Both the position numbers and the translations under genes were made by a program. A stretch of 45,193 nucleotides of DNA, from assembly GCA_020444505.1 (NCBI GenBank), contig JAHLKU010000020.1:1-45193 (forward strand), given 5' to 3'. This DNA comes from Actinomycetota bacterium (GTDB lineage Bacteria > Actinomycetota > Acidimicrobiia > Spongiisociales > UBA11373). Below the pieces are notes generated by a model. That model made no database searches. It was not told where the DNA came from and was given only the letters and a program-made list of their open reading frames with translations. Of this stretch, positions 1 through 45,193 are shown piece after piece. How positions within the stretch are numbered: position 1 is the stretch's first letter; each line of letters starts with the position of its first letter.

Positions 1-3000
1 ACGAGCAGCCCATCGAGTTGCCGCAGTTGAGGCAGCGGTAGCACGACCCGTTGCGGACCGTGATGTGGCCGCAGGTGTCGCACAGCGGGGCGTCGCCCAT
101 CATGGAGCCGAGCGCCTGCTGGACCGACGAGGTCTGGGTCGCGGCGCCGCCGTCCCGTCCCCCGACCGCTCCGGACGCCACCCGGGCCGCCTTGCCGTTG
201 CCGTTCGACGATCCGTTGGCGCCCGCCGGCTCCGGGGACACCGCCGGGTGCGAGATCGGCGCCGTCGCCGGCATCTCGCCCTTCGGTCCGGACCGGACCT
301 CGCTGGCGATGGCCTCCACCTCGCGGATCGGGCCCTCGATCTCGTCCACCGGGTCGGTGGTGGAGATCAACTGGTCCTCGTCGAGCGCCATCTGCACCCC
401 GGCGTCCACCGCCAGGCCCTTGGGCGGCTCCGGCAGCTCGTTGTCCTTGGGCGGCACCTGCACCAGGTCGCGGCGGTCCAGGTACTCCAGGCCGAGCGCG
501 CGGAACACGTAGTCCACGATGGAGTTGGCCATCTTGATGTTCGGATGGCCCTCCACCAGGCCGCGTGGCTCGAAGGTGTGGAACGTGAACGTGTCCACGA
601 ACTCCTCCAGCGGCACGCCGTACTGCAGGCCCTTGGAGACGGCGATGGCGAAGCAGGAGAGGATGCCGCGCAGCGTGGCGCCCTCCTTGGCGAGGTCGAT
701 GAACAGCTCGCCGAGCGTGCCGTCGTCGTACTCGCCGGTGCGGAGGAACACCTTGTGGCCGCCCACCCGCGCCTCGTGCGTCCACCCCCGGCGGCGGGCC
801 GGCAGCATGAAGCGGGGCCGGTTGACGCCGCTGTAGGCCTGCGACGGGCTGACCTCGCGGTGGATGCCGGTGACGAGACGGGCGGTCTCGTCGATGGCGT
901 CGTTCAACTCGTGGTCCTCGTCCTCGGTGTGGTCGCCCTCGCCGCTGGTGGCCGACGACAGCGGCTGGGACGCCTTGGAGCCGTCCCGGTACAGGGCCAT
1001 CGCCTTCAGCCCCAGCTCGTAGGAGAGCATGTAGGCGGCCTCGATGTCGGCGGGGGTCACCTCGTTGGGCATGTTGATCGTCTTGCTGATCGCCCCCGAG
1101 ATGAACGGCTGCGCCGCCGCCATGGCCTTGATGTGGCCGGTGTAGTGGATGAAGCGGCGGCCGTGCTTGCCGTTGCGGTTGGCGCAGTCGAACACGGCGA
1201 GGTGCTCGTCGGCCAGGTGCGGGGCGCCTTCGATGGTCTGGCGTCCGCAGATGACGTCGTTGGCCTCCTCGATCTCGGTGCCCCGGAAGCCGAGCGCCCC
1301 CAGCAGGTCGAAGTCGGGGGAGAAGTACTCCTCCGGGGTGAACTCCAACCGCTGCAGCGCCTCCTCGCCGAGCACGTGCACGTTGAAGGCGTGGCGGAGG
1401 TCGAACACGCCCGGCAGCGTCGCCTCGATCATGTCGATCTCGGGCCCGGTGAGGCCCTTCTCCGACAGGGTCTCGCGGTTGATGTGCGGGGCGCCGTCGA
1501 AGCTGTTGGTGCCGACCACGTAGCGCACGATGTCGCGGCGCTGGGCCTGGTCGTAGCCGAGGGCCCGCAACGCCGGGTCGATCGACTGGTTGGCGATCTT
1601 GAAGTAGCCGCCGCCGGCCAGCTTCTTGAACTTGACGAGGGCGAAGTCGGGCTCCACCCCGGTGGTGTCGCAGTCCATGAGCAGGCCGATGGTGCCGGTG
1701 GGGGCCAGCACGGTGGCCTGGGCGTTGCGGTAGCCGTGCAGTTCGCCCAGTTCCACCGCGGTGTCCCACGACTTGCGGGCCGCATCGAGCAGGGCCGGCG
1801 GGCAGTGGTCGGCCTCGATGCCCATCACCGACGAGGACACGCCCTCGTAGGCGGAACCGTCGGCGTCGTAGGCGGCGCGGCGGTGGTTGCGCATCACCCG
1901 GGCCATGGCCTCGCGGTTCTCGTGGTACCGGGGGAACGGGCCGAGCACGGAGGCCATCTCGGCGGAGGCGGCGTAGGCGTCGCCGGTGAGCACCGCGGTG
2001 AGCGCCCCGGTGATGGCCCGGCCGTCCTCGCTGTCGTAGGGGATGCCGCTGCGCATGAGCAGCGACCCCAGGTTGGCGTAGCCGAGCCCCAGGGTGCGGT
2101 AGTCGTAGGAGCCCTGGGCGATGTCCTGCGACGGGAAGTGGGCCATGGTCACCGACAGGTCGAGGACGATGGTCCACAGCCGGATGGCGTGCTTGTAGGC
2201 CTCGATGTCGAAGTTGCCGGTGTCGTCGTCGTAGAACGCCACCAGGTTCAGGCTGGCCAGGTTGCAGGCGGTGTTGTCGAGGAACATGTACTCCGAGCAC
2301 GGGTTGGAGGCCCGGATCTCGCCGCCGGCGGGGCTGGTGTGCCAGTCGTTGATGGTGGTGTGGAACTGGATGCCGGGGTCGGCGCACTCCCAGGCGGCCT
2401 CGGCGATCCTGGACCACACGTCACGGGCCCGGACCGTCTTCATCACCTCGCCGGTCATGCGGCCGGTCAGTTCCCACTCGCCGTCGTCGACGACCGCCTG
2501 CACGAACTCCTCGGTGACCCGCACCGAGTTGTTGGAGTTCTGGCCGGAGACGGTCTGGTACGCCTCGCCGTTGAAGTCGGACGGGTAGCCGGCGTCGATG
2601 AGGAGGCGGACCTTGCGCTCCTCTTCCTTCTTCCAGTCGATGAACTCCTCGATGTCGGGGTGGTCGATGTCGAGGATGACCATCTTGGCGGCGCGGCGGG
2701 TGGTGCCGCCCGACTTGATGGCGCCTGCGGCGCGATCGCCGATCTTGAGGAACGACATGACGCCGGAGGAGCGGCCGCCCCCGGAGAGCGGCTCGTTCTC
2801 GGCGCGGAGGCGGGAGAAGTTGGTGCCGGTGCCGGCGCCGTACTTGAAGAGGCGGGCCTCCTTCACCCACAGGTCCATGATGCCGCCCGGGTTGACCAGG
2901 TCGTCGTCGATGGACTGGATGAAGCAGGCGTGGGGGGCGGGGCGGCTGTAGGAATCGGGGGAGGCGGTCATCTCGCCGGTGTCGGGGTCCACGTACCAGA

Positions 3001-3490
3001 ACCCCTGGGCCGGGCCGGTGATGCCGTAGGCGTGGTGGAGGCCGGTGTTGAACCACTGCGGGCTGTTGGGCGCCGCCATCTGCGTCACCAGCATGTAGGA
3101 CAGCTCGTCCTCGAAGGCGTCGGCGTCGGCGTCGGAGGCGAAGTAGCCGTGGCGCCGGCCCCACCAGCGCCAGGTGGAGGCGAGGCGGCGGATCACCTGG
3201 CGGGCGGACCGCTCCGGCCCGAGGACCGGGTTGCCGTCGGCGTCGAGGATCGGCTCGCCCTGCTCGTCGAACTGGGGGACGCCGGCCTTGCGGAAGTACT
3301 TCGACACCATGATGTCGGCGGCGACCTGCGACCAGCCGGCGGGGACCTCGGCGCCCTTCATCTCGAACACCACCGACCCGTCGGGGTTGGCGATGCGAGA
3401 GTCCCTGGTGCTCCAGGTGACTGCGTCGAGGGGGTCCTCTCCGGCCTTGGTGAACTGCCGCGTGATGCGGAGTCCGGTCGCTGAAGTCAT
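1..3490 (-). CDS. nrdJ: Vitamin B12-dependent (class II) ribonucleoside-diphosphate reductase, lacking only the stop codon
   Basis: Makes deoxyribonucleotides by adenosylcobalamin radical chemistry, independently of oxygen. 1163 codons are visible; the last readable residues (NSMGCS) match the usual end of the family, so little more than the stop is missing. Landmarks: NPCSE active-site loop with the radical Cys near residues 396-400, PTGTIG near 595, a TSCPD domain at about 905-980, a 110-residue acidic/Ser-Gly linker, and a C-terminal zinc-ribbon-like tail with CDTC and CYRCLNC pairs from about 1137, the redox tail seen in long NrdJ proteins. ATG at 3490 has GGGAGG 9 bases upstream (3500-3505). 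The upstream region carries a promoter, two NrdR-type boxes and a DnaA-type box (separate entries). The long plus-strand reading frame over it is a GC shadow. Certain from sequence. Confidence 0.97.
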   Translation of the reverse strand, partial: MTSATGLRITRQFTKAGEDPLDAVTWSTRDSRIANPDGSVVFEMKGAEVPAGWSQVAADIMVSKYFRKAGVPQFDEQGEPILDADGNPVLGPERSARQVIRRLASTWRWWGRRHGYFASDADADAFEDELSYMLVTQMAAPNSPQWFNTGLHHAYGITGPAQGFWYVDPDTGEMTASPDSYSRPAPHACFIQSIDDDLVNPGGIMDLWVKEARLFKYGAGTGTNFSRLRAENEPLSGGGRSSGVMSFLKIGDRAAGAIKSGGTTRRAAKMVILDIDHPDIEEFIDWKKEEERKVRLLIDAGYPSDFNGEAYQTVSGQNSNNSVRVTEEFVQAVVDDGEWELTGRMTGEVMKTVRARDVWSRIAEAAWECADPGIQFHTTINDWHTSPAGGEIRASNPCSEYMFLDNTACNLASLNLVAFYDDDTGNFDIEAYKHAIRLWTIVLDLSVTMAHFPSQDIAQGSYDYRTLGLGYANLGSLLMRSGIPYDSEDGRAITGALTAVLTGDAYAASAEMASVLGPFPRYHENREAMARVMRNHRRAAYDADGSAYEGVSSSVMGIEADHCPPALLDAARKSWDTAVELGELHGYRNAQATVLAPTGTIGLLMDCDTTGVEPDFALVKFKKLAGGGYFKIANQSIDPALRALGYDQAQRRDIVRYVVGTNSFDGAPHINRETLSEKGLTGPEIDMIEATLPGVFDLRHAFNVHVLGEEALQRLEFTPEEYFSPDFDLLGALGFRGTEIEEANDVICGRQTIEGAPHLADEHLAVFDCANRNGKHGRRFIHYTGHIKAMAAAQPFISGAISKTINMPNEVTPADIEAAYMLSYELGLKAMALYRDGSKASQPLSSATSGEGDHTEDEDHELNDAIDETARLVTGIHREVSPSQAYSGVNRPRFMLPARRRGWTHEARVGGHKVFLRTGEYDDGTLGELFIDLAKEGATLRGILSCFAIAVSKGLQYGVPLEEFVDTFTFHTFEPRGLVEGHPNIKMANSIVDYVFRALGLEYLDRRDLVQVPPKDNELPEPPKGLAVDAGVQMALDEDQLISTTDPVDEIEGPIREVEAIASEVRSGPKGEMPATAPISHPAVSPEPAGANGSSNGNGKAARVASGAVGGRDGGAATQTSSVQQALGSMMGDAPLCDTCGHITVRNGSCYRCLNCGNSMGCS

Positions 3491-3569
3491 CCGCTGCTTC
3501 CTCCCGTTCCGGTGGGCCGGAGGCCCGTCGATGTCGTCCCGTCTGGATCCCGGCCCGCCCTGCGCCGGG

Positions 3570-3578
3570 TTGTCCACA
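3570..3578 (+). promoter_or_regulatory. DnaA-box-like site TTGTCCACA in the nrdJ leader
   Basis: Exact match to TTGTCCACA, the DnaA box form preferred in high-GC actinobacteria. It lies between the nrdJ start codon and the first NrdR-type box, one base from the latter. DnaA is known to control ribonucleotide reductase genes in E. coli and B. subtilis; a role here is inferred from position only. Confidence 0.45.
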
Positions 3579-3579
3579 C

Positions 3580-3595
3580 CCACAAGATGTTGTGG
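3580..3595 (-). promoter_or_regulatory. NrdR-box-like palindrome 1
   Basis: CCACAAGATGTTGTGG: six-base arms CCACAA/TTGTGG around four bases, matching the shape of the NrdR box (ACAC-WATATATW-GTGT type, 16 bp). The second copy starts 32 bp away, about three helical turns, which is the spacing usual for tandem NrdR boxes. NrdR is the ATP/dATP-sensing repressor of reductase genes; its gene is not in this window. Confidence 0.7.
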
Positions 3596-3611
3596 TGTGG
3601 CGGGGGAAGCG

Positions 3612-3627
3612 CCACAAAATCTTGGGA
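3612..3627 (-). promoter_or_regulatory. NrdR-box-like palindrome 2
   Basis: CCACAAAATCTTGGGA keeps the left arm CCACAA exactly, with a degenerate right arm (TTGGGA instead of TTGTGG). It begins 32 bp from box 1 and overlaps the predicted transcription start of nrdJ, so bound repressor could block initiation. Confidence 0.6.
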
Positions 3628-3633
3628 CCCACC

Positions 3634-3663
3634 AGCGTAGTTACAACTGTGTAGTCCCGTCAA
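3634..3663 (-). promoter_or_regulatory. nrdJ promoter (-35 TTGACG, -10 TACGCT)
   Basis: On the minus strand TTGACG (3663-3658) and TACGCT (3639-3634) are separated by 18 bases. TACGCT is the -10 form seen repeatedly in this window. The predicted start near 3627 coincides with the second NrdR-type box and gives a leader of about 137 bases. Confidence 0.55.
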
Positions 3664-3820
3664 GGGTTCGCCGTGTCCGCGTCCCGAACGTCCCATCCGC
3701 CGTCTGCGCCCGTTGTACCCGGACTCGCGGCCTACGGTCAAGCCGAGGCGCTGAAGGGTTTTCGCGACCCTGGCCCAGAAGTCGCGAGAAGGCGCCGGCG
3801 GCGCCGTCCCCGCCACGCGA

Positions 3821-3847
3821 AGGAGCCCCGGCGGGGCCGGGGCTCCT
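3821..3847 (-). terminator. Perfect 12-bp hairpin, likely terminator of the small lipoprotein gene
   Basis: AGGAGCCCCGGC / GCCGGGGCTCCT with a GGG loop: a 12-bp perfect stem 24 bases past the lipoprotein stop codon. No U-tract follows on the minus strand. The stretch between this hairpin and the nrdJ promoter (3664-3820) shows nothing recognisable. Confidence 0.6.
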
Positions 3848-3870
3848 GTCGCTTGGATGGTGCGGCCGGA

Positions 3871-4170
3871 TCAGCCGCTCGGGATCTTGTCCACGCACGC
3901 CAGGACGGCGGCCATCACCTCGTCGGGGACATCGTCGCTGTCGCTGGTGAAGGCCTCGAGGCCCACCTGCATGAACTCGTCCTCGGTGTACACCTTCTCG
4001 AGCTCGTCGAGCGCGCAGTCACAGAACTCTTCGCCGACACCCGGCACGCAGCCGGACATGAACTGATCGCGGATCTCGTCCGAGAACCCGTCGCTGTCGC
4101 CACCGCCGCACGCGGCGAGGGCGAGGCCGAGTACGAGGACGGCCGCGAGCACGCGGATCATCTTCGACAT
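3871..4170 (-). CDS. Small secreted lipoprotein (99 aa)
   Basis: A short hydrophobic signal ends in a lipobox (LALAAC), followed by a Gly/Asp-rich linker. The mature part is acidic, about 78 residues, with four further cysteines (SGC, FCDC, LAC), suggesting two disulfides in an exported helical domain. The Cys pattern recalls small actinobacterial lipoproteins of unknown function. ATG at 4170 has an excellent GAGGAGAG Shine-Dalgarno directly upstream, and TACGCT at 4204-4199 fits a -10 element. A longer in-frame reading upstream lacks these signals. The molecular function is unknown. Confidence 0.85.
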   Translation of the reverse strand: MSKMIRVLAAVLVLGLALAACGGGDSDGFSDEIRDQFMSGCVPGVGEEFCDCALDELEKVYTEDEFMQVGLEAFTSDSDDVPDEVMAAVLACVDKIPSG

Positions 4171-4198
4171 CCCTCTCCTCTGGGTTGGTTGGGCCGCA

Positions 4199-4204
4199 AG
4201 CGTA
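4199..4204 (-). promoter_or_regulatory. -10 element TACGCT for the small lipoprotein
   Basis: TACGCT on the minus strand, about 29 bases before the ATG at 4170, with the Shine-Dalgarno between. Same hexamer as at nrdJ. Confidence 0.4.
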
Positions 4205-4240
4205 GACGCATCGCCCGTGTCTGCACCAACCGTCGGCCGG

Positions 4241-5782
4241 TTACCCGACCCCGCCCAGGGCGGCGGCGATGGCCGCCGCCAGCACGTCGTACCCGATCTC
4301 CCGGGGATGGATGTCGGGCGGCCGGTCCAGCATGTGCGTGGTGGAGGCGGTGGTGCCCTGCATGGGCGTGAACCCGTCGGCCACCAGGACGCCGTGGCGG
4401 GCGGCGGCTGCGGCGGCCACGTCGTTGAAGGCGTCGAGGATCTCGTCGCTCCGCTCCTCGAACCCGACCCCGGTGCCGAACCCGAGGCTGAAGGGGTTGT
4501 AGGCCCGGAGGAACACGATGGTCGCCCCGGGCGCCGCGGCGCGGAGCCGTTCGAACACCACATCGATGTTGTCGGCGTAGGCCGCGGTGCTGGCCTCGAT
4601 GCGGGCGGCGCACGCGGGGTCGTCCAGGTCGGCGCCGCAATCGTCCGACCCCAGGTGACCGAGGAGGTCGTTGGCGCCGATGTCCACGGTCACGTACGCC
4701 ACGTCGTGGGAGCGCAGGAACGCCTCGGCGTCGTCGAGTTGCCCGGAGCGGATCAGCGAGCCGCTGGTCTCGCCGGACACGCCGTAGTTGCGAAGGCCGT
4801 AGGCGGCGCCGTCGCGCTCCTGCAGCCAGCCGTGCAGCCGGGACACGTAGCCGTCCCGGGCCCGGTCCACCCCGACGTTGGCGGCCAGCGAGTCCCCCAG
4901 GGCCACGTAGAAGATCGTGCCGTCGGCCGAGGTCCCGTCCACCACGCCGGGGCCGATCACCTCGGCCGGGGGCTCCGGCGCCGCCGCCGCCCCGGCGGCG
5001 AGGTCCTGGATGCCGGCGAGCAGGGAGGCGGAGGTGAGGACCGTGTCCGACCGCTGCACCCCGGTGACCACGATGCGGTCGTCGCCGATGGTGATCGACT
5101 GCACCTGGGCGCCGGTGTCGGCCAGCAGCGTGTTGAAGTCGGCCACCTGCTCCAGCAGGCCGTCGATGGCCTCCTCCATCGCGTTGCGGCCGACGGTGGG
5201 CAGGTGGAGCGCCCCCATCTCGAGCGAGATCACCTCCACCCGGACCGCCCCGGCGACGATGCGAGCCTCGACGCTGCCCTCCACCGTCATGTCGCCGCTC
5301 TTGAACTCGCCGACGAAGTCGATCTGCCCCACCTGCCCGGCTGCGCCGTCGGAGATGTCGATGGTCACCTTGCGCAGCGGCGCCTCGGCCTCGACCAGGC
5401 CCTCCTGCACCATCGCCGTGATCTCGGTCTCGTGCAGTTCCAGGCGGAAGCCGGTCTCGCCCATGGCGGCGTCGAAGCCGGCCTGGGCGCCTGCGAGCGC
5501 ATCGGCGTCAGCGGGGTCGGCGGGGCCCTCCACGGTGGTGAGCGCGGTGACGATGCGCCGCGCCTGGTCGGCCACGAACGCCCCGCCCCCCACCAGCACC
5601 AGCACCTGGAGCAGGGCGATGAGCGCCAGGGCCGGGCGCGGCATCACCGCCACCGTCGTGAACAGCAGGGCGAGCCACACCACCGCGATCACCGCGGCGG
5701 CGATCTCGCCGTAGGTGAAGAACACGATGACGCCGGCCACCACCGCCGCCGGGAGGCCGAGGAGGACGGTGAGCGTCTTCAT
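4241..5782 (-). CDS. Membrane-anchored SGNH/GDSL-family hydrolase (513 aa)
   Basis: Probable exported esterase/lipase-type hydrolase. Three hydrophobic segments occupy residues about 5-72. A middle region (about 85-270) alternates short beta-type stretches and could be a lipid-binding or substrate-presenting domain; I cannot name it. The C-terminal SGNH domain has all four blocks: GDSLA (nucleophile Ser about 296), the block II Gly in NYGVSGETS, GAND (about 367) and the catalytic DIHP Asp-His (about 489-491). Such a domain outside the membrane would act on acyl esters of lipids, glycans or wall polymers; the substrate cannot be read from sequence. The gene ends with TAA and lies 44 bases from the membrane-protein gene upstream, so the two are probably cotranscribed. 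Confidence 0.88.
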   Translation of the reverse strand: MKTLTVLLGLPAAVVAGVIVFFTYGEIAAAVIAVVWLALLFTTVAVMPRPALALIALLQVLVLVGGGAFVADQARRIVTALTTVEGPADPADADALAGAQAGFDAAMGETGFRLELHETEITAMVQEGLVEAEAPLRKVTIDISDGAAGQVGQIDFVGEFKSGDMTVEGSVEARIVAGAVRVEVISLEMGALHLPTVGRNAMEEAIDGLLEQVADFNTLLADTGAQVQSITIGDDRIVVTGVQRSDTVLTSASLLAGIQDLAAGAAAAPEPPAEVIGPGVVDGTSADGTIFYVALGDSLAANVGVDRARDGYVSRLHGWLQERDGAAYGLRNYGVSGETSGSLIRSGQLDDAEAFLRSHDVAYVTVDIGANDLLGHLGSDDCGADLDDPACAARIEASTAAYADNIDVVFERLRAAAPGATIVFLRAYNPFSLGFGTGVGFEERSDEILDAFNDVAAAAAARHGVLVADGFTPMQGTTASTTHMLDRPPDIHPREIGYDVLAAAIAAALGGVG

Positions 5783-5826
5783 CGGCCCGGCGGCCGGGTC
5801 GCCGGCGTCATCGTGTCGTCGGTCGC

Positions 5827-6144
5827 TTACTCGTCGTCGCTGGGCAGCGACGGCGCGTCGCCTGCCTCGGGCGCCGGCACCACGGTCCCCATGGGAGCCG
5901 GTGACGGCTCGGCGGCGGCGGGCGCCGCGCCGGCCGGCTTGCGGGCGGGGGCGACGTACGCCCAGATCACGCCGACCAGGATGCCGGCGACGATCACGAT
6001 CACCGCCCGGGTGATCACGCCGCCCACGCTGTCGAACCCGAACGAGGCGAACTGGAACTGCAAGAAGTACCAGACCGACAGGCCCAGGACCAGCCCGTAG
6101 AGCGCACCGCGGATGGGATGGCGCGTCGTGGTCATCTCAGCCAT
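5827..6144 (-). CDS. Two-helix membrane protein with acidic Pro/Ala tail (105 aa)
   Basis: Two predicted membrane helices (about residues 13-33 and 41-63) precede an Ala/Pro-rich linker and an acidic C-terminus. No known domain is recognised. The start at 6144 is one base after the stop of the upstream gene (6146), and a second in-frame ATG lies at 6135; either would be translationally coupled. It sits between a secreted protein and an SGNH hydrolase in one minus-strand run, so a role in the cell envelope is likely but undefined. Confidence 0.8.
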   Translation of the reverse strand: MAEMTTTRHPIRGALYGLVLGLSVWYFLQFQFASFGFDSVGGVITRAVIVIVAGILVGVIWAYVAPARKPAGAAPAAAEPSPAPMGTVVPAPEAGDAPSLPSDDE

Positions 6145-6145
6145 G

Positions 6146-7108
6146 TCAGGCCCTCCAGGATTGCGCGGGTCGGACGTTGAACAGCAGCCCGGCGAAGCCG
6201 GCGGCGGCCAGCAGCCCGGCGATCGCCGTGGCGGCGACGGGCGGCCCGCTTCCGTTGAACTTCACCCAGCCCTCGCCGAAGCAGAACTCCCTCGCCCCGG
6301 CCTCGGCCGTGATCACGTCGAGGTCGAAGTCGTCGGGCAGGCGCTTGCCGTTGATGTCGCCCTCTGCGTAGAGGTCGATGATCGCGCCCTTCGCCTTCAC
6401 CTTGGCGTTCAACTCGGTGAGGTCGATGCCCGGCACGTTCACCTCGGTGAAGATCTCCCCGAGGTCGACGAGCCCGGCGTTGCGGTTCTTGTCCCGCTGG
6501 TTGGGGTCGCCGCCCCGGTCGGCCGAGATGCCCATCACGGCCACCGTCCACGAGTGGTCGTGGAAGGACGGGTTCGCCTCGCCGTAGTCCACGGACGGGA
6601 TCTCGCCGGCGAGCGAGAACGTCGGCAGGTCGGGCGTGAAGCCCCAGTAGACGACGGTGCCGCCCGGGTCGATCACGAACGGGTTGCCGGACGTCATCGC
6701 CTGGTCGCCGCTGAACACGTCGATGGCGGGCGAGTCGTCGCCCAGGTCGATCATCGCGTCGAGGGAGATGCCGTCCTCGTCGTAGGAGATCGCCAGGCCG
6801 CCGCACGGGCCGACCAGCGTGGAGCCCTCGTCGGCGAGATCGAAGTTGTCGACCTGGCTGACGACGAGCTGCTGGAAGTCCTCGGGGGTCCGCTCGCCGA
6901 CCTGCTCGTCCCAGATGCCTGCCTCGCCTTCGGCGAGCTCGCCGAGGTCGGGGACGCCGTCGCCGTTGACGTCGACGAAGTCCTCACCCCGCGTGATGAA
7001 CGAAGTCACGTCGATGACGGCGGTCTCGCCTTCCTGGGCGAGGGCCGGTAGCCCCGTCACCACCATGACCACACCGAGCGCAAGCAGCGCCCGTGCCACT
7101 CTTCTCAT
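6146..7108 (-). CDS. Exported protein with EF-hand-like loop and C-terminal membrane anchor (320 aa)
   Basis: An N-terminal signal peptide (cleavage near ALAQ-E, residue 25) leads to an exported domain of about 260 residues and a C-terminal hydrophobic helix (about 289-312) with a short cytoplasmic tail, which makes it a surface protein anchored by its C-terminus. Residues 46-57 (DVNGDGVPDLGE) form a classical calcium-binding EF-hand/dockerin-type loop. Other motifs were not recognised. The promoter TACGCT (7143-7138) and a GGGGGAAGGGG Shine-Dalgarno precede the ATG. It heads a run with the two-helix protein and the SGNH hydrolase. Confidence 0.82.
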   Translation of the reverse strand: MRRVARALLALGVVMVVTGLPALAQEGETAVIDVTSFITRGEDFVDVNGDGVPDLGELAEGEAGIWDEQVGERTPEDFQQLVVSQVDNFDLADEGSTLVGPCGGLAISYDEDGISLDAMIDLGDDSPAIDVFSGDQAMTSGNPFVIDPGGTVVYWGFTPDLPTFSLAGEIPSVDYGEANPSFHDHSWTVAVMGISADRGGDPNQRDKNRNAGLVDLGEIFTEVNVPGIDLTELNAKVKAKGAIIDLYAEGDINGKRLPDDFDLDVITAEAGAREFCFGEGWVKFNGSGPPVAATAIAGLLAAAGFAGLLFNVRPAQSWRA

Positions 7109-7137
7109 ACCCCTTCCCCCATCGTTGCTTGTCGGGC

Positions 7138-7143
7138 AGCGTA
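7138..7143 (-). promoter_or_regulatory. -10 element TACGCT for the exported EF-hand protein
   Basis: TACGCT on the minus strand, 29 bases before the ATG at 7108, with a purine-rich Shine-Dalgarno between. Confidence 0.4.
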
Positions 7144-7181
7144 CCGGACGGGCCGACTTCCGCCCGGCCGAACCGCGGTCG

Positions 7182-7364
7182 TCATTGGTCGTCGTCGGCG
7201 GTGCCTTCCCAGACCAGGTCCATGCGGTGGTTGCAGTCCTCGCAGGCGAACACCACGATGTCGCCGGGGAGGAAGCCCTCGTCGGGCGGGGGATACGACA
7301 CCCGGTGGGCGGTTCCCCCGCACTCGACGCAGGTGATCGTGTCGGGTACCTCGGACGTGTTCAC
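7182..7364 (-). CDS. Small zinc-ribbon protein (60 aa)
   Basis: A 60-residue protein starting with GTG and preceded by a perfect GGAGGT Shine-Dalgarno (7371-7376, six bases upstream). It has two CxxC pairs (C12/C15 and C41/C44) separated by a beta-rich segment, the arrangement of a single zinc ribbon. Small cytoplasmic zinc ribbons of this sort are common in actinobacteria and usually lack an assigned role. It is divergent from the first lipoprotein of the efflux cluster (starts 90 bases apart). In-frame readings starting further upstream lack a ribosome-binding site. Confidence 0.85.
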   Translation of the reverse strand: MNTSEVPDTITCVECGGTAHRVSYPPPDEGFLPGDIVVFACEDCNHRMDLVWEGTADDDQ

Positions 7365-7441
7365 GATGACACCTCCACGTGCCGCACCCCGAAGCCTACG
7401 GAGGCGCGGGCCGCGGCGTCGGGGTTGGCGCGGGGCTGAGG

Positions 7442-7447
7442 GATACT
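7442..7447 (+). promoter_or_regulatory. -10-like GATACT, probable leaderless start of the 7455 gene
   Basis: GATACT ends seven bases before the ATG at 7455, leaving no room for a Shine-Dalgarno. The spacing fits transcription starting at or next to the start codon. Confidence 0.4.
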
Positions 7448-7454
7448 GAGCGCC

Positions 7455-8066
7455 ATGGGACGGCACGCACGACGCATCGGCCTCGTCGCCGCGGCCCTCG
7501 CGACCGCTGCGTGCTCCTCCGGCGGCGACGCCACGGACGGCATCGCCACCCTCGAAGGCCAACCCGCCGCCACCACGGCCGCCGTGGACGTGGAGGTGCA
7601 GGCCGAGGAGTCGATCCTGGCCCTGGCCGAGTGCTTCCGGGAGGAGGGCGTGGACATGCCCGACCCCGAGTTCGACGACGCCGGCAACTTCCGGCTCCGG
7701 TCGCTCATGGATGTGGGGGAGGCGTTCCAGGGCGTGGACGAGGACGACCTGCGGGAGGCATTCCTCGCCTGCTCCCATCACCTCGACGGCGTGGCGCAAC
7801 TGCTGGCGAGCATCGACCGCACCGACATGGAGGACCGCCTCTACGAGTACGCCTCGTGCATGCGCGACCAGGGCTACGACATGCCCGACCCGGATTTCGG
7901 CGCCATGGCGGCCGGCGGCCCCGACGGGCCGGGCGGCGGCGGGCCGTTCGGGGAGATCGACCCCGACGACCCCGAGTTCCGGGAGGCCAACGAGGTGTGC
8001 ATCGGGGTGTTCGGCGAGACGGTGGGGCCGGGTGGCTTCGGCCCTGCCGTGGAGGGGGGAGGATGA
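7455..8066 (+). CDS. Secreted lipoprotein with duplicated Cys/MPDP motif, paralogue 1 (203 aa)
   Basis: Lipoprotein signal with lipidated Cys20 (ATAAC). The mature domain holds two copies of one motif, a Cys at the start of a helix followed by GxxMPDPxF: residues 60-73 and 135-148. Two more cysteines, C106 and C182, sit between and after them, so two disulfides are likely. Lipoproteins with a CMRxxGxxxPDPD signature are typically encoded beside peptidoglycan-binding adaptor/MacB-type transporters in actinobacteria, as here; their function is not established, and a substrate-capture or sensor role at the membrane surface is inference. It is probably translated from a leaderless mRNA (GATACT seven bases upstream). 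Confidence 0.88.
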   Translation: MGRHARRIGLVAAALATAACSSGGDATDGIATLEGQPAATTAAVDVEVQAEESILALAECFREEGVDMPDPEFDDAGNFRLRSLMDVGEAFQGVDEDDLREAFLACSHHLDGVAQLLASIDRTDMEDRLYEYASCMRDQGYDMPDPDFGAMAAGGPDGPGGGGPFGEIDPDDPEFREANEVCIGVFGETVGPGGFGPAVEGGG

Positions 8067-8091
8067 CGCCCGGCGCGCGCTCAGCGGATTC

Positions 8092-8108
8092 TCATGGTCG
8101 CTTCATGG
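8092..8108 (+). promoter_or_regulatory. Direct repeat TCATGG, 11-bp period, probable response-regulator operator
   Basis: TCATGG occurs at 8092-8097 and 8103-8108, one helical turn apart, 53 bases before the second lipoprotein gene. Tandem half-sites with an 11-bp period are typical of OmpR/PhoB-family response regulators. An inverted pair GGAAT/ATTCC (8107-8122) follows at once. No two-component genes are in this window. Confidence 0.45.
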
Positions 8109-8160
8109 AATCCACACATTCCGGGACGAGGCTCGGAGCGGAGAAGTGAAAGGACCCGCC

Positions 8161-8811
8161 ATGCCCCGCCGACTCATCGCGCTCGCCCTGCTCACCGCCC
8201 TCGTCTCGGCCGCCTGCGGCGGCGACGGCGGCGGCACCGGGATCGCCAGTCTCGACGACGGGGCGTCCGTCGCCGCCCTCGAGGACGACGGCGGCACCGC
8301 CGCCGGCATGGACTCCGAGGAGGCGATGCTCGCACTCGCCGAGTGCCTGCGGGAGCAGGGCCTCGACGTCGAGGACCCCGGGATGGCCGAAGACGGGATG
8401 TTCCGCCCCGGGCAGATGTTCCGCCCCGCCGACGAGAGCGCCTTCGACCGCGCGGAGTTCCGCGACGCGATGGAGGCCTGCTCGGAGTACCGCGACGCCA
8501 TCGTGACGCAGTTCGACGGCGTGGACCGGGCGGACATGGAGGACCAGATCTACGAGTACGCCGCCTGCATGCGCGAGAACGGCTACGAGATGCCCGACCC
8601 CGACTTCGGGATCGACCGGGAGCGGGGCCAGGGTGAGGGCGACGGGGAGGGCTTCGGCGGCGGGCCGTTCGCCTCGATCGACCCCACCGACCCGGCATTC
8701 GTGGCCGCCAACGAGGTGTGCCAGGACCTGTTCGGCGGCGGCATCCTGCCCGGCGCCGGCGGAGGGCCCGGCGGAGGGCCCGGCGGCGCCCCGCCCCCCG
8801 GCGAAGGATGA
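8161..8811 (+). CDS. Secreted lipoprotein with duplicated Cys/MPDP motif, paralogue 2 (216 aa)
   Basis: Clear tandem paralogue of the gene at 7455: lipobox SAAC (Cys19), four cysteines at equivalent places (C62, C107, C136, C187), and two Cys-helix/PDP motifs (62-73, degenerate; 136-149, intact CMRENGYEMPDPDF). It differs by a Met-rich insert (about 77-90, repeated MFRP) and a C-terminal Gly/Pro-rich tail. The Shine-Dalgarno GAAAGGA precedes the ATG. Its stop overlaps an ATG of the adaptor gene, so it belongs to the efflux operon; the 94-base gap upstream holds its own probable promoter and the TCATGG repeats. Function is as uncertain as for paralogue 1. Confidence 0.88.
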   Translation: MPRRLIALALLTALVSAACGGDGGGTGIASLDDGASVAALEDDGGTAAGMDSEEAMLALAECLREQGLDVEDPGMAEDGMFRPGQMFRPADESAFDRAEFRDAMEACSEYRDAIVTQFDGVDRADMEDQIYEYAACMRENGYEMPDPDFGIDRERGQGEGDGEGFGGGPFASIDPTDPAFVAANEVCQDLFGGGILPGAGGGPGGGPGGAPPPGEG

Positions 8812-8843
8812 CCCGCGACGCTGCGACCGACGAGAAGGATGAG

Positions 8844-10369
8844 ATGACCGACACCAACGACCGACCGGCGGCGCCGAGGCGCTCGTTCCGCCGCCACCTG
8901 CTGTGGATCGTCCCCCTGGCACTCGCCGGCGTTGCGGCGGCGGTGTGGGCCGCGGCCGCCTCCGGCGGCGGCGGGGACGAGGAGAGCACCGCCACGGTGG
9001 CCCTCGACGTCGAGGAGGTGATCGTCACCGACCTCACCGAGGTGACCACGTTCGGCGGCACGCTCGGCTTCGACGAGGGCGACCCGATCGCCGCCGGCCT
9101 GGCCGGCACGCTGACCGCCGCCGTCGCCGAGGGCGACGTCGTCACCGAGGGGGAGACCCTGTTCGTGGTGGACGACCGGCCGGTGCCGCTGCTGTACGGC
9201 GACACCACCGTCTGGCGCGACATGGGCGTGCTGCCCGACCTGGAGGCGCTGAACCTCCGCGCCTCGGGCACCGTCACCGCGTTGGGGGACGAGGGCACGG
9301 TGGTGGCCCAGGGCGGCGTGGTACTGGAGGTGGACGATGCCCCGATCGTGGCGCTGTACGGCGACATCCCGGCCTACCGCATGCTCCGCCGCAACGTGGA
9401 GGGCGGCGACGTGGCGCAGTTGCAGGCGGCCCTCCACGCCCTCGGCTACGACCCCGACGGCGACATGGACGAGGACGGCGAGTTCGGGTGGTGGACCGAG
9501 TACTACGTCGAGGAGTGGCAGGCCGACATCGGCGCCCCCGACGACGGCAGGGTGGACCTCGGCGAGGTGATCTTCGTGACCGGGCCGTTCACCATCGAGG
9601 AGTGGTCCCTGGACGTGGGCACCCAGGTGGCAGGCGGCCCGGCGGGGTCCATCTGGTTCACCGCCGAGGGCACCGAGGGCGACGACGTGCTCGCCCTGGA
9701 GGCGGCGCTCGCCCGCCTCGGCTTCGACGCCGGCGGGGCCATGGAGGTGGACGGCCGGTTCGACGCCGCCACCGAGGAGGCGGTCCTGGCCTGGCAGGCG
9801 GCCACCGGCATGGAGGAGGACGGGGTGGTGAGCCCCGGGGAGATCGTGTTCCTGCCGGGTGCGGTCCGGGTCTCCGACCGGCTCAGCGAGCCGGGTGCGG
9901 CCGTGGGCGCGGGCAGCGCGGTGCTGGCGACCTCGTCGGACGAGAGCGTCGTGACGGTGGCGCTCCCCGCCGCCGACCAGTCGGTGCTCGCAGCGGGCGA
10001 CCGGGTGGTGATCGTGCTGCCCGACGACACCGAGGTGGACGGCACCGTGACGTTCAAGGCGGAGACGGCCACCATCAGCAGCCAGGGCAACGCCACCTTC
10101 GAGGTGGTGATCGCGCTCGACGACCTGTCGGCCGCCGAGGGCCTCGACCAGGCTCCGGTGGACGTGGAGGTGATCACCGGCCGCGCCGACGGGGTGATGG
10201 CGGTGCCGGTGACGGCGCTGCTGGCGCTGGCCGAGGGCGGCTACGCGGTCGAGGTGGTGCAGACGGACGGGTCGACCCGCCTCGTGGCGGTGGACCCCGG
10301 CATGTACGCCGACGGGCTGGTGGAGGTCGCCTCCGACGGCCTGGCGCCCGGCGACCGGGTCGTGGCCCC

Positions 10370-10373
<4 letters not shown>
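8844..10373 (+). CDS. Peptidoglycan-binding periplasmic adaptor of an ABC efflux system (509 aa)
   Basis: HlyD/MacA-type adaptor anchored by one N-terminal helix (about residues 19-38). It has a split biotinyl-lipoyl-like beta domain before and after two PG_binding_1 domains (about 187-245 and 279-330, each with the QaaLxxLGYD...DGxF pattern), then a C-terminal beta-barrel/membrane-proximal part ending in a conserved LxPGDRVV-type segment. This adaptor plus MacB pair is common in Gram-positive actinobacteria, where it links the transporter to the wall. An ATG at 8808 overlaps the previous stop but its Shine-Dalgarno abuts the codon; ATG 8844 with AGAAGGA upstream is preferred. The last codons overlap the GTG of the ATPase gene. 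Confidence 0.9.
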
Positions 10374-11070
<697 letters not shown>

Positions 11071-11074
<4 letters not shown>

Positions 11075-12276
11075 CCGATCGCAACGGCATCGTGCGCAGC
11101 CGCCTCCACGCCGGCGACGTGCTGCGGACCGCCACCGTCGGCCTGCGCACCCGCAAGATGCGCGCCGCGCTGTCGGCGCTGGGCATCACCATCGGCATCG
11201 CCTCGCTGGTGGCCGTGCTGGGCCTGTCGGACTCCAGCCGCAGCGACCTGCTGACCCAGTTGGACCGCCTCGGCACCAACCTGCTGGTGGTGCAGGCCGG
11301 CACCGGCATCGGCCTCGGCAACGCCGAACTGCCGGACACGGCCGCCGTCATGGTGGAGCGCATCGGGCCGGTGGAGGACGTCGCCGCGGTCGGATCGGTG
11401 GACGCCAACGTCTACCGCAGCGACCTGGTGCCCTCCACCCGCAGCGGCGGCATCTCGGTGAGCGCCGTGGACACCAACCTGCTCGACACGCTGGAGGGGA
11501 CCGTCGCCGAGGGGCGGTTCCTCGACGAGGCGTCGGCCGCCTACCCCACCGTGGTGCTGGGCTCCATCGCCGCCGAGCGGCTGGGCATCGCCACCATCGC
11601 CGACGGCCAGCTGGTGTGGCTGGGGGACCAGTGGTTCGCCGTCATCGGCATCCTCGATCCGCTGGAGCTGGCCGGGTCGCTGGACCGCAGCGCCATCGTC
11701 GGCGCCGGTGCCGCCGAGGACTACCTCGGCTTCGACGGCGTCGCCTCGAGCCTGTACGTCCGCACCCATCCCGACTGGGTGGACGGCGTGATGGGCGTCC
11801 TCCCCGCAACCGTCAACCCGGAGAACCCCGACCAGGTGGAGGTGAGCCGCCCCACCGATGCGCTGGAGGCCCGCGCCGCAGCCGAGAGCGCCTTCACCGC
11901 GCTGTTCCTCGGCCTCGGGGTGGTCGCGCTCATCGTGGGCGGGGTCGGCATCGCCAACGTGATGGTGATCTCGGTGCTCGAGCGCCGCTCGGAGATCGGC
12001 CTGCGGCGGGCGCTGGGCGCCACCCGGCGCCACGTCGCGCTGCAGTTCCTGCTGGAGGCGCTGATGCTGGCGCTGGCCGGCGGCCTCGGCGGCGTGCTGC
12101 TGGGGGTGGGGGTGACCGCCGGCTACTCCGCCCTGCGCGGCTGGGACGTGCTCATCCCGACGGTGGCATGGACCGGCGGCCTGGCTGCCGCCCTCGTGAT
12201 CGGCGCCGTCGCCGGCCTCTACCCGGCGATGCGGGCCGCCCGCCTGTCGCCCACCGAGGCGCTGCGGACCACGTAG
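11071..12276 (+). CDS. MacB/FtsX-family ABC transporter permease (401 aa)
   Basis: Four-helix FtsX-type permease: TM1 at about 33-53 (LSALGITIGIAS), a large extracytoplasmic MacB_PCD domain (about 60-265), then three helices, with the ERRSEIGLRRALGATRRHV coupling segment after TM2 and the PxxxAARLSPTEALR end typical of MacB. MacB systems use mechanotransmission to move substrates already outside the membrane; with the adaptor and lipoproteins this predicts export of, or signalling about, a compound at the cell surface. Substrate unknown. Starts at the overlapping ATGA. Confidence 0.94.
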
Positions 12277-12363
12277 GGCTGCGTTGTGACCGACGGCCCT
12301 GGTGGGCGCCGGTCCCCGGCCCCAGGGTGGGTGGCGATCGTCCGGCGACCGGGGGAGGACCGC

Positions 12364-12816
12364 ATGGCACGCCTCGACCAGTTCCCGCCGCGCCTGGCGG
12401 CGCGCTCGGTGGGGCTGCGCCTCGCCGGAAGGGTGCACTTCCCCCGCGATCGCCTGGGCGAGATCGTCCCTGGGCCCGGCGAGGACTTCGCCGTCCTGCG
12501 GGTGATGACCGTGGACCCGGCGCCGCCCCGGCCCGAGGTCCCCGGCGCCGTGTTCGAGGTGTCGTTCCGCTTCGCCCGCTTCTCGCCGGCGGCCAACGCC
12601 CGCCTGTCCCGCATCCCGATGCCCTTCATCGCCGCCCAGCCCGGCTTCCGGTCGAAGACCTGGCTGATCGGCCGGGAGACCGGGGCGTTCCGGGGCGTCT
12701 ACGAGTGGGACACCGTCGAGGACGCCGAGGGGTACTGGGAGTCGTTCCCCATGCGGATGATGCGCCGGCGCGCCGTGCCCGACACCCTCGCCCGGGAGAT
12801 CCGGCCGGCCCGGTAG
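12364..12816 (+). CDS. Uncharacterised protein, possibly ferredoxin-like (150 aa)
   Basis: A 150-residue cytoplasmic protein. The C-terminal half (a PGFRSKTWL strand, then a GVYEWDTVEDAEGYWESF strand-helix) resembles the dimeric alpha+beta barrel proteins of the monooxygenase/YdhR kind, in which such a segment follows a P-GF turn; the family is not certain. ATG 12364 is chosen because GGGGGAGGA lies four bases upstream; an in-frame GTG at 12286 would add 26 residues without a ribosome site. Follows the efflux operon by 87 bases and precedes another alpha+beta barrel protein. Confidence 0.75.
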   Translation: MARLDQFPPRLAARSVGLRLAGRVHFPRDRLGEIVPGPGEDFAVLRVMTVDPAPPRPEVPGAVFEVSFRFARFSPAANARLSRIPMPFIAAQPGFRSKTWLIGRETGAFRGVYEWDTVEDAEGYWESFPMRMMRRRAVPDTLAREIRPAR

Positions 12817-12836
12817 CCGGGCCCGGCCGCCACGAG

Positions 12837-12842
12837 TACGCT
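12837..12842 (+). promoter_or_regulatory. -10 element TACGCT for the quinol monooxygenase-like gene
   Basis: TACGCT, 26 bases before the GTG at 12869, with GGAGGGG between them. Confidence 0.4.
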
Positions 12843-12868
12843 CCCGGCACTCGCCGCAGGAGGGGAAC

Positions 12869-13159
12869 GTGTACGGGTTGATCGGCAGGATCATCGCGGT
12901 GCCGGGGCAGCGAGACCGGCTGGCGGCGCTGCTCGCAGGCATCGGGGAGATGGAGGGGTGCCGCTCCTACGTGGTCGCGGCCGACGCCGACGACCCCGAC
13001 GCCCTGTGGGTGACCGAGGTGTGGGACTCGGCCGAGGCCCACCACGGCTCGCTGTCGCTGCCGCACGTGCAGGAGGCCATCGAACGTGGCCGCGGCCTGA
13101 TCGCCTCGTTCGGCCAACGGTTCGAGACCCGTCCGGTCGGCGGCCTCGGCCTGGCCTGA
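12869..13159 (+). CDS. ABM-domain protein, putative quinol monooxygenase (96 aa)
   Basis: Single antibiotic-biosynthesis-monooxygenase-type domain of normal length: an MYGLIGRIIAVPGQRD strand-turn, helix with EGCRSYVV, then LWVTEVWDSAEAHHGSLSLP and a final helix, as in YgiN-like quinol monooxygenases. These small dimeric proteins act on quinols or polyketide-like aromatics without cofactors, but most are uncharacterised. GTG start with GGAGGGG five to six bases upstream. Confidence 0.88.
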   Translation: MYGLIGRIIAVPGQRDRLAALLAGIGEMEGCRSYVVAADADDPDALWVTEVWDSAEAHHGSLSLPHVQEAIERGRGLIASFGQRFETRPVGGLGLA

Positions 13160-13170
13160 GACCCTCCGGG

Positions 13171-13176
13171 TATCCT
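13171..13176 (+). promoter_or_regulatory. -10-like TATCCT, probable leaderless start of the 13184 gene
   Basis: TATCCT ends seven bases before the ATG at 13184; no Shine-Dalgarno fits in between. Confidence 0.5.
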
Positions 13177-13183
13177 CTTCCCG

Positions 13184-14314
13184 ATGTTGGGCGTGCGCAT
13201 CGCGGTGGTGGCGGCCGGGCTCCTGCTGGCGGGGTGGACGGCGCTGTCGGCGGTGCGGACGGTGATCCTGCCGCGCAGCGTCCCGTCGCTCCTCGACCGC
13301 CTGGTGATGCAGCCCCTGCTGGCCACGATGCGGGCCGTCGCCCGCCTGCGCGGCTCGTTCGCGTGGCGCGATCGGGTGATGGCCATGTACGGGCCGCTGT
13401 CGATGGTGGCCCTGGTGGTCACCTGGCTGGTGCTGGTGCTCGTGGGGTTCATGGCGGTGTTCTGGGGGGTGGAGCAGCAGGGGTGGGCCGACGCCTTCCA
13501 CGAGAGCGGGTCGTCGCTGCTCACGCTGGGCTTCGCCTCGGTGGACGGCACGGTGCTGCGGGCGCTGTCGTTCGTGGAGGCGACGCTGGGGTTCGGCCTG
13601 CTCGCCCTGCTGATCACCTACCTGCCGACGCTCTACGCCTCCTTCCAGCGGCGGGAGCGGCTGGTGGCCCTGCTGGAGGTGCGGGCGGGCACGCCGGCAT
13701 CGGCGCTGGTGATGCTGGAGCGGACCCACCGCATCGAGTGGCTCGACCGCCTCGGCGACCTGTTCTCGGAGTGGGAGGGGTGGTTCGCCGACGTCGAGGA
13801 GAGCCACACCACCTTCCCGGTGCTGTCGTTCCTGCGGTCGCCGCAGCCCGACCGGCACTGGGTGGTGGCCGCAGGCACCGTGCTGGACGCCGCCGCGCTC
13901 ACCGACTCGACGCTCGACCTGCCGGCGCAGCCGCAGGCCCGGCTGGCGATCCGGGCGGGGTTCGTGGCGCTGCGGCGCATCGCCGACTTCTTCGACATCG
14001 CCTACGACCCCGAGCCGCGGCAGGGCGACCCGGTGAGCATCACCCGCGCCGAGTTCGACGAGGCGTGCGCCCGCCTCGAGGAGGCCGGCCTCCCGCTGCG
14101 GGCCGACCGGGATCGGGCGTGGCTGGACTTCGCCGGGTGGCGGGTCAACTACGACGCCGTGCTGCTGGCGCTGGCCGATCTGACCATGGCGCCGTACGCG
14201 GCGTGGGTGAGCGACCGGAGCACGCCGTCGCACCGGCCGGTGCGGGTCCGCCGCTGGGGGCGGCGGCGGGAGGGGACGCCGGCCGGCGAGCCCGAGGAGA
14301 CGCCGCGGCCGTGA
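13184..14314 (+). CDS. K+-channel-like membrane protein with atypical filter (376 aa)
   Basis: Helix 1 (about 3-23), then helix 2 (72-96), a re-entrant pore-type loop (105-122) and helix 3 (130-150) have the 2TM-P layout of ion channels; the loop contains SLLTLGFASVDG where K+ channels carry TVGYGD. The remaining 220 residues are cytoplasmic, mostly helical, with conserved-looking acidic/aromatic stretches. Channel activity is inference: the family resemblance is in architecture, while the filter is non-canonical (TLGFAS). The stop overlaps the GTG of the amidotransferase gene (GTGA), so the two are coupled. Upstream TATCCT suggests a leaderless mRNA. Confidence 0.75.
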   Translation: MLGVRIAVVAAGLLLAGWTALSAVRTVILPRSVPSLLDRLVMQPLLATMRAVARLRGSFAWRDRVMAMYGPLSMVALVVTWLVLVLVGFMAVFWGVEQQGWADAFHESGSSLLTLGFASVDGTVLRALSFVEATLGFGLLALLITYLPTLYASFQRRERLVALLEVRAGTPASALVMLERTHRIEWLDRLGDLFSEWEGWFADVEESHTTFPVLSFLRSPQPDRHWVVAAGTVLDAAALTDSTLDLPAQPQARLAIRAGFVALRRIADFFDIAYDPEPRQGDPVSITRAEFDEACARLEEAGLPLRADRDRAWLDFAGWRVNYDAVLLALADLTMAPYAAWVSDRSTPSHRPVRVRRWGRRREGTPAGEPEETPRP

Positions 14315-15006
14315 CGAAGCAGGTCCTGGTGTTCCAGCACGGGGCCGCCATCCCGCCCGGCCACCTGGGCTGCGCGGTCTCCGATGCCGGCCTGTCGATG
14401 CGGGTGGTGCCGCTGGACGAGGGCGCGGCCATCCCGCGGGGCGAGTGGGCCGGGGTGGTGGCGCTCGGAGGGGCGATGGGCGCCTTCGAGGAGGACGCCC
14501 ATCCCTGGCTCGCGGAGGAGAAGCGGTTCCTCGCCGGGGCCGTCCGCAGGGGGACGCCGGTGCTGGGGGTGTGCCTGGGAGCGCAGGTGATCGCCGAGGC
14601 GCTCGGCGGCAGGGCGTACCCCAGCGAGTCCGGTCCCGAGATCGGCCTGGTCCGCGCCGCGGCCACCTCCGAGGGGCGCGGGGACCCGGTGGCGGCGCCG
14701 CTCGCCGGGGCGGCGATCCCCACCTGGCACTTCGACACCTTCGACCCGCCGCCCGGGGCGGTGGTGCTGCTGCGCAGCGACCGGTTCGTCCACGCCTACC
14801 GGTGGGGCAGCGCGGTGGGCATCCAATCGCACCCCGAGGCGACTCCCGTCATCGTGGACGGCTGGGTCGCCACACCGGAGGGCGCCGCCCAACTGGCCGG
14901 GGCCGGGATCGACCCCGCCGCCTTCTCCGCCGAGGTCCGGGCGCATGCGGCCGAGACCGAGACGGCGGGCCGGGCCGCCTTCGGTGCGTGGGTGGCCGGG
15001 CTGTAG
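14311..15006 (+). CDS. Class I glutamine amidotransferase-like protein (231 aa)
   Basis: GATase1 fold of the GuaA-like stand-alone kind: oxyanion strand GGAMGAFEED, nucleophile Cys88 in GVCLGAQ, and His/Glu in QSHPEA (about 174-176), so the catalytic triad is intact. Such free-standing proteins are often annotated as GMP synthase-like or gamma-glutamyl hydrolases without a known substrate. It overlaps the channel-like gene by four bases. Confidence 0.9.
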   Translation: MTKQVLVFQHGAAIPPGHLGCAVSDAGLSMRVVPLDEGAAIPRGEWAGVVALGGAMGAFEEDAHPWLAEEKRFLAGAVRRGTPVLGVCLGAQVIAEALGGRAYPSESGPEIGLVRAAATSEGRGDPVAAPLAGAAIPTWHFDTFDPPPGAVVLLRSDRFVHAYRWGSAVGIQSHPEATPVIVDGWVATPEGAAQLAGAGIDPAAFSAEVRAHAAETETAGRAAFGAWVAGL

Positions 15007-15008
15007 GC

Positions 15009-15021
15009 GCGCCGGAGGCGC
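15009..15021. terminator. Small hairpin between convergent genes
   Basis: GCGCC-GGA-GGCGC, a five-bp stem filling the 15-base space between the convergent stops at 15006 and 15022. It could act in both directions; too small to be certain. Confidence 0.3.
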
Positions 15022-15492
15022 TCAGTCACCGGCCGGGTCGAGCACGACGACGGCCGTCTCGATGTCGCGCAGGGCGGCGTACTCGTCGAGGTCCTGGTCC
15101 AGTTCGGCCCACCGTGCCCACAGGCGCTCGCGCTCGGCGCCCTCGGCGGCACGGGCGCGGACCCGCCGGTGCACGCCGCCCTTCAGGTCGGCCCCGGCGC
15201 CGGGGTTCGCCTGCAGGTTGCGCCACCACATGGGCTCGCCGCCGGTCCACCCGTTCATCGCCATCGTCACCAGGGCGTCGCCGTCCTCGAAGTAGGCCAG
15301 GATCACGCTCCGTTCCTGCCCGCTGCGCCGCCCGATGGTGGTGAGGCGGAAGGCGCCCCACTTGCCGGGCTTCGGAGGCCACAGCCCGACCCGGCCGCCG
15401 GTGACGCGCACGACGCCGCGGTGGGCCCGCCACGCCAACCGCTCGAACCATCGGGGCGGGACCCGCACCTTCTTGCCCTCGTCGGCCGTCAT
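15022..15492 (-). CDS. F420-dependent Ddn-type nitroreductase/quinone reductase family protein (156 aa)
   Basis: Matches the deazaflavin-dependent (DDN/F420H2-dependent quinone reductase) family: basic N-terminal helix, GRVGLWPP, then LTTIGRRSGQERSVILAYFEDGD and a WWRNLQANPGAGADLKG segment, the most conserved block. These enzymes bind F420 through the Arg/Ser-rich beta-barrel edge and reduce quinones or nitro compounds. It implies that the organism makes F420, consistent with actinobacteria. ATG with GAGGAG upstream and TAGGGT at 15524-15519 as -10. Confidence 0.92.
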   Translation of the reverse strand: MTADEGKKVRVPPRWFERLAWRAHRGVVRVTGGRVGLWPPKPGKWGAFRLTTIGRRSGQERSVILAYFEDGDALVTMAMNGWTGGEPMWWRNLQANPGAGADLKGGVHRRVRARAAEGAERERLWARWAELDQDLDEYAALRDIETAVVVLDPAGD

Positions 15493-15518
15493 CCCGGCTC
15501 CTCGCTCGGCTGCCGCCG

Positions 15519-15524
15519 ACCCTA
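15519..15524 (-). promoter_or_regulatory. -10 element TAGGGT for the Ddn-type gene
   Basis: TAGGGT on the minus strand, 26 bases before the ATG at 15492, with GAGGAG between. Confidence 0.35.
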
Positions 15525-15600
15525 CCCAACGCCGCCCATCCTCCCCGCGGAGGGCGCGCCATCTCCTCCCGGCGGCCCATGACCCGCCGGACGGGGGGAC

Positions 15601-17010
15601 TCAGCAGCCGGCGTGTCGAACCAGGATGGTGGTCTCCCGGGTCACCGCCGGAGGATCGGCCCCGACCACGTTGAGCGCATCCCAGTTGCGGTCGCCGTCG
15701 AGATCCAGCAGCGCAAACGACCAGAGGTCGAAGCCCGGATCCCACCGTGTGAACGAACCGGTCCCGTCGTTCAGGTAGAACTGCGGCTGCCCCTCGAGCG
15801 GCCGCGCCACCATGTCGAGGTCTCCATCCCACTCGAGGTCGAGCAGGTCCACTCCCTTGATCCAGATGCCGTCCTGCACGGCGCCGATGTCGATCCGCTG
15901 CCCGGACTCGTCCCGGAACGTGCCGTCCCCATTGCCGATCAGGATCTGGATGTAGCGGCCCCGGTAGTCGTTGCGGGTGGAGACGAGGATCAGGTCGTCG
16001 AGCCCGTCTCCGTCCAGGTCGGCGGTGTCGACGTCGAGGACCAGGTCGTCGGCTCCCAGCGGCGTCGGCGGCAGGTCCTGCGGGTGCTGCGTGAACGCGC
16101 CGGAACCATCGTTCAGGAGCACGTGGGAATCCCGCCCGGGGTCGCCGTGGCCGAGGATCAGGTCCGGGTCGGCGTCGCCGTCGACGTCGGCGAATCCGGC
16201 CGAGGTGTACCAGTTGCGGGTGAGGTCGGCCTGCGCGGGCGGCAGGAGATCCGAGACGGTGAAGCGGCCGTCGCCGTCGTTCAGCCAGATCTGGGGCGGC
16301 ACCCCGCCGCCGCCCAGATTGGCGACGTAGAGGTCGAGGTCGCCGTCGAGGTCGACATCCGCCGCGGCGGCGAAGTGGCTCTGATCCCACTGCTGAGGCA
16401 GCCGATCGGTCGCATCGACGATGGCGCCCCCCGGTGCGGACAGCAGCAGCGTGTTCTGGTATCCGGGGAACGGAGGAGCGTCCATGCCCGTGTCGGCCAC
16501 GAAGACATCCGCGACCCCGTCGCCGTTGAAGTCCTCCACCAGGATCGCGGCCGGATGGGTCAGCCCCGGGACGTCGTCGCCGAACAACTCCGCCGTCGCC
16601 GGCGACAGGTCGTTGCCGTCGCCCAGGAGGATGTCGATGGGGCGGGAGTCCGGTGACTGGAACACCATGCGGGCGACGAGGGCGTCGGTCCAGCCATCTC
16701 CGTTGAAGTCGCCGGTGGCGATGCGCTCGACCGCCCCGTCCACGCGGATCGAGGACTCCGAGGACTCGAACCACCGGGGAAGGCACACCTCCGTCCGTGG
16801 CGCCGTCGTGGAGGTGCCGCCCGGCGTGGGCCTCGTCGTGGCGGCCCCGGTGGTCGTGGGAGCCGCTGCGATGGTCGCCGCGGCGGTGGGTCTCGTCGCG
16901 GTGCCGGGATCGACGCCGGCGTCGCCTCCCGAGCACCCGGCGAGCGCCAGCGCACCCAGCGCCAGCAGGCAGCCCTGCAGGGCCATCCGGCGAGCGGGTC
17001 TGCACGGCAC
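15601..17010 (-). CDS. FG-GAP/VCBS-repeat lipoprotein (469 aa)
   Basis: Lipoprotein (lipobox LAGC, Cys26 counted from the GTG) with a Thr/Ala/Pro linker (about 30-68) and a beta-propeller made of FG-GAP/VCBS repeats. At least six DxDGDxxxD-type calcium loops are visible (for example DFNGDGWTD, DFNGDGVAD, DVDLDGDLD, DVDGDADPD, DLDGDGLDD, DLDGDRNWD), each followed by an LLNDGxGxF strand. Probably a surface calcium-stabilised propeller that binds a carbohydrate or protein ligand. GTG 17010 is preferred because TAGCCT (17022-17017) lies six bases before it, fitting a leaderless mRNA; ATG 16986 is an alternative. Confidence 0.9.
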   Translation of the reverse strand: MPCRPARRMALQGCLLALGALALAGCSGGDAGVDPGTATRPTAAATIAAAPTTTGAATTRPTPGGTSTTAPRTEVCLPRWFESSESSIRVDGAVERIATGDFNGDGWTDALVARMVFQSPDSRPIDILLGDGNDLSPATAELFGDDVPGLTHPAAILVEDFNGDGVADVFVADTGMDAPPFPGYQNTLLLSAPGGAIVDATDRLPQQWDQSHFAAAADVDLDGDLDLYVANLGGGGVPPQIWLNDGDGRFTVSDLLPPAQADLTRNWYTSAGFADVDGDADPDLILGHGDPGRDSHVLLNDGSGAFTQHPQDLPPTPLGADDLVLDVDTADLDGDGLDDLILVSTRNDYRGRYIQILIGNGDGTFRDESGQRIDIGAVQDGIWIKGVDLLDLEWDGDLDMVARPLEGQPQFYLNDGTGSFTRWDPGFDLWSFALLDLDGDRNWDALNVVGADPPAVTRETTILVRHAGC

Positions 17011-17016
17011 GGCATC

Positions 17017-17022
17017 AGGCTA
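17017..17022 (-). promoter_or_regulatory. -10-like TAGCCT, probable leaderless start of the FG-GAP lipoprotein
   Basis: TAGCCT on the minus strand ends six bases before the GTG at 17010. Nothing else is seen between 17023 and the next gene at 17134. Confidence 0.45.
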
Positions 17023-17133
17023 CCCGGGGGGACCCATCCGGCCGCGGGCCGATGTCCACCGCCATCTCCTTCGAGCGAGGGATCGACGAGCTCGCGGGGC
17101 CGCCCTCCGGTGTGGCCCCGTCGCGCTGCGGCC

Positions 17134-18240
17134 TCAACGCGCCGCGCGGTCCTTCAGCCTGCGGCGGAGCGCGACGGCGCCCGGCAGGTGGGTGCGGGCG
17201 AACGGCTTCACACGGCACTCCAGCGTCGCCCCCCACCGGCACCGGTAGGCGTCGTCGGCGAACACGCAGGCCTCCACGTGCCTCCGCTCGTCGTTGGCGA
17301 GCCTGACCTTCCAGGGAGCCTCGTCGCCGAGGAAGTCGAAGGTGGCGAGGCCCTCGCCGAACGCCCGCTCGATCACCCGCCGGAACAGCACGACGCCCGG
17401 CGACCACGCCCGGAAGGCCTCGTCGTAGGAGGTCTTCACGGCGTAGTAGACGCCGCGGTGGACGACCCCGAACAGGTGGGCGGCGGGCCGTCCGTCCAGG
17501 TACAGCATCTCCAGGCGGAGCGACCCGGCGGCGGCGCAGTCGGCGGCGAGCCGCGTGTAGAAGTCGCAGGCTCCCGGCTCCGAGCACATCGACGTGCCTG
17601 CGGAGTGCTTCCAACTGGCGCACTCGACGGCGAGCACGTCGTCGAGACCCGGCCCGGTGGCGGTGGACCACTCCACACCCCAGTCGCGCTCGAGCCTCCT
17701 GGCCTTGCGGGCCAGTTCGTGCCGCAGGTGGCCGGAGCGGCCCGCCAGGTAGGCGTCCCAGTCACCGTCGATCCGGATGATCGGCGACGACCCCCGCTCC
17801 CGGACCAGCGTCCGCCCGCCGCACCCGTCCACGGCGCCGGCCACGGACGACGCGGCGTCGCAGCACCGGAGGCGGATGCGGACGCCCCGCCGCACGCCGG
17901 CCAGGTGGGCCATCGCCGCGCCGAGCACCTCGGCGGCCCGCCCGTCGTGGAGGAGGCCGCACCGCCGCACGTGGGGGTTGACGGGGGTGACGAACGAGCG
18001 GCGGCACCCGATGCGCCCCGACTCGTCGTCCAGCAGCGGCACCATCCCGACGAGGTCGGCGCCGTCGCGTACGAACAGGAACATGATCGGGCGCTCCCGC
18101 CAGTAGGCGTCCAGCCAGGCGGTGATCCAGGCGGGGGTCTCGAACACCTCGGCCTCGGGGGCGGCGTCGGCCAGGCGGCCCCACTCCTCGCGGTGGGGGC
18201 CGAGTCGTCGCTGGTCGGTGACCGCCTCGACGGTGAGCAT
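17134..18240 (-). CDS. GNAT-family acetyltransferase, Acetyltransf_6/CelD-BcsL type (368 aa)
   Basis: Two GNAT-like halves as in the BioF2/FemAB-like Acetyltransf_6 family: an N-terminal half with WITAWLDAYW and the C-terminal catalytic half (about 160-355) with RHELARKARRLER, LYLDGRPAAHLFG and SPGVVLFRRVIERAF...FDFLGDEAPWKVR. The last block recurs in the gene at 28672, a distant paralogue. Members acylate sugars, peptides or polysaccharide precursors. ATG 18240 has GGGAG five bases upstream; ATG 18252 (four residues longer) lacks a site. The 123-base gap on either side (17011-17133 and 18253-18375) shows no gene. Confidence 0.85.
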   Translation of the reverse strand: MLTVEAVTDQRRLGPHREEWGRLADAAPEAEVFETPAWITAWLDAYWRERPIMFLFVRDGADLVGMVPLLDDESGRIGCRRSFVTPVNPHVRRCGLLHDGRAAEVLGAAMAHLAGVRRGVRIRLRCCDAASSVAGAVDGCGGRTLVRERGSSPIIRIDGDWDAYLAGRSGHLRHELARKARRLERDWGVEWSTATGPGLDDVLAVECASWKHSAGTSMCSEPGACDFYTRLAADCAAAGSLRLEMLYLDGRPAAHLFGVVHRGVYYAVKTSYDEAFRAWSPGVVLFRRVIERAFGEGLATFDFLGDEAPWKVRLANDERRHVEACVFADDAYRCRWGATLECRVKPFARTHLPGAVALRRRLKDRAAR

Positions 18241-18375
18241 CTGCGCTCCCATGGTTCCGAGCCCGGCCGCGGCGCCGCCCGGGCCCCCTCCGGCCCGCGC
18301 TTGGACTGCTCCCTCTGAGCATCGGACGCGCGTGCGGCGATCTGCAGCGATTCCGGGCGGCCTCGCGCCCGGCGG

Positions 18376-19428
18376 CTACGCCGCCGCGGCGTCGTCCGGC
18401 AGGAGCACGATCTTGCCGACGAAGCCCTTGGCGGCGAACGCCTCCTGGGCGCGGTGGATGTCGGTCAGGGGGTAGGTGGCGGCGACGACCGGCCGCACCG
18501 CGCCCTCCCGGGCGAGGCCGGCGAGCGAGGCGAACACCTCCGGCGTGTGCATGGTGGACCCGGCGATGGTGCGCCGGCGGAGGTAGACCCGCCGCAGGTC
18601 CACCGCGGCCACCGGCCCGGCGATGGCGCCGGCCGTCACCAGCCGTCCGCCGGTGGCGAGCCGGTCGAGGACCGTCCCGAACCCCTCGCCGCCGACCACG
18701 TCGAGCACGGCGTCGACCTCGGCGATGGCGGCGACGCCGTCCCCTTCCCGGTCGGCGATCTCGACGGCGCCGGCCTCGCGCACCACCGGGGCCTTCATCG
18801 CCGTGGTGAGCGCCACCACCTCGCAGCCGCGAGCGGAGAGCAGCTGCACCGCGGCGAGCCCCACACCGCCCGAGGCCCCGGTGACCAGGACGCGCTCCCC
18901 GGCGCGGCACCCGCCCCGTTCGATCATCCCCAGCGCGGTGCCGTAGGCGATGGGGAGGCAGGCGAGCTCGGCGGCGGACAGCGGCGACCCGGTGACGTCG
19001 TGGGCCCGCTCGGCGGCGGACACGTGGTAGCCGGCGAACCCTCCATCGAGCTCGCTCCCGACGACGCGGGAGGGCAGGCCGTCCTCGTAGCCGGCCGCCG
19101 GGTCCACGATCACCCGGCGCCCGACCAGGTCGGGGTCGGCGCCGGTGCCGGCGGCGACGACCGTCCCGGCGATGTCGCCGCCCTGGATGAGCGGGAAGTC
19201 GAGGGGGACTCCCCGCCATCCGGCGACGGCGCCGGGGTCGTCCGCCGTCCCGTAGGCGCCCTCCCGCGACCAGACGTCGGTGTTGTTGAGGGCGGCGGCG
19301 GCCACCTCGACGAGCACCTCACCGGGGCCCGGCGCCGGGGTGGGCCAGTCGCGGCGGACCTCCACGGCGTCGGGTCCGCCGTGGCCGACCGTGACGGCTG
19401 CGGTCATCGTGGGCGGGACGGCGCGCAT
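18376..19428 (-). CDS. MDR-family alcohol dehydrogenase/quinone oxidoreductase (350 aa)
   Basis: Medium-chain dehydrogenase/reductase: GroES-like domain (about 10-150, with GDIAGTVVAAGTG and RRVIVDP) and Rossmann domain with VTGASGGVGLAAVQLL (about 180-195). The GHE-type catalytic zinc site is absent and no structural-zinc Cys cluster is present, so a zinc-independent NADPH:quinone reductase-like enzyme is more likely than an alcohol dehydrogenase. ATG 19428 is preferred over the in-frame ATG 19407 because TACCCT (19440-19435) is six bases before it. Divergent from the homocysteine methyltransferase gene, 60 bases between starts. Confidence 0.88.
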   Translation of the reverse strand: MRAVPPTMTAAVTVGHGGPDAVEVRRDWPTPAPGPGEVLVEVAAAALNNTDVWSREGAYGTADDPGAVAGWRGVPLDFPLIQGGDIAGTVVAAGTGADPDLVGRRVIVDPAAGYEDGLPSRVVGSELDGGFAGYHVSAAERAHDVTGSPLSAAELACLPIAYGTALGMIERGGCRAGERVLVTGASGGVGLAAVQLLSARGCEVVALTTAMKAPVVREAGAVEIADREGDGVAAIAEVDAVLDVVGGEGFGTVLDRLATGGRLVTAGAIAGPVAAVDLRRVYLRRRTIAGSTMHTPEVFASLAGLAREGAVRPVVAATYPLTDIHRAQEAFAAKGFVGKIVLLPDDAAAA

Positions 19429-19434
19429 GCGCGG

Positions 19435-19440
19435 AGGGTA
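19435..19440 (-). promoter_or_regulatory. -10-like TACCCT, probable leaderless start of the MDR gene
   Basis: TACCCT on the minus strand ends six bases before the ATG at 19428. Confidence 0.45.
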
Positions 19441-19476
19441 GGCGCCCGGAGCGGACGGCCGCGACGGCCCGTCCGC

Positions 19477-19482
19477 GACAAT
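19477..19482 (+). promoter_or_regulatory. -10-like GACAAT, probable leaderless start of the 19489 gene
   Basis: GACAAT ends six bases before the ATG at 19489. It is back to back with the minus-strand TACCCT at 19440-19435. Confidence 0.4.
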
Positions 19483-19488
19483 GGACGC

Positions 19489-20412
19489 ATGGGCACGGAT
19501 CTGGGAGACCGCCTGGCGGCGGGGGAGGTGATCGTCCTCGACGGGGCGATGGGCACCGAACTGCAGCGCCGCGGCGTGCCGATGGGGCCTGCGGCGTGGT
19601 GCGCCGCAGCCAACCTGACCCACCCCCATGTGGTGGAGGAGATCCATCGCGACCACCTCGCCGCCGGGGCGCGCATCGTGACGACGAACACCTTCCCGGG
19701 CGCCCGGCACGTGCTGGCCGCCGCCGGGATGGGGGACGACGTGGCCGCCGTCAACCGCACCGCGGTCGCCCTGGCGCGCCATGCGGTCGAGGACGCAGGG
19801 GTGGAGTGGGCCCTGGTGGCCGGGTCGCTGTCGTCGATGGCACCGCTGGAGGAGTGGCACGCCCCGCCGGTGGGCAGGGCGGTGGCGGAGGCCTATCGAG
19901 AGCAGGCGCACCTGCTGGCGGAAGCCGGGGCCGACGTGCTGGTGGCGGAGATGATGCTCGATCTCGAGAACGCCGCCCTGGTGATCGGCGCCGCCCTGGA
20001 GACCGGGCTGCCGGTGCTGGTGGGGTGGTCGGCTTCGCCCGGGGCCGACGGCGCCGTCACCACGTTCCGCAGCGGCCTCATCGACCGTCCCGGCCGCCAC
20101 TCCTTCGATGAGGTGCTGCGCGAAGGGGTCCGCCTGGGCGGCGAGGTCCACGGCATCATGCACTCGGAGATCGGCGTGACCGGGCCGGCGCTCGACCTGC
20201 TCTCCCGGCACTGGGACGGCCCCACCCTGGCGTACGCCGAGATGGGCCGGTTCGACCCGCCCCACTGGGTGTTCTCCGACGAGGCGACACCGGCGTCCTA
20301 TGCGTCCACCGCCTCCACGTGGGTCGATCGGGGGGTGCAGGTCATCGGGGGCTGCTGCGGCACGCTGCCGGAGCACATCCGGGCGCTCGCCGCCGCCGTG
20401 GCGGGCCCCTAG
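19489..20412 (+). CDS. Homocysteine S-methyltransferase family protein with altered zinc site (307 aa)
   Basis: Hcy-binding (BHMT/MmuM) TIM barrel: VLDGAMGTELQRRG at the N-terminus, TTNTFPGAR, and the C-terminal zinc motif GGCCG with C289/C290. The third zinc ligand, normally Cys in a VNC motif on strand 6, aligns with H225 in GIMHSE, so the site would be His-Cys-Cys. The enzyme would transfer a methyl group from S-methylmethionine, betaine or another donor to a thiol; the substitution makes the acceptor uncertain. Length is normal. The stop codon TAG shares the CTAG tetramer with the stop of the convergent gene. Probably leaderless (GACAAT six bases upstream). Confidence 0.88.
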   Translation: MGTDLGDRLAAGEVIVLDGAMGTELQRRGVPMGPAAWCAAANLTHPHVVEEIHRDHLAAGARIVTTNTFPGARHVLAAAGMGDDVAAVNRTAVALARHAVEDAGVEWALVAGSLSSMAPLEEWHAPPVGRAVAEAYREQAHLLAEAGADVLVAEMMLDLENAALVIGAALETGLPVLVGWSASPGADGAVTTFRSGLIDRPGRHSFDEVLREGVRLGGEVHGIMHSEIGVTGPALDLLSRHWDGPTLAYAEMGRFDPPHWVFSDEATPASYASTASTWVDRGVQVIGGCCGTLPEHIRALAAAVAGP

Positions 20413-21578
20413 GGCATCGGGGGCGGGTCGTACCCTTCGGGCCAGGTGGTCGCGTCGTCCCACTCGGCGGCGATGAAGCGGGCGTCGGTGAGCGTGGCGC
20501 CGGTGAGGTCGGCGCCGCGCAGGTCGGGGAAGGTGGCCCAGATGCCGGACAGGTCGGCGCCCACCAGCACGGCCCCGCGCAGGTCGGCCTCCGAGAGGAC
20601 GGCGTGCGACAGGTCGGCCCCGCGCAGGTCGGCGTCCTCGAGGCGGGCGTGCTCCAGCACCGCCGTGCTCAGGTCGGCTCCGGCGAGGGTGGCGCCGGTG
20701 AAGTCCGCCCAGATGAGGTCGGCGCCGTGCAGGTCGGCGCCGGTGAGGTCGGCGCCGGAGAAGTCGTAGCCCCACAGGACGGCCCCGGGCAGGGCGAGGC
20801 CGGCCAGCGCCTGCCCGTGGTAGTCGCTGGGGGGTCGCGGGCCGCGTGCCGGTTCCACGCCCGGGGGAAGGGCCTCGACCACGCCGTCGGTGGCGAGGCC
20901 GCCCAGGAGGTCGAACGGGCCGGAGGCATTGCGGAACACCACCGGCACGTCGTATCCCTCGGAGGGCGGCCACGAGCGGTACACGCCGAAATGCAGGTGC
21001 GGTCCCGAGGTGGCGCCCGAGTTGCCGGAGTAGGCGATCACCTGGCCCTGCTCGACGTGGTCGCCGAGGGTGGCCACCAACCCGTCCTGCATGAGGTGGG
21101 CGTAGAAGGCCACGGTGCCGTCGTCGTGGCGGATCATGAGGTAGTTGTGCTCCCCGACACCGACGCCGTCGTCCGGCGAGTCGTCGCGCTGGTCGACGAC
21201 GATCCCGGCCCGGGCGGCGAGCACCTCGGCGCCCACCGGCATGTCGAAGTCGTATGCCAGCTGCAGCCGGTGCCCGCCGATCTCCCTGCAGTACGCCTGG
21301 CTCACCCGGTACCGCTCGCCGGCGGCGAAGGGCAGCACGTAGAGGGAGTCGGCCGGGTCGCCGAACACGGCGCGCTGCATGCAGGCCGACTCGGGGTCCA
21401 CCCCGACCGGTGCCGGGCCGGCGGCCGGGATCACCCGGGGCGGCGGTTCGGTCGTCGTGGTGGTGGTGGCCTGCGTGGTGGTGGCGGGCGGTGTCGTGGT
21501 GGTGGTGGCGGCCGGCGCGTCGGTGCACCCGGCGGCCAGCAGCAGCGCGGCGGCGGCGAGGGCGAGCATCCTCCTCAT
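20409..21578 (-). CDS. M23 peptidase lipoprotein with C-terminal pentapeptide repeats (389 aa)
   Basis: Lipoprotein (AAGC, Cys18) with a long Thr/Pro linker (24-47), then an M23/LytM-like domain (about 88-215): HRLQLAYDFDMPVG with His/Asp zinc ligands, YAHL, and GPHLHFGVY (about 190-196) completing the HxH motif, so all ligands look present. A right-handed pentapeptide-repeat helix follows (about 254-370, over 20 ADLxx-type units), ending with WDDATTWPEGYDP. M23 domains cut or bind peptidoglycan peptides; fusion to a pentapeptide helix is unusual. TACTCT (21590-21585) six bases before the ATG suggests a leaderless mRNA. Confidence 0.92.
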   Translation of the reverse strand: MRRMLALAAAALLLAAGCTDAPAATTTTTPPATTTQATTTTTTEPPPRVIPAAGPAPVGVDPESACMQRAVFGDPADSLYVLPFAAGERYRVSQAYCREIGGHRLQLAYDFDMPVGAEVLAARAGIVVDQRDDSPDDGVGVGEHNYLMIRHDDGTVAFYAHLMQDGLVATLGDHVEQGQVIAYSGNSGATSGPHLHFGVYRSWPPSEGYDVPVVFRNASGPFDLLGGLATDGVVEALPPGVEPARGPRPPSDYHGQALAGLALPGAVLWGYDFSGADLTGADLHGADLIWADFTGATLAGADLSTAVLEHARLEDADLRGADLSHAVLSEADLRGAVLVGADLSGIWATFPDLRGADLTGATLTDARFIAAEWDDATTWPEGYDPPPMP

Positions 21579-21584
21579 GGAGTG

Positions 21585-21590
21585 AGAGTA
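21585..21590 (-). promoter_or_regulatory. -10-like TACTCT, probable leaderless start of the M23-pentapeptide gene
   Basis: TACTCT on the minus strand ends six bases before the ATG at 21578. Confidence 0.45.
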
Positions 21591-21611
21591 CCGGCGGCAC
21601 GCCCTCCGGGG

Positions 21612-22667
21612 TCAGCGGCCGTACTCGCTGCGGGCCCGTGCCCGGAGATCCGCCAGTGCCTTCGACGACAACGTGTAGTCGAGGTGGGGCGCCGCCCGCG
21701 CCGCCACGGCCGCCGCAGCGGCGGCGTCCCCGGCCATGCCGGCGCCTTCGTAGATGGCGCTCAGGTAGGCGGCGCAGTCGTGCGCCGTCGATGCCCGCTG
21801 CGGGGTCAGGGAGAGGGCGGCCGCAAAGGCCGAGGCCGCTGCGGCGAGGTCGCCCTCGTGCAGGTACGACTGCCCCAGGTTGAGGCGGGCGGCGGCCTCC
21901 GACTCGGGGTCCAGGCCCATGCGGATCGCCTGCTCGTAGAGGTCGATCGCCGCCCCGTACCGCTGTGCGTTCCAGTGGCCCAGCGCCGAGCGGAACGCCC
22001 CGGCGCCGCCGCCCTCGATGGACGGTGTGCCGGCGATGAACTCGATGCCGGGCAGCGGGCCCGGCAGCGGGTCGATCGGCCGGAGAGCAGCCGTCTCGCG
22101 GGCCGGTTCGGCTCGCCTCCCCGTCTCCCCGGCCTCTGCCGCCGCACGGCGCTGCCGCGTCGCGGAGCGGACGGCGAGCGCGATCGGCCCGGCGAAGAGG
22201 GCGAGGCCGGCGAAGAGGAAGAGCAGCGCCTGCGTGGGCGATTCGCCGTCCAGGTTGAACAGGCCCACGGCGCCGATCACGGCGCCGACCAGGCCCAGGA
22301 TGCTCACCAGGCACCCGGCGACCGCCCGGTTGCCCTCGGCGTTGGTGGCGACCAGTTCGCGGAACGTCCCGATGCAGTCGGGGCACAGCCCCCAGTCGGT
22401 CTCGGTGTGGTCGACGACGATCGTCCTCCACGCGTCGAACGGATCCGGGGTGCCGGTCACCTCCGTGCCGGTGTCGATCGCGTGGGCCACCTGCAGGCCG
22501 AGCGCGGCGCGTCCGTACTTGTCGCGCAGCGCCCCCCCGATCAACCCGTGCTCGAACGGGTCGAAGGGCTTGAAGGCCCGGTGCACCGACCTCTTCATGT
22601 CGGCTGCCGTCACCACCGTGAGGTCCGCCCGGGACGTGGCCCGGTCACAGACGTCGCACGTCGCCAT
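21612..22667 (-). CDS. Zinc-finger, two-helix membrane protein with TPR domain (351 aa)
   Basis: The N-terminus carries CDVC (residues 4-7) and a second pair CPDC (about 95-98) that may complete a treble-clef or split zinc site. Two membrane helices follow (about 118-137 and 147-167), then a basic/Ala-rich linker and a C-terminal helical region of about three tetratricopeptide repeats (about 225-330, with ALGHWNAQRYGAAIDLYEQA and ARLNLGQSYLHEGD). Probably a cytoplasm-facing scaffold on the membrane; partners unknown. Start ATG 22667 has AAGGGG just upstream and TAGCCT (22705-22700) as -10. Confidence 0.85.
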   Translation of the reverse strand: MATCDVCDRATSRADLTVVTAADMKRSVHRAFKPFDPFEHGLIGGALRDKYGRAALGLQVAHAIDTGTEVTGTPDPFDAWRTIVVDHTETDWGLCPDCIGTFRELVATNAEGNRAVAGCLVSILGLVGAVIGAVGLFNLDGESPTQALLFLFAGLALFAGPIALAVRSATRQRRAAAEAGETGRRAEPARETAALRPIDPLPGPLPGIEFIAGTPSIEGGGAGAFRSALGHWNAQRYGAAIDLYEQAIRMGLDPESEAAARLNLGQSYLHEGDLAAAASAFAAALSLTPQRASTAHDCAAYLSAIYEGAGMAGDAAAAAAVAARAAPHLDYTLSSKALADLRARARSEYGR

Positions 22668-22699
22668 CCCCTTGCCTCTTTCCCGGTCGGTCTCCTCGC

Positions 22700-22705
22700 A
22701 GGCTA
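22700..22705 (-). promoter_or_regulatory. -10 element TAGCCT for the zinc-finger/TPR gene
   Basis: TAGCCT on the minus strand, 32 bases before the ATG at 22667, with a purine-rich leader (AAGAGGCAAGGGG) between. Confidence 0.4.
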
Positions 22706-22745
22706 CGGGAGCGCCCGATCCGCCGTCACACCCCCGGTGCCCAAC

Positions 22746-22751
22746 TACGCT
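22746..22751 (+). promoter_or_regulatory. -10-like TACGCT, probable leaderless start of the 22759 gene
   Basis: TACGCT ends seven bases before the GTG at 22759; no Shine-Dalgarno fits. Confidence 0.45.
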
Positions 22752-22758
22752 TCTGGCC

Positions 22759-23940
22759 GTGATCCAGCGCCTCGCCTCCGCCGTGCTCGCCGCCGCGCTC
22801 GTCGTGGCCGGCTGCGCCTACGAGACCGTCGGCACCACCACCACCACGGTGCTCGACCCCGACCAGGTGCCGCCGGCCACCGGCCCCGCCGACCTGGTGT
22901 TCCGCGACCAGCTGACCGACGGCGGCAGCGTCACCCTGGACTCGGTGACCCTCCCCTCGCCGGGCTTCGTGGTGCTGTTCGACGACCGGGACGGCGCCCC
23001 CGGCGACGCCATCGGCGCCACCCGCATCCTGTCGGCGGGGACCATCGCCAACGTCCCGGTGTCGTTCTACGTGCCGATCACCGAGAGCGCCGTCGTCCAC
23101 GCCCGGGTGCACGTGGACATGGACCGCGACGAGGCGTTCACGTACGAGCCGCCCGACGCCTTCGTGGACGTGCCGGCCACCCACGCCAGCGGCGAGGTGG
23201 CAGAGGCCACCGCCACGATCAGCCTGCTGGCGCCCCTCAGCCCGGCGGTGGTGGGCTTCGCCGAGCAGCGGACCACCGGGGAGACGGTCGAGGTGCTGTC
23301 GGCGGAGTTGCCCGCCGACGGGTTCGTGGTGATCCGGGAGGACGACCAGGGCGAGGCCGGCCGCATCGTCGGCCGGTCCGGCCTGCTGCCCTCCGGCATC
23401 CACGAGAACCTCGTCATCACGCTCGACGACCCGCTGGAGATCTCCGCCGTCCTCTTCGCCAGCATCTACATCGACCGCGACGGCGACGGGGCGCTGTTCC
23501 TGGGGGCCGGCGCCGTGGACGCCCTCGGCCAGGGCCTCGACGGCCTGGAGGCCACCATCGGCGTGCCGGTCACCGCCGTGCCGCTGGAGCCGGTGACGCT
23601 GGTGTCGGGCGACCAGGAGAGCGAGAACGGCGACGAGGTGCTGGCCACCGTCACGCTGCCGGCGCCCGGGTTCCTGGTGCTGCAGGCCGACGACGGCGGG
23701 CGGCCCGGCGCGGTGGTGGCGGTCAGTTCGCCGCTGGCCATCGGCACCACCGACGTGGTGTTCACACTCGAGGAGCCCATCACCGGGGACACCACCTTCT
23801 GGCTCACCGTCCACATCGACTTCGACGGCGCAGGCGAGTTCGACGACGGCGACCCGGTCGGCATCCTCGGCGAGGGCGGGGAGGCGCAGACCTCGATCCT
23901 GCTGACGCTGCCGGTGCCGGAGGACGACGCCGACGCCTGA
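22759..23940 (+). CDS. Lipoprotein with three DUF7282-like domains (393 aa)
   Basis: Lipoprotein (VVAGC, Cys15) with a short Thr run and three repeats of one beta domain, about residues 45-150, 165-265 and 280-385. Each follows DQxxxxGxxVxxxxVxLPxxGFVVxxxDDxGxxGxxxGxSxLLxxGxxxNVxxxL and ends with an acidic V/AxxxIDxDGDGxF strand. This matches the pattern of DUF7282, known mainly from haloarchaeal surface proteins; family naming is from memory. Probably a cell-surface adhesion or structural protein, with acidic loops able to bind calcium. GTG start, probably leaderless. Followed directly by a strong hairpin. Confidence 0.85.
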   Translation: MIQRLASAVLAAALVVAGCAYETVGTTTTTVLDPDQVPPATGPADLVFRDQLTDGGSVTLDSVTLPSPGFVVLFDDRDGAPGDAIGATRILSAGTIANVPVSFYVPITESAVVHARVHVDMDRDEAFTYEPPDAFVDVPATHASGEVAEATATISLLAPLSPAVVGFAEQRTTGETVEVLSAELPADGFVVIREDDQGEAGRIVGRSGLLPSGIHENLVITLDDPLEISAVLFASIYIDRDGDGALFLGAGAVDALGQGLDGLEATIGVPVTAVPLEPVTLVSGDQESENGDEVLATVTLPAPGFLVLQADDGGRPGAVVAVSSPLAIGTTDVVFTLEEPITGDTTFWLTVHIDFDGAGEFDDGDPVGILGEGGEAQTSILLTLPVPEDDADA

Positions 23941-23960
23941 CCGCCCCGGTGACGGGGCGG
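23941..23960 (+). terminator. 8-bp hairpin with GTGA tetraloop after the DUF7282-like gene
   Basis: CCGCCCCG-GTGA-CGGGGCGG, a perfect stem starting on the base after the stop codon, with a GNRA-type loop. No U-tract. Confidence 0.5.
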
Positions 23961-23976
23961 CCGCCGGGAGGGGCGG

Positions 23977-23982
23977 TAGCCT
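23977..23982 (+). promoter_or_regulatory. -10 element TAGCCT for the MaoC gene
   Basis: TAGCCT, 27 bases before the ATG at 24010, with CGGAG between. Confidence 0.35.
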
Positions 23983-24009
23983 GTGCGGAACCGACCCGGA
24001 GTACGATCG

Positions 24010-24846
24010 ATGCCGCTCGACTTCTCCCTCGGGGGGAAGGTGTACGACCCCGTGGACGCCGCCGCCGACGCCGGCGCCATCGAGCGGTACGCCGCCGCGG
24101 TCGGCAATCCCAACCCCCGCTACGTCGCCGGGCCCGGCCAGATCGCCCCGCCGCTGTTCCCGGTGGTGTTCGGCTTCCCGCTGATGATGATGATGACCGC
24201 CGACCCCGACCTGGGGGTCGGCAACCCGCTGATGATCCTCCACGGCGAGCAGGAGCACGTGTTCCACCGCCCGCTGCGGGGCGGGGAGTCGCTGGTCCTG
24301 CACCCGGTGCTCGAGCAGGTCGAGGACAAGGGCCCCAACGCGGTGTTCGTCAGTGCCATCCGGGCCACCACCCCCGACGAGGAACCGGTGGTGGACCAGT
24401 TCTGGACCATCTTCGTGCGGGGCGGCGGCAGCGGCGCCGAGCGGCCCAAGGCCGAACCGGCCCCCGCCCCCGAGCCGGGGCCGGTGGCCGCCGAGTTCAC
24501 CCGCCTGGTGGACGAAGCCATGCCTGCCAGGTACGCGGACGCATCCGGCGACCACAACCCGATCCACCTCGACCCCGAGGCGGCCCGCTCGGTGGGCCTG
24601 CCGGGCGTGATCAACCACGGCCTCGGCACCTGCGCCCTGGTCGCCGGCGGCCTGGTGGACGCCCTGCTGCACGGCGACGGCGGCCGGGTGCGCCGCCTGT
24701 CGGCCCGGTTCACCGGCATGGTGACCCCGGGTGAGGAGGTGGCGACGGTGGCCCGCGAGGACGGGCCCGGCCGCTGGACGTTCGAGACGGCCCGCCCCGA
24801 CGGGGCGGTGGTGATGACCGGCGCGCTCGACCGGGGGGAGGCCTGA
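24010..24846 (+). CDS. MaoC-type double-hotdog enoyl-CoA hydratase-like protein (278 aa)
   Basis: Two hotdog halves joined by a Pro/Glu-rich linker (about 140-160): an N-terminal MaoC_dehydrat_N-like half (IERYAAAVGNPNPRY, APPLFPVVF) and a C-terminal MaoC half with the hydratase motif ASGDHNPIHLDPEAA (catalytic Asp about 180, His about 185) and GLPGVINHGLG. This arrangement is that of the (R)-specific enoyl-CoA hydratase / HadAB-like dehydratases, acting on short acyl-CoA or acyl-ACP. Overlaps the next gene by one base (TGATG), so the two are coupled. Confidence 0.92.
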   Translation: MPLDFSLGGKVYDPVDAAADAGAIERYAAAVGNPNPRYVAGPGQIAPPLFPVVFGFPLMMMMTADPDLGVGNPLMILHGEQEHVFHRPLRGGESLVLHPVLEQVEDKGPNAVFVSAIRATTPDEEPVVDQFWTIFVRGGGSGAERPKAEPAPAPEPGPVAAEFTRLVDEAMPARYADASGDHNPIHLDPEAARSVGLPGVINHGLGTCALVAGGLVDALLHGDGGRVRRLSARFTGMVTPGEEVATVAREDGPGRWTFETARPDGAVVMTGALDRGEA

Positions 24847-25829
24847 TGGCCAGGCTGCGCCTGTTCGCCAACCTGCGGGAGGAGGCAGGCACCTCCGAGG
24901 CGCAGGTGGACGGCGCCACCGTGTCCGAGGTGCTCGCCAACGCCACCGACCGCTTCGGCGACGGGTTCGCCGCCGGCCTGCCGTCGGCTCAGGTGTGGGT
25001 GAACGGGGCCTCGGCAGCGCCCGGCGATGCGGTCGGCGACGGCGACGAGGTGGCCCTGATCCCGCCGGTGTCGGGCGGCACCACCATGGTCCGCTCGCCG
25101 CTGCTGATGGAGATCGGCCTGTTCCTGATGCTGGCGGTCGCCCTGATCGGGGCGTCGCTGGCGTCGTTGCAGTGGTTCGCCACCGGCCTGGCGCTCGCCG
25201 GGGGCCTCTGGGTGTACGACCTGACCGACTACACGGCGCGCCGCGGCCTGCCGGTGGCGGTGATGCCCTCGATGCTCGGCGTGCTCGCCGGGGTGCTGGC
25301 CGTCTACCGATGGGGCGTCCCCGGCATGGCGGCGGCCACGGCCGGCGCGGTGCTGGTGTCGCTGGTGTGGGCGGTGGCGGTGCCGCGGCTGCGGCCGGTG
25401 GAGATCGTGGCCGGGTCGGTGATGGTCGCCCTGGTGGCCACGTTCGGCACGTCGTCGATGATGCTGCTGCAGATGATCGACCCCGATCTGCTGCTGGCCT
25501 TCCTGGTGGTCACCGTGACGGCGTCGGTGGCGGCGTGGCTGGCGGCGCAGCGGGAGATCGCAGGGTTCGACCCCTCGGTGGTGACGCTGCTGGTCGGCAT
25601 CGTCATGGGCGTGGTGGCGGCGACGGTCTGGGCCGACGACGAGATCCTGCCGATGATCGTGGCGGCCCTGGCGGCCTCGGTCGCCCTGGTGGCCGGGCGG
25701 ACCCTGGGCTCGCTGCTCCGCACCGGTGGCTTCTGGTCCACCGGCGTGGTGCCGGGGGCGCTCCACGGCTTCGACGCGATCGTGCTGGCCGCCGGCCCGT
25801 TCTGGGTCATCCTGGCCGCCTTCGGCTAG
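24846..25829 (+). CDS. MoaD/ThiS-like domain fused to a multi-helix membrane domain (327 aa)
   Basis: Residues 1-78 are a complete MoaD/ThiS ubiquitin-like sulfur carrier (LRLFANLREEAG, VWVNG, GDEVALIPPVSGG) ending with the family's terminal GG at 77-78. Instead of stopping, the frame runs on into about 245 residues with some eight hydrophobic helices. The end (FWSTGVVPGALHGFDAIVLAAGPFWVIL) recalls the C-terminus of CdsA-type cytidylyltransferases, but the catalytic Asp/Lys signature is not evident. ATG 25086 (Met81) could start the membrane part separately. MoaD needs a free GG C-terminus, so cleavage or loss of that role must be considered. No frameshift is evident in the reading. Confidence 0.82.
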   Translation: MARLRLFANLREEAGTSEAQVDGATVSEVLANATDRFGDGFAAGLPSAQVWVNGASAAPGDAVGDGDEVALIPPVSGGTTMVRSPLLMEIGLFLMLAVALIGASLASLQWFATGLALAGGLWVYDLTDYTARRGLPVAVMPSMLGVLAGVLAVYRWGVPGMAAATAGAVLVSLVWAVAVPRLRPVEIVAGSVMVALVATFGTSSMMLLQMIDPDLLLAFLVVTVTASVAAWLAAQREIAGFDPSVVTLLVGIVMGVVAATVWADDEILPMIVAALAASVALVAGRTLGSLLRTGGFWSTGVVPGALHGFDAIVLAAGPFWVILAAFG

Positions 25830-25857
25830 CAGCGGCCCCTCGCCGACTTGTCCACAG

Positions 25858-25876
25858 GGCCGGGCGCGCCCCGGCC
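25858..25876 (+). terminator. 7-bp GC hairpin after the MoaD-membrane gene
   Basis: GGCCGGG / CCCGGCC with a CGCGC loop, 28 bases past the stop. No U-tract. A DnaA-box-like TTGTCCACA (25848-25856) abuts it. Confidence 0.35.
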
Positions 25877-25964
25877 TGCCCCGATAAACCCGGTTCACTA
25901 CCACCATGGCGGTGCCGATGGAGGTTGTGGAAAAGGAAGGGGAAACGGGCCCTTGGGTCATACC

Positions 25965-27119
25965 ATGACTTCGATGACGACGCCCAGGCGGCGCACTCGT
26001 GCCGCCGTGATCGCCCTGATCACGTCCTGGATGGTCGCCGCAGCCGTGCCCGCATGGTCGGTGACCGACGAGGACGTCGAGGCGGCGCGCCAGGAGCGCG
26101 AGGCGGCGGCCGCCGAACGCGCCGCGGCGATGAACGACCTCGAAGAGGCCGTCACCGCCTACGAGGCCATCAACGCCGAGTTCGCCGAACTGACCTTCCG
26201 GATCGGGCAGTTGCGGACGCTCATGGACAACTACCAGGAGCAGGTGTCGGTGCTGGAGGGCGAGGTGCAGTCCCGCGCCGTCGAGGCCTACATGCACGGG
26301 GACCGCAACGAGGACCAGTGGCTGCTGGTGACCGGGTCCATCGAGCACGCGGTGGTCGCCCAGGAGGTGCTGGCCGCGGCCGTGGCCGGCGAGGTCCAGT
26401 CGCTCGATGCGCTCATCGCCGCCCAGGCCGAGATGGAGCGCCTCGAGGACGAACTGGGCGAGGACTCCCAACGGGTGGCCGATCTGCGATACGAGGCCGA
26501 GGTGGTCGCGGCCCGCATGAACGAGTTGTTCGCCGAGGCCGAAGCCGACCTGGCCGAGGCCGAGCAGGTGCTGGCGAGCACCGAGGCCGACCTGGCCGAG
26601 CAGCGCCGCCGCGAGGAAGAGGAGCGGCGCCGTCGGGAGGAGGAGCGGCGCCGCCTCGCCGCCCTCGCCGCGGCCCAGGCGGGCCCGGCCGGCGGCATCT
26701 CGCTGGACCTCACCCCCGGCTTCATCTGCCCGGTGAACGGCGTCACCCGGTTCATCGACTCGTGGGGCGCCCCCCGCTCCGGCGGCCGCACCCACAAGGG
26801 CACCGATCTCATGGCCGCCAAGGGCACCCCGCTGGTGGCGGTGGCCAACGGCACCGTCCGCCTCGGGTACAACAGCCTGGGCGGCAACACCGTGTGGGTG
26901 TACGCCGACTACGGCGTGGGGTTCTTCTACGCCCACCTCGACACCTTCGCCGCCGGCCTCCAGAGCGGCGACCGGGTGAGCGTCGGCCAGGTGGTCGGCA
27001 CGGTGGGCGACACCGGCAACGCCGCCCCGGGCGCCTACCACCTGCACTTCGGCATCGCCGTCGGCGGCGGCGCGTCGAACGTGAACCCGTATCCTTCGCT
27101 GCGGGCCGTCTGCCCGTAG
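25965..27119 (+). CDS. Secreted M23 peptidase with coiled coil (NlpD/EnvC-like, 384 aa)
   Basis: Signal peptide (about 1-32, AVPAWSV), a long coiled coil (about 33-250: heptads rich in Glu, Ala, Arg, with an EERRRREEERRR stretch) and a C-terminal LytM/M23 domain (about 260-384). Zinc motifs HKGTDLMA, YAHLDTF and YHLHFGIA are all intact, so an active endopeptidase or an amidase-activating domain is predicted. This coiled coil plus LytM arrangement is that of divisome factors that regulate septal wall hydrolysis. No clear Shine-Dalgarno; ATG 25965 or 25974. The leader holds two DnaA-box-like sequences. Confidence 0.93.
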   Translation: MTSMTTPRRRTRAAVIALITSWMVAAAVPAWSVTDEDVEAARQEREAAAAERAAAMNDLEEAVTAYEAINAEFAELTFRIGQLRTLMDNYQEQVSVLEGEVQSRAVEAYMHGDRNEDQWLLVTGSIEHAVVAQEVLAAAVAGEVQSLDALIAAQAEMERLEDELGEDSQRVADLRYEAEVVAARMNELFAEAEADLAEAEQVLASTEADLAEQRRREEEERRRREEERRRLAALAAAQAGPAGGISLDLTPGFICPVNGVTRFIDSWGAPRSGGRTHKGTDLMAAKGTPLVAVANGTVRLGYNSLGGNTVWVYADYGVGFFYAHLDTFAAGLQSGDRVSVGQVVGTVGDTGNAAPGAYHLHFGIAVGGGASNVNPYPSLRAVCP

Positions 27120-27161
27120 GGCCGGACGGGCGCCGGGCGCCGCTACGCCCCCTCGTGCCGA

Positions 27162-27167
27162 TAGGCT
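27162..27167 (+). promoter_or_regulatory. -10 element TAGGCT for the RsiG-like operon
   Basis: TAGGCT, 25 bases before the GTG at 27193, with GGAGGT between. Confidence 0.35.
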
Positions 27168-27192
27168 GTCGCCGACGTCGGAGGTAGGGACC

Positions 27193-27738
27193 GTGAACGA
27201 TCAGAGACGCCGCAGGATCGACCAGATCCGCGACCCCGAGTTCGTCGCCGACCTGACCGCGCTCGGCGACGCCGAACTGCGGGCCCGCCGCGACATGTGC
27301 GGCGAACTCGACGTGGAGTTGTCGTTCTACCGTCGCATGCTCCACGGCCGCCTCGACCTGCTGGCCTTCGAGCAGCGGCGCCGCCGCGGCGAGGAGACCC
27401 GCAGCCTCATGGAGGCGCTGCCCGAGATCCTGGCCGGCGACGCCGAGCCGGAGCCGCCCCGGGCGCCGGGCGACAGCCGCACCATCCCCATCGCCGCACC
27501 CGACCTGCCGGACGTGGGGCGGCGCGCCGTGGACCGTGCCCTCGGCGACGACTTCCTGGGCCGGCTGCCGGTGCTGACCGACGACGACCTGGCCGACGTG
27601 CAGGAGATGCTCTCGGCGGTGGAGGCCGACATCTCCACGCAGCGCCGCGCCGTCTTCGAGGCCGCCGACCTGCTGCAGGCCGAGCTCACCCGCCGCTACC
27701 GCGAGGGCATCGCCGCCTCCGAGCCGAACGACGCCTGA
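27193..27738 (+). CDS. RsiG-like protein with two c-di-GMP-type motifs (181 aa)
   Basis: Two helical halves carry the residue spacing of the RsiG signature E(x3)S(x2)R(x3)Q(x3)D: D40-S44-R47-H51-D55 in the first and E144-S148-R151-F155-D159 in the second, with Glu replaced by Asp, and Gln by His or Phe. They are joined by a Pro/Asp-rich linker (about 82-110). In Streptomyces RsiG is an anti-sigma factor that binds the sporulation sigma factor WhiG when loaded with c-di-GMP; the same family is often named an aerial mycelium formation protein. No sigma factor or cyclase is in this window, so the partner is unknown. GTG with GGAGGT upstream. Starts a tight run with asparaginase, acetyltransferase and glycosyltransferase. 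Confidence 0.8.
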   Translation: MNDQRRRRIDQIRDPEFVADLTALGDAELRARRDMCGELDVELSFYRRMLHGRLDLLAFEQRRRRGEETRSLMEALPEILAGDAEPEPPRAPGDSRTIPIAAPDLPDVGRRAVDRALGDDFLGRLPVLTDDDLADVQEMLSAVEADISTQRRAVFEAADLLQAELTRRYREGIAASEPNDA

Positions 27739-27739
27739 C

Positions 27740-28672
27740 GTGCAGGTCGGTGCGGTCCGCTCGGGGCTGATCGAGGCACGGCACGACGTGTCGGTGGCGG
27801 CGGTCGCCCCCGACGGCACCGTGGTGGCGTCCTTCGGGCCCCTCGAGGGCGAGTTCTTCCTCCGCTCGGCCGCCAAGCCGTTCCAGGGCGCGATCTCGGA
27901 GCGCTACGGCGCCGCCCTGGGCACCGAGCAACTGGCGGTGGCGTGCGCCAGCCACTCCGGCCACCCGGTGCACATCGCCTACGTGCGGGAGATGCTGGCC
28001 GGGGCGGGCCTCGGCGAGGGCGACCTGCGCTGCCCTCCGTCCCGCCCGTCGTCGATGGACGCCGATCGGCGCGCCGCCGCCCTCGGCGACTCCCTGGAGC
28101 GGCGGATCTACCACAACTGCTCCGGCAAGCACGCCGCCATGCTGCGGGCGTGCGCCGCCCAGGGGTGGCCGCTCGACTACACCGCCCCCGACCATCCGCT
28201 GCAGCGAGAGGTGCTCGCCTTCCTCGAGGAGGTGACCGGCGCCCCCGCCGGGCCGGTGGGGATCGACGGGTGCGGCGTGCCGACGCTGCGCTCCACCGTC
28301 CCCGGGTTGGCGCGTGCCTTCGCCCGCCTGGCCACCGACCCCGACCTGGCCCGGGTGGCAGACGCCATGTACCGCTACTCGTCGCTGACCGCCGACGGCG
28401 ACCGGCCAGACTCGGTGCTGGCGAAGTGGGTCCCCGGCACGGTGAAGATCGGGGCGATGGGCTGTATCGGCATGGCCCACCAGAGCGGCATCGGCATCGC
28501 CGCCAAGGCGTGGAGCGGCTCGTTCGAGGTGGCGGTGATGGCCGTGGTGCACGTGCTGGGCCGTCTGGGCCTGCTGCCGTACCACCCCGCCGCGATGCTG
28601 GCCGACGTCGCGAACCCGCCGGTGCTGGGCGGGGGGCGCCGGGTGGGCGCCTTCGAGGTGCTGGACACCTGA
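27740..28672 (+). CDS. Asparaginase II family protein (310 aa)
   Basis: Matches the bacterial L-asparaginase II (PF06089) family in length and motifs: HDVSVAAVAPDG, RSAAKPFQ, ACASHSGHP, CSGKHAAML (CSGKHAGML-type core) and GIDGCGVPTL. Hydrolyses asparagine to aspartate and ammonia by family assignment; residues are not biochemically verified here. GTG start one base after the stop of the RsiG-like gene, and its stop overlaps the next ATG (TGATG), so translation is coupled on both sides. Confidence 0.92.
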   Translation: MQVGAVRSGLIEARHDVSVAAVAPDGTVVASFGPLEGEFFLRSAAKPFQGAISERYGAALGTEQLAVACASHSGHPVHIAYVREMLAGAGLGEGDLRCPPSRPSSMDADRRAAALGDSLERRIYHNCSGKHAAMLRACAAQGWPLDYTAPDHPLQREVLAFLEEVTGAPAGPVGIDGCGVPTLRSTVPGLARAFARLATDPDLARVADAMYRYSSLTADGDRPDSVLAKWVPGTVKIGAMGCIGMAHQSGIGIAAKAWSGSFEVAVMAVVHVLGRLGLLPYHPAAMLADVANPPVLGGGRRVGAFEVLDT

Positions 28673-29574
28673 TGCTGCCCCTGGACGACTGGTCGGCGCC
28701 GGCCCTGGCCCGGGACCCGGCCGCACCCGCCGTCGGACCGTTCCCCGGCGCCGGGTTCGTCCGGGCGTGGTGGGAGCACCGGGGGAGCGGCCGGCTGCTG
28801 CTGGCCGAGGCCGACGGCGCCGCCCTGCCGTTGTGGGAGGACGGCGGCCTGGTGGCCATCGCCGGCGAGGAGGACCTCACCGACTACCACAGCCCGCTCG
28901 GCGACCCCGCGGCGCTGCGGCCGCTGGGGGAGGTGCTGGCGGGGCGCCTGCCGCCCGGCGCCCGCTTCCGCTTCGACTCCCTGCCGGCGGAGGCGGCCGA
29001 ACCGCTGGCCGACGGCCTCGCCGACGGAGGCGTGGCCACCCTCTCGACCCGGCACGAGGCCGCCGCCGTGGTGGCGCTCGACGAGGGCTACGACGGGTGG
29101 CTGGGCGGCCTGCGGGGCAAGGACCGCCACGAGGTGCGCCGCAAGGGCCGCCGCTTCGCCGAGGTGCTGGGCGACCCGGCGCTGGTGCACGGCAGGGACG
29201 GCTTCGACGAGTTCGTGCGGATGCACCGCCTGGCCGGCGGCCGCAAGGGGAGGTTCATGGACGGTGGCATGGAGGGGTTCTTCCGGGCGCTGCTGGACGT
29301 GCCGGGCGCCGTGGTGTCGGTGCTCGAAGGGGGTGGCCGCCCCGCCGCCGCCGCCTTCGGCTTCGAGGACGGCGGCGCCTACTACCTGTACAACTCGGGC
29401 TACGACCCCGAACTGGCGGCGGCCTCGCCCGGCGTGGTGCTGGTGGAGCGCCTCATCGCCCGCGCCGCCGGCGCCGGGCGCACCAGGTTCGACTTCCTGA
29501 AGGGCGATGAGGCGTACAAGTTCCGCATGGGGGCGTCGGCCCGCCCGCTCTACGCGCTGGAGGGGACGGCGTGA
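28672..29574 (+). CDS. GNAT-family acetyltransferase, Acetyltransf_6 type (300 aa)
   Basis: Same family as the gene at 17134 but shorter. Shared block in the catalytic half: RHEVRRKGRRF, GRPAAAAFGFEDG, then ASPGVVLVERLIARA and RFDFLKGDEAYKFR (last 60 residues). The N-terminal half (about 1-120) is diverged. Substrate unknown; its tight linkage to a MshA-like glycosyltransferase (overlap GTGA at 29571) suggests acylation of a sugar or amino-sugar product of that enzyme. Confidence 0.85.
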   Translation: MLPLDDWSAPALARDPAAPAVGPFPGAGFVRAWWEHRGSGRLLLAEADGAALPLWEDGGLVAIAGEEDLTDYHSPLGDPAALRPLGEVLAGRLPPGARFRFDSLPAEAAEPLADGLADGGVATLSTRHEAAAVVALDEGYDGWLGGLRGKDRHEVRRKGRRFAEVLGDPALVHGRDGFDEFVRMHRLAGGRKGRFMDGGMEGFFRALLDVPGAVVSVLEGGGRPAAAAFGFEDGGAYYLYNSGYDPELAAASPGVVLVERLIARAAGAGRTRFDFLKGDEAYKFRMGASARPLYALEGTA

Positions 29575-30785
29575 TCCAACGGGTCGCCTACTTGAGCGTC
29601 CACACCTGCCCGCTGGCCAGGCCCGGCTCCGGCGACGCCGGCGGGATGAACGTGTACGTGGACGGCCTGGCCCGCATCATGGCCGCCCGCGGCGTGCAGG
29701 TGGAGGTGTTCACCCGACAGGCCGACCCCGACGGGGTGGGGGTGGTCGAGGTCGCCGACGGGTACCGGGTGGTCCACATCGATCTGCCGCCGCCGGGCGA
29801 CCCGTACGCCACCGTGAACCGCTTCGTCGAGGGGGTGCTCGACTGGTCGGGCGCCGCCGGCGCCCGCTACGACGTCGTCCACTCCCACTACTGGCTGAGC
29901 GGGTGGCCGGGCCTGGTGCTGGGCGACCGCCTCGGCGTGCCGTTCGCGGTGTCGTTCCACACGCTGGGCCGGGTGAAGAACCTCAACCGGCGCCACGACG
30001 ACCCGCCGGCCAGCCTGCTGCGCATCGCCACCGAGGAGGACGTGATCGCCCGGGCGGGGTGCGTGGTCGCCTCCACCCCGGCCGAAGCGGCCGAACTGCT
30101 GGAGCACTACCGGGCCGACCCGGAGCGGCTCTGCATGTCGCCGCCGGGGGTGGACCACCGCCTGTTCCACCCCGGCGACCGGCGCACCGCCAGGGCGAGT
30201 CTCGGCATCGCCGGCACCGGGCCCCTGGTGCTGTTCGCAGGGCGGGTGCAGCCGTTGAAGGGCCTCGACGTGGCGGTGGAGGCGTTCGCCCGGGTGGCGG
30301 CGTCGCACCCCGATGCCCTGATGCTGGTGGTGGGTGGGGCGAGCGGCGAGCGCGGCCCGGCCGAGGTGGCGGCGATGCTCGACCTGGTGGCGGAGCGGGG
30401 CCTGGCCGAGCGGGTGCGGTTCTCGCCGCCGATGCCCCACGACCACCTGCCGGCCGCCTACCGGGCCGCCGACGTGGTGGTGGCGCCGTCCCGCAGCGAG
30501 TCGTTCGGCCTGGTGGCCGCCGAGGCCCAGGCGTGCGGCGTGCCGGTGGTGGCGTCCCGGGTCGGGGGCCTGGCCCACATCGTGGAGGACGGGGCCACCG
30601 GCTTCCTGGTGGACGGGTGGGACCCGGCGGGCTACGCGGCGGCGATCGGGCGCATCCTCGCCGATCCGGCGCTGGCGGCGTCGATGGCGGCGGCGGCCGA
30701 GGAGCGCTCGGCCCGCTTCTCGTGGTCGGCCACCGCCGACCGGTTCCTCAGCCTGTACGAGGGGATGGCGGCCGGCGCCCGGTAG
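29571..30785 (+). CDS. mshA: GT4 glycosyltransferase of the MshA (inositol-3-phosphate) type (404 aa)
   Basis: Strong resemblance to MshA, the first enzyme of mycothiol synthesis: GDAGGMNVYV (22-31), HSHYWLSGWPG, GRVQPLKGLD, and the nucleotide-binding E(x7)E in ESFGLVAAEAQACG (about 311-322). MshA joins GlcNAc from UDP-GlcNAc to inositol-3-phosphate in the cytoplasm. The MshB, C and D genes are not here, and related GT4 enzymes make other glycosides, so the symbol is a best guess. GTG start overlaps the previous stop. Downstream (30786-30859) is a short gap with DnaA-box-like repeats. Confidence 0.78.
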   Translation: MIQRVAYLSVHTCPLARPGSGDAGGMNVYVDGLARIMAARGVQVEVFTRQADPDGVGVVEVADGYRVVHIDLPPPGDPYATVNRFVEGVLDWSGAAGARYDVVHSHYWLSGWPGLVLGDRLGVPFAVSFHTLGRVKNLNRRHDDPPASLLRIATEEDVIARAGCVVASTPAEAAELLEHYRADPERLCMSPPGVDHRLFHPGDRRTARASLGIAGTGPLVLFAGRVQPLKGLDVAVEAFARVAASHPDALMLVVGGASGERGPAEVAAMLDLVAERGLAERVRFSPPMPHDHLPAAYRAADVVVAPSRSESFGLVAAEAQACGVPVVASRVGGLAHIVEDGATGFLVDGWDPAGYAAAIGRILADPALAASMAAAAEERSARFSWSATADRFLSLYEGMAAGAR

Positions 30786-30859
30786 CCGTCCACACGGCCT
30801 GGGGACAACCCTGTGGATGGCTGTGGACAGGTGGGCCCCGGCTGGGGACGGGTGGGCGG

Positions 30860-31762
30860 CTACCAGTCGGCTTCGACGCAGTCGCGGTGCGATGCGGTCT
30901 CGATCTGGACGGTGGCGTGCGGGAGGCCGAACTCCTGCTCCAGGACGGCGCGAGCCCCGTCGAGCGCCGCATGCACGTCGGCGTCGTCGCTCACCACGAC
31001 ATGGGCGGTGCCCACCTCCATCCCCGAGGTGAGGGTCCAGGCGTGGACGTCGTGGACGTCCACCACGTGGGGCAGCGCGGCCAGCGTCCGCCGCAGCGCC
31101 TGCATGTCGATGCCCTCGGGGGCGTCCTGCATCAGCACCCGGAGCGCCCTGCGGATCAACCGCGCCGCCCGCGGGATCACGAACGCGCCGAGGGCGATCC
31201 CGAACGCGGCGTCGGCCGCCGCCCACCCGGCGTAGCGGATGAGGACGGCCGCGGTCACCGCCGCGACCGACCCGATGAGGTCGGCGAGCACCTCGAGCCT
31301 CGCCCCCTCCACGTTGAGGCTCTCCCCGCCCGGTCTGCGCAGGACGAGCCAGCCGCCGAGGTTGACGAGCAGGCCGATCGCCGCCACCACCAGCATGGGG
31401 CCGGTGGCCACCTCGGGGGGCGACCCGAGGCGCCGGATACCCTCCGCCACGGCGTAGCCGCCCACCCCGAGCAGCAGGAAGCCGTTCGCCGCCGCGGCCA
31501 GGATCTCCAGGCGGTACCGGCCGTAGGTGCGGAACCCGGACCGTGCCGGCCGGGAGGCGAGGGCCATGGCGCCCAGTGCCATGCCGAGCCCTGCGGCGTC
31601 GGTGAGCATGTGCCCGGCGTCGGACAGCAGTGCCAGCGACCCGGTCGCGATCGCGGTGACGGCCTCCACGACCAGGAACACGACGACGGCGACGAAGACC
31701 GCCAGGAGGCGGCGCCGGTGCCCGGCGCGGGCCGCAGTCGTGTGGTCGTGGTGTCCCGCCAT
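30860..31762 (-). CDS. CDF-family cation efflux protein, CzcD/ZitB type (300 aa)
   Basis: Six-helix cation diffusion facilitator: a His-rich N-terminus (MAGHHDHTTAARAGHRRR), SLALLSDAGHMLTDAAG with the HxxxD of TM2, and EGARLEVLADLIGS in TM5 (here D rather than H precedes the second DLIG). The cytoplasmic domain (about 215-300) has VVDVHDVHAW, as in zinc exporters. Exports Zn2+/Cd2+/Co2+ by family; metal choice is not certain. The stretch between its start and the kinase gene (31763-31937) holds a hairpin and no gene. Confidence 0.92.
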   Translation of the reverse strand: MAGHHDHTTAARAGHRRRLLAVFVAVVVFLVVEAVTAIATGSLALLSDAGHMLTDAAGLGMALGAMALASRPARSGFRTYGRYRLEILAAAANGFLLLGVGGYAVAEGIRRLGSPPEVATGPMLVVAAIGLLVNLGGWLVLRRPGGESLNVEGARLEVLADLIGSVAAVTAAVLIRYAGWAAADAAFGIALGAFVIPRAARLIRRALRVLMQDAPEGIDMQALRRTLAALPHVVDVHDVHAWTLTSGMEVGTAHVVVSDDADVHAALDGARAVLEQEFGLPHATVQIETASHRDCVEADW

Positions 31763-31898
31763 GGGGTGCGGATGGTACGGGATGCCGGGCGCTGCGCCCT
31801 CCCGCACCCCTTGACCGGCACCCGCCGCACCCGTAGGTTCGGCGGTGCAGGGCCCGAGGTGCCGGCTGGTCGAAGACCTCGTTTGGGGAAGTGCGGGG

Positions 31899-31920
31899 CC
31901 GACGACCGAAGGCTCGTCGG
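31899..31920 (-). terminator. 7-bp hairpin after the Clp1-like gene
   Basis: CCGACGA / TCGTCGG around an eight-base loop, 17 bases past the Clp1-like stop at 31938 on the minus strand. No U-tract on that strand. Confidence 0.45.
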
Positions 31921-31937
31921 GTCTTGCGCGTCCGGGG

Positions 31938-32828
31938 TCAGTCGAGCCCGAACATGAGGTCGCGCAGGCGGATGCGGCCGATCTCCATGGTCTGGAGGTC
32001 GATGGACATCGACCCGAGCCGCAGCCCCCGCATCCCCTCGCCGGCATTGGTGCTCACCCGCAGCGCTTCGCCGTCGTACTCCAGCACCCCGAGGCCGAGG
32101 CACCACCCGGTGCCGTCCTGCAGGCCCACCAGCACCCCGTCCAGGCGGTTGAGGTCGAGGCCGGCGGGGAGGGTGGGGGCGAACACGGTGGAGCGGACCC
32201 GCCAGCGCTGCAGCGGCGCGGCGAACGCCTCCTCGAACGCCCTGGTGCGGGCGGCGCGCCGGGCGTCGGGGGAGGGGACCCGCACGTCGGGGTCGTAGGG
32301 CGCCACCTCGACGTCGCCGCTGAAGAAGCGGCGCAGCATGCCGACGATGGGGTCGAGTTCGGCGCCGCGCTGCAGGCCCACCACCACGTCGGGACGGCAC
32401 AACTCGGTCTTGTGGTACTTGAGCGTCTGCCCGATCACCCCCGACACCACGCCGGAGGTGTCCACCACCACCAGGTCGGCCTCCCGCCGCGCCCGGTCCA
32501 CCAGCGCCGCCGTGGCCGCCACCTGCTGCAGCACCAGGCCCTCGGGGGTGATGGATCCGACGAATTGCATGGCGTCGGCGCGGTGCAGGTCGGCGGCGTC
32601 GTCGGGACCGCCCACCAGGTGCAGCCCGATGCACGCGGGCGGGCCGGTGGTGGACTGGTCCACATCGGCGTCGATGTAGGCGGCGGTGCGCCCGGCGCTG
32701 GCGGCTGCGGCCACGATGCGCCGGGCCAGCGTGGTCTTGCCGGTGTTGGGGGCGCCGATGAGCATGACGACGCCGCGGCGGCGGATCAGGTCCTCCACCA
32801 GCGCTGCATGCAGGTCGTCGCCGGCCAC
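31938..32828 (-). CDS. Clp1/Grc3-type P-loop polynucleotide kinase-like protein (296 aa)
   Basis: P-loop NTPase with Walker A GAPNTGKTT (25-33), AYIDADVDQS after strand 2, Walker B-like LVVVDTSGVV and a KYHKTELCRPDVVVGLQRG segment, matching the Clp1_P-loop family (eukaryotic Clp1/Grc3 RNA kinases and archaeal homologues). The C-terminal 110 residues (after about 185) form a beta-rich domain with VGLQDGTGWCLGLGVLEYD, as in Clp1 C-terminal regions. The bacterial role is unknown; RNA 5' phosphorylation is the family activity. GTG start with GAGGGGAG upstream. Divergent from the SAM adenosyltransferase gene. Confidence 0.85.
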   Translation of the reverse strand: MAGDDLHAALVEDLIRRRGVVMLIGAPNTGKTTLARRIVAAAASAGRTAAYIDADVDQSTTGPPACIGLHLVGGPDDAADLHRADAMQFVGSITPEGLVLQQVAATAALVDRARREADLVVVDTSGVVSGVIGQTLKYHKTELCRPDVVVGLQRGAELDPIVGMLRRFFSGDVEVAPYDPDVRVPSPDARRAARTRAFEEAFAAPLQRWRVRSTVFAPTLPAGLDLNRLDGVLVGLQDGTGWCLGLGVLEYDGEALRVSTNAGEGMRGLRLGSMSIDLQTMEIGRIRLRDLMFGLD

Positions 32829-32854
32829 GGCTCGCTCCCCTCGAGTGCCGCGTG

Positions 32855-32900
32855 ATGCTACCGGCGCCCCGGGGGCGGGGCGCCGGGGCGCCGGTATCCT
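32855..32900. promoter_or_regulatory. Divergent promoter with 11-bp inverted repeat between the two -10s
   Basis: TAGCAT on the minus strand (32860-32855, for the Clp1-like gene) and TATCCT on the plus strand (32895-32900, for the SAM gene) face outward. ACCGGCGCCCC (32860-32870) and its exact reverse complement GGGGCGCCGGT (32885-32895) lie between and end on the first base of each -10. GGCGCC occurs three times inside. Confidence 0.5.
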
Positions 32901-32908
32901 GCCCTGGC

Positions 32909-33733
32909 ATGCCGGGACGCCCCATCACCTTCCTGTCCGATTTCGGCCTCGCCGACGAGTTCGTCGGGGTGGTCCATGCCGTGGTGGAGCGGATCGCCCC
33001 CGGCACCCGGGTGATCGACCTGGGCCACGACGTGCCCCGCGGCGACGTGCGGGCCGGGGCGCTGGCGCTGCTGCGCTCGGTGCAGTACCTGCCCGACGGC
33101 GTGGTGCTGGCGGTGGTGGACCCCGGCGTGGGGACGGCCAGGGCCGCGGTGGCGGTGGAGACCGCCGCCCACGCCTTCGTGGGCCCCGACAACGGCGTGC
33201 TGGCCCCGGCGGTGGCGATGGTCGGCGGGGCGCTGCGGGCGGTGCGCCTGGAGGCGCCCGAGTTCCGGCTGCCGGGGCAGGGCACCTCGTTCGACGGGCG
33301 GGACGTGTTCGCCCCCGCCGCGGCGGTGCTGGCCTCGGGCGAGGCGTCGCTGGACGACCTGGGCCCGGAGGTGGACCCCGGAGCGCTGCAGTCGCTGCTG
33401 CTGCCGCTGGTGGAGTCGGGCGACGGGGTGGCGCAGGGCGAGGTGTGGTGGGTGGATCGTTTCGGCAACGCCCAGACCAACGTGTCGCCCGACGACCTGG
33501 CGGCGCTTGGCGTGGGCCCCGGCGACACGGTGGAGGTGCGGGTGGGCTCGGCGGTGCACGCGGTGCCGTGGGTGGGGGCGTACGGCGAGGTGGCCCCCGG
33601 GTCGCCGCTGCTGCACGCCGACTCGCACGGCCTGATGGCGCTGGCGGTGCGGGGCGGGTCGGCCGCCTCGTCGCTGAAGCTGCACACCGGCCTGTCGATC
33701 GGCCTGGCTAGGTCACCTGGAGCAACTGGATGA
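32909..33733 (+). CDS. SAM hydroxide adenosyltransferase (DUF62 family, 274 aa)
   Basis: Family motifs are complete: LSDFGLADEFVGVVHAV at the N-terminus, the VDPGVGTAR turn, VGPDNGVLAPA, and a C-terminal beta-barrel with WWVDRFGNAQTN. The family converts S-adenosylmethionine and hydroxide to adenosine and methionine, related to fluorinase/chlorinase, but lacking their halide insertion; physiological role is unclear. ATG 32909 begins the family's usual start; longer in-frame starts are ignored. TATCCT ends eight bases before the ATG, so a leaderless mRNA is likely. Its 3' end overlaps a 31-aa minus-strand ORF. Confidence 0.92.
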   Translation: MPGRPITFLSDFGLADEFVGVVHAVVERIAPGTRVIDLGHDVPRGDVRAGALALLRSVQYLPDGVVLAVVDPGVGTARAAVAVETAAHAFVGPDNGVLAPAVAMVGGALRAVRLEAPEFRLPGQGTSFDGRDVFAPAAAVLASGEASLDDLGPEVDPGALQSLLLPLVESGDGVAQGEVWWVDRFGNAQTNVSPDDLAALGVGPGDTVEVRVGSAVHAVPWVGAYGEVAPGSPLLHADSHGLMALAVRGGSAASSLKLHTGLSIGLARSPGATG

Positions 33734-33803
33734 CGAACACCACCCCGGCCACCATCAGGGCCAGGAGCAGCAGCAGCAGGGTGAGGACGGTGCCGGGGCG
33801 CAT
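33708..33803 (-). CDS. Possible 31-aa single-helix membrane protein
   Basis: MRPGTV followed by about 23 hydrophobic residues and QLLQVT: one transmembrane helix with a basic N-terminus and almost no tail. The 3' end overlaps the end of the SAM gene by 26 bases on the opposite strand. No Shine-Dalgarno is visible. The amino acid pattern is non-random, unlike neighbouring shadow frames, which favours a real small protein, but it could be chance. Confidence 0.4.
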   Translation of the reverse strand: MRPGTVLTLLLLLLALMVAGVVFVIQLLQVT

Positions 33804-33824
33804 CGCGGGGCGACGATAGCGGCC

Positions 33825-34079
33825 GTGGAGCGCAGCATCACCTTCGTCACGCGGCAGGACTGCGAGATCTGCGACGCGGCGCTGCCCGGGGTGCAGGCGT
33901 GGGCCGAGCGGCTCGGCCTGCACCTGGCCGTGGCGGACGTGGACGCGACCCCCGGGCTGCGGGACCGGTTCGACCGGAGGGTGCCGGTGGTGCTGTCGGA
34001 CGGCGGCGAGGTCCTGCTGGAGGGCCGGTGGGGAGCGGTCCGCGAGGCCAGGATGATGCTGCGGGCCCGCTACGGCTGA
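33825..34079 (+). CDS. Glutaredoxin/thioredoxin-like small protein, DUF836 type (84 aa)
   Basis: A compact glutaredoxin-like fold: ITFVTRQDCEICDAA with CxxC at C13/C16, a VADVDATPGL strand-turn, RRVPVVL with the cis-Pro, and a final helix. Probably a cytoplasmic thiol oxidoreductase. GTG start. It is followed closely by rex, so redox-related linkage is possible. No reductase partner is seen here. Confidence 0.88.
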   Translation: MERSITFVTRQDCEICDAALPGVQAWAERLGLHLAVADVDATPGLRDRFDRRVPVVLSDGGEVLLEGRWGAVREARMMLRARYG

Positions 34080-34097
34080 GGCCCCCTCCGCACCGGC

Positions 34098-34103
34098 TAT
34101 ATT
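34098..34103 (+). promoter_or_regulatory. -10 element TATATT for rex
   Basis: TATATT ends eight bases before the GTG at 34112, again too close for a Shine-Dalgarno. It stands out as the most AT-rich hexamer in the neighbourhood. Confidence 0.5.
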
Positions 34104-34111
34104 GCGCGTTT

Positions 34112-34759
34112 GTGAAGACCCCGGTACCCCGCGCCACCGTGCAGCGCCTGCCGCTGTACCTGCAGATCCTCGACGAACGAGGCGATCAGGCGCGCACCTC
34201 GTCGGACGAACTGGCCGCTCTCGCCGGCATCACCGCCGCCAAGGTGCGCAAGGACCTCTCCTATCTGGGCTCGTACGGCACCCGCGGCGTGGGGTACGAC
34301 GTCGAGCAGTTGCGCTTCGAGATCCGGCGGGCCCTGGGCCTCACCCGGGACTGGCGGCTCGCCATCGTCGGCGTCGGCAACCTGGGCAGCGCCCTCGCCA
34401 ACTACGACGGGTTCCAGGCCGGCGGGTTCTGCATCGCCGCCGTGTTCGACGCCGACCCGGCCAAGGTCGGCACCGAGGTGGCCGGGGTCACCGTGTCGCC
34501 GGTCGGCCGCCTGGTGAGGGACGTGCGCCGCCTGGGCATCGACATCGGTGTGGTGGCGGTCCCCGCCGAGGCCGCCCAGGGCGTCACCGACACCCTCGCC
34601 GCGGCCGGGGTGCGGTCGATCCTCAACTTCGCCCCCACCGTGGTGCGGGCGCCCGACGGCGTCGAGATCCGCCGGGTGGACCTGTCCACCGAACTGCAGG
34701 TGCTCGGCTACCACCTGCACCTGGTGACCGGCGGCCCGCCGGAGGCCGCCATCGCCTGA
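34112..34759 (+). CDS. rex: Redox-sensing transcriptional repressor Rex (215 aa)
   Basis: Winged-helix domain (about 1-80: RLPLYLQIL, TSSDELAALAGITAAKVRKDLSYLG with YGTRGVGYDV) and NAD-binding Rossmann domain (GVGNLGSAL at 87-95; FDADPAKVG; LNFAP). Rex represses respiratory and fermentation genes such as ndh, cyd and bc-type oxidases when NADH/NAD+ is low, and releases on NADH. The cytochrome bc operon in this window is a plausible target, but its promoter lies outside. GTG start; TATATT as -10 and no Shine-Dalgarno, so probably leaderless. Confidence 0.95.
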   Translation: MKTPVPRATVQRLPLYLQILDERGDQARTSSDELAALAGITAAKVRKDLSYLGSYGTRGVGYDVEQLRFEIRRALGLTRDWRLAIVGVGNLGSALANYDGFQAGGFCIAAVFDADPAKVGTEVAGVTVSPVGRLVRDVRRLGIDIGVVAVPAEAAQGVTDTLAAAGVRSILNFAPTVVRAPDGVEIRRVDLSTELQVLGYHLHLVTGGPPEAAIA

Positions 34760-34769
34760 CCGGCGCCGC

Positions 34770-35096
34770 TCAGGCGGCGGCCTCGCCGGGGGTGCCCGGC
34801 AGCGGGACGATGTCGAAGGACAGCAGTTCGTTGTGGGTGCCGACCGGCTCGCGGCCGGGGACCCGCTGGTGGGCGGCGCGGAACTCGTCGCTGGTGCGCC
34901 ACGCCTCGAAGGCCTCCTCGGTGGCCCAGCGGGAGTAGACGAGGTAGCGGCCGGTGCCGTCGTTGGGCCGCAGCAGCTCGAACCCGAGGAAGCCCTCCAC
35001 GGCGTCCAGTCCGTCGAGCCGGTCCGAGAAGCGCCGTTCCAGTTCGGGGCCCCTGCCGTCGGGGACGGTGACGGCGTTGATCTTGACCACGGCCAA
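34770..35096 (-). CDS. MhuD-type haem-degrading monooxygenase (108 aa)
   Basis: Close match to M. tuberculosis MhuD: starts M-AVVKINAVTVPDG, keeps N7 and W66 at the same numbers and has the haem-ligand His at 76 (H75 in MhuD; one inserted residue). GFLGFELLRP and EEAFEAW are shared. MhuD degrades haem to mycobilin with iron release. The start is taken at TTG 35096 because a perfect AGGAGGT lies seven bases upstream and this gives the MhuD N-terminus; GTG 35090 would drop two residues. Iron regulation is likely by family. Confidence 0.9.
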   Translation of the reverse strand: MAVVKINAVTVPDGRGPELERRFSDRLDGLDAVEGFLGFELLRPNDGTGRYLVYSRWATEEAFEAWRTSDEFRAAHQRVPGREPVGTHNELLSFDIVPLPGTPGEAAA

Positions 35097-35201
35097 CCTG
35101 CGGACCTCCTGTCGCGTCACCCTGCAGGTTAGCACTACGACCATAGGGGTAATGGGGGCGGGCGGGGCCGCACCCGCCGTTCGCTCAGCGCAACCGCTCG
35201 G

Positions 35202-37145
35202 TCAGGGCGCCTCGTCGATGGTGCCGCCGCCCACCGGCGTGCCGGGGACCACCGGTCCGACGGCCTCCGCCGTCGCCGTGGTGGTGGCGGCCGCCCAGTC
35301 GACGTACACCTTGTTCTTGAGGGTGCTGCTGTTCCGGTAGAAGGCGATGCCCAGGGTGCCGGTGGAGAACGACGGGTCGGTGCCCTGCCACACCAGGACG
35401 TCGTTGATGGAGAACGCCAGGTCGTCGCCGACGGCCACCACCTTCAGGTCGTTCCACTTCGAGGCGATGGCCGGGTGCGACGTCCACTCCGCCAGCCACT
35501 CGGTGGTGCCGCCCGGGTCCACGCGGAACACCGAGAAGCGGCCGTCCTTGGTGTACTGGAACACGTACGACTTCTCCCACAGGATGCCCACCCGCTTCTT
35601 GTGGTTGCCGCGGATGACGATCCGGTTGGCGCACGTGTCGCACCCCACCCGGCGCATCCGCACCTCGTAGGTGACGTCGCCGAACCCGCCGAGGTTGTAC
35701 ATGGTGAGTGCCCCGATGTCGAGCTTGCCCTTGGTCCAGTAGTAGCCGCGGGCGTCGATCTTCCAGTACCCGATGAGCTTCTTCCACCCCGGCGCATCGG
35801 CGGTGAAGTCGGTGAGGAAGTCCTCGCCGATCCTGGTGGAGCGGTGGGCGGCGACGAGGGGGGCGGTCTCGGTGAGGACCCGGTAGTTCTCGGCGTCCAC
35901 CCCGCCGGCGGGGGCGCCGGTTTCCACCTCCACGTTGAGGTTCGGGTTCGACCACCAGTCCAGGCGCTGGCAGTAGTCGTACGGGTCGGTGTCAGCGCAG
36001 AGGTCGTTGTACGCCATGATCGTGCGCCAGCGGTCGTCGGTGTTCACCCACCCGTGCCCGTACTGGTAGGGGGTCGTGTAGGGGTCGACGTACTGGTCGT
36101 GCCTGGCGCCCTGCAGGTGGCCGAACTCGTGGCCGAACGAGTAGTACCCGGTGGCGCAGTCGCGGGCGGTCACCTGGTAGGCGTAGTCGGCCGACGGCAG
36201 GATGCCGGCCGCCAGGCCGCAGTAGGCCCCGCCGTCGAGGACGATCAGCGCCACCATGTCGGCGCCGTAGGTGTTGCGGAGTTTCGACACCTTCTTCAGG
36301 CCGGTGGCCCCGGTGTACAGGTTGGGCAGGTCGAGGAACAGGTCGCCGGTCTCGACGTAGGGCACCTCCTCGGTGTGCACCAGGCGCAACTGCACCTGCG
36401 CCCCCGCCTTGTCGTAGGCGTGGTTGGTCTCGGTCATCGCCAGGAGGAGGAGTGCCTTCATCGACGCGGTGGTGCCGTAGCCGTCGGGCCCTTGGCGGGC
36501 GTCGGCGGTGTACACCACCAGCACGTCGATCACCTCGACCCCTCCGTCGGCCGCCGCCTCGCGCGTGGTCGGGCCGGGCAGGTCGGCCGTGCCCGCCGTG
36601 TCGGCGAGCGAGTCCACGCCGGCGGTGCCGTCGGCGGCATCAGCCTCCGGCGGGTGGTCGGTGAACGCCGACTGGTCCACCTCGACGATGCGGTACAGGC
36701 CGCCGCCGGCCGGCGACGCCTCGAAGACGCCCTCCGGCGAGGCCACGTGCAGGGCCATGGCCCCGTCGGCCACCGCCAGGTAGAAGTACCCGGCGCCCAC
36801 GCCGTCCAGCGTGCCCGCCCACGACACACCGCCGTTGAGTTGGTCGGTGGTGACGTCGGTGACGAGGCCGGTGTAGGAGGCGTCGGGGAACAGGTCCAGC
36901 GAGACGGCCGGCAGCGAGGCCCGCCCCCGCGGCGCCCCGTCGGCGAACAGCACGTCGAGGTCCGCCGCCGCCAGGCGCTGGCGGGCCACATGCGCCTGGG
37001 GCGGGAGGTCGGCGCGGCCCTGCGCCGCCGGGGTGAACAGCGACGGGGCGGCGGGCGTCTCGGCGCCCGCGCCGCCCATCGGGGCGAGCGCGGCCAGCAT
37101 CAGCATGGTCAGCAGCACGACGGCCGCCCGGATCCTCGTCGTCAT
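35202..37145 (-). CDS. Secreted metzincin zinc metalloprotease (647 aa)
   Basis: Signal peptide (about 1-28). An N-terminal domain (about 60-165) with LDVLFADG, LDLFPD, ASPEGVFEA and YRIVEVDQSAF is followed by a linker and a reprolysin-like catalytic domain (about 200-440) with HEFGHLQGARHD (zinc His x3 plus Glu, about 336-347) and the Met-turn TIMAYND. Then comes a concanavalin-like beta domain (about 445-620) with paired cysteines CDTC. N-terminal-domain cleavage would activate it in the usual metzincin manner, though no clear Cys switch is seen in that domain. ATG with GGGAAGGA upstream. The next gene upstream encodes a free copy of its N-terminal domain. Confidence 0.92.
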   Translation of the reverse strand: MTTRIRAAVVLLTMLMLAALAPMGGAGAETPAAPSLFTPAAQGRADLPPQAHVARQRLAAADLDVLFADGAPRGRASLPAVSLDLFPDASYTGLVTDVTTDQLNGGVSWAGTLDGVGAGYFYLAVADGAMALHVASPEGVFEASPAGGGLYRIVEVDQSAFTDHPPEADAADGTAGVDSLADTAGTADLPGPTTREAAADGGVEVIDVLVVYTADARQGPDGYGTTASMKALLLLAMTETNHAYDKAGAQVQLRLVHTEEVPYVETGDLFLDLPNLYTGATGLKKVSKLRNTYGADMVALIVLDGGAYCGLAAGILPSADYAYQVTARDCATGYYSFGHEFGHLQGARHDQYVDPYTTPYQYGHGWVNTDDRWRTIMAYNDLCADTDPYDYCQRLDWWSNPNLNVEVETGAPAGGVDAENYRVLTETAPLVAAHRSTRIGEDFLTDFTADAPGWKKLIGYWKIDARGYYWTKGKLDIGALTMYNLGGFGDVTYEVRMRRVGCDTCANRIVIRGNHKKRVGILWEKSYVFQYTKDGRFSVFRVDPGGTTEWLAEWTSHPAIASKWNDLKVVAVGDDLAFSINDVLVWQGTDPSFSTGTLGIAFYRNSSTLKNKVYVDWAAATTTATAEAVGPVVPGTPVGGGTIDEAP

Positions 37146-37176
37146 GGCTGCGTCCTTCCCGTGGGCTCGTGCATGA

Positions 37177-37716
37177 TCATCCCTCGCGCCCCGCCATCGC
37201 CGACTGGTCCACCTCGATCGCGCGGTACACGTCGCCGCCGGCGCGCGACACCTCGTAGATGCCGGCTGGGCTGGCGAAGTGGGCGATGAACACCCCGGCG
37301 GTGGTGAGCATCGTGAAGCTGCTCATGTCGACGCCGTCCAGGTACCCGGTCCAGGTGTACCCGTCGCCGTTGTCGGCCACCCCGGTGATCACGGCGGTGA
37401 CGGTGAGGTCGGGGAACAGGCCCACCTCGATGCCGCCCGAGCCGAGCGGGGCGCCGCCGTCGTCGAACAGCACGTCGAGGGCCACGGTGACGGCGCGCTG
37501 GCGGGCGGCGTCGGGCACCTCGGAGATCTCCGCCGCCGACGGCGCCAGCAGCCCTCCGGGGGCCGCGGTGGTCGGAGGGTCGGTGGCGGCGGTGGTGGCC
37601 GCCGTCCCCGCGCCGTCGCTGCAGGCGGCGGTCAGCGCCAGCAGGGCGGCGAGGACCGCGGCGCGCCGCCGCGCTCCCCGGGTGTGGCGACCGTGCATGT
37701 GGGTCCCATCGGTCAT
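37177..37716 (-). CDS. Lipoprotein homologous to the protease N-terminal domain (179 aa)
   Basis: Lipobox LTAAC (Cys32 counted from the first ATG) and a Thr/Pro linker, then a 110-residue domain aligning with protease residues about 60-165: LDVLFDDG, GLFPDLTVT, TWTGYLDGVDMSSF, ASPAGIYEVSRAGG, YRAIEVDQSAM. It thus equals a stand-alone N-terminal domain tethered to the membrane, with no protease part. It sits just upstream of the protease in the same direction (31 bases between coding regions), so the two are probably cotranscribed and may interact. The first ATG (37716) or ATG 37698 may start it. No sequence for a known inhibitor family was recognised. Confidence 0.85.
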   Translation of the reverse strand: MTDGTHMHGRHTRGARRRAAVLAALLALTAACSDGAGTAATTAATDPPTTAAPGGLLAPSAAEISEVPDAARQRAVTVALDVLFDDGGAPLGSGGIEVGLFPDLTVTAVITGVADNGDGYTWTGYLDGVDMSSFTMLTTAGVFIAHFASPAGIYEVSRAGGDVYRAIEVDQSAMAGREG

Positions 37717-37753
37717 CGGAGGCCGATCACTTGAGCGCCCAGGAGGGTAGTGG

Positions 37754-37774
37754 CCCGGGTGCCGGGCGCCCGGG
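37754..37774 (-). terminator. Hairpin after hrpA
   Basis: CCCGGGTGC / GCGCCCGGG (nine pairs including one G-U), loop CGG, just past the hrpA stop at 37780 on the minus strand. Very GC-rich, no U-tract. Confidence 0.45.
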
Positions 37775-37779
37775 GGCCC

Positions 37780-40700
37780 TCAGGCCTCCAGCGCGGCCAG
37801 CGCCCGCTCGATGCGCTGCGGGCTCACCTTGCCCCGGGTGCCGACCCCCTGGGCGAACAGCGACACCCGCAACTCCTCCAGCATCCACGCCACCTCGGCC
37901 GATTCGGGGCCGGGCGGCAGCAGGGCGGCGAGGCGGTCGTGCTCGGCCTCGAGGCGGTGCACCACCGCCATCGCTTCGGCGTCCCGGCCGGGCCGGGACG
38001 GCAGCACCTCCAGGCGGCGCTCCACCGCCTGCAGGTAGCGGGCCACGTCCGGCACCCGGGCCGCCCCCACCCCCAGCAGGAACCCGGGGTAGACGAGGCG
38101 GTTCACCTGGGCCACGACGTCGCCGACGGCGGCGGGGAACCGCTCCTCCAGGGGGCCCAGCATCGCCTCCACCCGCTCCACCGAGGCCAGCAGGGCCAGC
38201 GAGTGCCCGGCCACGGCGGTGGCCTGCTCCGCCAGGCCGTCGCGCAGCACCGCCCGCACCGCTTCGAAGGAGTCGCGTGAACGGGGCGGCCCCCCGGCTT
38301 CGTCCATCAGCGCGGCGGCGGCCGACAGCAGGCAGTCGTCGATCCATCCGGCGGCGTCGGCGTACGGGCCCACCCGCACCAGGCGCCGGGCGTCGCGGTC
38401 CACCAGCGGCCGCAGGATCAGCTCGGGGGAGTGCAGGCTCGCCAGCAGCAGGCGGCAGGCGCCGGGGCGCATCGCCGCCGCCTGCTCCGCCGGGGTGGGG
38501 AGCAGCCGCACCGCCACCGTCCCTCCCTCGTCCACCAGCGCCGGGTAGGCCCGGGCGCGGTGGGCCCCTTCGCCCACCTCCACCACCGCCGGCAGGTCGT
38601 CCAGGTCCCATCCGGTGAGGCCGTCGCGTTCCAGCGGGTGGCGTCCCGTGGCGATGGTGCGGCGGGCCTCGTCGGCCAGGTGCGCCTTGAGGGCGGCCAG
38701 GTCGTCGCCCTCGGCCACCGCCTCGCCGTCGTCGCCCACCACCCGGTAGCGGACCCGCAGGTGGGGCGGCAGGGCGGCGGGGTCGAAGGCGTCGGCCGGC
38801 ACCGTCACCCCGCCCAGGCGGCCCAGTTCGCGCCGCAGGCCCTGCACCAGGCTCTCCTCCCCGGGGCGGAGGCCGGCGGCCACCGCCGCCACCGTCTCGG
38901 CGATGGGCACGAACCGGCGCCGCAGCGACTTGGGCAGCGAGCGCACCATCGCCTCGATCACCTCGGCCCGGCGGCCCGGCACGTTCCACTCGAACAGGGA
39001 GGGGTCGGTGCGCTGCAGGTCGGCGAGGGGGACGTCCACCGTCATCCCGTCGGTGGGACTGGCCGGGTCGAACTCGTAGTCGAGGGTGAATGCCAGGTCG
39101 CCGTGGCGCCACACCTCGGGGAAGGCGTCCGGGTCGGGGGCCGGGGCGCGGCGGTCGATGAGGTCGTCCACGGAGAGGTGGAACCGCTGCGGGTCGGAGG
39201 ACCGGGCGTCCCGCCACCAGCGGTCGAACCGGCGGGCGGTGACGACCTCCGGGGGGATGCGGGCGTCGAACCAGGCGGCCAGGGTGTCGTCGTCCACCAG
39301 CAGGTCGGCGCGCCGCTCCCGGGCCTCCATCTCCAGCACCTCGGCGATCTGCGCCGCGTTGTGTGCCACGAAGTCGTGCCGGGCCGACCACTCACCGCCC
39401 ACCAGGGCGTGGCGGACGAACAGGTCGCGGGCCGCCTCCGGGTCGATGCGGGCGTACTGGACGGTGCGGTCGACGGCCAGGGGGATGCCGTACAGGGTGG
39501 CGGTCTCGGCCGCCAACGCCGCCTCCTGCTGCTCGTCCCACCACGGGTCGCCGTACGACCGGTCGATCAGGTGCGCCCCCACTTCCTCGATCCACGCCGG
39601 CGGCACCCTGGCGATGCCCCGCGCCCACATCCGGCCGGTCTCCACCACCTCGGCGGCCATCACCCACTCCGGCGCCCGCTTGAACAGGGTGGAGCCGGGG
39701 GCGATGGAGAAGCGCGCCCCCCGGGCGCCCCGGTACTCGTAGGAGTCGGGGTCCTTGCGGCCCACCTGGCCGAGCAGGCCGGTGAGCAGGCTGCGATGGA
39801 TCACCTCGGGGTCGGCCGGCTTGCGGTTCACCGACAGGCCCATCTCCTTGGCCAGGTCGCGCAACTGGCCGTGCAGGTCCTGCCACTCCCGCACCCGGCG
39901 GTAGTTGAGGTACTCGTTGGCACACATCCGCCGGAACGACGACGAGGTCCGCTCCCGCCGCTCGCCCCGCACGTACTCCCACAGGTGCAGCCACGACAGG
40001 AAGTCGGACTCGTCGTCGCGGAACCGGGCATGGCTCTGCGCCGCCTGGGCCTCCTTGCCCTCCGGGCGCTCCCTGGGGTCGGGGATGGTGAGGGCGGCGG
40101 CGATCACCAGCACCTCGCGCAGGCAGTTGGCGTCGGCGGCGGCCAGCACCATGCGGCCCAGGCGGGGGTCGAGGGGCAGGCGGGCCAGGCGCCCGCCGAG
40201 CGGGGTCAGCCACTCCCGGGTGCCCTCGTGCGCCGGGTCCACCGCCCCCAGTTCGTGCAGCAGGGCGATGCCGTCCCGCACCGCCCTGCGGTCGGGCGGG
40301 TCGAGGAACGGGAACGACTCCACGTCGCCCAGATCCATCGCCGCCATCTGCAGGATCACCGACGCCAGATTGGTGCGGAGGATCTCGGGGTCGGTGAACT
40401 CGGGGCGGCCCTCGTAGTCGTCCCGGTCGTACAGGCGGATGCACACGCCGGGGCCGAGGCGCCCGCAGCGCCCGGCCCGCTGGTCGGCAGAGGCGCGCGA
40501 GATGGGCTCGATCGGCAGCCGCTGCACCTTGGTGCGGCGGCTGTAGCGGGAGATGCGCGCCGTCCCCGTGTCGACGACCGACCGGATGCCCGGCACCGTC
40601 AGCGAGGTCTCGGCCACGTTGGTGGCCACCACGATGCGGCGCCCGGTGTGGGCGCTGAACACCCGGTGCTGCTCGGACGACGACAGCCGGGCGAACAGGG

Positions 40701-41649
40701 GGATCGTCTCGGTGTGGGGAAGGCGCATCCGCCCGATGGCCTCGATGGCGTCGCGGATCTCGCGCTCGCCCGAGCAGAACACCAGGACGTCGCCGGTGCC
40801 TTCGCCGGCCAGTTCGGCCACCGCGTCACAGATCGCCTGCGGCTGGTCGCGGGGGTCGGTGCGGTCGGGGCCGTCGAGCGGGCGGTAGCGCACCTCTACC
40901 GGGTACGACCTGCCGGACACCTCCACCACCGGGGCGCCGCCGAAGAACGCGGCGAACTTGGCGGTGTCGATGGTGGCCGAGGTGACGATCACCTTCAGGT
41001 CCGGGCGGCGGGGGAGCAGGCGCTGCAGGTACCCCAACAGGAAGTCGATGTTCAGGCTCCGCTCGTGGGCCTCGTCCAGGATGATCGTGTCGTACCTGCT
41101 CAGCATGGGGTCGTGGTGGATCTCGGCGAGCAGGATGCCGTCGGTCATCACCTTCAGCAGGGTGCGGTCGCCCACGCGGTCGGTGAAGCGCACCGTGTAG
41201 CCGACGAGGCCGCCGACTGCGGTGCCGAGCTCCTCGGCCACCCGCTCGGCGATGGAGCGCGCCGCGATGCGGCGCGGCTGGGTGTGGCCGATCAGCCCGT
41301 CCACGCCGCGGCCCAGTTCCAGGCACAGCTTGGGCAGCTGGGTGCTCTTGCCCGACCCGGTCTCGCCGGCCACCACCACCACCTGGTTGCCGGCGATGGC
41401 CGCCAGCAGGTCGTCGCGGCGGGCGGTGATCGGCAGGTCGCCGGGGTAGGCGATGGTCTCCGGCAGGGCGGCGGCGCGGGCGGCGCGCGCCGCCTCGGCG
41501 GCCTCCAGGTCGGCGGCGACGGCGGCCAGCGAGTGCCGCCGCCGTTCGGCGTCCTTCACCCGCGCCGCCCCCTGGACGCGGCGGCGGAACCGGCTCCGCA
41601 GCGGGCGCGGCAGGCGGTCGGCGCGAGCGAGGAGATCGGAGGGGTCCAC
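37780..41649 (-). CDS. hrpA: ATP-dependent RNA helicase HrpA (DEAH box, 1289 aa)
   Basis: Full-length HrpA: Walker A GETGSGKST (about 94-102), TQPRRIAARS, DEAH in ILDEAHERS (about 191), VTSATID, then the helicase C domain with RAGRCGRLGPGVCIRLY, HA2/OB region, and the long C-terminal DUF3418 region (about 690-1280). GTG start at 41649. HrpA acts on mRNA or ribosomes; in E. coli it processes mRNA and resolves stalled ribosomes. The actinobacterial protein is the same length as usual (about 1280-1300). Stands alone on its strand with 60 bases to the bc operon upstream. Confidence 0.96.
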   Translation of the reverse strand: MDPSDLLARADRLPRPLRSRFRRRVQGAARVKDAERRRHSLAAVAADLEAAEAARAARAAALPETIAYPGDLPITARRDDLLAAIAGNQVVVVAGETGSGKSTQLPKLCLELGRGVDGLIGHTQPRRIAARSIAERVAEELGTAVGGLVGYTVRFTDRVGDRTLLKVMTDGILLAEIHHDPMLSRYDTIILDEAHERSLNIDFLLGYLQRLLPRRPDLKVIVTSATIDTAKFAAFFGGAPVVEVSGRSYPVEVRYRPLDGPDRTDPRDQPQAICDAVAELAGEGTGDVLVFCSGEREIRDAIEAIGRMRLPHTETIPLFARLSSSEQHRVFSAHTGRRIVVATNVAETSLTVPGIRSVVDTGTARISRYSRRTKVQRLPIEPISRASADQRAGRCGRLGPGVCIRLYDRDDYEGRPEFTDPEILRTNLASVILQMAAMDLGDVESFPFLDPPDRRAVRDGIALLHELGAVDPAHEGTREWLTPLGGRLARLPLDPRLGRMVLAAADANCLREVLVIAAALTIPDPRERPEGKEAQAAQSHARFRDDESDFLSWLHLWEYVRGERRERTSSSFRRMCANEYLNYRRVREWQDLHGQLRDLAKEMGLSVNRKPADPEVIHRSLLTGLLGQVGRKDPDSYEYRGARGARFSIAPGSTLFKRAPEWVMAAEVVETGRMWARGIARVPPAWIEEVGAHLIDRSYGDPWWDEQQEAALAAETATLYGIPLAVDRTVQYARIDPEAARDLFVRHALVGGEWSARHDFVAHNAAQIAEVLEMEARERRADLLVDDDTLAAWFDARIPPEVVTARRFDRWWRDARSSDPQRFHLSVDDLIDRRAPAPDPDAFPEVWRHGDLAFTLDYEFDPASPTDGMTVDVPLADLQRTDPSLFEWNVPGRRAEVIEAMVRSLPKSLRRRFVPIAETVAAVAAGLRPGEESLVQGLRRELGRLGGVTVPADAFDPAALPPHLRVRYRVVGDDGEAVAEGDDLAALKAHLADEARRTIATGRHPLERDGLTGWDLDDLPAVVEVGEGAHRARAYPALVDEGGTVAVRLLPTPAEQAAAMRPGACRLLLASLHSPELILRPLVDRDARRLVRVGPYADAAGWIDDCLLSAAAALMDEAGGPPRSRDSFEAVRAVLRDGLAEQATAVAGHSLALLASVERVEAMLGPLEERFPAAVGDVVAQVNRLVYPGFLLGVGAARVPDVARYLQAVERRLEVLPSRPGRDAEAMAVVHRLEAEHDRLAALLPPGPESAEVAWMLEELRVSLFAQGVGTRGKVSPQRIERALAALEA

Positions 41650-41709
41650 GGGACCGTATGTTCGCGCGTCGGGGGCGGTGTCCGGCGGGCGGGCGTGCCG
41701 GGCGCCCGC

Positions 41710-42213
41710 TCAGCCCTCGTCGCCGGCGTGCTCCTGGTCGTAGCGGTGCAGCGCCACCAGGAACATGGCGAACAGGATCAGCGAGCCGAGCATGAGCGCC
41801 CCCGGCAGGATGCGCAACTCGAAGGCGTTGAGGCCCTCGACGTCGGCGGGGCGGAGGCCGCGCGGGGCGTACAGCGAGTGCATCAGGCCCACCACCGCCA
41901 GGAAGCCGAAGAAGGCCGTCCCGGTGATCAGGAAGGCGAGGCGCTTGCCCAGGTTGGTGTAGTTGATGAAGAAGATGGCTCCCACGAACACCGCCAGCGA
42001 GGTGACCGCCACGATGATGCCCCGCACCAGCACGCCGGGGGCCGGCTCTCCGTCGGGCCCCAGGTTGTTCTTGCCCACCAGGTTCTCGTAGGCCACGTCG
42101 AGGAGGGCCCGGAACTGGGGGATCAGCGACAGCAGGACCAGGGCGGCGAGGACGATCCCCAGCCAGTGGATGGGGGCGAGGCCCCGCTCGTCGGTGCGGA
42201 GTCGTCGGATCAC
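41710..42213 (-). CDS. Membrane protein of the cytochrome bc operon (167 aa)
   Basis: Four predicted helices (about 15-33, 63-83, 92-112, 135-157) with short loops and a His/Asp/Glu-rich C-terminus. The family is not recognised. The start overlaps the dihaem cytochrome gene by four bases (ATGA), so it is part of the operon and may be an accessory or assembly subunit of the complex. No haem-binding CxxCH and no paired His in the helices was seen. Confidence 0.8.
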   Translation of the reverse strand: MIRRLRTDERGLAPIHWLGIVLAALVLLSLIPQFRALLDVAYENLVGKNNLGPDGEPAPGVLVRGIIVAVTSLAVFVGAIFFINYTNLGKRLAFLITGTAFFGFLAVVGLMHSLYAPRGLRPADVEGLNAFELRILPGALMLGSLILFAMFLVALHRYDQEHAGDEG

Positions 42214-43706
42214 GGCAGGCTCCTCACCAGGGTCGCCAGCAGTTCGAGGTCGTCCTGGGACAGCGACGAGCCGAAGCCCGGCATCCAGCCCCGCCCGACG
42301 CCGTTGACGCCGTACTGCACGCCGTTCTCGGAGCCGTCGACGAGGAAGGCCACCTGGTCGGCGATGTCGGGGAACTGCACCACCGAACGGCCGCCCCGCA
42401 GCGACGGCCCGAACGCGCCGGACCCGGCCTCCATGGTGAAGGCGACGCCGGCGGAGTACCCGGCCGTGTGGCAGCGAGCGCAGTAGGCGTTGAACAGGCC
42501 CACCGCCCGCTGCGCCCGGTCGGTGTCGCCGTCGAAGGCGGGGGCGAGGGCGTGGAAGTCGAACGACCAGCGCCTGGCGGCGGCGGCGTCCTCCAGGAAG
42601 GCGAGGCCGTCGAGTGCGGCGGCGGTCAGCTTCTCGTTGTTGGCGACCGCCAGGTCGAGGTTCCGCACGATCAGGTCGATCTCGGCGATCGCACGCTCCA
42701 CCTGGTCGAGGTCGGGAACCGGGGTGCCGCCGTCGTCGGTGGTGTAGGCGGCGGCGGGGTCGAAGGCCATCGGCTCCAGGATGAGCACCGGGTCGCTCGC
42801 CGGTGCCGTCGCCACCACCTCGGCGAGCAGCGCGCCCAGGCCCACCTCGGCGGCGTCGCTGAGGCCGTCGCCGTCGGTGTCGGCGCCCGGGCTCTCACAG
42901 GGGGCCAGGTACAGCAGGGCCGACGCCTCGGTGCAGGTGCCGTCTGCGGTGAGCAGCGTCTCCAGGCGCCCGGGGGCGCCCCCGATCGCGTCCAGTTGCG
43001 ACGGGGCCGCCTCCAGCGCGGCGATCTCGGCCCGCTGCCGTTCGATGAGGCCGGCCACGGTGTCGTCGGCGCCGGCGAGGCGGGACAGCGCCAGGTCCAC
43101 CCTGGCGTCCACCTGGGCGACCAGGTCGGCCTGGGGGACGGCGATCTCGGAGAGGTGCACGATCAACTCGTCGATCTGCTGGCTGTTCAGCGGGCCGCCG
43201 CCGTCGGTGCCCCACGCCGGCATCGGTGTGCCGGGCCGCCCGTACACCAGCCAGAAGCGGACCTCCTCCTCGGAGTAGCGGTACAGCACGTCGTCGATGG
43301 AGGGGGCCGCCCACGAGGTGGTGAGGCCGCTGCGATCCTCCACGTAGTCGGCGCCGCCGCCTCCGCCGCTGGGGCCGTGGCAGTCGCCGCACTTGAACTC
43401 CTGGTACCACTCGTGCCCGCGCTCGGCGGCGATCTCGTCCAGGCGCTCGGTGGCGTGCTCCTGGCGCCCCTGCTCGTTCAGGTAGTAGACGGGCAGCAGG
43501 ATCGCCAGGATCGTCGAGGCCGCCAGCGCCGAGAACAGGACCCGGTTGAGCCGGACGTTCTCGAGCGTGCGGTCGTCCAGGTACGGCGTCTGGTTGAGCG
43601 GCGCCTTCTCGATGCGCCGCCGCACGCGGCTGCGGGCGGCGAGGTAGGCCGCCCATGCCAGCACCGAGAGGACGGCGATGCCGAGGACGACGGCGCCCAT
43701 GCCCAT
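42210..43706 (-). CDS. Membrane-anchored dihaem cytochrome c of the bc complex (498 aa)
   Basis: Two haem c motifs: CGDCH at 106-110 and CARCH at about 407-411, in two cytochrome c-like domains separated by a 300-residue insert. The insert is largely helical and contains a DTDGDGLSDAAEVG-type calcium loop. Two N-terminal helices (about 4-23 and 57-76) anchor it. With the Rieske and cytochrome b genes it takes the place of QcrC/cytochrome c1, carrying electrons to the terminal oxidase. Methionine ligands are probably in PMPAWG and WMPGFG. The first ATG (43706) has GGGAGG seven bases upstream. Confidence 0.9.
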   Translation of the reverse strand: MGMGAVVLGIAVLSVLAWAAYLAARSRVRRRIEKAPLNQTPYLDDRTLENVRLNRVLFSALAASTILAILLPVYYLNEQGRQEHATERLDEIAAERGHEWYQEFKCGDCHGPSGGGGGADYVEDRSGLTTSWAAPSIDDVLYRYSEEEVRFWLVYGRPGTPMPAWGTDGGGPLNSQQIDELIVHLSEIAVPQADLVAQVDARVDLALSRLAGADDTVAGLIERQRAEIAALEAAPSQLDAIGGAPGRLETLLTADGTCTEASALLYLAPCESPGADTDGDGLSDAAEVGLGALLAEVVATAPASDPVLILEPMAFDPAAAYTTDDGGTPVPDLDQVERAIAEIDLIVRNLDLAVANNEKLTAAALDGLAFLEDAAAARRWSFDFHALAPAFDGDTDRAQRAVGLFNAYCARCHTAGYSAGVAFTMEAGSGAFGPSLRGGRSVVQFPDIADQVAFLVDGSENGVQYGVNGVGRGWMPGFGSSLSQDDLELLATLVRSLP

Positions 43707-43719
43707 CAGCGTGCCTCCC

Positions 43720-44508
43720 TCAGATGCATGACGGCCCCTGGGGGTACTCGGCCGTCTTGGTGGCCGACCGTGCGGTCTGGATGACCTGGCTGGTGTCGAT
43801 GACCAGTTCGCCCCCGTCGGTCACGGTCACCGCGAACCTGTCCAGGTTGCGGGGGGCGGGGCCGCTCTCGTACTCGCCGTGGTAGTTGTACTTCGAGCCG
43901 TGGCACGGGCACTCGAAGCCCTGCGACGAGTCGCACTCGGGCACCCGGCAGCCCAGGTGCACGCACTTCTGCCACAGGGCCATGACGCCCCCGGCGATCA
44001 CCGGCAGGTCCTCGAACGACGACCCGGCGGGGTCGCCGGCGAAGGGGACCACGTAGGCCTGGGCCGACGGGATGAACAGCGGCACGATGCGCCCGTCGTC
44101 GGCGATCAACTGGGTGACGATCGAGTCGAGCGGCCCGGCGTTCACCTTGCTGCCGAACCCGCCGCTCAGCTTCGGCCACATGTAGGAGAGGCCTGCGAGG
44201 CCGAAGTTGGCCAGGAAGAGGCCGAACACGCCGTAGATGGCCCGGTTGAAGAACTGGCGGCGGGTGACGTTGTACTCGTCCACGCCCACCTCGGTGCGGG
44301 CCTCGAGCGGGTCGATCGGCTCGGCCTCGTCGTCGGCGCCGGCAGCGGCCGACGGTGCGGCGAGCACGTCCCGCTGCACCCCGGGGCGGCGCGGCGCGCC
44401 GGGGACGTCCCCGGGGATGCCGCGGCCCCGCCGGTAGGCGATGGCGAACACGGCTGCCGCGAGCACGGCCGCGATGGCGACGAACGCGATGACGAGGACG
44501 GTGGTCAT
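43720..44508 (-). CDS. qcrA: Rieske iron-sulfur subunit of the bc complex (262 aa)
   Basis: An N-terminal helix (about 2-24), an acidic linker, a second helix (about 91-109) preceded by RRQFFNRA, which may act as a Tat-like targeting segment, then the Rieske domain with CVHLGC (C182, H184 ligands, C187) and CPCHGS (C200, H203 ligands, C202 disulfide). All cluster ligands are present. Accepts electrons from quinol at the Qo site and passes them to the cytochrome c. ATG overlaps the stop of the cytochrome b gene (ATGA). Confidence 0.95.
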
Positions 44509-45193
44509 AGGTCGAAGAAGATCCCGTCTCTCCAGGGGAAGGTGAAGTTGAAGCCCTTGCCCCGGTAGAAGGAGCCGATGATGGTGAGGATCGCCGCCGC
44601 CACCACGAAGAACGTGAACAGCATGATGGCGAACTTGCGGTCGGACGGCTTGGTGCTCGGGTTGCGGTCGATGAAGGGGATGATCGCCAGCCCGGCCAGG
44701 CCCATGCCGGGGATGAGCACACCGGCCACCTGCGGGTCGAAGTAGGACAGCAGCTCCTGCAGGCCGAGGAAGTACCACGGCGCCTTGGACGGGTTGGGCT
44801 GGGCGTTCGGGTTGGCCAGTTCCAGCAGCGGGGCGTCCTGGAACACCGAGAAGGCGATCAGCAGGCCGAGCACCACCAGCAGGGCCACGAACTCGATGGC
44901 CAGCAGGTGCGGCCAGACGTTCACCTTGTCGGCCGGCTCGGCCTTGGCGCCCTGGATGGCGCGGGCCTGGATGTCGCTGAGGAGCGCCCGGGCGTCGGTG
45001 CCCTCGGGGAGCGGCGGCGGGACGGCGGCCCGGGGGGCGGCGGCCGCCGGCAGCGGGGCGCCACTCGCCGGAGCGGCCGCGGGTGCGGCAGCGGCGGGTG
45101 CGGCCGCAGGCGCGGCGGCGGGAGCCGCGGCCTGCGCCCCGGTGAGCTCGGCGACGATCTCGGCGATGGGGCGGCCGGTGGCCTTGGCCTTGG
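44505..45193 (-). CDS. Cytochrome b C-terminal subunit (subunit IV-like), partial
   Basis: The visible C-terminal part starts with [16 protein letters not shown], then an Ala/Pro-rich linker of about 45 residues and three membrane helices (about [55 protein letters not shown]). Between helix 1 and 2 is [21 protein letters not shown], the Qo-site loop of cytochrome b/subunit IV, with the usual PEWY replaced by APWY. The layout, three helices with an N-terminal extension, fits a split cytochrome b in which this is the second part; the haem-binding half should lie upstream of the window. The 5' end is missing. Confidence 0.85.

Follow-up and report, generated by a model that had tools for sequence, protein, structure and literature searches.

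A prodomain-like lipoprotein encoded upstream of a metzincin protease

The window, a stretch of 45,193 nucleotides from an Actinomycetota bacterium of the class Acidimicrobiia, encodes a 179-aa lipoprotein which, as judged from sequence comparison, is a free-standing duplicate of the N-terminal prodomain of the adjacent metzincin protease. The chances appear about even, better than for any other reading, that this lipid-anchored prodomain binds and plugs its sister protease at the cell surface, keeping the enzyme inactive. The contig that makes up the window, C34, belongs to a genome of 2.54 Mb (97.6% complete). Both open reading frames were recovered on the minus strand where the preliminary description had placed them, and their GC at the third codon position, 0.96 and 0.98, is what coding sequence of this genome usually shows. 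The features of the locus are the following:

37177..37716, minus strand: gene of the 179-aa lipoprotein, a free-standing protein resembling the prodomain (BLASTP, codon-position GC)
37621..37623, minus strand: predicted lipidated Cys32 of the lipobox LTAAC (sequence motif; lipobox-like Cys in nine other lipoproteins)
37198..37548, minus strand: prodomain-like all-beta domain of the lipoprotein, residues 57-173 (AlphaFold2 pLDDT >90 over most of it; Foldseek match to PDB 6o38)
37180..37197, minus strand: C-terminal tail of the lipoprotein, MAGREG before the stop (consensus PGGEG before the stop), candidate active-site plug (tail comparison)
37146..37176, minus strand: 31-bp intergenic gap with SD-like GGAAGGA 5' of the protease start (sequence)
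35202..37145, minus strand: gene of a secreted reprolysin-like metzincin, 647 aa (ORF, Pfam, NCBIfam)
37062..37145, minus strand: signal peptide for Sec export of the protease, residues ~1-28 (prediction by eye)
36648..37040, minus strand: prodomain of the protease in cis, residues ~36-166, Cys-free (BLASTP, alignment)
35835..36536, minus strand: metzincin catalytic domain, about residues 204-437 (Pfam Reprolysin_5/_4/_3; NCBIfam Mep72 model, partial match)
36099..36131, minus strand: zinc site HEFGHLQGARH (sequence motif)
35310..35828, minus strand: C-terminal beta-sandwich domain of the protease (matched weakly by 3keto-disac_hyd and levanase chains)

The lipoprotein gene lies upstream of the protease gene on the same strand. 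The two genes are likely to be cotranscribed, since the 31 bp between them form a short gap with an SD-like sequence before the protease and no terminator-like site in its sequence, and since the homologous genes in G010 (L047) overlap by 4 bp.

Homology of the lipoprotein with the protease prodomain

The lipoprotein was aligned with the N-terminal domain of the protease by BLASTP with 56 identities over 134 positions (42%; 80.9 bits, E 2e-22). The Smith-Waterman score of the pair was 222, while shuffled sequences reached a mean of 41 (sd 7.2, max 76, n=2000), which places the similarity 25 SD beyond the shuffles. The homology put forward in the preliminary description is real, and its extent in the protease, from residue ~30 to 161, is slightly longer than the ~60-165 given there; the absence of a catalytic domain from the 179-aa protein was likewise confirmed. 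The lipoprotein consists of a signal peptide with the predicted lipobox typical of bacterial lipoproteins, a short Ala/Thr-rich linker following Cys32, the domain and the stop. LspA is encoded in the same genome. No Pfam or NCBIfam family scored above its cut-off for the lipoprotein, and a PDB sequence search gave no significant chain, that of CpaB included, for the lipoprotein or for the domain profile (A2), a result that weighs against the plug reading.

The protease is composed of a Sec signal, the prodomain, a linker, a reprolysin-type catalytic domain and a C-terminal beta-sandwich. The motif HExxHxxGxxH, present as HEFGHLQGARH, the Met-turn IMAY and matches above cut-off to Pfam Reprolysin_5, _4 and _3 identify it as a bacterial reprolysin-like metzincin. 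The NCBIfam Mep72 model matched the catalytic domain partially, with 90.5 bits against a model cut-off of 645. Weak domain matches make carbohydrate binding by the beta-sandwich possible. Cysteine was absent from every cis prodomain examined, and the cysteine switch of M12B proteases is therefore not present. A full-length AlphaFold model of the protease, built from a four-sequence alignment, had a mean pLDDT of 43.7, too poor for reading the packing of the prodomain against the active site. With a cis prodomain already on the protease, a second copy acting as a plug needs an extra reason.

Predicted structure of the lipoprotein

The AlphaFold model of the lipoprotein was confident over residues 60-173. 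Confidence was lower in the C-terminal tail (about 69 for the last block), and this counts against the tail as a plug. The best Foldseek matches of the model were six chains of PDB 6o38 (E 4e-4 to 2e-3, probability 1.00, TM (target) 0.58-0.68), followed by ADAM17 prodomain entries, which were non-significant (E about 0.1). The entry 6o38 is the CpaA-CpaB complex of Acinetobacter. Judged from their length of 117-130 residues, the matched chains would be CpaB, and on this identification the modelled domain has the CpaB fold.

The same fold match could point to a protein which is mainly a folding and secretion chaperone, comparable to CpaB or a lipase foldase, binding the unfolded exported protease, folding it and releasing it, with inhibition being incidental. 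The dependence of CpaA on cpaB for its secretion (PMC4713064) and also for its stability (PMC7542363) agrees with such a role. It is nevertheless rather unlikely here, as the protease retains its own prodomain, which would normally take on this task, and some 20 further proteases carrying this prodomain manage without the lipoprotein.

Distribution of the gene pair

The pair was found at 10 loci, including the window, in Actinomycetota (Acidimicrobiia) and Chloroflexota. Besides the window these are L047 and L046 (96-bp gap), and in Chloroflexota L081, L082, L083, L133, L134, L137 and L138. The lipoprotein gene was upstream of the protease gene on the same strand in all ten, and a lipobox-like Cys was present in 10/10 lipoproteins. 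Conservation of the pair had been chosen beforehand as one test on which the idea could fail, and the pair proved to be kept across both phyla. The other explanation named in advance, a common binding domain occurring in unrelated proteins, did not hold: in the loci read, all profile matches were metzincin proteases or small lipoproteins beside one, with a further match (L084) being a frame-split protease. A general ligand-binding domain was rejected, every match read being a metzincin or the partner of one.

The pair is rare. It was found in 2/395 genomes of the class Acidimicrobiia, in 3/249 genomes of a Chloroflexota class sample and in 6/350 genomes of an order sample which overlaps the latter. 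Any match to the domain was obtained in 17/249 and 26/350 genomes of these two samples, the cis domain being commoner than the pair. In most cases a protease with this prodomain is not accompanied by a lipoprotein, which speaks against the plug reading. Neighbouring genes differed among the loci checked. The pair in the window is flanked by an HrpA-like helicase and an antibiotic-biosynthesis monooxygenase, L046 by TetR and RelA/SpoT, L047 by a heavy-metal ATPase, and L081-L083 by other genes; one downstream neighbour is common to L081 and L048, the contig of the latter beginning within the prodomain.

Several candidates were set aside. A 135-aa 'standalone' open reading frame in G901 was rejected as a partner, being the prodomain of a frame-split protease. 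At this locus (L084, G901:C145, 3767-5436) the prodomain and the catalytic domain lie in two overlapping frames, probably as a result of a frameshift. Plasmid matches in tblastn were relatives outside the pair only, and a Pseudoalteromonas relative was left aside, its neighbour being a divergently transcribed secreted protein with no detected link. On the Rhizobium leguminosarum plasmid pRLN3 (L080, 1744-4885), the gene of a Mep72-like M12 protease is immediately preceded by one for a matrixin-family protease. In G006 (L043, G006:C449, 1468-3262), a protease whose prodomain is related starts with a lipobox signal of its own, so that the enzyme itself, and no partner, bears the anchor.

At L134 (G1407:C52, 3310-11886), a 9-kb stretch holds one lipoprotein gene and the genes of three metzincins, paralogues of the same clade, suggesting that a single lipoprotein partner could serve several enzymes. 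This arrangement, together with a lipid anchor on the lipoprotein and none on the protease, would also suit a surface tether or activator, which would hold the protease via prodomain-like contacts or compete with its cis prodomain while leaving the active site unblocked. We regard such a role as quite improbable; it leaves unexplained the conserved short tail of the lipoproteins and their absence beside a dead protease, both described below.

Origin of the free-standing form

A tree of 41 domains was calculated, and an earlier tree of 31 rows agreed with it. Eight lipoproteins formed one clade (support 90/81) and the 12 cis prodomains of the matching protease clade formed one group (99/98), the two being joined at 100/100. 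This joint support of lipoproteins beside cis prodomains indicates that the duplicate stayed with the protease. The lipoprotein of L138 was sister to the prodomain of its own protease (95/90) and that of L083 was placed elsewhere in the tree, outside the main lipoprotein clade. Well-supported branches force at least three changes of label between free and cis, and the free form therefore probably arose more than once. Resolution inside the groups was weak. The pair may have been transferred between phyla.

In nearly all lipoproteins only a short tail, usually PGGEG, follows the domain before the stop. PGGEG, PGGRD or PGGGQD ends 7/8 of the main-clade lipoproteins, and the lipoprotein of the window ends in AGREG; outside this clade, L083 ends in FPPD and L138 has a longer tail. 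One position at the junction is Gly in all eight main-clade lipoproteins and Asp in all 12 cis prodomains.

The tandem position adjoining the source domain is also what a duplication product devoid of distinct function would show. Such a product is very improbable: it is disfavoured by the tree, in which the split is old (jointly supported clade with a separate lipoprotein clade), and by the retention of the lipoprotein in two phyla with its invariant lipobox-like Cys and conserved tail.

A lineage with an inactive protease

Two near-identical genomes, G1358 (L136, G1358:C1, 2235-4196) and G1395 (L135, G1395:C91, 939-2900), carry pseudoprotease genes of the main cis clade, in which HQFGHLQGARD replaces HExxHxxGxxH and IMGE replaces IMAY. 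The catalytic Glu and the third zinc His are lost. These proteins are nested within the main clade with moderate support (85/71). The region upstream of the G1358 gene is intact, with a divergent gene as neighbour and no lipoprotein, and no other match to the domain profile was obtained anywhere in the G1358 genome. Among main-clade proteases whose upstream region is complete, those of this lineage alone have no lipoprotein. Loss of the partner together with catalysis is predicted for an inhibitor, unlike a foldase: a dead enzyme must still fold, yet this lineage lacks the lipoprotein. Sequence comparison in this single lineage thus favours an inhibitor over a pure folding role. Two near-identical genomes count as one event, which weakens the argument for the plug. 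The rest of the pseudoprotease is intact in both genomes and suggests that a non-catalytic role was kept.

Proposed mode of action

A free prodomain encoded beside its enzyme represents a direct test of how bacterial reprolysin-like proteases, lacking a cysteine switch, spare the cell that produces them, and would offer a genetically encoded specific inhibitor.

The proposed sequence of events starts with the duplication of the prodomain of the adjacent metzincin, whose copy would have become membrane-anchored as a lipoprotein. After export, the lipoprotein would be lipidated and reside at the cytoplasmic membrane, on its outer face. There it would bind the catalytic domain of a newly exported or prematurely activated protease through the surface that the cis prodomain also uses, and the active-site cleft would be filled by the C-terminal tail of the lipoprotein, which is short and acidic. 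The protease would stay inactive beside the producing cell until release. Binding in trans, plugging by the tail, inhibition and the place where the lipoprotein acts are what we infer from sequences and models. A tethered prodomain acting in trans had already been proposed in the preliminary description, and the match to 6o38, the weak match to the ADAM17 prodomain, the tail and the dead-protease exception all lend it support.

Comparison with known systems

The preliminary description knew of no named system with this layout; two comparable ones exist, CpaA/CpaB (PMC7542363, PMC4713064) and Mep72/BamI (PMC4334185). In Acinetobacter, the secreted metzincin CpaA has as its partner CpaB, a chaperone anchored in the membrane and encoded by the adjacent gene (PMC7542363, PMC4713064). 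The C-terminal tail of CpaB blocks the active site of CpaA and its anchor gives retention (PMC7542363); once the anchor is removed, the CpaA-CpaB complex is secreted (PMC4713064, PMC7542363). The lipoprotein, also encoded adjacent to a secreted metzincin, shares with CpaB the N-terminal membrane anchor, an exported soluble domain of the same predicted fold, the metzincin client and the C-terminal tail. It differs in its anchor, a lipobox Cys instead of a transmembrane helix, and in gene order, cpaB being downstream of cpaA. The client here retains a cis prodomain of the partner's family, an observation that concerns this client alone. As sequence homology to CpaB was not found in the PDB search and the anchor is of another type, membership of the CpaB family is not claimed. 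CpaB serves a type II secretion system. A Pfam search for Secretin in the genome of the window gave one partial match, to the last 60 residues of a 468-aa lipoprotein-like open reading frame (E 8e-19). This frame (L102, contig C51, 8400-9806, minus strand) is unexpected in an actinobacterial genome.

Mep72 and BamI of Pseudomonas aeruginosa are a cotranscribed metzincin-inhibitor pair (PMC4334185). BamI binds Mep72 and relieves its toxicity; its gene is cotranscribed with that of Mep72 and lies upstream of it at a distance of 78 bp, and Mep72 has carbohydrate-binding modules at its C-terminus (PMC4334185, PMC4222646). The Mep72 model matches the catalytic domain of the protease studied here in part and below the model cut-off. 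BamI is not described as a lipoprotein and was set against the lipoprotein here by description only. The catalytic domain of Mep72 starts at residue 27, which leaves no prodomain comparable to that of the protease studied here.

The cis prodomains of bacterial reprolysin-like (M12-type) proteases are the same domain as the lipoprotein and sequence-homologous to it, but are covalently joined to the catalytic domain and carry the invariant junction Asp where main-clade lipoproteins have Gly. ADAM/adamalysin prodomains such as that of ADAM17 occupy the same position before a metzincin domain and show weak structural similarity, whereas here neither a cysteine switch nor a Pfam propeptide match is present. 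Lipase-specific foldases (Lif/LipB) have a lipase as client and do not stem from a prodomain of that client. By description only, they resemble the lipoprotein as membrane-anchored partners encoded beside a secreted enzyme (PMC4713064).

By analogy, the working principle resembles that of CpaA/CpaB and Mep72/BamI. The lipid anchor, the retained cis prodomain, the repeated origins and the phyla concerned appear to be new within the literature searched, which stopped short of most subscription journals. It is possible, and proposed here tentatively, that bacterial reprolysin-like proteases have recurrently used free prodomains with a lipid anchor for self-protection, these having arisen by at least three duplications and being kept with an active protease and dropped with a dead one. 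CpaB would then share the fold as a strongly diverged member, with chaperone and prodomain forming one family, and on this finding known chaperones, CpaB among them, may descend from prodomains.
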